Source of the DNA: Pyrodictiaceae archaeon
GTDB lineage: Archaea > Thermoproteota > Thermoprotei_A > Sulfolobales > WAQK01
Direction of reading: 5' to 3'
DNA: 53,614 nucleotides
Assembly (NCBI GenBank): GCA_015520265.1
Contig: WAQK01000037.1
Span: forward strand, 1-53,614
Each line of letters opens with the position of its first letter. The first letter of the stretch is position 1. Shown here piece by piece: positions 1 through 53,614 of the stretch. Below the pieces are notes generated by a model. That model worked only from the letters and a program-made list of their open reading frames with translations, was not told where the DNA came from and ran no database searches. Position numbers and translations under genes: made by a program.

Positions 1-281
1 CTCCTCAAAATTATGCAGACCCTGTGTCTCCAGGCCAACCTCATAATCAGGGAGACTTCCTCAGCGGTGCTTGGGTTAAGGATCATTGGTGCCGGAAGCT
101 CGGCGCCTTCGAGGAGCAGCATGCCCTCCAGTGGCCACATATCGGCTGCACGGGGCCAGGACTTGAAGGACGGCTTCTCTAGCCTAGGCTTAGGGGCCTT
201 CTCAATGACGCTGCCTCCAAGGTGCGCCTCAACTTCTTCCAGAAACTTTTCGAGCCTAGAACACCTATCAGTCCTCTCCAA
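1..281 (-). CDS. FAD-linked oxidase / GlcD-like dehydrogenase, N-terminal part (runs off left edge)
   Basis: Manual translation of the minus strand from TTG at 281 stays open to base 1 and gives ...WPLEGMLLLEGAELPAPMILNPSTAEEVSLIMRLAWRHRVCIILR, resembling the N-terminus of FAD_binding_4 oxidases (P-x-x-I-L-x-P-x-[ST]-A-E-E-V). Start uncertain. Confidence 0.55.
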   Translation of the reverse strand, partial: MERTDRCSRLEKFLEEVEAHLGGSVIEKAPKPRLEKPSFKSWPRAADMWPLEGMLLLEGAELPAPMILNPSTAEEVSLIMRLAWRHRVCIILR

Positions 282-1669
282 GCCTCAACTACCTCTGGTA
301 AGCCGGGTCCGTCCATATGGTCAGGCTCTACGGTTTTAAGACTAACCTGCACGTCCTCGAGCCTCCCTAGAAGACCTGTGGCCAATGCGGCCAGCATCGC
401 TGAGCCTCGGGCAGAGTCCTCGGGATCTATGGATACTTTGAGCGGCCGCCCCACCCATCTCGCCATCAGCTTGACGAGTGGTCCAAGCCTGGAAAGCCCG
501 CCGCCCACCCTCAGATCCCGCGGCTCTTCTCCTACCGCGTCGACGAGCCTGTAGTATATGTCGGCGGCTGCAAGAGCTATGCCAGCCACAGCTCCTCGAG
601 CCAACATGGCCTTGGAGGGTTTAGGCGTTATGCCCAGCAGTGCGCCCTCCATGAAGGGCCTATGGGGGACCCTTAAACCTGCCACCGATGGCACCAGGAG
701 CGCGGCATCCTCCTCGGACTCCGCGTGGCGCGCAAGGTCCTCGTAGTCCTCGAAGAAACTGGCGACCAGAGAATCCACAAGGATGCCGGGGCCTGCCAGG
801 AAGCCTTCGACCCCGTATAGGGTCGTCCTACTTGTCCTAAGCAGGACCAGGGGCACCAACCCCTCTCCCGCGCCAAGCAGCGGTTTTCTCCCCACAGTGT
901 AGTCGAGAAACATGCCGGTTCCCAGCGACACCTTCATACAGCCCCTTTCAAGGCATTGGAGCCCCAGGGAGGCTGCCTGCTGATCCGCTATAATGGGGCC
1001 CACCTCGACGCCGCTCCACTCTCCCAGCACCTCATCGTGCATGGCTATCTCGGGGAGCGGCAACTCCTCGAGCCCTGCCAGCCTAGGTATCAGGGGGAAA
1101 GGCTTCAGCCCCCGAGGATCTATGAGGCCTGTCAACGCGGCGTTGCAGGGATCTGCTACGAACCTCCCCGTAACCCAGTGGGCAAGCAGGGCGTCCAGGG
1201 TCCATAGATACGCCTCACCCCTCCTCACAGCGTCACCTACCCGTGGCTGGGAGAGGAAGTGGCGCATCATTAGGAGGGGTGAGCCCGGCTTGAACACTGT
1301 TCCCACTACTGGGAGCCTTGAGGTCAGCTTCAAGTGTAGCGGCAACGCATCGTAGACTGCGAGACTCCTCCTATCCATCCACGTAACTATGCCCGTCAGA
1401 GGAGTGCCATCCCGCTTCCAGGCCACCACCGATGCTCTGTAAACCGAGAACCCCACGGCTCTAACTCCTCGTTTAGCCGCTGTTTCCAGCATGTGGAAGA
1501 CTATCTCCCTTAGCCTGGAGGGGTCCTGCTCGGCGATATAGCCCCGGCGAACCAGGGGAGCCTCCACAGCCTCGCCATACACTGGGCGGAACCCGTTATC
1601 AGCATCATAGATCCTGAGCTTCACCCGGCTGGTACCCACATCTATCGAGGCAACCAGACTACCCGCCAA
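179..1669 (-). CDS. FGGY-family carbohydrate kinase (glycerol kinase-like)
   Basis: N-terminal phosphate-binding SIDVGTSRVKLRIYD; IADQQAASLGLQ and KVSLGTGMFLDYTVG match the FGGY ATP-binding region. Confidence 0.8.
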   Translation of the reverse strand: MAGSLVASIDVGTSRVKLRIYDADNGFRPVYGEAVEAPLVRRGYIAEQDPSRLREIVFHMLETAAKRGVRAVGFSVYRASVVAWKRDGTPLTGIVTWMDRRSLAVYDALPLHLKLTSRLPVVGTVFKPGSPLLMMRHFLSQPRVGDAVRRGEAYLWTLDALLAHWVTGRFVADPCNAALTGLIDPRGLKPFPLIPRLAGLEELPLPEIAMHDEVLGEWSGVEVGPIIADQQAASLGLQCLERGCMKVSLGTGMFLDYTVGRKPLLGAGEGLVPLVLLRTSRTTLYGVEGFLAGPGILVDSLVASFFEDYEDLARHAESEEDAALLVPSVAGLRVPHRPFMEGALLGITPKPSKAMLARGAVAGIALAAADIYYRLVDAVGEEPRDLRVGGGLSRLGPLVKLMARWVGRPLKVSIDPEDSARGSAMLAALATGLLGRLEDVQVSLKTVEPDHMDGPGLPEVVEAWRGLIGVLGSKSFWKKLRRTLEAASLRRPLSLG

Positions 1670-1717
1670 TAAACCACCTGTACCACTAGTTTCCCACGAC
1701 GAGGTAAAAAGATCTCA

Positions 1718-2770
1718 TCACAGCAGAACTATCCTCGAAACCCTGCACTCGCCGACCATGGGGATCTCGTAGCCGCAGCGCGGGCAACGGCTACCCTCCA
1801 GCCTGCACTCCACGACGCTGTAATGGGACCTTCTAACAAGGAGTTCGCCGCACCGGGGACAGCGTGTGTGGAGGTACCTGGTGGAGGCGACGTTGCCTAT
1901 ATAAACATACTCCACGCCCCTCCCGGTAGCGTAGTTGTAGGCGTAGAGAAGCCTCTCTAGGCTGGTGGCTGGCGCGTCATACATGTAGGCTGGGTGATAC
2001 CTGTTTATATGCAGTGGTACATCCCTGCCCAGGTACTCGATGTGCCTGTCGATCACCCATTTTATACAGTCGTCCCAATCGTTGGCACCCGTAACCACTA
2101 GGAAAACCCCTTCAACATGGACTCCCAGCTCCAGTGCCCGCCTGGCCACTCTGTAGACGTGGAGGGGATCGGGAACCCCGATGAGTCTCGAGTAGGTTTT
2201 CCTACAACCCTTGAGGTCCACGTTGATGGCGTCGAGCCCCGCCTCTACCAGGAGTTCTAGGGCCTCCTCCGTTAGAGAGCCGTTACTCACCATCGTCGTG
2301 TAGAGGCCCCGCCTCCTGGCCTCCCTGAAGACGTCGACGAGATAGTCGAAGCTTATGGTGGGCTCGTTGAAGCTGGCGCAAACGCCGTCGTCTCCAGCCT
2401 TGACGGCGTACTCCACCAGCTTTTCGGGTGGGAGTCTTGACGCGTCTCCGGGCCTGGGCTTCGCCTTGCTAAGATGCCAGTTCTGGCACCAGGGGCACAG
2501 GAAGTTACAGCCCCACCCGCTGAATGTCATGGCACTGCTGCCTGGGTGGAAGTGGAAGAAGGGCTTGATCTCTATGGGCCTGCTCTCCAGCGCGCTTACA
2601 AGGCCGTAACCCACGTGTACCAGGAGGCCTCCCACGTTGGCATAGTTGCCGCATAGCCCGTGCTGTCCCTCATATAAGCGGCACCGCCTAAGGCAGACCC
2701 TGCATCCCACCCTGCCGTCCTCGAGTCTTTCCTGGAGCCTCGCAACAACGCCGTGCTGTCTAGCCGCCAT
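1718..2770 (-). CDS. AmmeMemoRadiSam-type radical SAM protein (pyruvate-formate-lyase activating enzyme-like)
   Basis: Radical SAM CxxxCxxC (CNFLCPWC) with FSGWGCNFLCPWCQNWHLS; C-terminal zinc-ribbon-like CPRC pairs. Confidence 0.85.
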   Translation of the reverse strand: MAARQHGVVARLQERLEDGRVGCRVCLRRCRLYEGQHGLCGNYANVGGLLVHVGYGLVSALESRPIEIKPFFHFHPGSSAMTFSGWGCNFLCPWCQNWHLSKAKPRPGDASRLPPEKLVEYAVKAGDDGVCASFNEPTISFDYLVDVFREARRRGLYTTMVSNGSLTEEALELLVEAGLDAINVDLKGCRKTYSRLIGVPDPLHVYRVARRALELGVHVEGVFLVVTGANDWDDCIKWVIDRHIEYLGRDVPLHINRYHPAYMYDAPATSLERLLYAYNYATGRGVEYVYIGNVASTRYLHTRCPRCGELLVRRSHYSVVECRLEGSRCPRCGYEIPMVGECRVSRIVLL

Positions 2771-2979
2771 GCCTGGACCCCTAGATCCCTTTATCCAGTG
2801 TGTAACCCGGCGCGGATACCGTTTTCGCCGACTAAAAACCTCTACGTAAAAATGTCTAGGTGCTTCGGAGGGCTGCTAGTCCCCTGTCTTCTAGCGACGT
2901 GTTTGGCAATTATCCTAGCAGCTGTGTTTCTGGAAAAATATTAATCGAAACCTCGCCCCTAGTATACCGGGTTATACGC

Positions 2980-3816
2980 TTGGACGTTCTAGGTGCAGTA
3001 AGGTTCCCCATAGACTATAGTGACCGTAAACCGCTTGGAAGAACAGGAGAGGAGTTGCCGGCGATAGGCATAGGCACCTACGGGATCCGCGACTACCGCG
3101 CAGCGGAGGAGGCCCTCGCCCGCGCGGTGGAGCTGGGCCTGAACCTGATAGATACCGCCGAGATGTACGACAGCGGGCGGGCAGAGGAGCTTGTAGGCAG
3201 GGTTGCCAGGAGGGTTGGACGCGACAACGTTTTTGTTACCACCAAGTTGCTTCCAAGTCACTTCGTCGAATGCGAAAGAGTAGTCAAAGCTGCCAAGTCG
3301 TCCCTTAAGAGGCTCGGGATGGACGTAGTTGACCTAGTGTTGATCCACTGGCCCAACCCCGGTGTCCCTATACACTTGCAGATCCGTTGCTTGGAGCGGC
3401 TGGCAAGCCTTGGTCTGGCTAGGTATATAGGTGTAAGCAATTTCGATGCGAACCAGCTGGCCGAGGCCCTGGTCTCCACTAAGAGGCACGAGATAGTGGT
3501 TGACCAGGTCAAGTACTCGCCGCTCGACAGGCGTGCCGAGGAGGGGTTGCTGGACATGTGCATGGCCCGCGGAGTGACGCTCCAGGCATACACCCCTTTG
3601 GAGAGGGGTGCGGTGGTCAACAACACTGTGCTGAAAAAGATAGCGCAGCGATACGGCAAAACCCCGGTACAGGTAGCGCTCAACTACCTGATATCCAGGC
3701 CGAGCGTGGTCGCCATACCTAAGACGGAGAGGGTAGAGCGGGTAGAGGAGTTCCACGGAGCCCTTGGCTGGAGGCTAGATAAGGCGGATATAGCCCTGAT
3801 AGAACGCCTCTTCTAA
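2980..3816 (+). CDS. Aldo/keto reductase
   Basis: GIGTYGIRDY, LIDTAEMYDSGRAEELVG, LVLIHWPN, IGVSNF, IPKTERVERVEEF. TTG 2980 is preferred to the ORF-track start because an AT-rich TATA-like stretch (aaaatattaa) lies about 45 nt upstream. Confidence 0.85.
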   Translation: MDVLGAVRFPIDYSDRKPLGRTGEELPAIGIGTYGIRDYRAAEEALARAVELGLNLIDTAEMYDSGRAEELVGRVARRVGRDNVFVTTKLLPSHFVECERVVKAAKSSLKRLGMDVVDLVLIHWPNPGVPIHLQIRCLERLASLGLARYIGVSNFDANQLAEALVSTKRHEIVVDQVKYSPLDRRAEEGLLDMCMARGVTLQAYTPLERGAVVNNTVLKKIAQRYGKTPVQVALNYLISRPSVVAIPKTERVERVEEFHGALGWRLDKADIALIERLF

Positions 3817-3851
3817 AACTAGTTTTTTGTGTTAAAAACTCAGGAAATGGG

Positions 3852-3960
3852 AAAATGTGCCCATCGTACACATGTTCAAAATGTGCCCACTTAGATTGCA
3901 GGCTCCAATTAGCATAGGAAACGCATCTTTTTTATAGTGCCCATCCAAGATTACACTATA
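3852..3960 (+). promoter_or_regulatory. Promoter region of liv operon with repeated GTGCCCA elements and an inverted repeat
   Basis: AAAATGTGCCCA at 3852-3863 and 3878-3889, GTGCCCA again at 3937-3943; TATAGTG (3933-3939) / CACTATA (3954-3960) inverted repeat; ttttttata TATA-like box. Confidence 0.5.
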
Positions 3961-4026
3961 AATCAGGAGGTAAATCCCACCGGGCTCACCCGGGAGGAGT
4001 TAAAACACATGGTTGGGTGAACAAGA

Positions 4027-5361
4027 ATGGCATTGGCAAAAGAAGCAATAGTCCTCGCAATAATAGGAATAATAATAGGAGCCGTCGTAGGAAGCGTTGC
4101 TTTCCCCAGAACAACGGTGTCAACAACCACCGTCACCACCACCGTCGGCGGAGGAGCAACCGCAACCGTCACCACCACGGTGACCACCACAGCGCCCGGG
4201 GCGGCTGGAGGCCTGCAGGGCGAGATCCCGATAGGCTTGGCCATAGCCGTTAGCGGCGGATACGCCGTAGACGGCCCCAAGAGGCTCAAAGGCGCCATAC
4301 TGGCCATAGAGGAGTTTAACCAGTACCTGGAGAGCGTGGGCGCGCCCTTCAGGTTCACCTACCTCCACGAGGACACCGGTGCCAGGGCTGAGACCGCTGT
4401 AGCCGCCTTCAACAGGCTAGTAAGCGCGGGCGTCCAGGTGGTCGTAGGCCCTCTAGCCACCTCCGAGACGGCCGCAGTGATGCCCATAGCCAACGAGAAG
4501 CACATCGTAGTCATAAGCCCGTCCAGCACCGGCATCGCAGCCGCCTACCCCAACGACTACGTGTTCAGGATGCCGCCGCCCGACACCGCACAGGGCGTCG
4601 CTCTGGCCAGCCTGATCTATGGTATGGGATACACTAAGGTGGCAGTGATCGCTAGGGACGATGACTACGGCAGGGGCCTAGCGCAGCTCTTCCAGCAGGA
4701 GTTCGAGAAGCTGGGCGGCACCGCCGAGCTGCTCCTCTACCAGATCAACCAGCCCGACTACGCTGCCGAGGTTAACCAGCTATCAACCATAGTCTCCAAC
4801 TTCGGAGCCGACCAGCAGACCGCTGTACTCATAATCGCCTTCGACACCGACGGTGCCAACATACTGGGCCACGCCGCCAAGGACCCGGTCCTCAGACAGG
4901 TCAGGTGGTTCGGTCCAGACTCGATGAAGAGGGCAACCTTCCTGCCACCCGAGGCCCCGGAGGAGGTTGGGCAGTTCCTCGTTGACGTACAGTTTACTGG
5001 CACCATTGCGTCCATCGCTAGGAACCCGATAACCGACCACTTCGAGCAGGCCTATAAGCAGAGGTGGGGCATCGACCCGACCCCCTACGCCTACTACGCC
5101 TACGACGCTGCCTGGATCGCCATGCTCAGCATAGTTGCAGCCGGCAAGTATGACGGAGCCGCCGTCAAGGAGATACTGCCCACCATCGCGTCCCACTTCA
5201 TAGGCGCCACCGGCCACAAGCTGCTCAACGAGAACGGCGACGCAGCCTTCGCCGACTACGAGATATGGCAGGTCGTGAAGACTGCTGAGGGCTATCAGTT
5301 CAAGAGCATAGGTGTGTGGCACTTCTCGACGCAGCAGGTAGAATGGTTTGAAGAGAGCTAA
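4027..5361 (+). CDS. Branched-chain amino-acid ABC transporter substrate-binding protein (LivK-like)
   Basis: Hydrophobic N-terminal anchor, Thr-rich linker, then IPIGLAIAVSGGYAVDGPKRLKGAILAIEEFN and GPLATSETAAVMPIANEKHIVVISPSST, typical periplasmic-binding-protein type 1; followed by livG/F/H/M. Confidence 0.9.
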   Translation: MALAKEAIVLAIIGIIIGAVVGSVAFPRTTVSTTTVTTTVGGGATATVTTTVTTTAPGAAGGLQGEIPIGLAIAVSGGYAVDGPKRLKGAILAIEEFNQYLESVGAPFRFTYLHEDTGARAETAVAAFNRLVSAGVQVVVGPLATSETAAVMPIANEKHIVVISPSSTGIAAAYPNDYVFRMPPPDTAQGVALASLIYGMGYTKVAVIARDDDYGRGLAQLFQQEFEKLGGTAELLLYQINQPDYAAEVNQLSTIVSNFGADQQTAVLIIAFDTDGANILGHAAKDPVLRQVRWFGPDSMKRATFLPPEAPEEVGQFLVDVQFTGTIASIARNPITDHFEQAYKQRWGIDPTPYAYYAYDAAWIAMLSIVAAGKYDGAAVKEILPTIASHFIGATGHKLLNENGDAAFADYEIWQVVKTAEGYQFKSIGVWHFSTQQVEWFEES

Positions 5362-5527
5362 AACTAATAACACAAATAAACATATTTTTTGAATATATTT
5401 CAAATATCAGTTACTCCACTAATTTTTTAAGGGGTAACGGCACACCTTCTATCGGCCCCACAGTTAGGGGAGCCCCCGCTAAACGTCTCAAATAAATAGG
5501 ACCCAGAAAACATAGTGGGAATAAACG

Positions 5528-6307
5528 GTGATACCAGTGCGCGGCGGCGCTGAAGTGCTGAGGGTCGAGAAGATCACCAAGACTTTCGGCGGGCTAGTCG
5601 CGCTTGATGACGTCTCCCTGACCATTAGGGAAGGCGAGTTCGTGGGCTTGATAGGACCCAACGGCTCCGGAAAAACAACCCTCTTCAACGTTATAAGCGG
5701 TGTCTATAAGCCTGACAGGGGCAAAGTATACCTCTTCGGGGAGGACGTGACTGGTCTCCCGCCGTACGAGCTCTATAAGAAGGGACTTGTTAGGGGTTTC
5801 CAGATCCCCCGTTTGTGGAAAGGCATGGCCGTGATCGAGAACACTGCCACTGCCATGAGGGTTGCTGTGGGTGAGACGCCGGGTCAGGCTCTGTTGAAGA
5901 GACGTTCATGGCTCAGATGGGAGAAGGGAATCCTAGGTAAGCTCCACGAGATGCTGGAGAATCTAAACATCCTCCACGTCAGTCTACACACTACGGACTC
6001 GGTAAGCGGCGGCCAGATGAAGCTCACCGACATAAGTAGGGCGCTGGCAGGCGAAGCCAAGATCCTGCTTCTCGACGAGCCCACAGCCGGCGTCGCGCCC
6101 AGGCTTGCCGGCGACATATTCAAACATCTGGACTGGCTGAACAGAGAGCTGGGCCTAACCATCTTTGTTATAGAGCATAGGCTTGAGGTGCTTTTCGAGC
6201 ACGTTGAGAGGGTCATAGTTATGCATGAGGGCAGGATCCTCGTGGAGGGCACGCCTGATCAGGTGGCGAGAGATCCAAGAGTATTAGAAGCCTACCTGGG
6301 TGGTTAG
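5528..6307 (+). CDS. livG: Branched-chain amino-acid ABC transporter ATP-binding protein LivG
   Basis: Walker A GPNGSGKT, signature SGGQMK, Walker B KILLLDEPTAGVAP; liv operon context. Confidence 0.9.
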   Translation: MIPVRGGAEVLRVEKITKTFGGLVALDDVSLTIREGEFVGLIGPNGSGKTTLFNVISGVYKPDRGKVYLFGEDVTGLPPYELYKKGLVRGFQIPRLWKGMAVIENTATAMRVAVGETPGQALLKRRSWLRWEKGILGKLHEMLENLNILHVSLHTTDSVSGGQMKLTDISRALAGEAKILLLDEPTAGVAPRLAGDIFKHLDWLNRELGLTIFVIEHRLEVLFEHVERVIVMHEGRILVEGTPDQVARDPRVLEAYLGG

Positions 6308-6309
6308 TC

Positions 6310-7032
6310 GTGGACGTCCTCGTAGCAGAGAATATTTACGGCGGATACGGGGACAGCGTGGTTATACAGGGAGTCAGCATAAAGCTGGGGAAGGGCGAGA
6401 TCGTGGCACTGGTGGGGCCCAACGGCTCCGGCAAATCCACGCTCATCAAGACCATCTACGGGGTAGCTAGACTGTTCAAGGGCCGCGTCCTTTTCGAGGG
6501 CCAGGACGTCACTGGGCTCCCTCCCGAGGCCAAGACGAGGATAGGCATGAGCTATGTGCCCCAGACCAACAATATTTTCCCTGACCTGACCGTGCAGGAA
6601 AACCTGGAGATGGGCGCCTACATCATCGACGACCCGGACAAGATAGCCGACAGGATGGAACTTGTCTTCAGCATCTTCCCGGACCTTAAGGCCTTCAGGG
6701 ACAGGCTGGCAGGAGCCCTTAGCGGCGGCCAGAGACAGATGCTCGCAGTGGCGAGGGCCCTTATGACAGAGCCCAAGGTCATGTTCCTCGACGAGCCTAC
6801 AGCCGGGCTCGCACCCAAGATAGCTATAGGTTTGCTGAAGACCTTGATCAAAATAAGGGAGGAGACCAACATACCTATGCTTCTCGTAGAGCAGCATGCT
6901 AGGAGGGCCCTGGAGCTGGCCGATCGTGGCTACGTGCTTGTTTCGGGACGCATAGCCGTGGAGGGGCGGGGAGAAGAGATTCTATCCAGAAGGGATCTCC
7001 AGGAGCTCTTCCTAGGCATACAGAGGAGGTGA
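6310..7032 (+). CDS. livF: Branched-chain amino-acid ABC transporter ATP-binding protein LivF
   Basis: Walker A GPNGSGKST, signature LSGGQRQ, Walker B VMFLDEPTAGLAP; GTG start. Confidence 0.9.
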   Translation: MDVLVAENIYGGYGDSVVIQGVSIKLGKGEIVALVGPNGSGKSTLIKTIYGVARLFKGRVLFEGQDVTGLPPEAKTRIGMSYVPQTNNIFPDLTVQENLEMGAYIIDDPDKIADRMELVFSIFPDLKAFRDRLAGALSGGQRQMLAVARALMTEPKVMFLDEPTAGLAPKIAIGLLKTLIKIREETNIPMLLVEQHARRALELADRGYVLVSGRIAVEGRGEEILSRRDLQELFLGIQRR

Positions 7033-7038
7033 GCCTGA

Positions 7039-7971
7039 ATGGTACCAACCCTGGCCTACACAGTGTTTAGGGCTATAATTGACGGTCTTTTGGAGGGAAG
7101 CCTCTACGCCCTCATGGGCTTCGGCCTCACCATAGTTTTCCGCGTAACAAGGGTTGCCAACTTCGCCCACGCGGAATACGTGACCTATGGCGCCTACGCT
7201 GCCTACGTGGCTATGGTTGCCTGGGGCCTCGGGCTGGTCCCGGCGGCGATAGTTGCAGCGCTAGTAGTTGCTGGCGTCGCCCTTGCCAGCGACGAACTCG
7301 TATTCAAGCCGCTCTGGCGCCGAGGCTCAACACCCCTACATTTCCTCGTAGCGTCTATAGGTGTGGGGCTGGTGCTAAGGTTCAGCCTCCAGGCCGTGGC
7401 AGCCTCCGTTCCAGGATACCTCAACATTAGACTGCCAGAGTTCCCCTCAACGCTTGCAATCATAGGCGGAAAGGTCGCTATAAATGTGGTACACGCCCTG
7501 GCACCCTTACTGGCACTGGGCACAACAGCTGCTCTCCACGTACTCTTTACAAGAACCAAGCTTGGCAAAGCAATGAGGGCCACCGCATCCAATCCGACGC
7601 TGGCCAGAATCTCGGGGATCAACGTGATCATGGTGAGAAGGGTCACCTGGATAATCGGTGGCCTGCTGGCAGGCCTCTCCGGCTTCATAATATCCTACTA
7701 TATCCAGGCTAACCCTGAGGTTGGATGGAACTTCCTACTCTGGATGTTCGCAGCCGCCATCGCAGGAGGCTTCACGTTCTACGGCACCATAATTGCAGGC
7801 ATCATATTGGGCGTAGTAGGCCAAGTAGCCATAATACTTGCAGGCTACTACCTGGGCGTGACGACTGCCTATAAGCCAGCCATAGCCTTGGTAATCATGG
7901 TCCTTGTACTCCTGTTCCGCCCGGAGGGCATTATCAGGATCCAGAGTCTAGGGCTTAGGAGGAGGGCGTGA
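7039..7971 (+). CDS. livH: Branched-chain amino-acid ABC transporter permease LivH
   Basis: Polytopic; LLEGSLYALMGFGLTIVFRVTRVANFAHAEYVTYGAY characteristic of LivH. Confidence 0.9.
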   Translation: MVPTLAYTVFRAIIDGLLEGSLYALMGFGLTIVFRVTRVANFAHAEYVTYGAYAAYVAMVAWGLGLVPAAIVAALVVAGVALASDELVFKPLWRRGSTPLHFLVASIGVGLVLRFSLQAVAASVPGYLNIRLPEFPSTLAIIGGKVAINVVHALAPLLALGTTAALHVLFTRTKLGKAMRATASNPTLARISGINVIMVRRVTWIIGGLLAGLSGFIISYYIQANPEVGWNFLLWMFAAAIAGGFTFYGTIIAGIILGVVGQVAIILAGYYLGVTTAYKPAIALVIMVLVLLFRPEGIIRIQSLGLRRRA

Positions 7972-7974
7972 GCC

Positions 7975-9075
7975 ATGGTGGATGCACTCTCACTACTAAT
8001 GGATCCGCTGTTCATAGACATAATGATAATATTTGGGATCTACCTCATTCTGTCGCTGAGCTTCAACATAGAGTATGGTTTCACAGGGATACCCAACCTA
8101 GGCAAGGTGCTTTTCTACGCGGTCGGCGCCTACGTTGCAGGGGGACTCGCAGGCTGGATCGCGTTAAGGCTGGCAGCCTTTACGCCCCAACAACATCTGG
8201 GGGGACCCCTCTACTGTGCCTATGGGGCCCCACAAACCATAACCGAGGTCTTCAAGACAAATCCGGCTTTCGCGTTAGGGGTGTTCCTACTAAGCATGGT
8301 AATTGGTGCCGCCTTCGGTGCAGTACTCGGAATTTTGGCCAGCTACCCTGCTCTCAGGCTGAGGGAAGACTTCCTTGCTATAACGCTGCTAGCTTTCTCG
8401 GAGATCGGAAGACTGATAACCAGGACTGAAGAATGGCCTGTTTGCGCCCACTATGGCATCCGCGGCCTATCTACACCCTTTGCCTGGCTGGGCGAGTACA
8501 GTTTAACCGTGTACATGTTCCTGGTGCTGGGTATAGCGGCACTCATGTACATGTTGGCCGAGAAGTTGGTTAACAGCCCATGGGGCAGAGCCCTTAAGGC
8601 TGTCAGAGACGACGAGCTGGCAGCCGAGGTTTACGGGAAGAATCCGGCTAGGGTGAGGGCTCAAGCCATGGCAGTGGGTTCTGCCATGGCTGCAGTAGCA
8701 GGGACTCTCTACGCTTTTTACCTAGGATCAGTAATGCCAGACGATTTTATGCCGATAGTCACGTTCTTGGCGATAGCTATGGTGATGCTGGGTGGCACTG
8801 CCAACAACAGGGGTGTCGTCGTGGGTGTAGCTGTGCTGGTCCTGGTTGACAGGCTGTTCAACGCCTCGGTGCTGGAGAGGAAGTTCGGCATTCCGCTGCC
8901 CGACTATCTCTCAAACTCGATAGCATACCTGAAATACGTGGTGATAGGCCTGGTCATAGTGCTGATCCTGATGTTCGGCCCCCAGGGCCTGATACCGGAG
9001 AAGCCGCTGAAGACGCCCATAGTGGAGGAGACCAAGAAGAAGCTGAAAGAATCGGTAGAGGGCGGAGAAGGCTAA
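7975..9075 (+). CDS. livM: Branched-chain amino-acid ABC transporter permease LivM
   Basis: Polytopic; LSLSFNIEYGFTGIPNLGKVLFYAVGAYVAG and VRDDELAAEVYGKNPARVR. Confidence 0.9.
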   Translation: MVDALSLLMDPLFIDIMIIFGIYLILSLSFNIEYGFTGIPNLGKVLFYAVGAYVAGGLAGWIALRLAAFTPQQHLGGPLYCAYGAPQTITEVFKTNPAFALGVFLLSMVIGAAFGAVLGILASYPALRLREDFLAITLLAFSEIGRLITRTEEWPVCAHYGIRGLSTPFAWLGEYSLTVYMFLVLGIAALMYMLAEKLVNSPWGRALKAVRDDELAAEVYGKNPARVRAQAMAVGSAMAAVAGTLYAFYLGSVMPDDFMPIVTFLAIAMVMLGGTANNRGVVVGVAVLVLVDRLFNASVLERKFGIPLPDYLSNSIAYLKYVVIGLVIVLILMFGPQGLIPEKPLKTPIVEETKKKLKESVEGGEG

Positions 9076-9076
9076 G

Positions 9077-9496
9077 CTAGGACCCTTTTTCCTCCACTCT
9101 AAGCTTCGAGACCCTCACATCTCTCCCGCTAACAATCTCCGTCTCAGACGAGCCGCAGCGCGGGCACCTGAAAAGCCGGGCGACAGCCTCGGGGTACATG
9201 TGGAGAGCTATTTTCGAGGCGTCGTCTAGCCCCTCGATTTCTCCTCTACTCAGCCCCCATTCGGCGCCGCACCTGGAGCATCTGAGCAGCGGCTCTACCG
9301 TCTTGAAGGTTATCCTGGCGCCCTCGAGGACTGTGTTCTTGGACATCACCTCGAGGGCGAAGCGGAGAGACTCAAGGTCAACTAGTGAGAGGAGCCCGAC
9401 CTCGACCTCTACTTCCAAGACACGGACGATGTCCTCACGTTTAACGGTGTCCTCGACTATGGCGATTATGCCTGCTGCTATGCTGGTCTCATGCAC
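9077..9496 (-). CDS. hypA: Hydrogenase nickel incorporation protein HypA
   Basis: VHETSIAAGI N-terminus (GTG start at 9496) and two zinc-binding CxxC pairs (CSRC, CPRC). Shorter than the 9589 ORF-track start, which lies upstream of the canonical N-terminus. Confidence 0.9.
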   Translation of the reverse strand: MHETSIAAGIIAIVEDTVKREDIVRVLEVEVEVGLLSLVDLESLRFALEVMSKNTVLEGARITFKTVEPLLRCSRCGAEWGLSRGEIEGLDDASKIALHMYPEAVARLFRCPRCGSSETEIVSGRDVRVSKLRVEEKGS

Positions 9497-9752
9497 CCTG
9501 ACCACCGGGTTCTCCGGGGTCCTCGGCCTTAAGCATCGAGATGATCTCGTTCCACGTCCTGATCGACTCGACAGCCTCCTCTGGATCAACCGTCGCTATG
9601 ATTGTGCCTGCATGGACCACCACGTAGTCGCCCACCTTTACCGGCGTGAAACTGGCGTCTACCTCCCTAAGCACGCCGCCTCCAAAGTCTACTACCGCTA
9701 TTCTGCCACCCTCCTTGAGTTCAACGACCTGTGCAGGGACTCCTAGGCACAT
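9489..9752 (-). CDS. hypC: Hydrogenase assembly chaperone HypC/HupF
   Basis: Canonical MCLGVPAQVVEL N-terminus; VGDYVVVHAGTIIATVDPEEA. Confidence 0.92.
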   Translation of the reverse strand: MCLGVPAQVVELKEGGRIAVVDFGGGVLREVDASFTPVKVGDYVVVHAGTIIATVDPEEAVESIRTWNEIISMLKAEDPGEPGGQGA

Positions 9753-9813
9753 GGGCTGCACCCATCCACTATATTGAGGATACCGGCAGGGCCGGGTAAA
9801 AAGCTGTGGCCCG

Positions 9814-10869
9814 TTAGCAGATACGGGGCACCAGCTCCCCGCTGGGAGGCTCCAGTATTCTGAGCCCCCCGGTACGGGTTCTGAGGAGGACGACGCCCCT
9901 GTGCTTCTCGCCCCTATACACCTCGCCTATGATCTCCGCCTCCTCGAATCCGAGGCTCCTAATATAGTCGAGCACCTCCTCAGCTGCCTCGGGAGCCACG
10001 CCGAGGAGCGCGACTCCCTCACTTGCGAGGCTTAAGGGGTCTATGCCCAGCATCTCTGAGTATGCCCTCACAGGTTCTCTTAGAGGGATCCGCTGCTCTT
10101 CGACCACTATTACGGTCCCGGACTTAGAGGCCCAGTCGTTGAGCGCCATGGCTAGTCCGCCACGCGTGGGGTCCTGGGCCGCGTGTATGTATTCCCTATA
10201 CCTCTCCACTAGGGGGAGCATAAGCCCGGTCAGGGTGCGGCAGTCGCTTCTCAGACCCTCGGCCTCCGCGCCTATGCCGTGCTGGAGGGCCATGATGGTG
10301 GCCCCGTGCTCCCCTACGGGCCCTGTTACTATAATCTTGTCGCCGGGCCTGAGCTCCACGTCCACTATGGGTTTCTCAGCCACACCCAGGGCGACAGTGG
10401 TTATCACTATCCTGTCCAGCTGCCCCTGAGGCATGACCTTGAGGTCGCCCCCGATCAGGGCTACACCCTCGCTGTGCAGCACCTTGATCATGGAGTCCAC
10501 TATCCTTTCGAGGTCCTCTATGGGGAATCCCTCCTCTACAACTATCGAATCCATAACGGCCAGCGGTTTGGCGCCCATCATGGCCACGTCGTTTATGGAG
10601 CCCGTGGCGGCGAGCTTGCCTATATCGCCTCCCGGAAAGAATATGGGATTAACTGTGTAGGAGTCTATGGATACCACAAGGTGCCGCCCGTCCGGTAGGG
10701 GTATGGTGGCGCCGTCGTCGAGCACATCTGTACCGTAGCCTCCCTTGAGCCTCATCATGTCTCTGGTCAGGCGAGACAGGAGGAGGTGCTGGAGGAGCTC
10801 CCCGGTCTCCCTTCCCCCGGCCCCATGGGCCAGGAGGACGTTTTTCCCGAGCTTGGGCTTCCAGGACAT
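9814..10869 (-). CDS. hypE: Hydrogenase expression/formation protein HypE
   Basis: LAHGAGGRETGELL...DDGATIPLP; C-terminal VPRIC, the conserved HypE tail Cys. Confidence 0.95.
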   Translation of the reverse strand: MSWKPKLGKNVLLAHGAGGRETGELLQHLLLSRLTRDMMRLKGGYGTDVLDDGATIPLPDGRHLVVSIDSYTVNPIFFPGGDIGKLAATGSINDVAMMGAKPLAVMDSIVVEEGFPIEDLERIVDSMIKVLHSEGVALIGGDLKVMPQGQLDRIVITTVALGVAEKPIVDVELRPGDKIIVTGPVGEHGATIMALQHGIGAEAEGLRSDCRTLTGLMLPLVERYREYIHAAQDPTRGGLAMALNDWASKSGTVIVVEEQRIPLREPVRAYSEMLGIDPLSLASEGVALLGVAPEAAEEVLDYIRSLGFEEAEIIGEVYRGEKHRGVVLLRTRTGGLRILEPPSGELVPRIC

Positions 10870-11547
10870 TCAACCACCCAGGAGGACATGGTATAGCTTG
10901 TCAACACCCTCGCCCGTACGTGCACTCGTCCTGACTATGGGTGCTCTAGGGTTAAGGCTCCGTGCATCTCGCTCCATCTTGTCCAGATCCACGTAGGCTG
11001 CGCTGGCTAGGTCCACCTTGTTGATCACTATGACGTCAGCCAGCCTGGTGGTTAGGGGGTGCTTCACGAACTTATCCTCGCCCTCAGCCACGCTGACTAC
11101 CAGCACCCTCCTATGGGCTCCTAAAGGGAAGTTTGCCGGACATATAAGGTTGCCCACGTTCTCTATGAACAACATTTTCAGTCTCCTCAGATCCAGCTTC
11201 TCCACAGCCTGGTAAATGTGGGGCACCTCGAGGTGACATATGTTCCCCGTGTTTATCTGCACGTGCTGTACACCGTGCTTGGAGACGCGCTCCGTGTCCA
11301 GACTTGTAGCCACGTCGCCGCCTATGTAGCCTATACTGCTGGCCTCGTACCCGTTGTTCAGCGCGATACCTATCAGGCGCTCTATTAGCGACGTCTTGCC
11401 CGAGCCGGGGCTTCCCATGAACTCGTATGCCCTGACCCCGTAGCTGTCCAGAAGCATTCTAAACTCGTCGGCCAAGCGCTTGTTGGCCTCATATACCGAC
11501 CTTCCGACATCTACTTCGACTACCCTTCGATCCAAGATCCGTCCCAT
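10870..11547 (-). CDS. hypB: Hydrogenase nickel incorporation GTPase HypB
   Basis: P-loop GSPGSGKTSLIE, IENVGNLICPANFPLG, VINKVDLA; no His-rich N-terminus. Confidence 0.93.
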   Translation of the reverse strand: MGRILDRRVVEVDVGRSVYEANKRLADEFRMLLDSYGVRAYEFMGSPGSGKTSLIERLIGIALNNGYEASSIGYIGGDVATSLDTERVSKHGVQHVQINTGNICHLEVPHIYQAVEKLDLRRLKMLFIENVGNLICPANFPLGAHRRVLVVSVAEGEDKFVKHPLTTRLADVIVINKVDLASAAYVDLDKMERDARSLNPRAPIVRTSARTGEGVDKLYHVLLGG

Positions 11548-11567
11548 AGACTTCTACCAGTGCACGC

Positions 11568-12422
11568 TTAAAGGGCTGGCGCCTCTCCGCTGATGCGGGA
11601 TGATGCCAGGGCTGCCGACAGTACCAGCACAGCGCCGAGGAGCTGCATAGGTGTGAGGGCCTCGCCCAGGAAAACATGTGCCAGCGCGACGGCCGCCACG
11701 GGTTCCACCAGGGAGACTACAGAGACCCTATACGCCTCTACGAGGGAGAGAGCCCAGGTGTGGAGGATATAGGGTACAATGGTTCCCGCGACGGCTAGGT
11801 ACAATATCCATGGGACATCCGACGGGCTCGGCACGCCCCCTGGCCGCAATGTCGCGAGAACAGCTATAGCTGCCACTGGTATCGCATGGATACTGATCTC
11901 CTCCACCTGGGCCCCCTTCTTCGAGGCGAGTCTAGCCAAAACCATGTAGAACGCATAGCTTACACCGGAGCATAGGCCCAGCGCCAGGCCGCCTGGGTTC
12001 AGACTACCGTTACCACCTCCCGACACCAGCACCACGCCCAGAAACCCGGAGGCGATGAGGGCCCACGCTCTAGGCCCTAGACGCTCGTCCAGGAGGAGGG
12101 GGCTCAGCAGGGCCACCCAGAGCGGGGCGGTGTAAAGGAGTATGCTGGCCACCGCCGCGCCCACTATACCCACGGCCAGGAAATACGAGACGTATAGAGG
12201 GGCTAGTCCGAAGAGCCCCACCGCGACGCTCCACCGGGAAAGCCGGCCCCTGCCAGCCGCTAAGAGCAGCAAGGAGAAGGGCGCTGCAACCAGCGGGCGG
12301 CCTACTATAAGCCATTCGCCGCTGACTCCGCTCATACTAGCCGCCCTGTAAACAACGCCTATAGTGCCCCAGAACACCGCAGCCGTCGATGCCAGCAAGA
12401 CACCTGCACCACTATCGCGCAT
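11568..12422 (-). CDS. EamA/DMT-superfamily transporter
   Basis: About ten hydrophobic segments; AVFWGTIGVVYRAAS and VEPVAAVALAHVFLGEALTPMQLLGAVLVL, typical EamA repeats. Confidence 0.85.
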   Translation of the reverse strand: MRDSGAGVLLASTAAVFWGTIGVVYRAASMSGVSGEWLIVGRPLVAAPFSLLLLAAGRGRLSRWSVAVGLFGLAPLYVSYFLAVGIVGAAVASILLYTAPLWVALLSPLLLDERLGPRAWALIASGFLGVVLVSGGGNGSLNPGGLALGLCSGVSYAFYMVLARLASKKGAQVEEISIHAIPVAAIAVLATLRPGGVPSPSDVPWILYLAVAGTIVPYILHTWALSLVEAYRVSVVSLVEPVAAVALAHVFLGEALTPMQLLGAVLVLSAALASSRISGEAPAL

Positions 12423-12520
12423 GCCGCGTCACCCTTGACGGCCTGGCAAGAGTTGGGTATGCGGAGAACTATTTTTAGACTACTTCAGGCGAAGGTGACA
12501 GGTAAGGGAGGAGGGGCCCG

Positions 12521-13711
12521 GTGCCAGCCCTTGAACGCATAGCTAAGCTCTACCGTGGCGACGAGATGGCCAGGAAGGTGGTTGACGCCATTCACGCGGT
12601 TGCCCGTAGGATAGCTGAGAGGGAGGGCCGGGACTCCCTGGTTAAGATAATGGATTTCTGCGGTACTCATGAGTGGACCATCACGCACTTTGGCCTCAGA
12701 AGCCTGATGCCCAGTAACGTCGAGCTCGTGGCAGGGCCCGGGTGCCCGGTGTGCATAACACCGGCCTACTATGTCGACGTAGCCATACGCCTAGCCATGG
12801 ACGGCGTCAAGGTTTTCACCTACGGCGACGCCTACAGGCTGCCGGGCTCTGCGCGAAGGGGTGCCGGGATAAGGACGCTGGCAGAGGCCAAGGCGAGGGG
12901 CGGCGACGTCGAGGTGGTTTACAGCATGCTTGACGCGGTGAGGAGGGCCAGGGAGTCCGGCAAGGAATCCGTGTTCCTGGCAGTCGGGTTTGAAACCACT
13001 ACGCCCGCCACAGCGTCGCCGGTTGTTCAAGGCAAGATCCCGGTCAACATGACTATAATCAACGTGCATAGGCTGACGCCGCCCATAGCCAGATACGTGT
13101 TCGAAAACGTGCCTGGCATACCGCTTAGGGGGGTTATCGCGCCGGGCCACGTCTCCACAATCACGGGGGCCAAGGCCTGGCGGTTCATACCAGAAGAATA
13201 CGGGATTCCCACCGTAGTGGCTGGCTTCGAGCCCCTAGATGTGCTCCTAGCGATCCTCGAGATCTTGAAGCAGATCTTCGAGGGCAAGCCCAGACTTGTC
13301 AACGAATACACGAGAACCGTAACGTGGGACGGCAACCTCGGTGCCCAGCGCCTCATGGCCGAGTGCTGCGATGTAGTTGAGGCCGCGTGGAGGGGTATAG
13401 GCTTCGTACCCGACAGCGGGTTGGTCTTCAAGGACAAGTACCGTAGGGTTGATGCACTCAAACAGTACGGAATCCCTGAACTCACGCCTGAGGAGTGGAG
13501 CTACGACCTGCCGCCCGGCTGCAGGTGCGCCGACGTGACCCTGGGCAAGGCGAAACCTACCGACTGCCCCATGTTCATGAGGGCCTGCACGCCAGCCAAC
13601 CCTTATGGGCCCTGCATGGTCAGCATGGAGGGCACGTGCTCGGTATGGGCCAGGTTTGGCGGTGCGGGGCTGGCAGAGGAGATCGCCAGGGACATCGGGC
13701 TGGAGCCCTAG
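12521..13711 (+). CDS. hypD: Hydrogenase formation protein HypD
   Basis: IMDFCGTHEWTITHFGLRSLMP, GPGCPVCITP, FETTTPATA, Cys-rich C-terminus. Confidence 0.95.
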   Translation: MPALERIAKLYRGDEMARKVVDAIHAVARRIAEREGRDSLVKIMDFCGTHEWTITHFGLRSLMPSNVELVAGPGCPVCITPAYYVDVAIRLAMDGVKVFTYGDAYRLPGSARRGAGIRTLAEAKARGGDVEVVYSMLDAVRRARESGKESVFLAVGFETTTPATASPVVQGKIPVNMTIINVHRLTPPIARYVFENVPGIPLRGVIAPGHVSTITGAKAWRFIPEEYGIPTVVAGFEPLDVLLAILEILKQIFEGKPRLVNEYTRTVTWDGNLGAQRLMAECCDVVEAAWRGIGFVPDSGLVFKDKYRRVDALKQYGIPELTPEEWSYDLPPGCRCADVTLGKAKPTDCPMFMRACTPANPYGPCMVSMEGTCSVWARFGGAGLAEEIARDIGLEP

Positions 13712-14340
13712 CCCATTATTAGGCGTAGGGCTAGGGGCGAGTAGGTGAGGGTTTCCGTGATCCTGTTGGCCCACACGGGTTTTACACCCCCAACATCCAC
13801 CACGTAGTCGTCTGTGGGGTAGCAGTAGAGGAGTCTGACCTCCCCCTTAACCTTGCCCGGCCACTCGATGCCCGCCTCCTGGTATGCACGTCTCAGCAGG
13901 ACTTCGGGTTCGTAGCCTTCCGGAGCTTTGCTGGCCTCTTCCAGGTGCCCTTCGGCTGCTGACTGGATCCTCATTATCCACACGTCGGCCTCGGCTGCCG
14001 AGAGGAGTTCCGCCGTGGCTGAAAGGTAGCCTGGTAGACGCTCTATCCTGGGCTCAACTCTGCCATCTAGATGTACCAGTGCCACGTCGCCCCTGTCGGT
14101 GCCGAAGAGCGTCAGAGCTACCCAGTATCCTGGAGGGTCGCCGGATAGCCTGGCGGTGGCCCTTAGGATGCGTGCCTCCCCCCTGACGCGCACCAGGAGG
14201 GTCCTGCGGTCAAGAAGGCGAGGCTCCACAGGTATCCCGAACTTGGCCGCCTCCACCAGGGCCTCGTAGGCCAGTTCGCCTACGCTTCTCATCGTTGTTT
14301 TCTCCACCTCATCCACCAGGCGTCTCTCTATGTCGTCCAA
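13708..14340 (-). CDS. Conserved-looking protein of unknown function
   Basis: 210-aa ORF tail-to-tail with hypD (4-nt overlap); soluble, no recognised motif. Confidence 0.6.
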   Translation of the reverse strand: MDDIERRLVDEVEKTTMRSVGELAYEALVEAAKFGIPVEPRLLDRRTLLVRVRGEARILRATARLSGDPPGYWVALTLFGTDRGDVALVHLDGRVEPRIERLPGYLSATAELLSAAEADVWIMRIQSAAEGHLEEASKAPEGYEPEVLLRRAYQEAGIEWPGKVKGEVRLLYCYPTDDYVVDVGGVKPVWANRITETLTYSPLALRLIMG

Positions 14341-14407
14341 CCCCCACCACCGGCCTATAGGGGCGTACGCTGTCTATTAATCCCCCAAGATACATATAGT
14401 TGAGGGG

Positions 14408-15556
14408 GTGTCGATTTTGTCCCAGGGCATAGAGGTTCTACGTAGGAGTGTCCGCGAGTTCGCGGAGACGGAGGTTAAACCTCTGGCCAAGATTATCGAC
14501 GAGGAGAATATTATTCCCGAAGACCTGCTCAAACGGGCAGGCGGAATGGGTTTTTTCGCTCTCCGGGTTCCCGAGGAGTACGGAGGTCCCGGCTTGAGCC
14601 TCACGGAGAGCGTTGTCGTGGTCGAGGAGCTTTCGAGGGCCAGTAGCGCGTTGGGCGTCATTTCCGCTGTGAGCGGTAGCACAGCTGTCTACCCTATCCT
14701 CACCTATGGCAGCGGGGAACTTAAGGAAAAATACCTCGGAATACTGGCCCGCGGAGGGGTGGCGGCCTTCGCGTTGACGGAGCCCTGCTGCGGCACCGAC
14801 GCCGCCGCTATAACGACTAGGGCCGTCAAGGACGGCGATGAGTACGTGGTGACAGGTGAGAAGATCTTCATAACTGGGGCCTCCTACGCCGACTTCTTCC
14901 TAACAGCCGTGAGGACGGGGAGGCCCGAGGACAGGCATAGGGGCATATCACTCCTCATAATAGACAAGGGGCCCTGCGTGGAGGTGTCTAAGCTGGAGAT
15001 GATGGGATACCGGGGCAGCGGCACCTCGGCGGTCAGGTTCGACGAGTGCAGGGTGCCCGCCGAGAACCTCGTGGGAGAGGAGAACAGGGGCTTCAAATAC
15101 CTGATGATGGCCCTCAACGAGGGCAGGATAGTGGCGTCGGCCACGGGTCTAGGCATAATGGAGGCCGCCTTCGAGGAGGCCCTCAGATACTCGCAGGAGA
15201 GGACAAGCATGGGCAAGCCGATAATAGAGCACCAGATGGTGCAGTACATGATAGCCGAAATGGCCATGCTGCTCGAGGCGACCCGGCTACTGATATACGA
15301 GGCAGCCAGGCGCTTCGAGGAGAAGGACCCCGAGGTGCCGAGATACTCGAGCATGGCGAAGCTCCACACGGCCAAGGCCGGCGTCGAGCTGGTCCGGATG
15401 GCCATGCAGATTCTAGGCGGAATAGGGTACAGCAAGGACAGCGTTGTTGAGCGGCTCTACCGGGACGCCAAGATGCTGGAGATAGGCGACGGCACCAACG
15501 AGGCCCAGAGAATAGTGATAGTCAAGTCGCTCCTAGGCAGAGTGCGGGCAGCTTAA
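14408..15556 (+). CDS. Acyl-CoA dehydrogenase
   Basis: ALTEPCCGTDAAAI, GEKIFITGASYADFF, VPAENLVGEENRGFKYLM, QILGGIGYSKDSVVERLYRDAKMLEIGDGTNEAQRIVI. Confidence 0.93.
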   Translation: MSILSQGIEVLRRSVREFAETEVKPLAKIIDEENIIPEDLLKRAGGMGFFALRVPEEYGGPGLSLTESVVVVEELSRASSALGVISAVSGSTAVYPILTYGSGELKEKYLGILARGGVAAFALTEPCCGTDAAAITTRAVKDGDEYVVTGEKIFITGASYADFFLTAVRTGRPEDRHRGISLLIIDKGPCVEVSKLEMMGYRGSGTSAVRFDECRVPAENLVGEENRGFKYLMMALNEGRIVASATGLGIMEAAFEEALRYSQERTSMGKPIIEHQMVQYMIAEMAMLLEATRLLIYEAARRFEEKDPEVPRYSSMAKLHTAKAGVELVRMAMQILGGIGYSKDSVVERLYRDAKMLEIGDGTNEAQRIVIVKSLLGRVRAA

Positions 15557-15597
15557 ACACACTCGAGTTCCTTCGCCTGCTGGAGGGGAGGCGCCTG

Positions 15598-16800
15598 TTG
15601 AGGATACTCTATGCAGTCTCGTCTATAGGCCTCGGCCACGTGGCCCGGTCAAGGGCCCTGGCCGAGGCCCTGAAAAGGCTGAAACCCGGAATAACCGTAG
15701 AGTTCCTGGCGCCTCCCCCGGCAAACAGATACCTGGAAGCCTGGGGCTGGAAGCCACACCCAGTTTCGGGCAGCCTGGAGCCCATCTCCCCTATAGTGGA
15801 CGAGTTCTACGAGAGGACTGGGAAGGGCCTCATAAACCTGCGCATGGCCCTCAAGGAACACGAGGTGGCCCGAAGGAACGCTGAACTGGTGGACCAGTAC
15901 ATTGACTACGATAGCTACGACGCCGCGGTCCTGGACGAGTCCTGGGAGCTCCTGGAGTCCGAGGCCTTCATGGAGTCCGGGGTGCTGAAGATCTACCTGG
16001 CCGACTTCCTGGCATACCCTTACAGACCCTCATACCTGGCCGTGGCCCTGGCCGTCAACAGGTTCCTGAAGCGCAGGCTGGAGAAGATGCACCTATGCCT
16101 ATTCGCCGGATTCCCGGAGAAGCTGGAGGGCCGCTGGTTCCCCCTCCTGGGGGAGAGCCTGGAGCGATGGTCTAGAGGCAGGGTCCGGGTCGTGGGCCCC
16201 CTACCCCCGGTGCTCCCAGACGAGCTGGTGACCCGCATCAATGCCAGGAGAAGACTGGGACTGGGTGTGGACGACCTCGCCATATTGGCTTCGTTGGGAG
16301 GAACCCGAGCTGGACACGAGATACTTGGGATAACCTTTAGGGGTGCCGAGAGGCTCGCAGAGAAGCTGGGAGGCAGTGTGTCGATGGTTGTGGCCCCCGG
16401 CGCGTCGCTCGAACGAGTGCCGGTGCGCGGCGGAAAGGTGGACACCGTGATCCTTGAGGGCTCCAGGCGGTTCGAGCTTTCCCGGCTACTCAGGGCATTC
16501 GACGCCTCTGTCTCCCCTGCAGGCCTCACCACCATAGCTGGCCTAGCAGCGGCTGGTGTACCGGGCATCCTAGTGCCACTGCCCTCCCATTTCGAGCAAG
16601 AGGAGAACGCCAGGCTTGCGGTTAAGAAGTGGGGCTGGTTCAGGAGTGCCAGGCTTAGCTGGCTTAACCCGGAATGGATTGCGGATAGCATAGTGGAGGT
16701 CTCTAGGTCTAGGCCCGAAGAGGGGGACCGAGGCCTATTCCATAACCTGAAGGAGGCGGCCCGCATAGTGTTGTCATCGTTGGAGGCGGGCCCCACCTAA
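15598..16800 (+). CDS. GT-B glycosyltransferase-like protein (MurG/UDP-GlcNAc transferase-like)
   Basis: AVSSIGLGHVARSRALAEAL N-terminus; C-terminal SPAGLTTIAGLAAAGVPGILVPLPSHFEQEENA resembles the GT28 donor-binding region. Confidence 0.75.
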   Translation: MRILYAVSSIGLGHVARSRALAEALKRLKPGITVEFLAPPPANRYLEAWGWKPHPVSGSLEPISPIVDEFYERTGKGLINLRMALKEHEVARRNAELVDQYIDYDSYDAAVLDESWELLESEAFMESGVLKIYLADFLAYPYRPSYLAVALAVNRFLKRRLEKMHLCLFAGFPEKLEGRWFPLLGESLERWSRGRVRVVGPLPPVLPDELVTRINARRRLGLGVDDLAILASLGGTRAGHEILGITFRGAERLAEKLGGSVSMVVAPGASLERVPVRGGKVDTVILEGSRRFELSRLLRAFDASVSPAGLTTIAGLAAAGVPGILVPLPSHFEQEENARLAVKKWGWFRSARLSWLNPEWIADSIVEVSRSRPEEGDRGLFHNLKEAARIVLSSLEAGPT

Positions 16801-16858
16801 ACCTCCAAATACATCTAGGCCCTGGATACTAGTAGTAACAAAGGGCTGGTGAGCCTCC

Positions 16859-19174
16859 TTGCCGTCCCTGAGAATCACAGTTGTAGGCATAGTGCAGGGC
16901 GTGGGTTTCAGGCCCTTCGTCTACAGAGTCGCCGCTATGAGCGGTGTTAAGGGATATGTGAGGAACATGGGTGGAAGCGAGGTCGAAATCCGCGTTGAGG
17001 GGCCTAGGAGCAACGTGGCTAGGTTCCTGGAGCTCTTCTTCCTAGAGCTCCCCCCGCCAGCCAGGCTTGAGGAGGTCGAGGTCCAGGAGGAGAGGTTTCA
17101 GGGTTTTCGGAGGTTCGAGATACTGCCCAGCGCCAAGAGGTTGGGGAAAAGGTCGATGATCCCACCTGACATAGGTATATGTGACGGGTGCCTTAGAGAG
17201 GTCCTCGACCCCAGGTCCAGGTGGTACCGGTATCCCTTCAATAGTTGCGCATGGTGTGGCCCCCGGTTCTCCATGATGTACCGCGTCCCCTACGATAGGG
17301 AGAACACCTCGATGAACGACTTCCCACTATGCCCTCGCTGTAGAGCCGACTACGAGGACACCCGGAACGTTAGGAGGTTTCACGCGCAAGGCATAAGCTG
17401 CCCCGACTGTGGCCCCAAGGTATGGCTGGTGGATAAGCAGGGATCAAGTGTCGAGACTAAGGATCCCCTCAGAGAAGCGGCTAGACTCATAGATGAGGGA
17501 AACATTGTAGCCATCAAGGGTCTGGGCGGCTTCCACATAGCAGCGCTGGCCACCGACGACGAGGTGGTCGAAAGGCTTAGGAGGAGGAAGCAGAGGCCTG
17601 CCAAGCCTTTCGCGCTCATGGCCCTGAACACCGAGATCGTGGAGAAGCTAGCATACCTGCCCCCAGAGGCGCGGCGACTCCTGGAGTCACCTGAGAAACC
17701 CATAGTGCTACTGCCCTTGAGGGAGGGCTCGCCTGTATCCCCCCTCGTGGCTCCCGGCCTAGACACCGTGGGGATCATGCTTCCCTATACGGCCCTCCAC
17801 TACATGGTGCTCCAGGAGTCCAGGGACCGCTTCCTGATCATGACCAGCGGGAACAAGCACGGGAAGCCCATGTGCATAGACGAGGAGTGCGCCTTCCGCG
17901 AGCTAGCGGGCTTCGTGGATTATTTCCTGTTACATAATAGGAGGATTGTCAACCGGGTGGACGACAGTGTGGTCAGACTAACAGCAGGTCGCCCGACCTT
18001 CCTCAGGCGGAGCCGGGGGTATGCGCCAGTCTGGATCAGGGTGCCGCTAAGGTTCCACCACCCCATCATAGCCTTCGGCGCCGAGCTACAAACGGCTGGC
18101 GCGGTGGCCTTTGAGGACAAAGTAGTGCTTACACAGTACATAGGTGACGCCGACGACTACGATGTGCTAGAGGACCTTGACCGGTACTTAGAGTTCTTTG
18201 TGAAAACATACGGTATCAGGCCCTCCGACGCCATCCTAGTGGTGGACATGCATCCTGGCTACGCCTCCAGGAGACTGGGTGAAATATGGGCCGAGAAACA
18301 CGGGGCCAAGCTGGTGGAGATTCAGCATCACTACGCCCATGCAGCCTCAGTAATGGCAGACTATGGGCTGAAGCCCGGCGAGGAGGCTGTGGTTATAGCT
18401 ATAGACGGCATGGGGTACGGCGACGACAGCATGGTTTGGGGCGGGGAAGTGTTGGAGACCAGCTATACAGGCTACAGGAGGATAGGGCATCTAAAATACC
18501 AGGCCCAGCCGGGTGGGGACGCCGCCACCCGATACCCTGTGAGAATGCTGATAGGCATACTTTCCAGCTTCATGGAGGAGGACGAGGCCCTGAGTCTCCT
18601 CAGGTCGAGGCAGCTATTAAAAGGTCTGCGCTGGGGCGAGAAGGAGGCCAGGATAGCCTTTCTCCAGGCTTCGAGTGGAAGGGCTCCCCTAACCTCCAGC
18701 ACGGGCAGGATACTTGATGCAACAGCTGCACTGCTGGGAGTATGCTTGGAGAGGACCTACGAAGGCGAGCCAGCCATGAGGCTTGAGGCATTTGCCCGAG
18801 GAGGAAGGCTCATCGATAGCGTCGAGGCTCCGGTTAGGCAACATGGCGGCGTCTTCACAGTGGATACATCGAGGCTCTTCGAGACCGTCCTGGAGAACCT
18901 GGATGCCGATCCCCGTAGCCTGGCCTTCACGGTCCATTACAGGCTGGGCGAGGCTCTGGCAGAGATAGCGTATCGGTCTAGGAGCGTGAGGAGCGGGGGC
19001 ATAGTATATATGTCCGGCGGCGCGGCGGTCAACGACCATATAGTGGGCGCGGTCATCGAGTTTATGGCAAGCAAAGATGTGCAGGTTAAACTGCCTCGCC
19101 GGGTGCCTCCGGGCGACGGGGGGATCGCGCTGGGCCAAGCTGTCACTGCGGCTGCGAGGCTAGTCGAGAACTAG
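16859..19174 (+). CDS. hypF: Carbamoyltransferase HypF
   Basis: Acylphosphatase domain (VVGIVQGVGFRPFVYR), zinc-finger pairs (CDGCLREV, CAWCGP, CPRCRADY, CPDCGP), YrdC-like domain (KGLGGFHIA), C-terminal HHYAHAASVMADYGL. Confidence 0.95.
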   Translation: MPSLRITVVGIVQGVGFRPFVYRVAAMSGVKGYVRNMGGSEVEIRVEGPRSNVARFLELFFLELPPPARLEEVEVQEERFQGFRRFEILPSAKRLGKRSMIPPDIGICDGCLREVLDPRSRWYRYPFNSCAWCGPRFSMMYRVPYDRENTSMNDFPLCPRCRADYEDTRNVRRFHAQGISCPDCGPKVWLVDKQGSSVETKDPLREAARLIDEGNIVAIKGLGGFHIAALATDDEVVERLRRRKQRPAKPFALMALNTEIVEKLAYLPPEARRLLESPEKPIVLLPLREGSPVSPLVAPGLDTVGIMLPYTALHYMVLQESRDRFLIMTSGNKHGKPMCIDEECAFRELAGFVDYFLLHNRRIVNRVDDSVVRLTAGRPTFLRRSRGYAPVWIRVPLRFHHPIIAFGAELQTAGAVAFEDKVVLTQYIGDADDYDVLEDLDRYLEFFVKTYGIRPSDAILVVDMHPGYASRRLGEIWAEKHGAKLVEIQHHYAHAASVMADYGLKPGEEAVVIAIDGMGYGDDSMVWGGEVLETSYTGYRRIGHLKYQAQPGGDAATRYPVRMLIGILSSFMEEDEALSLLRSRQLLKGLRWGEKEARIAFLQASSGRAPLTSSTGRILDATAALLGVCLERTYEGEPAMRLEAFARGGRLIDSVEAPVRQHGGVFTVDTSRLFETVLENLDADPRSLAFTVHYRLGEALAEIAYRSRSVRSGGIVYMSGGAAVNDHIVGAVIEFMASKDVQVKLPRRVPPGDGGIALGQAVTAAARLVEN

Positions 19175-19714
19175 GGTGGATACGTTCATCATTTTCTCGA
19201 CCACGCACTCTTTAGGAATGGAGATGCTCCTAACACCCAGCCTGACTAGTAGCTTCTCCAGTCTTTCTAGAACCATGGGAGTAGCCCTTTTTACAGGGCC
19301 TGAGAGAGGTCTGCCGAACTCCGTGGTCTGAGGCACCACGCCCACGACGTATGCCTTCCCCCGGTACTGGCCGGTGGCGTAGAGTAGTGCCACAAGGTGG
19401 GCTGGCGAAACGGCGTGGTTGTCCGTCTCCCGAGAAAACATGTAGGCGTATTCCGCCGTATCGGCTCTAGAGGGGTCTATCTCCAGGACACCCACGTCTC
19501 CCGGCTTGTCTCCCACCAGCCCCGGCTCCACTACGTCGAGGAAGACGATCGCGTCATACCCGGCGAGGTACCCCAGCATGCCCAGGCCTAGATGCGAGCC
19601 TTGGAAAACGTCAAACCCGTATACCCCGCACTCCTCGAGGAACTGTGCTAGCAGGTCGCCGTAGCCGTCATCTCCGTACATCCTGTTGCCAAGGCCTACC
19701 ACTAGCACCCTCAA
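19160..19714 (-). CDS. Hydrogenase maturation endopeptidase (HycI/HyaD family)
   Basis: GLGNRMYGDDGYG N-terminal motif, FLDVVEPG, SRETDNHAVSPAHLVALLYATG: intact nickel-binding acidic and His positions of the M52 family. Confidence 0.88.
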   Translation of the reverse strand: MRVLVVGLGNRMYGDDGYGDLLAQFLEECGVYGFDVFQGSHLGLGMLGYLAGYDAIVFLDVVEPGLVGDKPGDVGVLEIDPSRADTAEYAYMFSRETDNHAVSPAHLVALLYATGQYRGKAYVVGVVPQTTEFGRPLSGPVKRATPMVLERLEKLLVRLGVRSISIPKECVVEKMMNVSTLVLD

Positions 19715-20442
19715 GGCTCCATTCCAGCCTCCCTTAGAACAGCCTCTTCAAGCCCCTCGCAGAGATTTTCGCCCGGCTCGCATTCAACAACTACTATTTC
19801 TCGCGGCCAGTGGGTTAGGAAGCTGGTAACACCATCTAAGAGTACGTCAACACTAACCCAGCCATCGAGGCTGGGCCTGATGTCCTCCAGGGCTTTGAAG
19901 GCGTTCTCCTTCTTTCTCAGACGTCTTCTGGAGACATGTATGCCCGGCGTCCTCCCCCGCCGCTCGGAGGTAACGATTACCAGCCTGGACGGCTTATGCT
20001 GGTTGATCAGATCGGCCACGGTGACCACATTGGTATGGAAGTCCTCTACAACTACGTTGCTGGGCAGCTCCATGGCTCTAAGCTTCTCATAAAGGTTGAG
20101 AACCTGTTGCCCAGCCTCGTCGAAGGGTGTAGCTATGAACCCTACCAGAACCTTTTCCCCGCCTCCTTGGGGCAGGCTTAAGCCTAGAACGGCGCCCAAA
20201 GCCTCTGCGAAGTCTCTTTTAGCCAGCTCCTCATCTCCTCCCAGCGCCTTTATGATCTGTGCCTTCATCGCCTCGGGGTCCTGGGGCTTCGCCTTGATCT
20301 CGTAGAGCACCTTCAGCAACGCCTTCTCGTCTACTCCGAGGATCTCCGCCAAGCTCCGCCTCACCTCCTGGTCCACTTCTTTGCCCAGCCTTGCCAGCAT
20401 TCCCAGAAGCCTTGCCAGCTCCGTGACGATGTCCTTGCCCAT
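19711..20442 (-). CDS. Diverged, probably non-catalytic hydrogenase maturation protease homologue with N-terminal helical extension
   Basis: KVLVGFIATPFDEAGQQVLNLYEKLRAMELPSNVVVEDFHTNVVTVADLINQHKPSRLVIVTSERRGRTPGIHVSRRRL aligns by eye with the M52 fold, but GxGNxxxxDDG is replaced; 4-nt overlap with 19160-19714. Confidence 0.65.
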   Translation of the reverse strand: MGKDIVTELARLLGMLARLGKEVDQEVRRSLAEILGVDEKALLKVLYEIKAKPQDPEAMKAQIIKALGGDEELAKRDFAEALGAVLGLSLPQGGGEKVLVGFIATPFDEAGQQVLNLYEKLRAMELPSNVVVEDFHTNVVTVADLINQHKPSRLVIVTSERRGRTPGIHVSRRRLRKKENAFKALEDIRPSLDGWVSVDVLLDGVTSFLTHWPREIVVVECEPGENLCEGLEEAVLREAGMEP

Positions 20443-20662
20443 AGAGGTAGCCTCCCCTGATATTGTTCCAGTGGACTATGATTAATGTAATTGCTGGGAA
20501 GCTGCTATCCTTTTTTATGATAAAAATTATATTTGTTGCTCTAACCAAATTTTATTTGGAATAGTGAATAGTGATAAATATTTACGGCGTTTAAATGAGA
20601 TAAGTATTTATCTATACTCACATAATTATCAATAATAAAAGAAGAATATTGAGTGTGGGAAC
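20443..20662. promoter_or_regulatory. AT-rich divergent promoter region between pseudo-protease/protease and hydrogenase operon
   Basis: About 220 nt AT-rich; inverted repeats CCAAAT-TTT-ATTTGG (20545-20559) and GATAA-GTAT-TTATC (20599-20612); tandem AATAGTG repeats (20560-20573). Confidence 0.6.
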
Positions 20663-22102
20663 TTGAGTTTCCTTAAGGAGCTCAAAATATCGAGGAGAGA
20701 CTTCCTGAAACTGAGCGGTAGCGCTGCCTTCTTCGCCTCCTTGGACTGGCGCAGCATCATCAAGACCGCCATGGCTCAGGTGCAGCAGGGCCTGATTAAC
20801 ATTGTTTGGTTCGAGGCTCAGGACTGCGCCGGCAACACGACTGCGCTGCTGGAGGCGACTGATCCCGATCTCCTCGACGTTCTGGGCGGCAAGTCGCACC
20901 TCGTGGGTCCCGGCGCCGTGAAGCTGCTGTTCCACGAGACCGTGATGGCTAGCTGGGGCACCGATACGCCGGCCTGGATAAAGGAGCTCCGAGACGATCC
21001 TGAGAAGCTTAAAGCCCTTCTGGAGAGCCTCGACCCGCAGGATCCCCTGAGAAGGACCCTGGAGGGCTACATGGCCCTAGGCTACAATCCTGGCCTGCTG
21101 CTCACCAGCCCCATCGATATCCTGAAACTGGCCGAGCAGGGCGCCCTCGACCCATTCGTACTGGTACTCGAGGGAAGTGTCCCGATAGACGAGAAGGCTG
21201 GAGGACCCCCCGGCTCCGACGAGTTCTGCTACATAGGGGAAGAGGGGGGCAAGGTCATATCGTGTGCTGAGTGGATGCGCCGCATCCTCCCCCGGGCAGC
21301 CGCCGTGGTCACAGTGGGCAACTGCGCCAGCTATGGCGGCCTAGTCTCCAACAAGGTGCTGGAAGCGCCAACAGAGGATGTTAAGAATATGGTAGAGGGT
21401 TGGTCAGCCAAGGGCTGGAGCCCCAGCCCCACCGGCGCCGTAGGGTTCTTCGACGACCCCATCAGAGGGTTCAAGGGACTAGTACACCTGCTCCCCGAGG
21501 CTGAGCCTTTCAGGAGGTTTGTTGACGGCGAGTGTGTACCAGAGAAGCCAGCTCAGGCCGACTGTAGGCCAGCTGTGGCCGTGCCAGGCTGCCCTGCCAA
21601 CGGCCAGGCCCAGCTGAGAACCCTTGCCAACCTGGTGCTCTGGGTCGCCGGGCTCATGCCTCTACCCGAGCTGGACGAGTACTGGAGACCCAAGTGGATA
21701 TACGGCAAGACAGTCCACGAGCAGTGCCCTAGAGGCGCCAACTACTCGGCTGGCGACTTCAGGAAGAACCCAGGGGACCCCGATTACCGGTGCCTCTTCG
21801 CCGTGGGCTGTAAGGGGCCCATATCTAACTGCCCGTGGAACAAGGTCGGATGGATCAACGGGGTCGGAGGACCGACCAGGACTGGCGGAGTCTGCATAGG
21901 ATGCACCATGCCCGGCTTCACTGACGCCTATGAGGCGTTCTACGAGCCGCTCTCAGCTGTAGAGTCGCCGACCGGCAGGGTCGCCGCAGCCAGCCTGGTG
22001 GGTGCTGGCATAGTTGGAGCGGCGGCCGCCTACGGGCTCGCCAAGCTACACGAGAAGAAGGTGAAGGAGGCCGAATCCAAGCTTGAGGAGGAGAAAGCTT
22101 AG
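20663..22102 (+). CDS. [NiFe]-hydrogenase small subunit (Tat-exported, C-terminal anchor)
   Basis: RRDFLKLSG Tat motif; FEAQDCAGNTTALL proximal-cluster motif; GNCASYGG; VPGCPANGQ; C-terminal hydrophobic segment AAASLVGAGIVGAAAAYGLA. Confidence 0.95.
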   Translation: MSFLKELKISRRDFLKLSGSAAFFASLDWRSIIKTAMAQVQQGLINIVWFEAQDCAGNTTALLEATDPDLLDVLGGKSHLVGPGAVKLLFHETVMASWGTDTPAWIKELRDDPEKLKALLESLDPQDPLRRTLEGYMALGYNPGLLLTSPIDILKLAEQGALDPFVLVLEGSVPIDEKAGGPPGSDEFCYIGEEGGKVISCAEWMRRILPRAAAVVTVGNCASYGGLVSNKVLEAPTEDVKNMVEGWSAKGWSPSPTGAVGFFDDPIRGFKGLVHLLPEAEPFRRFVDGECVPEKPAQADCRPAVAVPGCPANGQAQLRTLANLVLWVAGLMPLPELDEYWRPKWIYGKTVHEQCPRGANYSAGDFRKNPGDPDYRCLFAVGCKGPISNCPWNKVGWINGVGGPTRTGGVCIGCTMPGFTDAYEAFYEPLSAVESPTGRVAAASLVGAGIVGAAAAYGLAKLHEKKVKEAESKLEEEKA

Positions 22103-22115
22103 GAGGTGAGCATGC

Positions 22116-23993
22116 ATGCCCAAGGAGATGCTCCTAGACCCCGTAACAAGGATTGAAGGCCACTTAGGAGTAAGGGTGATCGTTAACGAGGACGGGACTA
22201 TAGACAGGGATAGTGTCAGAGTATTCGTCACCATGTTCAGGGGCTTCGAGGTGTTTCTCCGCGGCAGACGCCCGGAGGACGCCATTCACATAACCTCCAG
22301 GATCTGCGGCGTCTGTGGAGCAGCCCACGCCAATGCATCCATAATTGCCAACGACATGGCCCTAGGCGTACTACCCACAGAACTCGGCGTGGCCCTCAGG
22401 AACATGGCCCACGCCATGACCGACCATATATACGACCACCCCATGATCCTCAGCATGTTGGAGGGCCCCGACTTCAGCGCAGCCATAGTCGGCACCCTGA
22501 CGCCAAAGGTGTGGGCAGCAGCCAAGGAGACCACAGCTGAGCACAAGGACAGGCACGGCTTCCCCACCATTGCCGACATAATGGAGGCCCTTAACCCCAT
22601 ATCGGGCAAGGTATGGCAGATGGCCATCAAGTATCAGAGGATCGCCAGGGAGGCCGGCGTCCTGCTCTACGGCAGGCACAGCCACCCCTCCACGCTGATA
22701 CCTGGAGGCATCACAACGGACCTCACCAACCTGGAGCACCTGCTGATAGGCTACACCTTCAGGCTGGTTAAACTAACAGCGTGGGCCAAGTTCATCTACT
22801 ACCTGTGGTACGACCTGGTCAACTTCATGAAGGAGAACGGATGCCTCGACGCCCCCGAGGGGGCTGGCTGCGACTACAGGGAGCAGGGCAAGACAGAGCT
22901 CAGCCCCGGCTCCGGAGAGTTCCCGGTCCTAGCCTCTTCAGGAATCTTCGAGGACCCGGAGGCCTATGCCAACATGGGCAGCTCGCCCGAGGAGATCTAC
23001 TCCAACATCGACGAAGCTGCCAGCAAGAGGTTCCTGAAACTCGGGATAATCAAACAGGGCGCCAAGCCAGCCGAGGTCGTGACCAGGAAGTACACCGAGT
23101 ACAACGTCAGCCTCATGGAGACCGTGGACCACGCCTTCTATGAGGAGTGGAACAGCAAATTCACCGACACCGACTACCTCGGCAACCCGCTGCTATGGGG
23201 CAAGGAGGACGTCAAGTGGCACCCCTGGAACAAGACCACCATACCCAAGCCCGGAGCCAAGGACTGGGCCGACAGGTACAGCTGGGCAGCCGTCGTGAGG
23301 TTCGTGTGGAAGGACGGGTCTAAGTACCCGGTGGAGGTCGGCCCCATAGCCAGGCTAGTATCCCAGGCATGGTACGACCAGACAGAGCCCTACAAGAGCG
23401 GCGGAGGCAGAATAGAGGTCACCCTGCCAAGGGCTGTTGACGACACGCTGCCTCCAGGAGTATGGGAGGAGGACACCCTGGTTTACGAGGCACCCGCTTA
23501 CTCGACGACGCTGGAGAGGCTCTGGGCCAGGGCCTTCAACGTGGCCCTCGACGTGGCGGCTGCGTGGCATAACGTGGTCTACGCCATCAGCTACGTGAAG
23601 TCCGGCAAGCCGATAAAGACCTCCCGGTGGGACAGGAGCCATCCTAGCAGAATGACGTTCGGCGTAGGATTCAACGAGGCGCCCAGAGGCACCGTGAGGC
23701 ACTGGCTGGTGCAGAAGGGCGGCAAGATACTGAACTACCAGATACACGCATCGACCACCAGCAATGTCCCGCCCCTAGGCAGGGACGGCAAGCCAGCACC
23801 CTTCGAGGCCAGCGTGAGGAACACCGTGGTCTCGGAGAACGCCGGACTGGGCCTCGAGGGATGGACTGGCCTGGACTTCATGAGGGCCATAAGGAGCTTC
23901 GACCCGTGCCTGGCGTGCGCCGTCCACATCCAGTTCGGCAGGGAGCCAGTGAAGGTGGTGAAGAAGCTGATAAGCCCCACCTGCGGGCTCTAG
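22116..23993 (+). CDS. [NiFe]-hydrogenase large subunit
   Basis: DPVTRIEGHLGV, RICGVCGAAHA and C-terminal DPCLACAVH followed by 21 residues (IQFGREPVKVVKKLISPTCGL) expected to be cleaved. Confidence 0.97.
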   Translation: MPKEMLLDPVTRIEGHLGVRVIVNEDGTIDRDSVRVFVTMFRGFEVFLRGRRPEDAIHITSRICGVCGAAHANASIIANDMALGVLPTELGVALRNMAHAMTDHIYDHPMILSMLEGPDFSAAIVGTLTPKVWAAAKETTAEHKDRHGFPTIADIMEALNPISGKVWQMAIKYQRIAREAGVLLYGRHSHPSTLIPGGITTDLTNLEHLLIGYTFRLVKLTAWAKFIYYLWYDLVNFMKENGCLDAPEGAGCDYREQGKTELSPGSGEFPVLASSGIFEDPEAYANMGSSPEEIYSNIDEAASKRFLKLGIIKQGAKPAEVVTRKYTEYNVSLMETVDHAFYEEWNSKFTDTDYLGNPLLWGKEDVKWHPWNKTTIPKPGAKDWADRYSWAAVVRFVWKDGSKYPVEVGPIARLVSQAWYDQTEPYKSGGGRIEVTLPRAVDDTLPPGVWEEDTLVYEAPAYSTTLERLWARAFNVALDVAAAWHNVVYAISYVKSGKPIKTSRWDRSHPSRMTFGVGFNEAPRGTVRHWLVQKGGKILNYQIHASTTSNVPPLGRDGKPAPFEASVRNTVVSENAGLGLEGWTGLDFMRAIRSFDPCLACAVHIQFGREPVKVVKKLISPTCGL

Positions 23994-24034
23994 TCTTTCC
24001 ACCATCTCAACAACCCTCTGCGGGGTGATGCGTC

Positions 24035-24823
24035 ATGGTAGGCCTTGGACCCGACCTGTACGTGTTCGCCAAGGAGACGATGTTCCAAGTGGCCCTAGTG
24101 GTCTTCGTGTTCGGCGTAGTCTACCGCCTCTTCCGCTTCCTAGTGTTCTGGAGGAAGGTGGTTAAGGCAGAAGCCAGGAGCAGAGGCGCTGGCAAGAGGA
24201 TCGCCGGCTTCTTCAAGACCTTCCTTGACCCCATTATAGAGGCGTTCAAAAACCAGCCCCTCGAAGGACTAGTGGGACTGCTGGCGCTGCACCTTATAGG
24301 GCTAATACCGCTAATCTTTCTAATGGACCAGCATATCGAGTCGTTTAACGAGATACTCCCAAAAATAGGCGGCCTCAGCTACGGCGTTCTAGCGCCACTC
24401 AGCGTGCCTCTAGGCCTCACGGAGGCTGTAACAGCGGTCCAGCAAGGCTTAACCATAACATCTTCCTGGGGGCCGCTCATAATAGTCCTCAATGGCGACG
24501 TGCTTGCCACGCTGGCACTAATAGCCATAGGCTACAAGATCGGCGTGAAGCTGATGGAAAGGGGGCGTGGAATACAGCATATCAGGATAGGCGACTTCCT
24601 GGCTCTGATACTGCTGGCGGGCATAATATTGTTCGGCTTCATAGCGGCCCACCACCTGTGGAGCGGCTCAGGCTACTGGACGGCCCTCGGCATTCACATC
24701 CTCCTAGCGGAGATCCTGCTGATGGCGCTACCCTTCACCAAGTTCTGGCACTTCGTCTTCGGCTACTGGTACGGCAAGCTCCATGAGTGGTACGACCTGA
24801 GGGTGACCAAGGGTGCCACGTGA
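24035..24823 (+). CDS. Hydrogenase-associated integral membrane (cytochrome b-like, Isp1-type) subunit
   Basis: Several TM segments, conserved-looking His in membrane spans (FIAAHHLWSG, LGIHILLAE), located between large subunit and HdrD-like subunit. Confidence 0.75.
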   Translation: MVGLGPDLYVFAKETMFQVALVVFVFGVVYRLFRFLVFWRKVVKAEARSRGAGKRIAGFFKTFLDPIIEAFKNQPLEGLVGLLALHLIGLIPLIFLMDQHIESFNEILPKIGGLSYGVLAPLSVPLGLTEAVTAVQQGLTITSSWGPLIIVLNGDVLATLALIAIGYKIGVKLMERGRGIQHIRIGDFLALILLAGIILFGFIAAHHLWSGSGYWTALGIHILLAEILLMALPFTKFWHFVFGYWYGKLHEWYDLRVTKGAT

Positions 24824-24833
24824 GGGGTGAGGG

Positions 24834-26222
24834 ATGGTGGAGGCGTTCAAGAAGATAATAGAGATGGTCGAGTGGGAGGCCTTCCACAAGGATAGGCTGG
24901 AGACAGGGATTAAGCGGATGATGAGCCGCGTCGACGTGGTGGCGCTACACTTCCTGGAAAACTGCGTCTCCTGCGCCCTCTGCAAGACAGCGTGCCCCTA
25001 CTACTATGTGGACGAGAAATACTCGCCAGTAAACAAAGCGGAGGAGGCCAGGAAGATTTACAGGAAAGAACTCACCTTTGCAGGCAAGATACTGGGACCC
25101 CTGGTACACGCCAGGAAGCCTGGCTCGGCGGAAGACTTGGACCGGATAGCCGAGTTTGCCTATGCCTGCACCAACTGCGGGGCCTGCTACACGACATGCC
25201 CCTTCGGCATAGATAGCGGCGTCCTGATCAACCATGTCCGCACAATGCTTACCACAACCGGCAGAGTACCCACCATACTCCAGGCCTTCGAGATGGCTGA
25301 GCTGACCGGCATGTACCTACAAGTGCCTGGCCTCATGCAGGCATGGGAAGAGACCATGAAGAAGGCCGCCGAAGCGATAGGTAGGGAGCTGCCATTCGAC
25401 AAGGAGGGCGCCGAGATAATGCTATTCCCGACACTGATCGACACACTCTTCACGCCGGGAGCAGTGATAGGCGCCATCAAGCTGCTCGACAAGATGGGTG
25501 CCGACTGGACCCTACCCAGCAAACCCCTCGGCGTAAGGCCGCCCATAGCAACGGTGATCGGCGACACTGAAGGAGTAAAGGCGCAACTAGGCAAGGTTCA
25601 CGAATACCTGGAAAAGATGAAGCCCAAGAAAGTGGTGCTGGTGGACGGCGGCTTCGTGTACCCCGCCATGAGGTGGAAAATGGCCACAGTGCTCGGCAAG
25701 AGGCCCGGCTACAAGGTGCTCCACTTGGTCGAACTGGTCTACGGGGCCCTCAGGGAGGGCAAGCTGAAACTAGCCACCACCGACGACAAGGTGACTTGGC
25801 ACAGCCCCTGCCAGCTGGGGAGGAGGGGCGGCGTCATACTGGAGCCCGAGGAGGTTATGAGGAGACTCAGCAACGGCTACAGGCCACTCCCCCACCACGG
25901 GCTACACACGTTCTGCTGCGGCGGAGGTGCTGGCATGGGCTGCATGACAAGGGATATGCACGAAATGATGGGCAAACTGCTTGGCGCCTCGCTCTACGAT
26001 CTCATGGGCGACAAGGAGAAGAGGTTCCTCGATGCCGCTGAGAGGAGATACAGGCTCTCCATAAAAAGGAAGATGGAGGACATAGAGCAGAGTGGCGCCG
26101 AAATAGTAGTTACAGCCTGCCCAGTATGCATACACACCATAGAGCTGGGAGCCCAGCTCTACGGCCCTAAGGTTAAGGTAGTGCATCTGGCCGAGTACCT
26201 CAGCGAGCACCTGGAAGGTTGA
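24834..26222 (+). CDS. HdrD-like (Isp2-type) iron-sulfur subunit
   Basis: Two [4Fe-4S] motifs CVSCALCKTACP and CTNCGACYTTCP; one clear CCG domain (HSPCQLG...TFCCGGGAGMG...TACPVC). Confidence 0.88.
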   Translation: MVEAFKKIIEMVEWEAFHKDRLETGIKRMMSRVDVVALHFLENCVSCALCKTACPYYYVDEKYSPVNKAEEARKIYRKELTFAGKILGPLVHARKPGSAEDLDRIAEFAYACTNCGACYTTCPFGIDSGVLINHVRTMLTTTGRVPTILQAFEMAELTGMYLQVPGLMQAWEETMKKAAEAIGRELPFDKEGAEIMLFPTLIDTLFTPGAVIGAIKLLDKMGADWTLPSKPLGVRPPIATVIGDTEGVKAQLGKVHEYLEKMKPKKVVLVDGGFVYPAMRWKMATVLGKRPGYKVLHLVELVYGALREGKLKLATTDDKVTWHSPCQLGRRGGVILEPEEVMRRLSNGYRPLPHHGLHTFCCGGGAGMGCMTRDMHEMMGKLLGASLYDLMGDKEKRFLDAAERRYRLSIKRKMEDIEQSGAEIVVTACPVCIHTIELGAQLYGPKVKVVHLAEYLSEHLEG

Positions 26223-26251
26223 TCAAAATATTTTTCTCCACCTCCACAGCC

Positions 26252-27340
26252 TTACTCCTTCCTACCCAGCATAATTACCCCCAATGTCATGAACACAGCT
26301 ATAAATCCCGCCAGCGCGGCCAGATCCGCCGCTATGTTGCCTAGGCCCCACCCTCTCAGCACCACGGAGCGAAGCGCATCAACAGCGTAGGTGGCTGGAA
26401 GCATACGTGACACAGTCCTCATATACGGGGGCATGGCTTCTAGGGGCCAGAAAACCCCTGACAGCAGGAAGGTTGGTATAGTTACTATTGGGAGTGTGAG
26501 TACAGCTTGGCTCTCGGTTCGGGCCAGCGCCGAGAGGGCTATGCCCAGGTTCACGCCGGCAATAGCCAGAAGGATCACGACAAGTAATGCATCGAAAGGA
26601 TTGCCCCTGATCTCTAACCCGTAGAATACCTGTGCGGCTCCCAAAATAATGGCGGCCTGGAGGCTGCCTAGCACGCTGAAGGCCACGCTATACCCGCCCA
26701 TGATCTCCCATACTCTTAGAGGAGAGGCCTTCAGCCTCTCCAGGGTCCCCATGACGCGCTCCTTCACGAAGGACAGCAGCGTCAGGAGGGTTGAAAGCAC
26801 GAAGACGGCGAAGCTCACAACGCCTGACACAAACACCTCTAGATAGGTTGCCCCCGCCCCATATACAGGCTCCACCGTGAGGGCCAGCGGCTGCTTAAAG
26901 CCCCTTGCAGCGGCGGCACCGGCCAGTGCGGCCCTCGCGCTGGCCACCACGGCATCCGAGACGGCGGGGTTGCTAGCATCCAAGTATAGAATGAGGGAGG
27001 CATTGCCCCTAAGGACACTCTCCGTGAATCCCGGCGGAAAATATATGACTGCCCATACCTCTCCGCCCCTCAGACGATCCAGGCCTTCCTCCAGGTTCTC
27101 GACCACCAGTAGCCTTACTGTCGAGTCGTTTTTTAGCCTCCCAACAACGAGTTCTGACAGCTTCTTGCCAGCAACACCCCTATCCATGTCGACCAGGGCC
27201 ACCGGTACATCCGACACGCCGCCGCGGAAGGATTCTCCGAAAGCGAGTACAACTATTAGCGGCGCTATAAACGCTAGAGCCAGCGCTCTCCGGTCATGCT
27301 TCAGCTCCCTGAGAACCCGTATAAGCACGGCGCGGATCAA
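26252..27340 (-). CDS. ABC-2 type transporter permease
   Basis: N-terminal TM plus extracytoplasmic loop, then five or six TMs; KERVMGTLERLKASPLRVWEIMGGY and LSGVFWPLEAMPPYMRTVSRMLPATYAVDALR are typical. Confidence 0.88.
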   Translation of the reverse strand: MIRAVLIRVLRELKHDRRALALAFIAPLIVVLAFGESFRGGVSDVPVALVDMDRGVAGKKLSELVVGRLKNDSTVRLLVVENLEEGLDRLRGGEVWAVIYFPPGFTESVLRGNASLILYLDASNPAVSDAVVASARAALAGAAAARGFKQPLALTVEPVYGAGATYLEVFVSGVVSFAVFVLSTLLTLLSFVKERVMGTLERLKASPLRVWEIMGGYSVAFSVLGSLQAAIILGAAQVFYGLEIRGNPFDALLVVILLAIAGVNLGIALSALARTESQAVLTLPIVTIPTFLLSGVFWPLEAMPPYMRTVSRMLPATYAVDALRSVVLRGWGLGNIAADLAALAGFIAVFMTLGVIMLGRKE

Positions 27341-28068
27341 GGCTCAGCACCTCCGGTAAGCTTGAGGAAAGCCTCCTCTAGACTCGATGAACCCGTCTCC
27401 TCTACAAGTCTCCTAGGACTATCCACAGCTGCCAGGCGCCCCCTGTGGATCACCGCTACACGATGGGCCTTCGCAGCCTCGTCCATGTAGTGGGTCGAGA
27501 GTATGATGGTAACACCTTCTTCGGCAAGTCTATAGAAGTGGCTCCAGAACCTGGCTCTGAGCCTGGGATCCACGCCTGCAGTGGGCTCGTCGAGCACCAG
27601 GAGCCTGGGCTCATGGATCAGCGCGGCGGCCAGACTAACCCTCCTAACGAGACCGCCGCTCAGTTTGCCCACCAGCCTATCCAGATGCTCTTCCAGGCCC
27701 AGCAGGGCTGTTACGTCTCTGACCCTTTCATCTAGCCTTCGCCGCGGCACTCCGTAGATCTCTGCGAAGAACTCCAGGTTCTCCCTCACGGTGAGATTAT
27801 GGTAGACGGCTGGCGCCTGGGGCATGTAGCCTACCCTTTCCATGATTAGAGGGTCCCCTGGGCGGCCGCCAAGGATTTCTGCCTCTCCTTCGCAGGACAG
27901 CAGGCCTAGAAGGCATCTTATCGTGGTGGTTTTCCCAGCGCCATTTGGACCTAGGAGGGCGAAGATCTCCCCCTCAGCCACATCGAAGGAGACACCATCA
28001 ACTGCCACCAGGTTTCCGAAAACCTTGCGCAGGCTACGCACGGTTACGGAGGAGCCCACGGCCCCCAC
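27337..28068 (-). CDS. ABC transporter ATP-binding protein (ABC-2 partner)
   Basis: Walker A GPNGAGKTTT, signature LSGGLVRR, Walker B LLVLDEPTAGVDP; 4-nt overlap with permease. Confidence 0.92.
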   Translation of the reverse strand: MGAVGSSVTVRSLRKVFGNLVAVDGVSFDVAEGEIFALLGPNGAGKTTTIRCLLGLLSCEGEAEILGGRPGDPLIMERVGYMPQAPAVYHNLTVRENLEFFAEIYGVPRRRLDERVRDVTALLGLEEHLDRLVGKLSGGLVRRVSLAAALIHEPRLLVLDEPTAGVDPRLRARFWSHFYRLAEEGVTIILSTHYMDEAAKAHRVAVIHRGRLAAVDSPRRLVEETGSSSLEEAFLKLTGGAEP

Positions 28069-28287
28069 TCGTGATAACTATAGTTGTGGTTAAGAGAAAT
28101 ATATGGCGCTTTGCAGGGGGTGAATATACCTGATTATGTATTAAGACCAGGGTGCATAATATATTAATTAATTATAAAAAAGTATGGGCCCTCCAACCTT
28201 TCAAATATTTGTGTGATTGGGAAAAGTATAATATAATTTATTAATTACGTTATCTAAGAACTTTAATGACTTAAAGGGTGTGAGGCG

Positions 28288-30009
28288 GTGAGTACGGGTT
28301 CTGGCGGGGGAGTGGTTGTGGGTGTGGGGAAGTGGTGGCCAGCCATAATACTGGTAATCATGGCTTTCGCGGTGGGACTCATAGTTGGTCTCGGAGGCGA
28401 AAAAGGCTTGCCCAAATATGAGGCGAAGCCCGTGCAACACGTGGATCATTCGTCCTTCTTCGCTGAGGCCAACATAACCAAGTATGAGGGCTCTAAGACC
28501 TGTATCAAGTGCCACAGAGACGAGGTTGTCGAGGTCTTCCATTCCTACCACTACCAGCTGGCATCAGTGCAGAACGACATTGCAGATCACCAAGGCATCC
28601 TCTATGGTGGTCGTTTCACCTACAACGACTTCTGTGGATGTATCTTCTGGAGAGGGGAGAAACCTGTTAACTGGATCGGATACGTGGTCCTCAAGAAGGC
28701 CCCCTCCGGCTACGAGGACCTTGTTGGGAGCTTCACGGGGCTAACCGGCTGCAGCATGTGCCACGGTGTGGGCATGGGTCTCCCGCCCAGTCCAGAGCCC
28801 AGCGAGGCCCAGCTAGGCAACATAGACTGCCTGGCATGCCACGCCGATCCCGGGGTCTATCTATCAGGGCCCTTCGGCATAGCGAAGGGTGTTAGGAACG
28901 TGACCAGGGATGAGCAAGGAGTCTGGCACTACGAGGTGAAGCTCAGCATAGACGTTATAGCCAAGAACATACTGAGGACACCCACCAAGGACAACTGCCT
29001 TGCCTGCCACGCCGTGAGCGGCGGGGGACCGCATCTCAAGCGGCCTAACCTCTCACCCGACCTTATGGGCAGCAAGGTTACAGAGGACTTCGACGTCCAC
29101 ATAGCGGCAGGGCTCCAGTGCGTGGACTGCCACAGGGTAGAGGACCATAGGTTCCCTACTAGGAGCGTCGACACCTTCTCCAGAGAGGAGGGCCAAGTAC
29201 CTTCATGTAGCGACTGCCACGGGGAAGACCCGCACTCCGGGGTCTACGGCTGGTTCCTGAACAGGTTCCACGGCCGCGTGGCGTGCCAGACATGCCACAT
29301 ACCATTGATAGCCCACGGCAAGTACCCTACCGACACCCACCGCGACTGGAGTGCATCAACCTTCCTGCCCGAAAAGAAGCGCTGGAAGTTCAGTATACCT
29401 GACCCCGAAACCGGGGCCGTCGACAGGTGGTACCTGGACTCCAACGTTGTTCCAGTATATGCATGGTACAATGGGACCAGGCAGATCTACGTCTACCCAG
29501 AACCCGTTGAGCCCCTCAAAGAGGGCCCAGAGTATGAAAAGTACCGGATGGAGCCGGTCAATGGCGAAAGCCTAGGCGTAGTGGTGTATGCCAAGCCCCT
29601 GGGAAGCCGTGGCGATCCCAACGCTAAGATATACCCCTTCAAGATACACCGTGCGGTTGTTGCCTACTCTACACTCAACAAGACAATGGTGCCCATGAAG
29701 GTAGGCGTAGCGTTTGCGACAGGCAACACGACGCTCGCATACCTTAAGGGCTCCGAGGCTACAGGTGTCAAGTGGACGCCTGGAACCTATATTACCATTG
29801 TCAGGTACATGCAGGTCAACCACGGGGTCCAGCCAGCCGAGAAGGCGCTTCATTGCCTCGACTGCCACGGCGTAACCACCAAGAGGATGGACTGGCAGGC
29901 GCTGGGCTATGGCATATACCCGAAGGTAGCCTTCGCATCGATAGTTGCCGGGCCTCCGATAATCCTGGCCCTAGCCGTGTACCTATGGTGGAGGCGTAGG
30001 AGGGCCTAG
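28288..30009 (+). CDS. Membrane-anchored multiheme (eight CxxCH) cytochrome c
   Basis: CxxCH motifs CIKCH, CSMCH, CLACH, CLACH, CVDCH, CSDCH, CQTCH, CLDCH; N-terminal TM and C-terminal TM with WWRRRRA. Confidence 0.9.
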   Translation: MSTGSGGGVVVGVGKWWPAIILVIMAFAVGLIVGLGGEKGLPKYEAKPVQHVDHSSFFAEANITKYEGSKTCIKCHRDEVVEVFHSYHYQLASVQNDIADHQGILYGGRFTYNDFCGCIFWRGEKPVNWIGYVVLKKAPSGYEDLVGSFTGLTGCSMCHGVGMGLPPSPEPSEAQLGNIDCLACHADPGVYLSGPFGIAKGVRNVTRDEQGVWHYEVKLSIDVIAKNILRTPTKDNCLACHAVSGGGPHLKRPNLSPDLMGSKVTEDFDVHIAAGLQCVDCHRVEDHRFPTRSVDTFSREEGQVPSCSDCHGEDPHSGVYGWFLNRFHGRVACQTCHIPLIAHGKYPTDTHRDWSASTFLPEKKRWKFSIPDPETGAVDRWYLDSNVVPVYAWYNGTRQIYVYPEPVEPLKEGPEYEKYRMEPVNGESLGVVVYAKPLGSRGDPNAKIYPFKIHRAVVAYSTLNKTMVPMKVGVAFATGNTTLAYLKGSEATGVKWTPGTYITIVRYMQVNHGVQPAEKALHCLDCHGVTTKRMDWQALGYGIYPKVAFASIVAGPPIILALAVYLWWRRRRA

Positions 30010-30119
30010 AAAATCAACACTTTTTTACACCCATTGACAACTATTTCTTATTTGGAACTGCAGCGCCACGTATTGTCTCCGACCCCTTAAGCTCACCGTG
30101 CCTTTGGAGGTGGGGCGAG

Positions 30120-30788
30120 TTGAAGGCTAGGGGTAAGAGGACAGATGGGCCGGTATCGAGGCTGATAAACCGGCGGGTCTCAGGGAGGATCTCGGGCTAC
30201 ATCGTGTCCCACGACATACCGCTTACACCCAACCAGGCATCCCTGATAAGCGCGGTAGTAGGCTTTCTAGCCCTACCCCTATACTTGGCCGGCCAGCCTG
30301 CCCTCGCCGGCGCTGTGGTGCAGGTATCCTCGATCCTCGACGGCGTGGACGGCGAGATAGCCAGAGCCAGGGGCCAGGCGTCTAGGCTGGGCGGGTTCCT
30401 TGACTCCATGCTGGACAGGGCCGTGGACATAGCCGTGCTCCTAGGCCTCAGCCTCTATGCTTACATTACGGGTCTTCCTCACGCACTAGTATTGGTTGCA
30501 TCCATGCTCGCCCTTGCGGGAGACCTTATGGTCAGCTACCTCCATGCGCGCGGCGAGGCGTCCCTTGGGGTGCATCCACTCTTGCTGGGAAGGGTTCCCA
30601 GCCTCGCGTCTAGGGATGTGAGGCTCTTCATCGTGTTTCTGGGAAGCCTCGCATCTCAGGCCGATCCCCGCGCCTCTCTGGCCACGTTGTTGCTGGTTGC
30701 GGTGCTTTCCCTGACATATGTTGCCCTGAAAACGGTGGATGTAGCTCTCGGCTATCGGGAGGGGATGGGTGGTGGGCGGGATAGCTGA
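30120..30788 (+). CDS. CDP-alcohol phosphatidyltransferase family; candidate di-myo-inositol-1,3'-phosphate-1'-phosphate synthase (DIPPS)
   Basis: CDP-OH-P motif DGVDGEIARARGQASRLGGFLDSMLDRAVD; overlaps a nucleotidyltransferase gene. Confidence 0.8.
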   Translation: MKARGKRTDGPVSRLINRRVSGRISGYIVSHDIPLTPNQASLISAVVGFLALPLYLAGQPALAGAVVQVSSILDGVDGEIARARGQASRLGGFLDSMLDRAVDIAVLLGLSLYAYITGLPHALVLVASMLALAGDLMVSYLHARGEASLGVHPLLLGRVPSLASRDVRLFIVFLGSLASQADPRASLATLLLVAVLSLTYVALKTVDVALGYREGMGGGRDS

Positions 30789-31524
30789 GGCAGTAGTATT
30801 AGCTGCTGGCCTGGGGAGAAGGCTGAGGGCGTACCTTGGAACGGTCAAGTATCTAGCCGAGATAGGTGGGGAGCCCCTGATCTCGTATCCTTTAAGGGCT
30901 CTGAAGGCCGTGGGGGTCAGAAGCGTTCACTTGGTGGTTAACCCGTCCCATGCCGAGGAGCTGGTCGGTGTGGCTAGAAGGATCTTCACCAGAGTTGATT
31001 ACGTTCTGAACCCTCACCCTGAAAGGGAGAACGGCTACAGTCTGCTGCTGGCCGAGGACCTTGTGGAGGACGACTACTTCTACGTCTCAATGGCCGACCA
31101 CATCTACCAGCCAGAAGTCCTGGAGGTCCTGGCCAGGGAGGCCGTCGACAGTGTAGCTGTTCTGGGCGGGGATAGGAGTCCCCGGTTCATAGACGTGGCC
31201 GAGGCAACCAAGATACTGGCCCCCGAGGGGCTGGTGATGAGGATCGGCAAAGGGCTGGAGGAGTACACCCATATCGATGTGGGGGTGCATGTTTTCTCCC
31301 GGAAGATCTACGAGGTAGCCAGGCGGGGCCACATACCTGAGAGGCTTAGTCTCTCCACCCTCGTTAACACGGCGGTGGCCCAAGGCCTAGTTGTCAAAGT
31401 AGCTGACGTCACAGGGTTCGCCTGGACGGAGATCGACACGCCCAGAGACTACGAGGAGGTGCTACACGGCTATAGGAGGACGGTCCTGGAGGCTCTGCGT
31501 CTGGGAGGGCGGGGAGCCTTATAG
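30769..31524 (+). CDS. Sugar/inositol-phosphate nucleotidyltransferase; candidate inositol-1-phosphate cytidylyltransferase (IPCT)
   Basis: AVVLAAGLGRRLR nucleotidyltransferase signature; SMADHIYQPEVLEVL; overlaps the CDP-OH-P gene. Confidence 0.8.
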   Translation: MVGGIAEAVVLAAGLGRRLRAYLGTVKYLAEIGGEPLISYPLRALKAVGVRSVHLVVNPSHAEELVGVARRIFTRVDYVLNPHPERENGYSLLLAEDLVEDDYFYVSMADHIYQPEVLEVLAREAVDSVAVLGGDRSPRFIDVAEATKILAPEGLVMRIGKGLEEYTHIDVGVHVFSRKIYEVARRGHIPERLSLSTLVNTAVAQGLVVKVADVTGFAWTEIDTPRDYEEVLHGYRRTVLEALRLGGRGAL

Positions 31525-31573
31525 AACCAAAAATGGGATAACCTGTCGAGCCGCTAAATGTTACGCGGGTGGG

Positions 31574-33139
31574 TTGTTGGGATCCCGCATACTCGTTGTA
31601 GATGTGGGTACAACTACGCTCAAGGCAGCCGTCATGGATTCTGAAAGTCTCAGGCCTCTCGGATCCTCTTCACTGCCCGTCGAGATGGAGTATCCGGCAC
31701 CGGGCTATGCCGAGTTGGACGTGGAGAGGCTCTGGGACACCGTAGCTGCCGCGGCTAGGGAGGCCATTAGTAGGGCCGGGGCCGGGAGTGTGGAGGGACT
31801 AGTGTACGTAACCCAGATGGCAGGCGTGGTCCCCGTATCCCGCGAGGGCAGGCCGTTGATGAAGCTGATGACGTGGCTTGACGAGCGAGCCGCCGGGCTG
31901 CCCCAGGAGCTTTTCTCGGGGTTCCCACGTGTAGCCGGATACAACCTGTTCAGACTGTTCAGATACCTGAAGATAACTGGCGGCGTTCCCAGCAAGACGG
32001 GGAAGGATCCCCTCTCAAAGATGGTGTGGGTAAAGCGGGAGAGGCCCGATGTCTTCAGTGAAACATGGATGTTCCTCGACGTGAAAAGCTATCTCCTCTA
32101 CCGGTCCACTGGAAACGCCGTAACTAGTCCCGACGAGGCCAACCTGACATGGCTTGCCGACACCCGGAACATAGACAGGATCAGGTGGTCCAGGCCCCTC
32201 CTGGAGGAGCACGGACTGAGCGAAGGAATGTTGCCGGAGATCAGGCCCTCCACCGGCGTGGCAGGCGAGCTTACCCGGAAGGCCGCCAGGCACCTGGGAC
32301 TAGAGGAGGGCGTACCAGTGGTGGTGGGCTCCGGGGACGTGGCTGCTGTAGCCGTTGGCTCCGGCGCCGTCAGGCCGGGCGAGCCCCACATCTACGTGGG
32401 GACGAGCAACTGGATAGCAGCCCACGTGGAGAGGAGGCTCCTTGACATCTGGCACTACATGGGGAGCCTGGCTAGCGCCATCCCTGGACGTTACTTGTTC
32501 ATAGCCGAGCAGGAGATCGCCGCCGGGGCCCTGGAGTGGCTCATAGAAATCACCGGGGACAGGGATGGCTCAGTTTACGAGAGGATAGCCGAGATGGTTT
32601 CCAGCATACCCCCGGGCTCGGAGGGGCTGATCTTCCTTCCCTGGATGTATGGGGAAAGGAGCCCGATAGATGACGAGACGGTTAGAGGGGTGTTCTTCAA
32701 CCTAACCATGACCCATGGCAAGCCCCACCTCTACAGGGCGGTCATGGAGGGCGTGGCGTACAACATAGGGTGGGCCTACGAGTACTTCGCGAAACACGTG
32801 CCTCACAGAGGGCCGCTGAGAATCGTGGGCGGGGGAGCCCTCTACGACGAGTGGTGCCAGATCATAGCAGACGTGCTCGGAGCAGAGCTGGAGAGGACCG
32901 GCGATCCCAAGGAGGCTGGCCTGAGGGGCGGCGCCATGATGGCCGGAGTAGCCCTGGGCCTCTACGGGAGCTTCGAGGATGCCGCCGGGCTGGTGCCCGT
33001 GGAGAGGAGGTTTGAGCCCAGGGCCGACGCCAGGGAGGTCTACGAGAGGAGTCTCAAGGCCTTCAAGAAGCTGTACCAGAGGCTGAGCCCCGTATTCAGG
33101 CTCCTAAACAGAGAGGGCCCCGGCACACAAACCAAATAG
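31574..33139 (+). CDS. FGGY-family kinase (xylulokinase-like)
   Basis: RILVVDVGTTTLKAAVMD; GSGDVAAVAVGSGAV; HIYVGTSNWIAAHV; GGALYDEWCQIIADVLG. Confidence 0.85.
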   Translation: MLGSRILVVDVGTTTLKAAVMDSESLRPLGSSSLPVEMEYPAPGYAELDVERLWDTVAAAAREAISRAGAGSVEGLVYVTQMAGVVPVSREGRPLMKLMTWLDERAAGLPQELFSGFPRVAGYNLFRLFRYLKITGGVPSKTGKDPLSKMVWVKRERPDVFSETWMFLDVKSYLLYRSTGNAVTSPDEANLTWLADTRNIDRIRWSRPLLEEHGLSEGMLPEIRPSTGVAGELTRKAARHLGLEEGVPVVVGSGDVAAVAVGSGAVRPGEPHIYVGTSNWIAAHVERRLLDIWHYMGSLASAIPGRYLFIAEQEIAAGALEWLIEITGDRDGSVYERIAEMVSSIPPGSEGLIFLPWMYGERSPIDDETVRGVFFNLTMTHGKPHLYRAVMEGVAYNIGWAYEYFAKHVPHRGPLRIVGGGALYDEWCQIIADVLGAELERTGDPKEAGLRGGAMMAGVALGLYGSFEDAAGLVPVERRFEPRADAREVYERSLKAFKKLYQRLSPVFRLLNREGPGTQTK

Positions 33140-33167
33140 AGCTTCCAGGCAAAACTACCATGAATGG

Positions 33168-34628
33168 GTGGGATTCTTGACCCGTCTTCTCCCTGAGAAA
33201 GGGCTCGAGGCTCGGAAGGTACTCGAAACACTGGCCAGCTACGCCTCCATAGATATGGACCCCTCCAGCGCGAGGCTGTGGGGCCACATCTACGAGCCCG
33301 GAGTGGAGGAGGTCTGGAAAGTGGCGTTGGAGGCATACGCACTGTACCAGAAGAAGAACATGCTGGACCCCACGGTTTACCCTAGCATCATACGCATCGA
33401 GAACGAGCTGGTCTCGGCCGTGGCCAGCCTCATGGGGGGCGGCGAGGGCGTGGTGGGCAACTTCACGGGCGGAGGCACGGAGAGCATAATGCTCGCAGTA
33501 AAGGCGGCCAGGGACTACTATTGGTCCCACAGGGGCCGCGGAACGGTGCCCGAAATAGTGCTCCCCATAACAGCTCATCCAGCCTTCCATAAGGCCGCCC
33601 ACTACCTTGGACTGAAAACCATCGTTACCCCAGTGGATCCCGAGACACTGCAAGCCGATGTCGACGCCATTGCTGAGAAAGTGTCGGACAGGACAGCCAT
33701 GGTAGTGGGCTCGGCGCCCAACTACCCCTACGGCGTCATTGACCCGATCAGGGAGATGGGCGAGTTGGCCGAGGACAAGGGGCTATGGTTACACGTCGAT
33801 GCCTGCATAGGCTTCATACTACCCTTCCTTCGAATGCTGGGCGAACCGATACCGGAATACGACTTCAAGGTTCCCGGTGTCTCGTCGCTCTCCACCGACC
33901 TCCACAAGTACGGCTACTCGCCCAAGGGGGCCTCAGTGATCCTTTACAGGAGCAAGGAGCTCCGGATACACCAGCTGTTCTCCTACTCGCGGTGGCCCGG
34001 CTATCCTCTGGTAAACACCGTGGTCCTCTCCTCAAGGCCTGCCGGTAACCTGGCGGCGGCCTGGGCTGTGCTGAACTACCTCGGGGTCGAGGGGTACAGG
34101 CGCCTCGCAGAGAAAGTGTTGGAGGCCAGGAGGACACTGGAGGAACAGCTGCCCCGGCTGGGTTTCCAGGTGATGGGCAAGCCCCAGGCCGGGATCCTGG
34201 CCTTCACCAGCACCGAGGTCAACGTTTTCAAGCTGGCCCAAAGGATGGCCGAGAAGGGCTGGTACATACAGGTGCAGCCCGGCTCGATACACCTAGACCT
34301 CAAGCCCAGCATACATCTAACAATAGCGCCCAGACACTGCGACGTTGTTGGCCAGATGCTGGAGGACCTGGCCAGGGCCAAGGAGGAGGTCAGAGGCCAC
34401 CCCCTGCCCCCGGAGAACGCGCTCAGGTTCCTCCAGGAGGCAGGCCTAGCCTCGCTGGATCCTGGAGAGCTTGAGAAGGCCATGCCGCGTCTGCTGGAGA
34501 GGCTCGGACTGACGGGCGAAGCCCTGCCGAAGGACATGTCCCTCATCAACGAGCTGATGTACCTGATGCCGCCCGAGATGGTGGAGCAGGTGCTGAGTCT
34601 CGTGATGAACGAGCTTTACTCCCCCTAA
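33168..34628 (+). CDS. Pyridoxal-phosphate-dependent decarboxylase (MfnA / sphingosine-1-phosphate-lyase-like)
   Basis: GNFTGGGTESIMLAVKAARDY, HPAFHKAAHYLG, LHVDACIGFILPFL and PLP-Lys motif STDLHKYGYSPKGAS. Confidence 0.88.
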   Translation: MGFLTRLLPEKGLEARKVLETLASYASIDMDPSSARLWGHIYEPGVEEVWKVALEAYALYQKKNMLDPTVYPSIIRIENELVSAVASLMGGGEGVVGNFTGGGTESIMLAVKAARDYYWSHRGRGTVPEIVLPITAHPAFHKAAHYLGLKTIVTPVDPETLQADVDAIAEKVSDRTAMVVGSAPNYPYGVIDPIREMGELAEDKGLWLHVDACIGFILPFLRMLGEPIPEYDFKVPGVSSLSTDLHKYGYSPKGASVILYRSKELRIHQLFSYSRWPGYPLVNTVVLSSRPAGNLAAAWAVLNYLGVEGYRRLAEKVLEARRTLEEQLPRLGFQVMGKPQAGILAFTSTEVNVFKLAQRMAEKGWYIQVQPGSIHLDLKPSIHLTIAPRHCDVVGQMLEDLARAKEEVRGHPLPPENALRFLQEAGLASLDPGELEKAMPRLLERLGLTGEALPKDMSLINELMYLMPPEMVEQVLSLVMNELYSP

Positions 34629-34636
34629 CTCCAGAA

Positions 34637-35923
34637 CTATGTTTTTCTAAGCCTCGCGATGAAAGCCCCAATGGTCCCGTGGAGGTGTGGGTAGAGCCTC
34701 AAGGCGCCGTGAAGCCCGATGCCGGGCCTACCCAGAAGCAAGGGGGGCTCCTCCAAAACTGCTAGCCCCTCATCCACCACGCTTCTAACCACATCCTCGT
34801 TCTCCTCCACAGTCAGCGTACACGTAGTATAGACGACCACACCTCCAGGCTTTACAGCTTCGAGGGCCCTCCGGAGCAGGCTCCTCTGGATACGGCTCAG
34901 CTTCTTCACAACTCCGGGGCCGGCACGCTCGAGCCATAGCCTTGTCTCAGGGCTATGGCCAAGCCTCCCCATGCTCGTGCAGTCGGGATCTACGAGTGCC
35001 GCGTCGAAGGCCGAGGGGTGCACAACGTCCCGTGTTGTGTCGGCGTGGAGGAGTTCTATTCTAGCCCCCTTGGACGCCGCCAGGCCCGCCTCGACCGAGA
35101 GCCTCCTGGCGGACAGGTCCGCACCGACGACGTATGCGCCCCCCAGGCTCAGCTGAATGGCCTTACCTCCGGGGGCGGAGCATGTATCTAGCACCCTCCA
35201 TCCCGGACGCGCGGCCAGGCTGGAGGCTGCCAGGACGGATGCCCTGTCCCGGATCATGTACGGCACCCCCAGCTTATTCCCGATATCCTCGAGGCTCCCT
35301 GACACTATCTCCACGACGCCCGGGACCACCGGATCCCTCCTGGCCTCTACGCCGTGGGACTCGAGAAGCCTCACAACCCTGTCGATGTCGCCGGCGAACC
35401 ACGCCCACCTGGAGTGAGGCCTGCTGAAGGCTTCCAGCAGTTTCCGCGCCTCGCCGAACCCCAGGAGCCTGGAGAAATAGGCGACTACCCAGAGCGGCTG
35501 TGAGTACCTTACGGCTAGCCTGCGCAGCCCCTTCAGCCCCGAGAGTATGTCCCTGATGCTGAGCCTGCGCAGCTCCACTAGGTCCCTCCGGTGGAGGGGC
35601 AGGTTCCGGCGGGATGCTATGTCGGCAAGCCTGTCCAGGGGGACGTTGGGCCTCAGGAGCGCCTCGTAGGCCACTATGCGGGCCAGCATGCTTCTCGGAG
35701 GCCTGCGCTTAACCCTGCGTAGAGCCTCCTCCACCAGCTTGTAGCTCCTAAGATAGCCTAGGGAGAGGGCGAGGACGAGCCGCCTAACCCTCCTATCGTC
35801 CCCAGCCACGCGTTGCACCGCTCCCCTGAGGCCCAGCTGGCCCGTGGATGCCAGCACCACCGCCTGGGCCGCCAGCTCCTCGACGCTCACAGCCACGCCG
35901 GGTGCCCGAGCTATATGGGGCAC
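34637..35923 (-). CDS. RsmB/NOP2/Sun-family RNA cytosine-C5 methyltransferase
   Basis: VLDTCSAPGGKAIQL SAM motif; catalytic-Cys region VDPDCTSMG and VVYTTCTLTVEENE. Confidence 0.88.
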   Translation of the reverse strand: MPHIARAPGVAVSVEELAAQAVVLASTGQLGLRGAVQRVAGDDRRVRRLVLALSLGYLRSYKLVEEALRRVKRRPPRSMLARIVAYEALLRPNVPLDRLADIASRRNLPLHRRDLVELRRLSIRDILSGLKGLRRLAVRYSQPLWVVAYFSRLLGFGEARKLLEAFSRPHSRWAWFAGDIDRVVRLLESHGVEARRDPVVPGVVEIVSGSLEDIGNKLGVPYMIRDRASVLAASSLAARPGWRVLDTCSAPGGKAIQLSLGGAYVVGADLSARRLSVEAGLAASKGARIELLHADTTRDVVHPSAFDAALVDPDCTSMGRLGHSPETRLWLERAGPGVVKKLSRIQRSLLRRALEAVKPGGVVVYTTCTLTVEENEDVVRSVVDEGLAVLEEPPLLLGRPGIGLHGALRLYPHLHGTIGAFIARLRKT

Positions 35924-35991
35924 GGTAAACTATATTTTTGCCAAGGTACTGGTGTGTGGAAAAGCCGCTGGCAAACCAGTGGGTGAGAGGA

Positions 35992-36798
35992 ATGGTGAGA
36001 ATACTGGTCACCAACGACGACGGGATCCACAGCCCTGGGCTGAGGCTCCTCTACGAGGCAGTCAAGGAGCTGGGCGAGGCCATAGTGGTGGCCCCCGAGA
36101 CCCCTAAGAGCAGCAGCGGGCTGGGAATAACTCTCCACAAGCCCCTCAGGATCAACAGGGTGAATCTCTGGGGCGTGGAGCTTTACTCCATCAACGGCAC
36201 GTCGAGCGACGTGATCCACGTAGCCCTCAACGAGCTGGCTAGGGACGTCGGCCTAGTGGTCTCAGGAGTCAACATCGGCGACAACACCAGCGTCCAGGTC
36301 ATACTGTCCTCGGGCACCGTCGGCGCGGCAGCCCAGGCGGCCCTCATAGGGATACCGGCCATAGCCTTCTCCGCCGCAGTCTCGGATGGCGAGGACCTCG
36401 AGGACCCCGCCTACGCTGAGGCCTTGAAGGCCCTGATAAGGTCCATGGCCAGCTTCGTGCTGGAACACGGAATGCCGAGGGACGTGGACGTGCTGAACGT
36501 CAACTTCCCCCCAGAGATCACCGGTAAGACGCGGGTCAGGGTGGTGAAACCCGCGAGAATGCGGTTCACCGAGTACATCGAGAAGCGCCTCGACCCCCGG
36601 GGCAGGCCATACTACTGGGTCTACGGCGAACCCGTAACCCCTGAGCCCGGCACCGACGTCTACACGGTGATAGTGGAGAAGGACGTCGCAATAACTCCGC
36701 TATCCTTCAATCTATCCCCAGTGATGTCGGAGGTGGACGAGAAGGTCCTGGCCATGGCCAGGGAGGCTGAGAAGATATTGGCTAGCCGGGCCCGCTAG
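35992..36798 (+). CDS. surE: 5'/3'-nucleotidase SurE
   Basis: MVRILVTNDDGIHSPGLRLLYEAV, APETPKSSSGLG, VSGVNIGDNTS, YSGTVGAAAQAA-like segment (SSGTVGAAAQAALIGIPAIAFS). Confidence 0.95.
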   Translation: MVRILVTNDDGIHSPGLRLLYEAVKELGEAIVVAPETPKSSSGLGITLHKPLRINRVNLWGVELYSINGTSSDVIHVALNELARDVGLVVSGVNIGDNTSVQVILSSGTVGAAAQAALIGIPAIAFSAAVSDGEDLEDPAYAEALKALIRSMASFVLEHGMPRDVDVLNVNFPPEITGKTRVRVVKPARMRFTEYIEKRLDPRGRPYYWVYGEPVTPEPGTDVYTVIVEKDVAITPLSFNLSPVMSEVDEKVLAMAREAEKILASRAR

Positions 36799-36850
36799 CA
36801 TGGCGCTACCAATATAACTCCCCGGCCCCTCCAAGTCTAGGGGCGCCAAC

Positions 36851-37105
36851 ATGGATGCAGTCTATAGCGTAGGCCTAGCAGGTATGACTCTGATCGTTGC
36901 TGGCTGGCTGATAAGCCTAGACACCGTCCCCAGCCCCAGGCTCAGCGGGCTCTACGGGCTGGGAAGCGCCCTCCTAGCAGCTTACGCCTACCTTCTAGGA
37001 GACCCGGTCTTCCTCACACTGAACGTACTCGCAGCCATAGTTTCACTATACAACTTCCAGAGGGCGGTGAGGAACCGCTTCCCCAGCAAACCTACTCGCA
37101 GCTGA
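36851..37105 (+). CDS. Small membrane protein, function unknown (CBU_0592-like in layout)
   Basis: 84 aa with about three hydrophobic segments ending LTLNVLAAIVSLYNFQRAVRNRF. Confidence 0.6.
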   Translation: MDAVYSVGLAGMTLIVAGWLISLDTVPSPRLSGLYGLGSALLAAYAYLLGDPVFLTLNVLAAIVSLYNFQRAVRNRFPSKPTRS

Positions 37106-37324
37106 GGCTCCAGACCTGTCCAGCCTAATGCCCGGCCCGTACGGCGGTCTGCAGATCGCTCCGAACCTCTTAACCACAACCCTCTTCCCACCGAGGTCCT
37201 CCCTACTCCACAGGCCATCTAAGACAGTTCTCCCCGTATTCTTCAACAATGCCAGGACACACGCCTTCCCTGGTAGCGTCATCGGCTATTAAACGTCCTG
37301 CCGCCCCATCATCCGGCATAGTAT

Positions 37325-37340
37325 CATGTATACATGTATA
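37325..37340. promoter_or_regulatory. Overlapping palindromes upstream of vapB-like gene
   Basis: CATGTATACATG (37325-37336) and TATACATGTATA (37329-37340), both perfect, roughly 45-60 nt before the antitoxin start. Confidence 0.5.
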
Positions 37341-37385
37341 TATGTATAGACAAAGTTATTAGCCGGCACCCCACACATCCATACC

Positions 37386-37625
37386 GTGGTGGATATTTTG
37401 CCTAGCGTGGTCGTGCGGGTGGATCCTGAGCTTAAGAGACGTATGAAAAAATTCAGCTACATCAATTGGAGCGAGGTTATAAGGCAGGCCATACAGGCCA
37501 AGTTGGAGGAGCTGGAGCAACGCAGCCTTGCTGAGGCATTACTAATCAACGAGAAGCTCCGTAGGAAGGCTCCGGAAGGCTGGGATTCGGGTAGGGTGAT
37601 AAGGGAATGGAGAAGGAAAAGGTAG
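37386..37625 (+). CDS. VapB-type antitoxin (ribbon-helix-helix/CopG-like)
   Basis: PSVVVRVDPELKRRMKKFSYINWSEVIRQAIQAKLEELE; overlaps downstream PIN gene. Confidence 0.82.
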   Translation: MVDILPSVVVRVDPELKRRMKKFSYINWSEVIRQAIQAKLEELEQRSLAEALLINEKLRRKAPEGWDSGRVIREWRRKR

Positions 37626-38026
37626 TGGTGGATGCCAGTATTGTGGCCAAATGGTTCCTCGAGGAAGAGTACAGTGGCCAAGCCTTGAAGCTAAGGGACG
37701 ACTATATTGGAGGAAGCTTCCAAATAGTTGTTCCGTCGCTCCTGGAGTATGAGGTTCTCAACGCACTCAGGTATAGTGGAGTTTATTCTCCGGAAGAGTT
37801 GAGGAGTATAGGTCTGGCCCTAAACAAGTATGGCTTCGAGACCCGCGAGCTTGGAGGAGAATTGAAGGCTAAAACCATCGCCCTGGCGATAGAGCATAAC
37901 ATAACTATATACGATGCAAGCTACATCGCCTTAGCCAAGACGCTAAACGCCAAGCTTTACACCGCAGACAACGAGCTGGTAGAAAAGTTTCCGAAGACAG
38001 CCGTCCACATTAAGGACTACAAGTAG
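37607..38026 (+). CDS. VapC-type PIN-domain toxin
   Basis: VVVDASIVAKWFLEE (first Asp), PSLLEYEVLNAL (Glu), IYDASYIALAKTLNAKLYTADNELVEKF (C-terminal Asp pair). Confidence 0.88.
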   Translation: MEKEKVVVDASIVAKWFLEEEYSGQALKLRDDYIGGSFQIVVPSLLEYEVLNALRYSGVYSPEELRSIGLALNKYGFETRELGGELKAKTIALAIEHNITIYDASYIALAKTLNAKLYTADNELVEKFPKTAVHIKDYK

Positions 38027-38041
38027 TGCCGGGTACCAGAA

Positions 38042-38482
38042 TTGCGAGACAAAGTTTCCTCGAAGGTTCGGCGCATATGCACCGAACTAGCCAGCCTAGG
38101 ATTCGAGTGTAAAGTCAGCCCCAAGGAACTATTAACATACCTCGAGGCACCGACTTACGAGTCCGAAGCCACTCCTCTAGAAGAGGTCTTGGAAAACCGG
38201 TATCTACTCATACACGAGCTGGTAGAGGTAACGCTGCTTAAACAGAGGGGCTACGTGATCGATAGAAACGTTGTCAGGCACGCTTATCCCTATACTTATG
38301 AGGCCCATCTTGAAGCCATGGACGTGGAGCTTAGCCTCGCCCTGAGGGAGGGGGATATGGCATGGGTGGAGCGACGGGTCAGAGACCTGAGAAGCTATCT
38401 AGAGGATCCACTACTACCTTCTGGCCTGGCGGGAAGAGTGAAGCTGCTCATAGAAAAATACACGTCAATCTTGGAGGGATAA
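38042..38482 (+). CDS. Protein of unknown function, co-directional with vapBC
   Basis: 146-aa ORF 15 nt after vapC; YLLIHELVEVTLLKQRGYVIDRNVVRHAYPYTYEAHLEAMDVELSLAL. Confidence 0.65.
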   Translation: MRDKVSSKVRRICTELASLGFECKVSPKELLTYLEAPTYESEATPLEEVLENRYLLIHELVEVTLLKQRGYVIDRNVVRHAYPYTYEAHLEAMDVELSLALREGDMAWVERRVRDLRSYLEDPLLPSGLAGRVKLLIEKYTSILEG

Positions 38483-38515
38483 GGATAAAGGGTGCCGGAA
38501 AAGGCTTCACACGCT

Positions 38516-39637
38516 TTACCCGGTCTTGCCGGATCTCTCCTTGAGCTTCCTCAGCTCCTCTATCAGTATCGGTAGTGCTTCGCGCCAATCGGCTACTATG
38601 CCGTAGTCGGCGTTCTTAAATATGGGTGCATCGGGGTCCTTGTTGATTGCCACAACTAGTCCGGCCTCCCTGATGCCTATTACGTGCTGAGCGGCGCCGC
38701 TAATACCGACGGCTATATATAGCTTCGGCCTCACGCTTTTGCCGGTCTGGCCCACCTGCCTCTCGTGGGGTATGAGGCCCAGATCTACGGCCTTCCTACT
38801 CCCGGCGACGACTCCTCCAAGGATCTCCGCGAGCTCCTCGAGGGTCTTGAAGCCCTCCTTGGTGCCCACACCCCTACCGCCGGACACTATGTACTCAGCC
38901 TTCTCTATCGGCACCTCGCTCCGCTTCAGCATCTCCACCTTGACCAGGCTTATCGGGGGCTTTGACAGCTTGTAGTCCTCGGGGTTCTCCCAGACTATCT
39001 CGCCCTCCCGGGACTCGTCGCGGGGCGGCAGCGGGAATATGTTGGGCCTCGCCGTGGCTATCTGAGGCCTCCTGAACGGCGTCTTGATGTACGCCAGGAG
39101 TATCGCCGCGAAGGGTGGGCGTATCATGAGGAGGTCGCCCGTCTCCTCGTCCACTTCGAACTGGGTGCAGTCAGCCGTTATGCCTGCCTTCAGCAGCCCG
39201 GCCACGTAGGGGGCTATCTCCCTGCCCCTCATGGTGGCTGCGAGGAAAATCACCTCGGGCTTCCTGGCCTCGGCGAGCCTGGCTATGGCCTCGCCGTAGA
39301 CGCCGGGTATGTAGGTGGCCAGCTCCTCGCTGACCAGGATCCTCACCCGGTCGGCGCCGTGGTATATCATCTCCTTGGCCGCCTTCTCCAGCTGCTCCCT
39401 ATCGCTGCCCAGCAGGATACCCTCCACAAAGGTCTCCAGCTTGTCGGCTATTCTCCTCGCCGGGGTGAGCATCTGGAGGCTGGGCTCCGTTATGCCCTGC
39501 TCGTCCACCTCACCTACAACCCAGACGCCCTCGTACTCGTAGGGCTGGGCGCATCCCCACTCGGGGCACAGCTTGTCGCAGTCCACCTTCTTCTGTCTCC
39601 TCTTCTCAGCCAGGCTTACCTTCTTCTCAGCACTCAA
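38516..39637 (-). CDS. fixB: Electron-transfer flavoprotein alpha subunit (EtfA/FixB)
   Basis: C-terminal FAD domain KTGKSVRPKLYIAVGISGAAQHVIGIREAGLVVAINKDPDAPIFKNADYGIVADW; extra Cys-containing N-terminus. Confidence 0.92.
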   Translation of the reverse strand: MSAEKKVSLAEKRRQKKVDCDKLCPEWGCAQPYEYEGVWVVGEVDEQGITEPSLQMLTPARRIADKLETFVEGILLGSDREQLEKAAKEMIYHGADRVRILVSEELATYIPGVYGEAIARLAEARKPEVIFLAATMRGREIAPYVAGLLKAGITADCTQFEVDEETGDLLMIRPPFAAILLAYIKTPFRRPQIATARPNIFPLPPRDESREGEIVWENPEDYKLSKPPISLVKVEMLKRSEVPIEKAEYIVSGGRGVGTKEGFKTLEELAEILGGVVAGSRKAVDLGLIPHERQVGQTGKSVRPKLYIAVGISGAAQHVIGIREAGLVVAINKDPDAPIFKNADYGIVADWREALPILIEELRKLKERSGKTG

Positions 39638-40442
39638 AGGGCAACACCCCCTCCTCGCACAGTTTTTCCACGAGCTTCTTGACGGCCTCGCTGGGAGGCC
39701 CCTCTATGACCTGCTTCTTGCGGGGAACCTCGGGGGTCCAGGTAACCTTGGAGACCAGTGTGGGGCTACCCTTGAGGCCCAGGCACCTGGGGTCGAGGCC
39801 CAGCTCCTTGTTGCTCCATACCTGGATCGGGTTCTCCATCCTGACCCTCAGCTTGTTGTAGATGCTCACGGGCCTCGGCTTCTGGCTTTTCATAGCGACG
39901 CCGAGGATAGCCGGCATCTTGAGCTGATACCATTCGAGTCTGTCCTCCAGCATCCTCCTCACCGTAACTGTGCGCTGCTTCTCGTCTACCTCCTCCACCC
40001 TGTCCACATAGTACATGTAGGGCAGCTCCAGCCAGCCCGCCACCTGGGCCGGTATGTGGGCCGTGGAGCTATCGATGGTCTCCTGTCCGAAGAGGGCTAG
40101 GTCGAAGTCGCCTATTCTCTTCAGGGTCTGGGCGATCACGTAGCTGGTGGCGAGGGTGTCGGAGCCAGCGAAAACCCTGTCGCTCACCAGGATGGCATCG
40201 TCGATCCCCATGCCTATGACATGCTCCAGCCCCTTGATGGCGCTGGGAGGCGCCATGGAGATCGCCGTGACCTTGGCGCCATACCTCTCCTTGAGTTGGA
40301 GGGCCAGCTCCACGGCGTCGAGGTCGTGCGGGTTGACGATGCTTGGCACGCCCTCACGGATCAGGGTCCCCGTCTTGGGATCGAACCTCACAGCCTGGGT
40401 GTTGGGCACCCATTTTATACCCACGACCACCTTCAATGACAA
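39627..40442 (-). CDS. fixA: Electron-transfer flavoprotein beta subunit (EtfB/FixA)
   Basis: LKVVVGIKWVPNTQAVRFDP; VNPHDLDAVELALQLKE; GMGIDDAILVSD; FGQETIDSSTAHIPAQVAGWL. TTG start at 40442 preferred to the ORF-track start, which overlaps fixX. Confidence 0.92.
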   Translation of the reverse strand: MSLKVVVGIKWVPNTQAVRFDPKTGTLIREGVPSIVNPHDLDAVELALQLKERYGAKVTAISMAPPSAIKGLEHVIGMGIDDAILVSDRVFAGSDTLATSYVIAQTLKRIGDFDLALFGQETIDSSTAHIPAQVAGWLELPYMYYVDRVEEVDEKQRTVTVRRMLEDRLEWYQLKMPAILGVAMKSQKPRPVSIYNKLRVRMENPIQVWSNKELGLDPRCLGLKGSPTLVSKVTWTPEVPRKKQVIEGPPSEAVKKLVEKLCEEGVLPFEC

Positions 40443-40459
40443 GCCTATCACCCCCCGGT

Positions 40460-40759
40460 TTAGGAGAACCTGTACTGCACCCCCTTGCCGCTGACAGGGA
40501 AGTTCCAGGATATAGCGTCCATGGGGCATATCACCCTGCAGGTGCCGCACTCTAGGCAACCCTCATAGCTGAACACTATCCTGTCGTCCACCAGCACGTA
40601 GCAACTAGCAGGGCAGAGGTAGGTGCACGGCTTCTTGGGACACTTGGCACACTTCTCCGAGTCCACCACTATATGGGCCCTGTGGTCCACGTCGTAAACT
40701 GTCCTCTGCAGCAGGTCCTCCACTCTTATCAGCTTGGGCTTAGCCTCACCCGTGCTCAT
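40460..40759 (-). CDS. fixX: Ferredoxin-like protein FixX
   Basis: CAKCPKKPCTYLCPASCY and CLECGTCRVICP. Confidence 0.93.
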   Translation of the reverse strand: MSTGEAKPKLIRVEDLLQRTVYDVDHRAHIVVDSEKCAKCPKKPCTYLCPASCYVLVDDRIVFSYEGCLECGTCRVICPMDAISWNFPVSGKGVQYRFS

Positions 40760-42072
40760 AGCTTCCTCACCACGCGGAACATGTCCATTGCTAGGCGAAA
40801 CATGGATAAACCGTGCTCCTTGGCCGAGGAGCGTAGCGCGTCGAGCAGCGTGGGGGCTTCACCCTCGAGGTCGAATAGCTTCGATGCCACGCCAGCCGCT
40901 AGGGCCGGGTACTTCTTAAAGAACTCTGGGTTCGACATGAACCACTCTATGCCGCGGTGCCTCCTCAGGTCCCTCACCATGAAGCTCTCCAACAGCGGCT
41001 TCTCGTAGAGACTCCTCAGGTTCTCCTCTCCGACGTCGCCCTGCTCCAGCGCCTTTACCGCTGCCTCCCCGGCCATGTGGCCGCTGAGGGCCGCGTAGTC
41101 CACGCCGCGGAACGTGTAGCCTGTGTTGAGGAGCAGCCCCGCAGCGTCGCCGACAACCATGAGGCCGTGGGCGGCCAGCTTCCGAGGCATGTACCGGTAC
41201 CCCGACTCGGGCGTCAGCCTGGCGGCGTATTCCATCACGTCGCCGTCGGCCCACAGCCTGCCCAGTGCTGGGTGTGTCCTCAGCTTCTCCACCATGACGT
41301 GGATCGGCTCCTCAACCATCTCCACCGCCGTCTCCAGGTAAACCACTAGGCCAATGCTCACCGTATCCTTGTTGGTATAGATGAAGGCGCCTCCAGGCAT
41401 TCCGCCGGTGACGGCGCCCACCAGCACCCAGGAGACCCCCTCGCCGGGTGCCACGCTGAACCTCTCGTTGATCTTGTCCTCCCCTATCTTGATGACCTCC
41501 TTGACGCCGAGGGCGACCTGGCTGGGCCTGGTCTTTTCCACAAGACCCAGTTTCTCCAAGAGGAGCCTGTTCACCCCCTCAGCGTCTATTACTATGTCAG
41601 CGTAGACCCTCTCACCCCCGGAGTCTATTCCAACAACCCTGCCAGAGCCATCCCTCAAGATGCTGTCCACCCTGACCTCGTCGACGAACACAGCCCCGGC
41701 GTTCACAGCCCGGTCCACCATCCACGAGGTTAGCTGGGTTAGATATGTCGTAAAACTCGCAGCCTGGTCGCTCTCATACTCCACCGTCACCATCCGGTTC
41801 CCGTCCACCAGGCTTACCCGTTCTTTCCTCACCCATCTGTGGATGGGTGCCTCCTTGTCGAAGCCCTCATATATCTCCCTCAGAGGTGCGGCGTACACCC
41901 TTCCCCCAAACACCTGCTTGGACCCGGCGCCCCTACCCCTCTCAACGAGAAGGACCTTGAGGCCCCGTTTGGCGGCGGTATAGGCGGCGGAGGCGCCGGC
42001 GGGCCCCGCACCCACAACTATGACGTCAAACTTCGTCTCCATGGCTAGGCGCCCCTCGGAACTCGGATCCAA
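40756..42072 (-). CDS. fixC: ETF-quinone-oxidoreductase-like flavoprotein FixC
   Basis: FDVIVVGAGPAGASAAYTAAKRGLKVLLVERG; GDAAGLLLNTGYTFRGVDYAALSGHMAGEAA. Confidence 0.92.
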   Translation of the reverse strand: MDPSSEGRLAMETKFDVIVVGAGPAGASAAYTAAKRGLKVLLVERGRGAGSKQVFGGRVYAAPLREIYEGFDKEAPIHRWVRKERVSLVDGNRMVTVEYESDQAASFTTYLTQLTSWMVDRAVNAGAVFVDEVRVDSILRDGSGRVVGIDSGGERVYADIVIDAEGVNRLLLEKLGLVEKTRPSQVALGVKEVIKIGEDKINERFSVAPGEGVSWVLVGAVTGGMPGGAFIYTNKDTVSIGLVVYLETAVEMVEEPIHVMVEKLRTHPALGRLWADGDVMEYAARLTPESGYRYMPRKLAAHGLMVVGDAAGLLLNTGYTFRGVDYAALSGHMAGEAAVKALEQGDVGEENLRSLYEKPLLESFMVRDLRRHRGIEWFMSNPEFFKKYPALAAGVASKLFDLEGEAPTLLDALRSSAKEHGLSMFRLAMDMFRVVRKL

Positions 42073-42136
42073 AGGCCGGTTTGCTAAAGACTAGCTGGGC
42101 TATAAATACTTTCACACTACAGATCACTACGCAATC

Positions 42137-42691
42137 CTACCTGGACGACACGTCAGCTACCAGGCACCCTGTCTCCCTGACCAGCTCGGCCGGGCTGAAC
42201 TCGAGGAGAACACCATCCCTCCCTCCGCCACCATAAACCCTCTCAAGGCCAAGCACTGCCTTGTCCACGACGAGAACCACGTCCTCCGGCAGAGCCACTG
42301 GAGGCACGCCCCCAACCCGGTACCCCGTCCTCTCCAGAACCTCTCGGGGCCTAGCCATGCGGGGCTTGCCTCCGACCACACGGGCCAGCTTCCCCAAGTC
42401 CAGCCTCGCGGGACCGGGCACTATGACCGCATAGGTCTTCTCGCCGTCTATCAGCACGAGGGTCTTCACAATAACACCCGGCTCCACGCCCAGCCTCTCC
42501 GCCGCATCGGCGACGCTGGTCGTGGGTCCGCCGGTATCTATGAGTCTCCAGCTAAGGCCACGTTCCCTTATCCAGGCCTCCACGTTGACGGGCCCCCGCT
42601 CATCCAAAACTGACTCCGGGACACAGTAGTCCCACATATTTACAAGTTTTTCCATCCCCACGACCCGGTCCGGCTGTGCTGCGCGGCTCAA
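42137..42691 (-). CDS. YbaK/aminoacyl-tRNA-editing-domain protein
   Basis: VADAAERLGVEPGVIVKTLVL, YAVIVPGPARLDLGKLARVVGGKPRMARPREVLERTGYRVGGVPP. Confidence 0.9.
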   Translation of the reverse strand: MSRAAQPDRVVGMEKLVNMWDYCVPESVLDERGPVNVEAWIRERGLSWRLIDTGGPTTSVADAAERLGVEPGVIVKTLVLIDGEKTYAVIVPGPARLDLGKLARVVGGKPRMARPREVLERTGYRVGGVPPVALPEDVVLVVDKAVLGLERVYGGGGRDGVLLEFSPAELVRETGCLVADVSSR

Positions 42692-42768
42692 GAGATTTAT
42701 TCCATGGATACGGCTTGTGATCGCGCGTAATGCTAATATAACTGGACGGCTTCATAGGGTGTCGGCTG

Positions 42769-45234
42769 ATGCCTATTGGTCAGGAGTTGAAACCCCGTAT
42801 AAAGGAGAAGCGGTGGGACAAGTCCCGGGAGCGTGAGTTCTACGAGCTTTGGGAGAAGGAGGGTATCCACAGGTTCAACTACGATCCCAATGACCCTAGG
42901 CCCGTCTTCGTCGTGGACACGCCACCCCCCTACGCTTCAGGCAAGTGGCACGTGGGCGGGGCTGCTCACTACGCGCAGATCGACATGGTGGCCCGCTACT
43001 TCCGCATGATGGGCTACAACGTGCTGATACCCTTCTACGCCGACAGAAACGGCCTGCCCGTGGAGGTGTACGTAGAGAAGAAGTACGGGATCAACCCCCA
43101 CGAGGCCGCGAAGACCCGGGAGGGCCGCGAGAAGTTCCTCCAGCTCTGCAGGCAGAGGCTCGACGAGGTCGAGAAGGAGATAGTCGAAGTGTGGAGGAAG
43201 ATGGGCTGCGGCTTCGAGTACTGGCGCAATGGTACCGACAGTCCCGAGTACAGGAGGATAACTCAGGCCACCTTCATAGAGCTCTGGCGCAGGGGCCTCA
43301 TCTACGAGGCGGAGCGGCCGGTGAACTGGTGCCCCCGCTGCCGTACCACGCTGGCCGACGCCGAGCTGGAGCACAGGGAGGAGCACACCCACCTCTACTA
43401 CATCAAGTTTAGGGTTAAGGAGACGGGCGAGGACATAGTCATCGCCACAACCAGGCCGGAGCTCCTCAACGCCTGTGCCGCGGTGATCTATAACCCCGAG
43501 GACGAGAGGTACAAGCACCTCAAGGGCAGACACGCCGTGGTGCCCCTATACGGGAGGGAGGTACCAATAATGGAGCACCCCGAGGCCCGCCCAGACTTCG
43601 GCACAGGCCTGGTGATGGTGTGCAGCTACGGTGACGTCAGGGACGTGAGGATGTTCAGAGAGCTGCGCCTCAAGCCCCGCGTGATCATCGACAGGAACGG
43701 CAGGATGACGGGGGAGGCGGGTCCCATAGCGGGCCTGTCCGTCAGGGAGGCTAGGAGGAGGATCGTCGAGATACTGGAGGAGAAGGGCCTCCTAGTGAAG
43801 AGGGAGGAGATGGCGCACAGCGTGCCCGTATGCTGGCGCTGCAAGACGCCGATAGAGATAACCCATGAGAAGGAGTTCTTCCTGAACCAGCTGGGCTACA
43901 AGGAGAAGCTCCTGGAGATGGCGAGGACCATACCCTTCTACCCGGAGGAGCACAGGCAGAGGCTCGTCGACTGGATAAACAGCATAACCACCGACTGGCC
44001 CATATCTAGGAGCAGGTACTACGCCACCGAGATACCGGTGTGGAGGTGCAGGCGCTGCGGAGCCGTCCTCACGCCCGAGCCCGGCAGGTACTACCAGCCC
44101 TGGAGGGAGGAGGCCCCCTTCGAGAAGTGCCCCCAGTGCGGCGCGCCCAGGGAGGAGCTGGTGGGCGAGACCAAGGTGTTCGACACGTGGTTCGACTCCT
44201 CGATATCACCCCTCTACGTGGCCCACTACATGAGGAGGCCCGAGCTGTACTCCAAGCTGTTCGGCAACATAATGAGACCACAGGGCGAGGACATCATAAG
44301 AACGTGGCTCTACTACACGCTCCTAAGGGTGTATCAGCTCACAGGCAAGCCGGCCTTCCGCTGGATAAGGGTAACCGGCATGGGTCTCGACGAGAAGGGC
44401 GAGGCCATGCACAAGAGCAAGGGCAACGTGATAGACCCCGACCCGATCCTCGAGAAGTATGGGGCCGATGCCTTCAGGTTCTGGGCCGCCGCCGCGGCTA
44501 AGCTAGGGAGCGACTACAGGTTCCAGGAGCAGCTGGTGAGAACCGGCGCCCTCTTCGCCACCAAGCTGTGGAATATAGCCAGGTTCGTCTCAGCATTCCC
44601 CCGGCCGGGGGAGGGCGAGTACAGGCTGAGGCCCATCGACGAGATGATCCTCGGCGCCCTTAACGACGCTATGAGGAGGATCCACGAGGCATACCAGCAG
44701 CTAGACGTCTACGTGCCGGCAAACGAGATCTACAACTTCGCCTGGAACATCTTCGCAAGCCACTACATAGAAGCGGTGAAGCACAGGGCCTACAACAGGG
44801 ACGGCAGGTTCCCCGAGGAGGAGCAGAAGGGCGCATGGTACACGCTCCACACCGTGCTGAGCTCCCTGATAAGACTCCTGGCACCAATAATGCCGTTCGT
44901 CACTGATGCTATCTGGAGGGAACTCTACGGTAAGGAGAGCATACACAAACAGCTGATGCCCCAGCCCAACCCCGAGTGGGACACGCCAGCCAAAAACCTG
45001 CTGGAAGACTTCATGGAGGCCAATAGGCTGATATGGGGCTACAAGAAATCCAAGGGCCTCACGCTCGGAGCAAGCCTAGACGCAACGCTTTACCTGCCTG
45101 AGAAACTGGCACCCATAGCCGAGGACCTCGCAGTAATGCACCGTATAGCCAAATATACCGTAGGCGAGCCCCCGGGAAAGGCGGAGCACCTGGGCAACGG
45201 CATCTATATAGCGGTCGAAGCTGGTGTGAAGTGA
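42769..45234 (+). CDS. valS: Valyl-tRNA synthetase
   Basis: Class I aaRS HVGG motif (PPYASGKWHVGGAAHYAQ), MHKSKGN KMSKS-like motif, zinc-finger CxxC pairs and ValS-type layout. Confidence 0.9.
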   Translation: MPIGQELKPRIKEKRWDKSREREFYELWEKEGIHRFNYDPNDPRPVFVVDTPPPYASGKWHVGGAAHYAQIDMVARYFRMMGYNVLIPFYADRNGLPVEVYVEKKYGINPHEAAKTREGREKFLQLCRQRLDEVEKEIVEVWRKMGCGFEYWRNGTDSPEYRRITQATFIELWRRGLIYEAERPVNWCPRCRTTLADAELEHREEHTHLYYIKFRVKETGEDIVIATTRPELLNACAAVIYNPEDERYKHLKGRHAVVPLYGREVPIMEHPEARPDFGTGLVMVCSYGDVRDVRMFRELRLKPRVIIDRNGRMTGEAGPIAGLSVREARRRIVEILEEKGLLVKREEMAHSVPVCWRCKTPIEITHEKEFFLNQLGYKEKLLEMARTIPFYPEEHRQRLVDWINSITTDWPISRSRYYATEIPVWRCRRCGAVLTPEPGRYYQPWREEAPFEKCPQCGAPREELVGETKVFDTWFDSSISPLYVAHYMRRPELYSKLFGNIMRPQGEDIIRTWLYYTLLRVYQLTGKPAFRWIRVTGMGLDEKGEAMHKSKGNVIDPDPILEKYGADAFRFWAAAAAKLGSDYRFQEQLVRTGALFATKLWNIARFVSAFPRPGEGEYRLRPIDEMILGALNDAMRRIHEAYQQLDVYVPANEIYNFAWNIFASHYIEAVKHRAYNRDGRFPEEEQKGAWYTLHTVLSSLIRLLAPIMPFVTDAIWRELYGKESIHKQLMPQPNPEWDTPAKNLLEDFMEANRLIWGYKKSKGLTLGASLDATLYLPEKLAPIAEDLAVMHRIAKYTVGEPPGKAEHLGNGIYIAVEAGVK

Positions 45235-45411
45235 AAACGCTTTTATATTTTAATCACTTGATATATATTATATGAGCTTTAGTGTTGCAACCTACATGTT
45301 ATCATTATGTTCTCTAAGTTGTGTTGATCAGCAGGTTTCATCCTACTGGTTTGGCTAATTATGATGATTACGGAATTCACGATAAAGTAATAAACCTGAC
45401 ACCAATATAGT

Positions 45412-45429
45412 ACCTAAACAGGTTTAGGT
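45412..45429. promoter_or_regulatory. Perfect inverted repeat overlapping leader of the winged-helix gene
   Basis: ACCTAAA (45412-45418) - CAGG - TTTAGGT (45423-45429), after a TATA-like aatatag. Confidence 0.55.
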
Positions 45430-45793
45430 GGTGAACAAAATGAGCAAGGAAGAGTTAAAACCCCTACTAGAAGAGGTAAAGAAGCTACTAACGGAAGTTA
45501 AGCAACTCCTGGAGGAAATCAAAGCAACAAAGATGCCAGAGGTGCAGGTCGTCAAGGAGCTTGAGGGTCTCAAGATAAAGGTTGACATTGGCAAGCTGCT
45601 ACGCCTCCCAGACCACCTTAGGCAGACGTTCATTGCTCTAGCTAAGCTGGGCGAGGGCACCGCTGAGGACGTGTCTAACATTACTGGCAGGGCTAGGGCC
45701 ATTGAGAGCGCCTACCTGAACCAGCTAACCCACCTAGGCTATGCTGTTAAGAAGAGGAAGGGCAAGAAGGTGTACTTCACTGTTAAGCCTTAG
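45428..45793 (+). CDS. Small winged-helix DNA-binding protein with N-terminal coiled coil
   Basis: Heptad-rich LLEEVKKLLTEVKQLLEEI, then LRQTFIALAKLGEGTAEDVSNITGRARAIESAYLNQLTHLGYAVKKRKGKKVYFTV (wHTH). Start may be ATG 45440. Confidence 0.75.
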   Translation: MVNKMSKEELKPLLEEVKKLLTEVKQLLEEIKATKMPEVQVVKELEGLKIKVDIGKLLRLPDHLRQTFIALAKLGEGTAEDVSNITGRARAIESAYLNQLTHLGYAVKKRKGKKVYFTVKP

Positions 45794-45879
45794 CGCACCC
45801 ACTTTTTATTATCCTTTGTCTTTGCAGGGTTATTTTGCGTAAAACAGGGTTTTCCGGGTAAAAACGGGTGCCCAAAGTA

Positions 45880-47286
45880 TTAGACGTCGTGGTATAGCAT
45901 TATCTCTACGGGCGAAGGGTACATCCTGGTTAGGTCTATCTCCTTCCTCTTCAGCTCCACGTACGCTTCCAGGAGCGACTGGGGGAACACAGGTTTCAGA
46001 AACTCGTTGTCGGACTCCAGCTCGTCTAGTGCCTCTTCAAGGCTTCGGGGAAGTACCTTTATCCCAAGCTCCCTCCTCTTCTCGGGAGTCATGTGGTAGA
46101 TGTTCTCGTCCACAGGGTCTCCGGGATCTATCTTCTTCCTCACACCGTCAAGTCCTGCCAGTATTATGGCTGAAAGGGCCAGGTAAGGGTTGGCCGAAGG
46201 GTCGGGCGGCCTGTACTCGATCCTCTTGGAGTTCTTCACGCCCCTCTGGTAGACGGGTATCCTTATGGCGGCGCTCCTGTTAGCTCTGCTCCACGCCAGG
46301 TAGACAGGGGCCTCGTAGCCTGGGATCAGCCTCTTATAACTGTTCACCGTGGGGGACACTATGGCTGACAGCGCTCTTCCATGCTCGATAAGTCCTCCTA
46401 TAAAGTACCTTGCATATTGGCTCAGCTCAGCGTAGTCGTCGTCGGGGTCGTAGAACAGGTTGGTATCGCCGCGCCAGACGCTGACATGGGTGTGCATCCC
46501 GCTACCGTTGTCTCCTCCTATAGGCTTAGGCATGAATACTGCCACCATGCCGTGCTGATAGGCCACCATCTTGGCGACGTACTTGAGGGTCTGGATGTTG
46601 TCGGCGGTCCTCGTGGGGGTGGAGTACCTAAAGTTTATCTCGCCCTGGCCGCCGGTAGCCACCTCGTGGTGGTGGACATCGACAGTAACACCGAACTCTG
46701 CCAGGGTCTCGGCGATCTCCTGTCTCACCGCCATCATCTGGTCCTGTGGCGGCGCAGGGTAATAGCCCTCCTTGGTTCTAAGCTTAAGGCCGCTGCCGGG
46801 CGACCAGGGAGCCTCCCTGGCCCTGATCCTATAGTAGGACTCGTGTCCCTCCACGCCGAACTCTAGGGAGTCGAAGATGAAGAACTCGGGCTCAACAGCC
46901 GTATAGGCTCGGAGCCCTTCTGATGCAAGCGTCTCCTCCAGCCTCTCAGCAACGTACCTCGGATCCCTCTCAAATCTCCCGGAACCCATCATACCGTATA
47001 CCTGGCATATGAATCGGGCAGTGTCCTTGAACCAGGGCACTACTGCGAAGGTTTCCAGGATGGGTTTGAGCACTAGGTCGCTTTGATCGATTGTTGTGAA
47101 CCCCTTAACGCTGCTGCCATCCAGCTTGCCGTACCCCTTCTCCAGGGTCTCGGGGCTTACGAGCCCGGTGCTTATGGTCACGTGGTGGAGCTTGCCTGCC
47201 AGATCGGTTAGCTGCAGGTCTATCCATTTTATACCCTTCTCCTCGATCTTCCTAATGATCTCTGACGTGCTGACCACTACCAGCAC
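45880..47286 (-). CDS. glnA: Glutamine synthetase type I
   Basis: [92 protein letters not shown]. Confidence 0.96.
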
Positions 47287-47411
47287 CCTAGAGGATAGGA
47301 TAAATGTACGTAATGTTATAAAAATTTGTCATAATCATTGTCGTGAATCGTTCAAATATGACTATAGATAAATATAAATTATACGACTGCAATCCATACT
47401 AGGGATGAACA

Positions 47412-47873
47412 GTGCTCGCAGAGGAGATAGATATCCTGGACCTAAGGCTTCTTAGACGGCTGGCCCACAACTCCAGGATCAGTGTTAGAAGTCTTGCCAG
47501 CCAGCTTGGTATACCCCACACAACCCTGTACTCTAGGATCAGGAGGCTGGAGCGGCTGGGAGTGATAAAAAGGTATACTATCATGCCAGACCTGGCCAAG
47601 CTGGGCTACACAATCACAGCCGTTACCAGCGTCTCTGTGGAGGGCAGGTACATCGAGGAGCTCGAGGAAACGGTGTCGCGGCGGACGGAGACCGTCGCTG
47701 TATACGACATAACCGGGGAATACGACATGCTGATAGTCGCCAAGTTCCGGGGCATCGGTGAGCTGGACTCCTTCATAAAGTGGCTTAATAAGCAGAGGGG
47801 TGTTAGGAGAACCGAGACCAGCGTTGTGTTCAGGATCGTGAAGGAGGACCTGGCCTCCCCGCTGATAGGTTAA
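47412..47873 (+). CDS. Lrp/AsnC-family transcriptional regulator
   Basis: LDLRLLRRLAHNSRISVRSLASQLGIPHTTLYSRIRRLERLGVIKRYT; RAM-type C-terminus ITGEYDMLIVAKFRGIGELDSFI. Confidence 0.92.
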   Translation: MLAEEIDILDLRLLRRLAHNSRISVRSLASQLGIPHTTLYSRIRRLERLGVIKRYTIMPDLAKLGYTITAVTSVSVEGRYIEELEETVSRRTETVAVYDITGEYDMLIVAKFRGIGELDSFIKWLNKQRGVRRTETSVVFRIVKEDLASPLIG

Positions 47874-48333
47874 TCCGGTCCCCCAGCATTGAGGCTAGCT
47901 CGAGACGTATATCCAAGAGCTCCTCTATGACGTTGTCTATGTGGCGTGCCAGCTCTCTGACCTCCTCCAGGGGCATCCCGAGGCGCTTCATGGCCTCCAC
48001 CTGGCTCCTCAGGAACCCCAGGATCGAGGGGGTTGTCCTTAGCCTAACCTCCCTCGACTTCTCGATGAAGAAGCGAAGCCCCTTCTCGGTTATCCTGTAG
48101 ACTATCCTCTTGCGCTTCCCCACGTACTCCTCGCTTTTCTCCACGAGCTTCTCTCTGAGGAGTTCGTTAAGGGCAGGGTAAAGGGATCCGGGTGTGGGGG
48201 TCCAGGTTTCACGGGTATTCTCGGCCACTCTCTTCATGATGGCGTATCCATGCAGAGGACCCTCGACTAGCAGCGATAGTATGGTCATCTTGAGCCAGCC
48301 GCTGATCCTCCTCCGCCCTGACATAGGGGCCAT
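47830..48333 (-). CDS. PadR-family transcriptional regulator
   Basis: ILSLLVEGPLHGYAIMKRVAENTRETWTPTPGSLYPALNELLREKLVEKSEEYVGKRKRIVYRITEKGLRFF. Confidence 0.93.
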   Translation of the reverse strand: MAPMSGRRRISGWLKMTILSLLVEGPLHGYAIMKRVAENTRETWTPTPGSLYPALNELLREKLVEKSEEYVGKRKRIVYRITEKGLRFFIEKSREVRLRTTPSILGFLRSQVEAMKRLGMPLEEVRELARHIDNVIEELLDIRLELASMLGDRINLSAGRPGPPSRS

Positions 48334-48347
48334 ACGTGCTCACCCAT

Positions 48348-48357
48348 CGATATATCG
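48348..48357. promoter_or_regulatory. Palindrome CGATATATCG in the padR/MMPL divergent promoter region
   Basis: Perfect 10-nt palindrome 15 nt upstream of the padR start codon. Confidence 0.4.
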
Positions 48358-48427
48358 TTTTTGAAAGACAAGCTTATATATCTGTCTCAGACCTATCGGT
48401 TATAGATGTACCTGTAAAAGTAAGATT

Positions 48428-51358
48428 TTGCAGGGGTGCTGGGCCATGCTATCGAAGCTTGGGAGCTTTATTTCGAGGCACTATAAGATCGTCATAGTCC
48501 TATGGGTCGTGGCGGCGATCCTAAGCATACCCGTAGCCATGAAGCTCGATACTGTGCTCTCCTACAACGAGCAGGAGTTTCTCCCCAGCAACCTGGAAAG
48601 CCTCAGGGCCGCCCAGCTCCTCGCCGAGAAGTTCCCGGGCTACGAGCCGCCCAGCATCATAGTGGTGGTGAAGCACAATGTCAGCGATCCGGCGCTCCGG
48701 GCCGCCGTAGAGGGTTTCAAGGAAAAGGCTCTCCAAGAACTCGACTACATAGACGAGATACTGACCCCCTACGACGTTTACCGCCAGGTACTGGAATTCT
48801 ACTGGGCCAAGATGAATGCAACCAGAGAGGCGATGGTCGAGCAGATGCTGGCAAACATCACCGCCTTACACGAGGCATTATGGAACCTAACCGCTGGAGC
48901 CAACACAACGCTCCAGCTAATATATGGTCTTCCCGCAATGTACCTCGCCGCTTGGCAGGAGGCAGTGAGGGCCTCGCCTCCCGGAGCACCCCTGAAGCTG
49001 GTTACCAGCAATGTGCTCAACTCGACGCTAGCCAGCCTGCCTGCTGACAACCCCCTAGCACAGGCATACCTGAAATACATAGTGAATGCATGGGAAATAC
49101 TGGTTGAGGCGATCCTAGGTCCAAACGCCACCGTGGGCGACCTGCTCTCTGCCGTCCAGGCTGGGACGCTGGACCCAGCCGAACTCATGGATGCAGCCGT
49201 CAGAAAGGCGGCACCCGAGTTCTTCGCATCGGCGATGGACCAGCAGTCCGCCGAGATGGCTGCAAGGGTCGCCGAGGCATTCACCCTTGCAAACTACAGC
49301 GACCCGGCTGCGTTGAGAAGGTTCGCCGTCGGCCTAGTAGCGGCTAAGACAGCAGCCAGCGGCGCACAGATCCCCGTAGAGGTGGTGGAGAAGCTCTACG
49401 ACCTGGGCCCGCAACCCCCTCCCGGGGCTCTCCGCGACATAGCCGATAAGATGGCCGACAATGTATTCCGCCAAGTATTGGAGCAATACCCTCCTCCCAG
49501 CTTCCCAGAAGGCTTGCCAGAGGACCTTAGGTCCAGGTTCATAAGCAGGGACGGCGACGTGATGCTCATACTGGTAACCCTTTCACCCAGCTGTCCATCC
49601 AACGTGGCCTCGGACAACGCTAGGAGGCTCTACGAGATCATGGGCGACGAGCTACGGGCGGCTGGCCTGAAGGCTGAGCACTACGTGACCGGCACGGCAG
49701 CCTTCAGCGCGGACCTCGAGGAGACGAGCCGCGGCGACGTGGCTAGGATCGACAAGGTAACGGTGGTTCTAGTGATACTTCTGCTCGCCGCGCTGCTATT
49801 GTCGCCCGTGGCCCCTGGGGTGCCGCTTTTCACAGTGGGTATGGCGATAATGGTGGCCATGTCGGCGCTCTATGCGGAAGCCAGGGTCGTAGACCTCATC
49901 TACATGGTGAGAAACCTCGTCACGCCAGTGCTCATGGGGGTGGGCGTTGACTACTCCATATATCTGCTCTACAGGTTCAGAGAGGAGCTTTCCAAGGGCC
50001 GCGGGAAGGATGAGGCAGTGAAGGAGACTGTGCGGTTCGCCGGCGAGACCATAACGGGTGCAGCCCTAACCGTGATGGCCGGATTCGGCGCCCTCGCCGC
50101 GGCTGACTTCAGCCTGCTGCAGAGCTTCGGATACAGCCTGGCCCTAGTGGTTTTAGTGGCCCTTGCCGCAGCCCTCACTCTGACTCCCTCGGTCCTCGCC
50201 GCACTGGGTCACAGGACCTTCTGGCCCTCCAAGCCGCGCAGCGGGGGCGGCGCCAGGGCCAGCTACCTGCGCAGGGCCGCCAGAATCTCCGTCTCACGCC
50301 CCGCCGTGGTTATAGTGGTGTTCCTGGCCCTCACGGCCGCTGCTGGCGGCGTGCTGCTCCACATGCAGAGGACCTACGACTACACGGAACTCATGCCGGA
50401 GACCCAGTCACTCCAGGGCTTCAAGCTCCTCGCCGAGAAGTTCGCTGGCGGCGGCCTGGCCCAGGTCTACGTTATAGTGGAGTTTCCGGAACCCGTAGTG
50501 CAGGACGGGGTGCTTGGCCGAAAAGCCTACGACAAGCTAGTAGAGTTGGCCGAGAAGCTCGCATCGGCCAGCGGCGTGGATCCCGCCTCTGTGATAAGCC
50601 CTGTAACCGGTGATGACGGCATACTGCCCTACGAGCAGGCTTCCAACGCGTCGGCGGCGATTGAGAGGGGCCTGATAAGCATTGACGCTAGGAGCGCCCT
50701 CCTAGTAGTCAGCCTGCCCTACAAGCCGTATTCCAGGGAGGCTATACGCCTTGTGGGCGAGATCAGGGGTGTCCTCAGCGGGCTCGGCGCCAAGGTGTAT
50801 GTGGGCGGAGAGCCTGCGGCCATGTATGATATGAACCAGCTCGTCAACAGGAACTTCGCCTACCGCATACTGCCAGCGGCGGTAGTGCTGATATTCCTCG
50901 TACTCTACCTGTTGCTCCGCGGAGCAGTGGCGGCGCTCAGCCTGCTCCTAGCCATAGGCACCAGCATAGTGTGGGCCCTGGCAGCCCTGGTACTGGTGTT
51001 CCAGTATGGCGTGGGTGTCGACATCTACTGGATGACTCCGATAATGCTGGTGACAACCATACTGGGCCTGGGCATGGACTACGGCGTCTTCCTATCCTCG
51101 AGGATAAAAGAGGAGATGTTGAAGGGTGCCAGCAAGGAGGACGCCATACTGACGGCGGTGGAGACCACGGGACTAGTCATAACGGCGTGCGGGCTGATAA
51201 TGGCTGCCGCCTTCGGCTCTCTGATGCTCTCGGACTTCAGGATGCTCCAGGAGATGGGGTTCGCCCTGGCCTCGGCGGTGCTCCTAGACACATTCCTGGT
51301 AAGGACGCTGTTCCTTCCCAGCATTTTGAAGGTGGTCAGGTGGAACCCTGGAGGCTAG
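48428..51358 (+). CDS. MMPL/RND-superfamily transporter
   Basis: Two repeats of TM helix, large loop and TM bundle; GVGVDYSIYLLYRFREEL and GLGMDYGVFLSSRIKEEM. Start taken from the ORF track; ATG 48446 is an in-frame alternative. Confidence 0.93.
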   Translation: MQGCWAMLSKLGSFISRHYKIVIVLWVVAAILSIPVAMKLDTVLSYNEQEFLPSNLESLRAAQLLAEKFPGYEPPSIIVVVKHNVSDPALRAAVEGFKEKALQELDYIDEILTPYDVYRQVLEFYWAKMNATREAMVEQMLANITALHEALWNLTAGANTTLQLIYGLPAMYLAAWQEAVRASPPGAPLKLVTSNVLNSTLASLPADNPLAQAYLKYIVNAWEILVEAILGPNATVGDLLSAVQAGTLDPAELMDAAVRKAAPEFFASAMDQQSAEMAARVAEAFTLANYSDPAALRRFAVGLVAAKTAASGAQIPVEVVEKLYDLGPQPPPGALRDIADKMADNVFRQVLEQYPPPSFPEGLPEDLRSRFISRDGDVMLILVTLSPSCPSNVASDNARRLYEIMGDELRAAGLKAEHYVTGTAAFSADLEETSRGDVARIDKVTVVLVILLLAALLLSPVAPGVPLFTVGMAIMVAMSALYAEARVVDLIYMVRNLVTPVLMGVGVDYSIYLLYRFREELSKGRGKDEAVKETVRFAGETITGAALTVMAGFGALAAADFSLLQSFGYSLALVVLVALAAALTLTPSVLAALGHRTFWPSKPRSGGGARASYLRRAARISVSRPAVVIVVFLALTAAAGGVLLHMQRTYDYTELMPETQSLQGFKLLAEKFAGGGLAQVYVIVEFPEPVVQDGVLGRKAYDKLVELAEKLASASGVDPASVISPVTGDDGILPYEQASNASAAIERGLISIDARSALLVVSLPYKPYSREAIRLVGEIRGVLSGLGAKVYVGGEPAAMYDMNQLVNRNFAYRILPAAVVLIFLVLYLLLRGAVAALSLLLAIGTSIVWALAALVLVFQYGVGVDIYWMTPIMLVTTILGLGMDYGVFLSSRIKEEMLKGASKEDAILTAVETTGLVITACGLIMAAAFGSLMLSDFRMLQEMGFALASAVLLDTFLVRTLFLPSILKVVRWNPGG

Positions 51359-51466
51359 CATTCCAGCCTTTTACACAATTTTTCGTAGAGGAATAGAGTT
51401 AAAACCCTCGAGTACCGAGTACTAGTAGCGCGTAGCCGGGGTGGTTGAGGTGGAATCGGCCCTGGA

Positions 51467-52342
51467 ATGGTTGGAAACCCGTATCCCAGACTTCTAGACC
51501 CGGATCTCTGCGTGAAATGCTACCTAGGCACCCGGGCAGCGATGGCGCCCGGGAGAAGCGGGCTTGAAGGGCTTCTTGCCGAGACCCGTGGGAGAACAGA
51601 GCTATTCGTAGAGTCCTATAATAGGCTGTTCCGAGGCCGCGACCCCTTAGCATCTCTGAAGGATAGGCTCAACCGTGACGCCCTCAAGCTCCTGGACAAT
51701 GTTGCAGAGCTGCTCAAGGACCCGGTTCAGGGTCTAGGCGTCGTAGCTCTAGCCAACTCCGTTGACGTCTGGATGCCTTGGCATAAGGGTGGAGGAATAG
51801 GCGAACAGAGCATTGAGGGAGAGGCCGTGTACCTGGAGGCCAGAGAAACCCTGGCAAGACTTCTAAGTTCAGCTAGCTCCGCCGTGGTGTTGCTCGATAA
51901 CGCTGGCGAGGCTGTTATAGACATAGCATATACGTTGCTGGCGCTAACGCCCCACATCCCCCGGACCTACCTGGTCGCACGGGGCGAGCCCTACGAAACC
52001 GACGTCACCGCGGAGGAGGCAAAGGCGCTGCTCCGAGTCGTCGCTGATAGGCTCGGCATCCCGCCCGCTGGCGTTGAGGTTGTATCAACGGGTTCCAGCT
52101 ATCCGGGACCAGCTGAGGGCTTCGCCGCGCATGAGGCCGTGGAGCTGATCAGGACTGCTGGACTCGTCATATCCAAGGGGGTCGCCAACCTGGAAGCCCT
52201 GGCTGAATACCGCTGCGTGGAGAGGCACAGGGTGATCGTAGCCTTCAGGGCTAAGTGCCCGGCCCTCGCCATGATCTACGGGGTACCCCTGGGCACGGCT
52301 GTGGTGGCGAGGGGTTACCCCTCCATGGATCATGGGAGGTGA
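51467..52342 (+). CDS. DUF89/ARMT1-like damage-control phosphatase family
   Basis: DPDLCVKCYLGTR N-terminus; VVLLDNAGEAVIDIAYTLLAL; ELIRTAGLVISKGVANLEAL; FRAKCPALA. Confidence 0.85.
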   Translation: MVGNPYPRLLDPDLCVKCYLGTRAAMAPGRSGLEGLLAETRGRTELFVESYNRLFRGRDPLASLKDRLNRDALKLLDNVAELLKDPVQGLGVVALANSVDVWMPWHKGGGIGEQSIEGEAVYLEARETLARLLSSASSAVVLLDNAGEAVIDIAYTLLALTPHIPRTYLVARGEPYETDVTAEEAKALLRVVADRLGIPPAGVEVVSTGSSYPGPAEGFAAHEAVELIRTAGLVISKGVANLEALAEYRCVERHRVIVAFRAKCPALAMIYGVPLGTAVVARGYPSMDHGR

Positions 52343-52348
52343 CGCGGC

Positions 52349-53284
52349 GTGCACGGCAGGGTGCTGATAGTGGAGCCCGTGGACAGCAAGCTGGACGAGA
52401 TCCTTGCAAGGCACGGCATCCGCGCGGAGCGGCGCATAGGGCTGACAAGGGCCGAGCTGCTCAGCAGTGTGTCCGAATACGACGCTATAGTTGTGAGGAG
52501 CCACACACTTGTAGATGCGGCGCTGCTGGAGGCTGGTGCTAGGGGCAGGTTAAAGGTTGTGGCCCGTGCTGGGACGGGAATAGACAATATAGACGTAGAG
52601 GCCGCGGCCAGACTCGGCATACGTATAGTAAACGTGCCTGGAGCATCGACCCAGAGCGTGGCCGAGCTAACTATCGCGCTCATGATAATGGCGGCTAGGA
52701 GGGCGTTGGAGGCTAACCTGAGGCTCCGCAGGGGTGAATGGTACAGACCGCTGGGCGTGGAGCTCCACGGCAAACGGCTCCTCATAGTAGGGTTCGGGAG
52801 GATAGGGAGGCGCGTCGCGGAGATCGCCAGGGCTATAGGTATGAGAGTCTCGGCCTACGACATAGCCGATGTCAGGGAGGAGGCCGCGGCCAGGGGCGTG
52901 GATCTGGTGGAGAGCATCGAGGCGGGGCTTAGGGAGGCGGATGTCGTGTCTCTCCACGTGCCCCTGACACCGCAAACATACCACATGATCAACCGGACCA
53001 CGCTGCAGAAGTTTAAGAGGGGGTCAATCCTGGTCAACACGGCTAGGGGAAAGGTGATGGACACCAACGCAGTGCTAGAAGCACTGGACAACGGAATACT
53101 ATCAGCAGTCGCCATCGACGTGCATGAGAACGAGCCGCCGACAGAGAGAGAGCTACGCCTCATCCGGCACCCACGCGTGGTGGCTACACCCCACATAGGC
53201 GCTTCAACACTGGAAGCTCAGAGGAGGATAGCCGAGCTGGTGGCTGCAGGGATCATCCGCGCATTGGACACTATGAGAGGTTGA
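52349..53284 (+). CDS. serA: D-3-phosphoglycerate dehydrogenase-like 2-hydroxyacid dehydrogenase
   Basis: VVARAGTGIDNIDVEAA, LLIVGFGRIGRRVAEIARAIGM, VVSLHVPLTPQTYHMIN, NTARGKVMD, ATPHIGAST. Confidence 0.88.
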   Translation: MHGRVLIVEPVDSKLDEILARHGIRAERRIGLTRAELLSSVSEYDAIVVRSHTLVDAALLEAGARGRLKVVARAGTGIDNIDVEAAARLGIRIVNVPGASTQSVAELTIALMIMAARRALEANLRLRRGEWYRPLGVELHGKRLLIVGFGRIGRRVAEIARAIGMRVSAYDIADVREEAAARGVDLVESIEAGLREADVVSLHVPLTPQTYHMINRTTLQKFKRGSILVNTARGKVMDTNAVLEALDNGILSAVAIDVHENEPPTERELRLIRHPRVVATPHIGASTLEAQRRIAELVAAGIIRALDTMRG

Positions 53285-53297
53285 GGAGGGGTAGGCG

Positions 53298-53614
53298 GTG
53301 GCTAGACTCTTCACACCTGGACCCGTTATGGTGCCACGCGACGTCCTGACCAGCTCTTCTGACCAGGTGGTGAGCCACAGGGGACCCGAGTTCCGCGGAC
53401 TCCTCGAACACCTAACCCGGGGGCTTGCCAGGATCTTTGACACAGATGGCGATGTATACGTGCTGTCAGGCAGCGGCACGACTGCCGTGGACGCCATGGC
53501 CTGGAGCCTGGTTAGGCCCGGCGAGAAAGTACTGGTACCCGTCTACGGCGAGTTCTGCAGACGCCTAGCCGACACCCTGGCTAGGAGGGGCGCCAAGGTA
53601 ACCAGGCTCGACAC
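53298..53614 (+). CDS. Class V aminotransferase (serine-pyruvate/alanine-glyoxylate type), N-terminal part truncated by window
   Basis: Manual translation from GTG 53298: MARLFTPGPVMVPRDVLTSSSDQVVSHRGPEFRGLLEHLTRGLARIFDTDGDVYVLSGSGTTAVDAMAWSLVRPGEKVLVPVYGEFCRR. Confidence 0.85.
   Translation, partial: MARLFTPGPVMVPRDVLTSSSDQVVSHRGPEFRGLLEHLTRGLARIFDTDGDVYVLSGSGTTAVDAMAWSLVRPGEKVLVPVYGEFCRRLADTLARRGAKVTRLD

Follow-up and report, generated by a model that had tools for sequence, protein, structure and literature searches.

A HypY–HypZ fusion with an M52-like fold as a candidate assembly factor of Isp-type group-1 [NiFe]-hydrogenases in Thermoproteota

The stretch of DNA analysed here (53,614 nucleotides in full, hereafter the window) encodes a 243-residue protein at 19711–20442 on the minus strand, and we read this protein as a fusion of HypY and HypZ. 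With a probability of roughly 0.55, we favour the view that both are accessory factors for the Isp-type, group-1 membrane [NiFe]-hydrogenases found in Thermoproteota, and that HypZ and HypY together may serve as a non-cutting, M52-shaped chaperone of the large-subunit precursor. HypZ is probably an assembly helper because it recurs with this kind of hydrogenase in relatives.

Archaeal group-1 hydrogenases power the hydrogen–sulfur autotrophy of hyperthermophiles, and their assembly is understood mostly by analogy with bacteria. The analysis adds four points: HypZ proteins form a catalytically dead M52 family, they are strictly linked to group-1 hydrogenases in Thermoproteota, they pair with HypY, and the two can occur fused. 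A literature search confined to papers available without subscription found none that states these points. Two genes listed as “unknown” thereby become testable assembly factors, and the annotation of HypZ as a second protease is corrected. HypYZ may also account for the lack of bacterial-type HybE/HyaE helpers, and it may aid heterologous production of heat-stable hydrogenases.

The locus in the window

The fusion gene has an ATG start and an intact frame. It shares 4 nt with the gene for an active-type, HoxM/HycI-like M52 maturation protease (19160–19714, minus strand, TTG start), and a 220-base gap separates it from a hydrogenase operon which runs in the opposite direction (20663–26222, plus strand). 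The earlier note had described this ORF, its overlap and its divergence from the operon, and the gene coordinates agree. The operon encodes a group-1 [NiFe]-hydrogenase small subunit with a Tat-type N-terminus (20663–22102), the large subunit (22116–23993), a TmcC/Isp1-like membrane subunit (24035–24823) and a DsrK/HmcF/Isp2-like FeS subunit (24834–26222), all on the plus strand.

The neighbouring protease scores 80 bits against TIGR00072 and retains the full set of nickel ligands (D16, D60 and H100), so the earlier note was right to call it intact. Its likely substrate is the 21-residue tail which follows the CxxCxxH motif (DPCLACAVH) at the C-terminus of the large subunit. A single [NiFe] large subunit is encoded in the draft genome, and a single protease exceeds the TIGR00072 cut-off; the neighbour is therefore the sole evident candidate for cutting the large subunit.

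Further maturation genes are found in the window: HypF (16859–19174, plus strand), HypB (10870–11547, minus), HypA (9077–9589, minus) and HypC (about 9490–9752, minus), along with a probable HypE (9814–10869, minus) and a probable HypD (12521–13711, plus), these last two assigned by sequence recognition and conserved clustering. A 210-residue protein belonging to no Pfam family is encoded at 13708–14340 (minus). Its relatives, at 26–30% identity, adjoin the large-subunit gene elsewhere (L022 2031–2582, L023 5665–6264 and L025 2012–2554), and it is possibly another hydrogenase accessory gene.

We considered whether the fusion gene might be a chance ORF or a decaying pseudogene. This is ruled out by the intact frame, the conserved family motifs and a copy in a sister genome which is 74% identical and sits in an unchanged gene order.

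An M52 fold and its altered active site

The HypZ domain comprises residues 93–243 of the fusion (19714–20166, minus strand). Searching with the window protein alone against Pfam, NCBIfam and PDB sequences gave only noise and no family, so these libraries on their own would miss HypZ. The full protein did not match TIGR00072 or PF01750, and HypZ relatives reach at most 35 bits against TIGR00072, below its cut-off of 47. A profile comparison between HypZ and active proteases was likewise weak when small profiles were used (Prob 30), but became strong once 49 HypZ sequences were compared with 43 active proteases (Prob 98.4, E 3.8e-14, 151 columns).

Structure prediction points the same way. In AlphaFold2 models built from a five-sequence input, the C-domain core of the window protein was good (blocks mostly 80–93) and its N-terminus poor, and the model's eight best PDB matches were M52 proteases throughout, with moderate TM scores (0.48–0.56 by target). 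For a Pyrobaculum HypZ, the model (pLDDT 88) matched E. coli HybD (1cfz, E 7e-10) and T. kodakarensis HybD (5ija, TM 0.73). The best structural matches are HybD, HycI and HoxM proteases (1cfz, 5ija, 5zby, 2e85), with which HypZ has its fold and its strand/helix order in common. The earlier note had read an M52 pattern in the C-terminal residues and proposed a comparison with M52 structures as a check; both the profile E-value and the models, whose first matches are HybD/HycI, support that reading.

HypZ differs from these proteases in the residues which bind nickel and carry out catalysis. At the column of HybD D62, all 43 active proteases have Asp and none of the 49 HypZ sequences does (they have Gly, Ala or Thr; T158 in the window protein). 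At the column of HybD H93, His is present in 43/43 active proteases and in 0/49 HypZ (Gly in 42 and Ala in 7; G194 in the window protein). Loss at the column of HybD E16, the acidic ligand of the GNxxxxDDG signature, is nearly complete, with one Asp among 49 HypZ (otherwise 19 G, 10 Y, 8 C, 6 S, 2 M, 2 L and 1 H; G111 in the window protein). Asp is, however, common in the HypZ column preceding E16, and the window protein has an acidic pair, D108/E109, two to three residues away from G111, so the loss of this ligand is less certain in the window protein. The earlier note's claim that the signature is gone therefore stands family-wide for the Asp and His positions and is weaker for the E16 position.

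Some motifs are specific to HypZ, namely RRGRxPG, a Gly at the former His position, and ECEP with a further Cys after it. In ECEP…C, 43/49 HypZ have the Glu and Cys and 36/49 the second Cys; the motif is absent from Sulfolobaceae group-1g HypZ (L085–L087) and from L083/L084. Judged from its residues, this pattern is that of a conserved non-enzyme rather than of decay. The L083 and L084 proteins (7978–8589 and 8375–8968, respectively) are HypZ-like and about 200 residues long; their genes directly follow the large-subunit gene of another hydrogenase clade, and an active protease lies about 1 kb off.

Distribution, the HypY domain and existing names

A single-protein search of genome contigs with the window protein found no match. 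Six-frame searches found relatives in 14/98 related genomes, most of them matching residues ~93–243 and one matching the N-terminus only. Using a 14-row C-domain profile, we found HypZ in 39/398 Thermoproteota genomes, with carriers including Pyrobaculum, Thermoproteus, Thermoproteaceae and Caldivirga. The group-1 small subunit (PF14720) occurs in 51/398 of these genomes: in all 39 which have HypZ, while HypZ occurs in 0/347 genomes without PF14720. The co-occurrence is strong by genome (Fisher p 9e-44) and by genus (16/16, p 3e-16), though both tests ignore shared ancestry. A phylogenetic profile had been suggested as a check on the proposed tie to hydrogenase maturation, and it upholds that tie.

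Of the twelve genomes which have PF14720 but lack HypZ, one owes its PF14720 to a match under the family cut-off, another is a Thermoproteaceae draft in fragments, and the rest mostly belong to other families; when PF14720-positive, HypZ-negative genomes were searched again, only proteases of the active kind were found. HypZ-like matches at L099–L102 (L101 has a closely similar arrangement) were rejected as M52 proteases, as they retain the DDG/DEG, Asp and His motifs. From the co-occurrence with PF14720, HypZ therefore marks the crenarchaeal hydrogenases of Isp type together with their relatives and is not a marker of [NiFe]-hydrogenases generally. At the level of gene order, hypZ abuts or overlaps the protease gene in 24/49 cases and is within 8 kb of a small- or large-subunit gene in 42/49; in some loci, e.g. 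L018 and L019, it is remote from hydrogenase genes.

Residues 1–92 of the fusion (20167–20442, minus strand) form the HypY-like domain and are predicted, with modest confidence, to be helical. In families f7 and f8 they match separate 68–151-residue genes which lie immediately upstream of hypZ (E 1e-14 to 1e-44, although several of these rows also built the profile). The Sulfolobaceae hypY is collinear but only weakly similar to the window domain (E about 1e-3 in a small set). Since the N-terminal domain has homologues encoded by a small gene of their own, it is not lineage-specific padding. The earlier note was thus correct that a helical N-terminus of about 90 residues is fused here, but it is not a mere extra: it is HypY, normally encoded by its own gene.

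Outside Thermoproteaceae, the gene before hypZ is usually hypY, and Thermoproteaceae loci yielded no clear hypY next to hypZ. The two are separate, adjacent genes in many relatives and are fused in the window's genus and in one other family (f35), whose fused N-terminus is remotely similar (Prob 80, E 1.5e-5). The fused forms fall in one clade (support 98/95), which also contains a long-branch row, so a single fusion event is the simpler reading and independent fusions in f1 and f35 are disfavoured. When adjacent genes fuse naturally, this is commonly taken as evidence that their products act as a physical or functional pair, and HypY is likely a partner of HypZ.

The protein had been put forward as an undescribed component, and this claim falls because the genes already have names. 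The original paper on the A. ambivalens hydrogenase cluster is that of Laska et al. 2003. A table of that cluster lists hypE, hypY (70 aa), hypZ (143 aa) and hoxM (163 aa, the HynL maturation protease), with hypY and hypZ entered as “unknown” (PMC5461723). In the Sulfolobaceae loci L085–L087 the order is hypE, a 71–74-residue gene, a 144-residue gene and a protease of 158–159 residues. This order and these lengths are like those of the HypZ of A. ambivalens and A. copahuensis (CAC86894, 143 aa; EZQ01603), for which the order is hypE–hypY–hypZ–hoxM. Compared with the HypZ profile, the 144-residue genes score E 6e-11 to 3e-9.

In the T. tenax paper one gene carries the label hypZ, and TTX_0029 is given as one of two maturation proteases (hybD/hoxM); from the paper's text and legend together, we read these as the same gene. 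Its cluster layout is that of the T. tenax-like locus L088, and the hypZ genes of L085–L087 and L088 fall into one profile family with the window domain. From the A. ambivalens table, the L085–L087 order and the L088 layout, we therefore identify the window gene as a HypY–HypZ fusion, a correspondence drawn from order, length and homologous loci: hypY–hypZ before the maturation protease of an Isp-type cluster is retained, with the first two fused. The window HypZ differs from that of L085–L087 in sitting behind HypY in one protein and in having the ECEP…C motif. A. ambivalens HypY (CAC86893, 70 aa) is likewise small, helical and encoded directly before hypZ, and a LYEIK-type core is common to both; the window domain is, however, longer (~92 aa) and fused, and its similarity to the Sulfolobaceae form is weak.

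Proposed role, rival explanations and other cluster genes

The earlier note had suggested a non-catalytic chaperone or a partner which binds the large subunit, and such a role is plausible. The mechanism we favour begins with docking. HypZ would retain the M52 surface which docks on the large-subunit precursor and, with HypY, would keep that precursor competent for folding and cofactor insertion (a holdase or checkpoint), blocking premature processing or Tat export. The adjacent active protease would then cut off the 15–34-residue C-terminal tail. There is a precedent for binding of this kind: the M52 proteases HydD and HyaD form stable complexes with the HydB large subunit which depend on cofactor synthesis and form even when the extension stays uncut (PMC5299533). 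Conservation and gene order tie HypZ to the hydrogenase, not to a given client, and simple docking does not explain ECEP…C, the strongest HypZ-only motif.

A broader proposal is more tentative, and we put it at somewhat under an even chance: HypYZ may be an obligatory maturation module of crenarchaeal Isp-type hydrogenases, in which a duplicated M52 protease, no longer catalytic, came to act as chaperone of the large subunit alongside a small helical partner and fills in archaea the place of the HybE/HyaE-type chaperones of bacteria. The bacterial maturation chaperones HybE, HyaE/HupG and HyaF/HupH are non-catalytic accessory factors of group-1 hydrogenases, and possibly do the same job as HypZ. 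Their folds differ from that of HypZ. The near-complete lack of HybE and HyaE in the HypZ-positive genomes tested (figures below) speaks for the favoured mechanism as well.

As a rival explanation, HypZ could mainly partner the active protease in an inactive/active M52 heterodimer, positioning or restraining it. The frequent adjacency or overlap of the two genes and the paralogy of the two folds fit this, but we consider it unlikely: in clusters of the Thermoproteaceae and Caldivirga type 2–6 kb separate the two genes and hydrogenase genes occupy or flank this interval, the L018 neighbourhood lacks a protease, and M52 proteases elsewhere are generally known to act without such a partner. It is also doubtful, and rather improbable, that HypYZ is a small-subunit or Tat-proofreading factor replacing bacterial HyaE/HybE. 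HypZ is found only in genomes with a group-1 small subunit and frequently near its gene, and in the 12 HypZ-positive genomes tested HybE was missing from 12/12 and HyaE from 11/12, the single HyaE match being barely over the cut-off. The M52 fold, however, indicates the large subunit, HyaE is thioredoxin-like, and a thioredoxin-like protein is also present in some HypZ-positive clusters (trxA/hyn1 in T. tenax).

The frequency of ECEP…C raises a different idea, that HypZ handles a metal or ligand (Ni, Fe or a redox step) for cofactor insertion. The motif's absence from Sulfolobaceae group-1g HypZ and from L083/L084, together with the presence of HypA, HypB and HypC in the window, makes this a poor prospect. 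It is scarcely credible that HypZ remains a protease whose active site has been rearranged: this would accord with the T. tenax annotation and with D108/E109 in the window protein, but not one HypZ has the D62-position Asp or the H93-position His, and in most cases a complete active protease lies beside or near HypZ.

Several clusters hold further points of interest. HypZ-like genes at L018 8524–9170 and L026 7848–8366 have no protease or hydrogenase gene nearby, and the L026 gene, which sits on a very long tree branch, may have another role. The L028, L059 and L060 clusters have the small subunit, membrane and FeS subunits, hypY, hypZ and protease; no large subunit was detected in the ~17 kb read, and it probably lies elsewhere. 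Between the small subunit and hypY, some loci encode a conserved protein of 130–144 residues (…AAALTGVAERRM…AALFLAQVGSS…) with no convincing Pfam match (L022 7704–8096, L023 11350–11748, L025 7699–8094 and L024 1684–2118).

In Thermoproteaceae, a protein of ~205 residues overlaps the end of hypZ and precedes the small subunit (L095 5551–6177 and L096 10449–11060). With its helix-turn-helix-like N-terminus and Cys-rich C-terminus, it is a candidate hydrogenase regulator and probably corresponds to the T. tenax gene which bears the label lrp. In Thermoproteus sp. CP80 (L097 5956–7014), the hypZ frame continues into the regulator frame, which is probably a frameshift or an assembly error.
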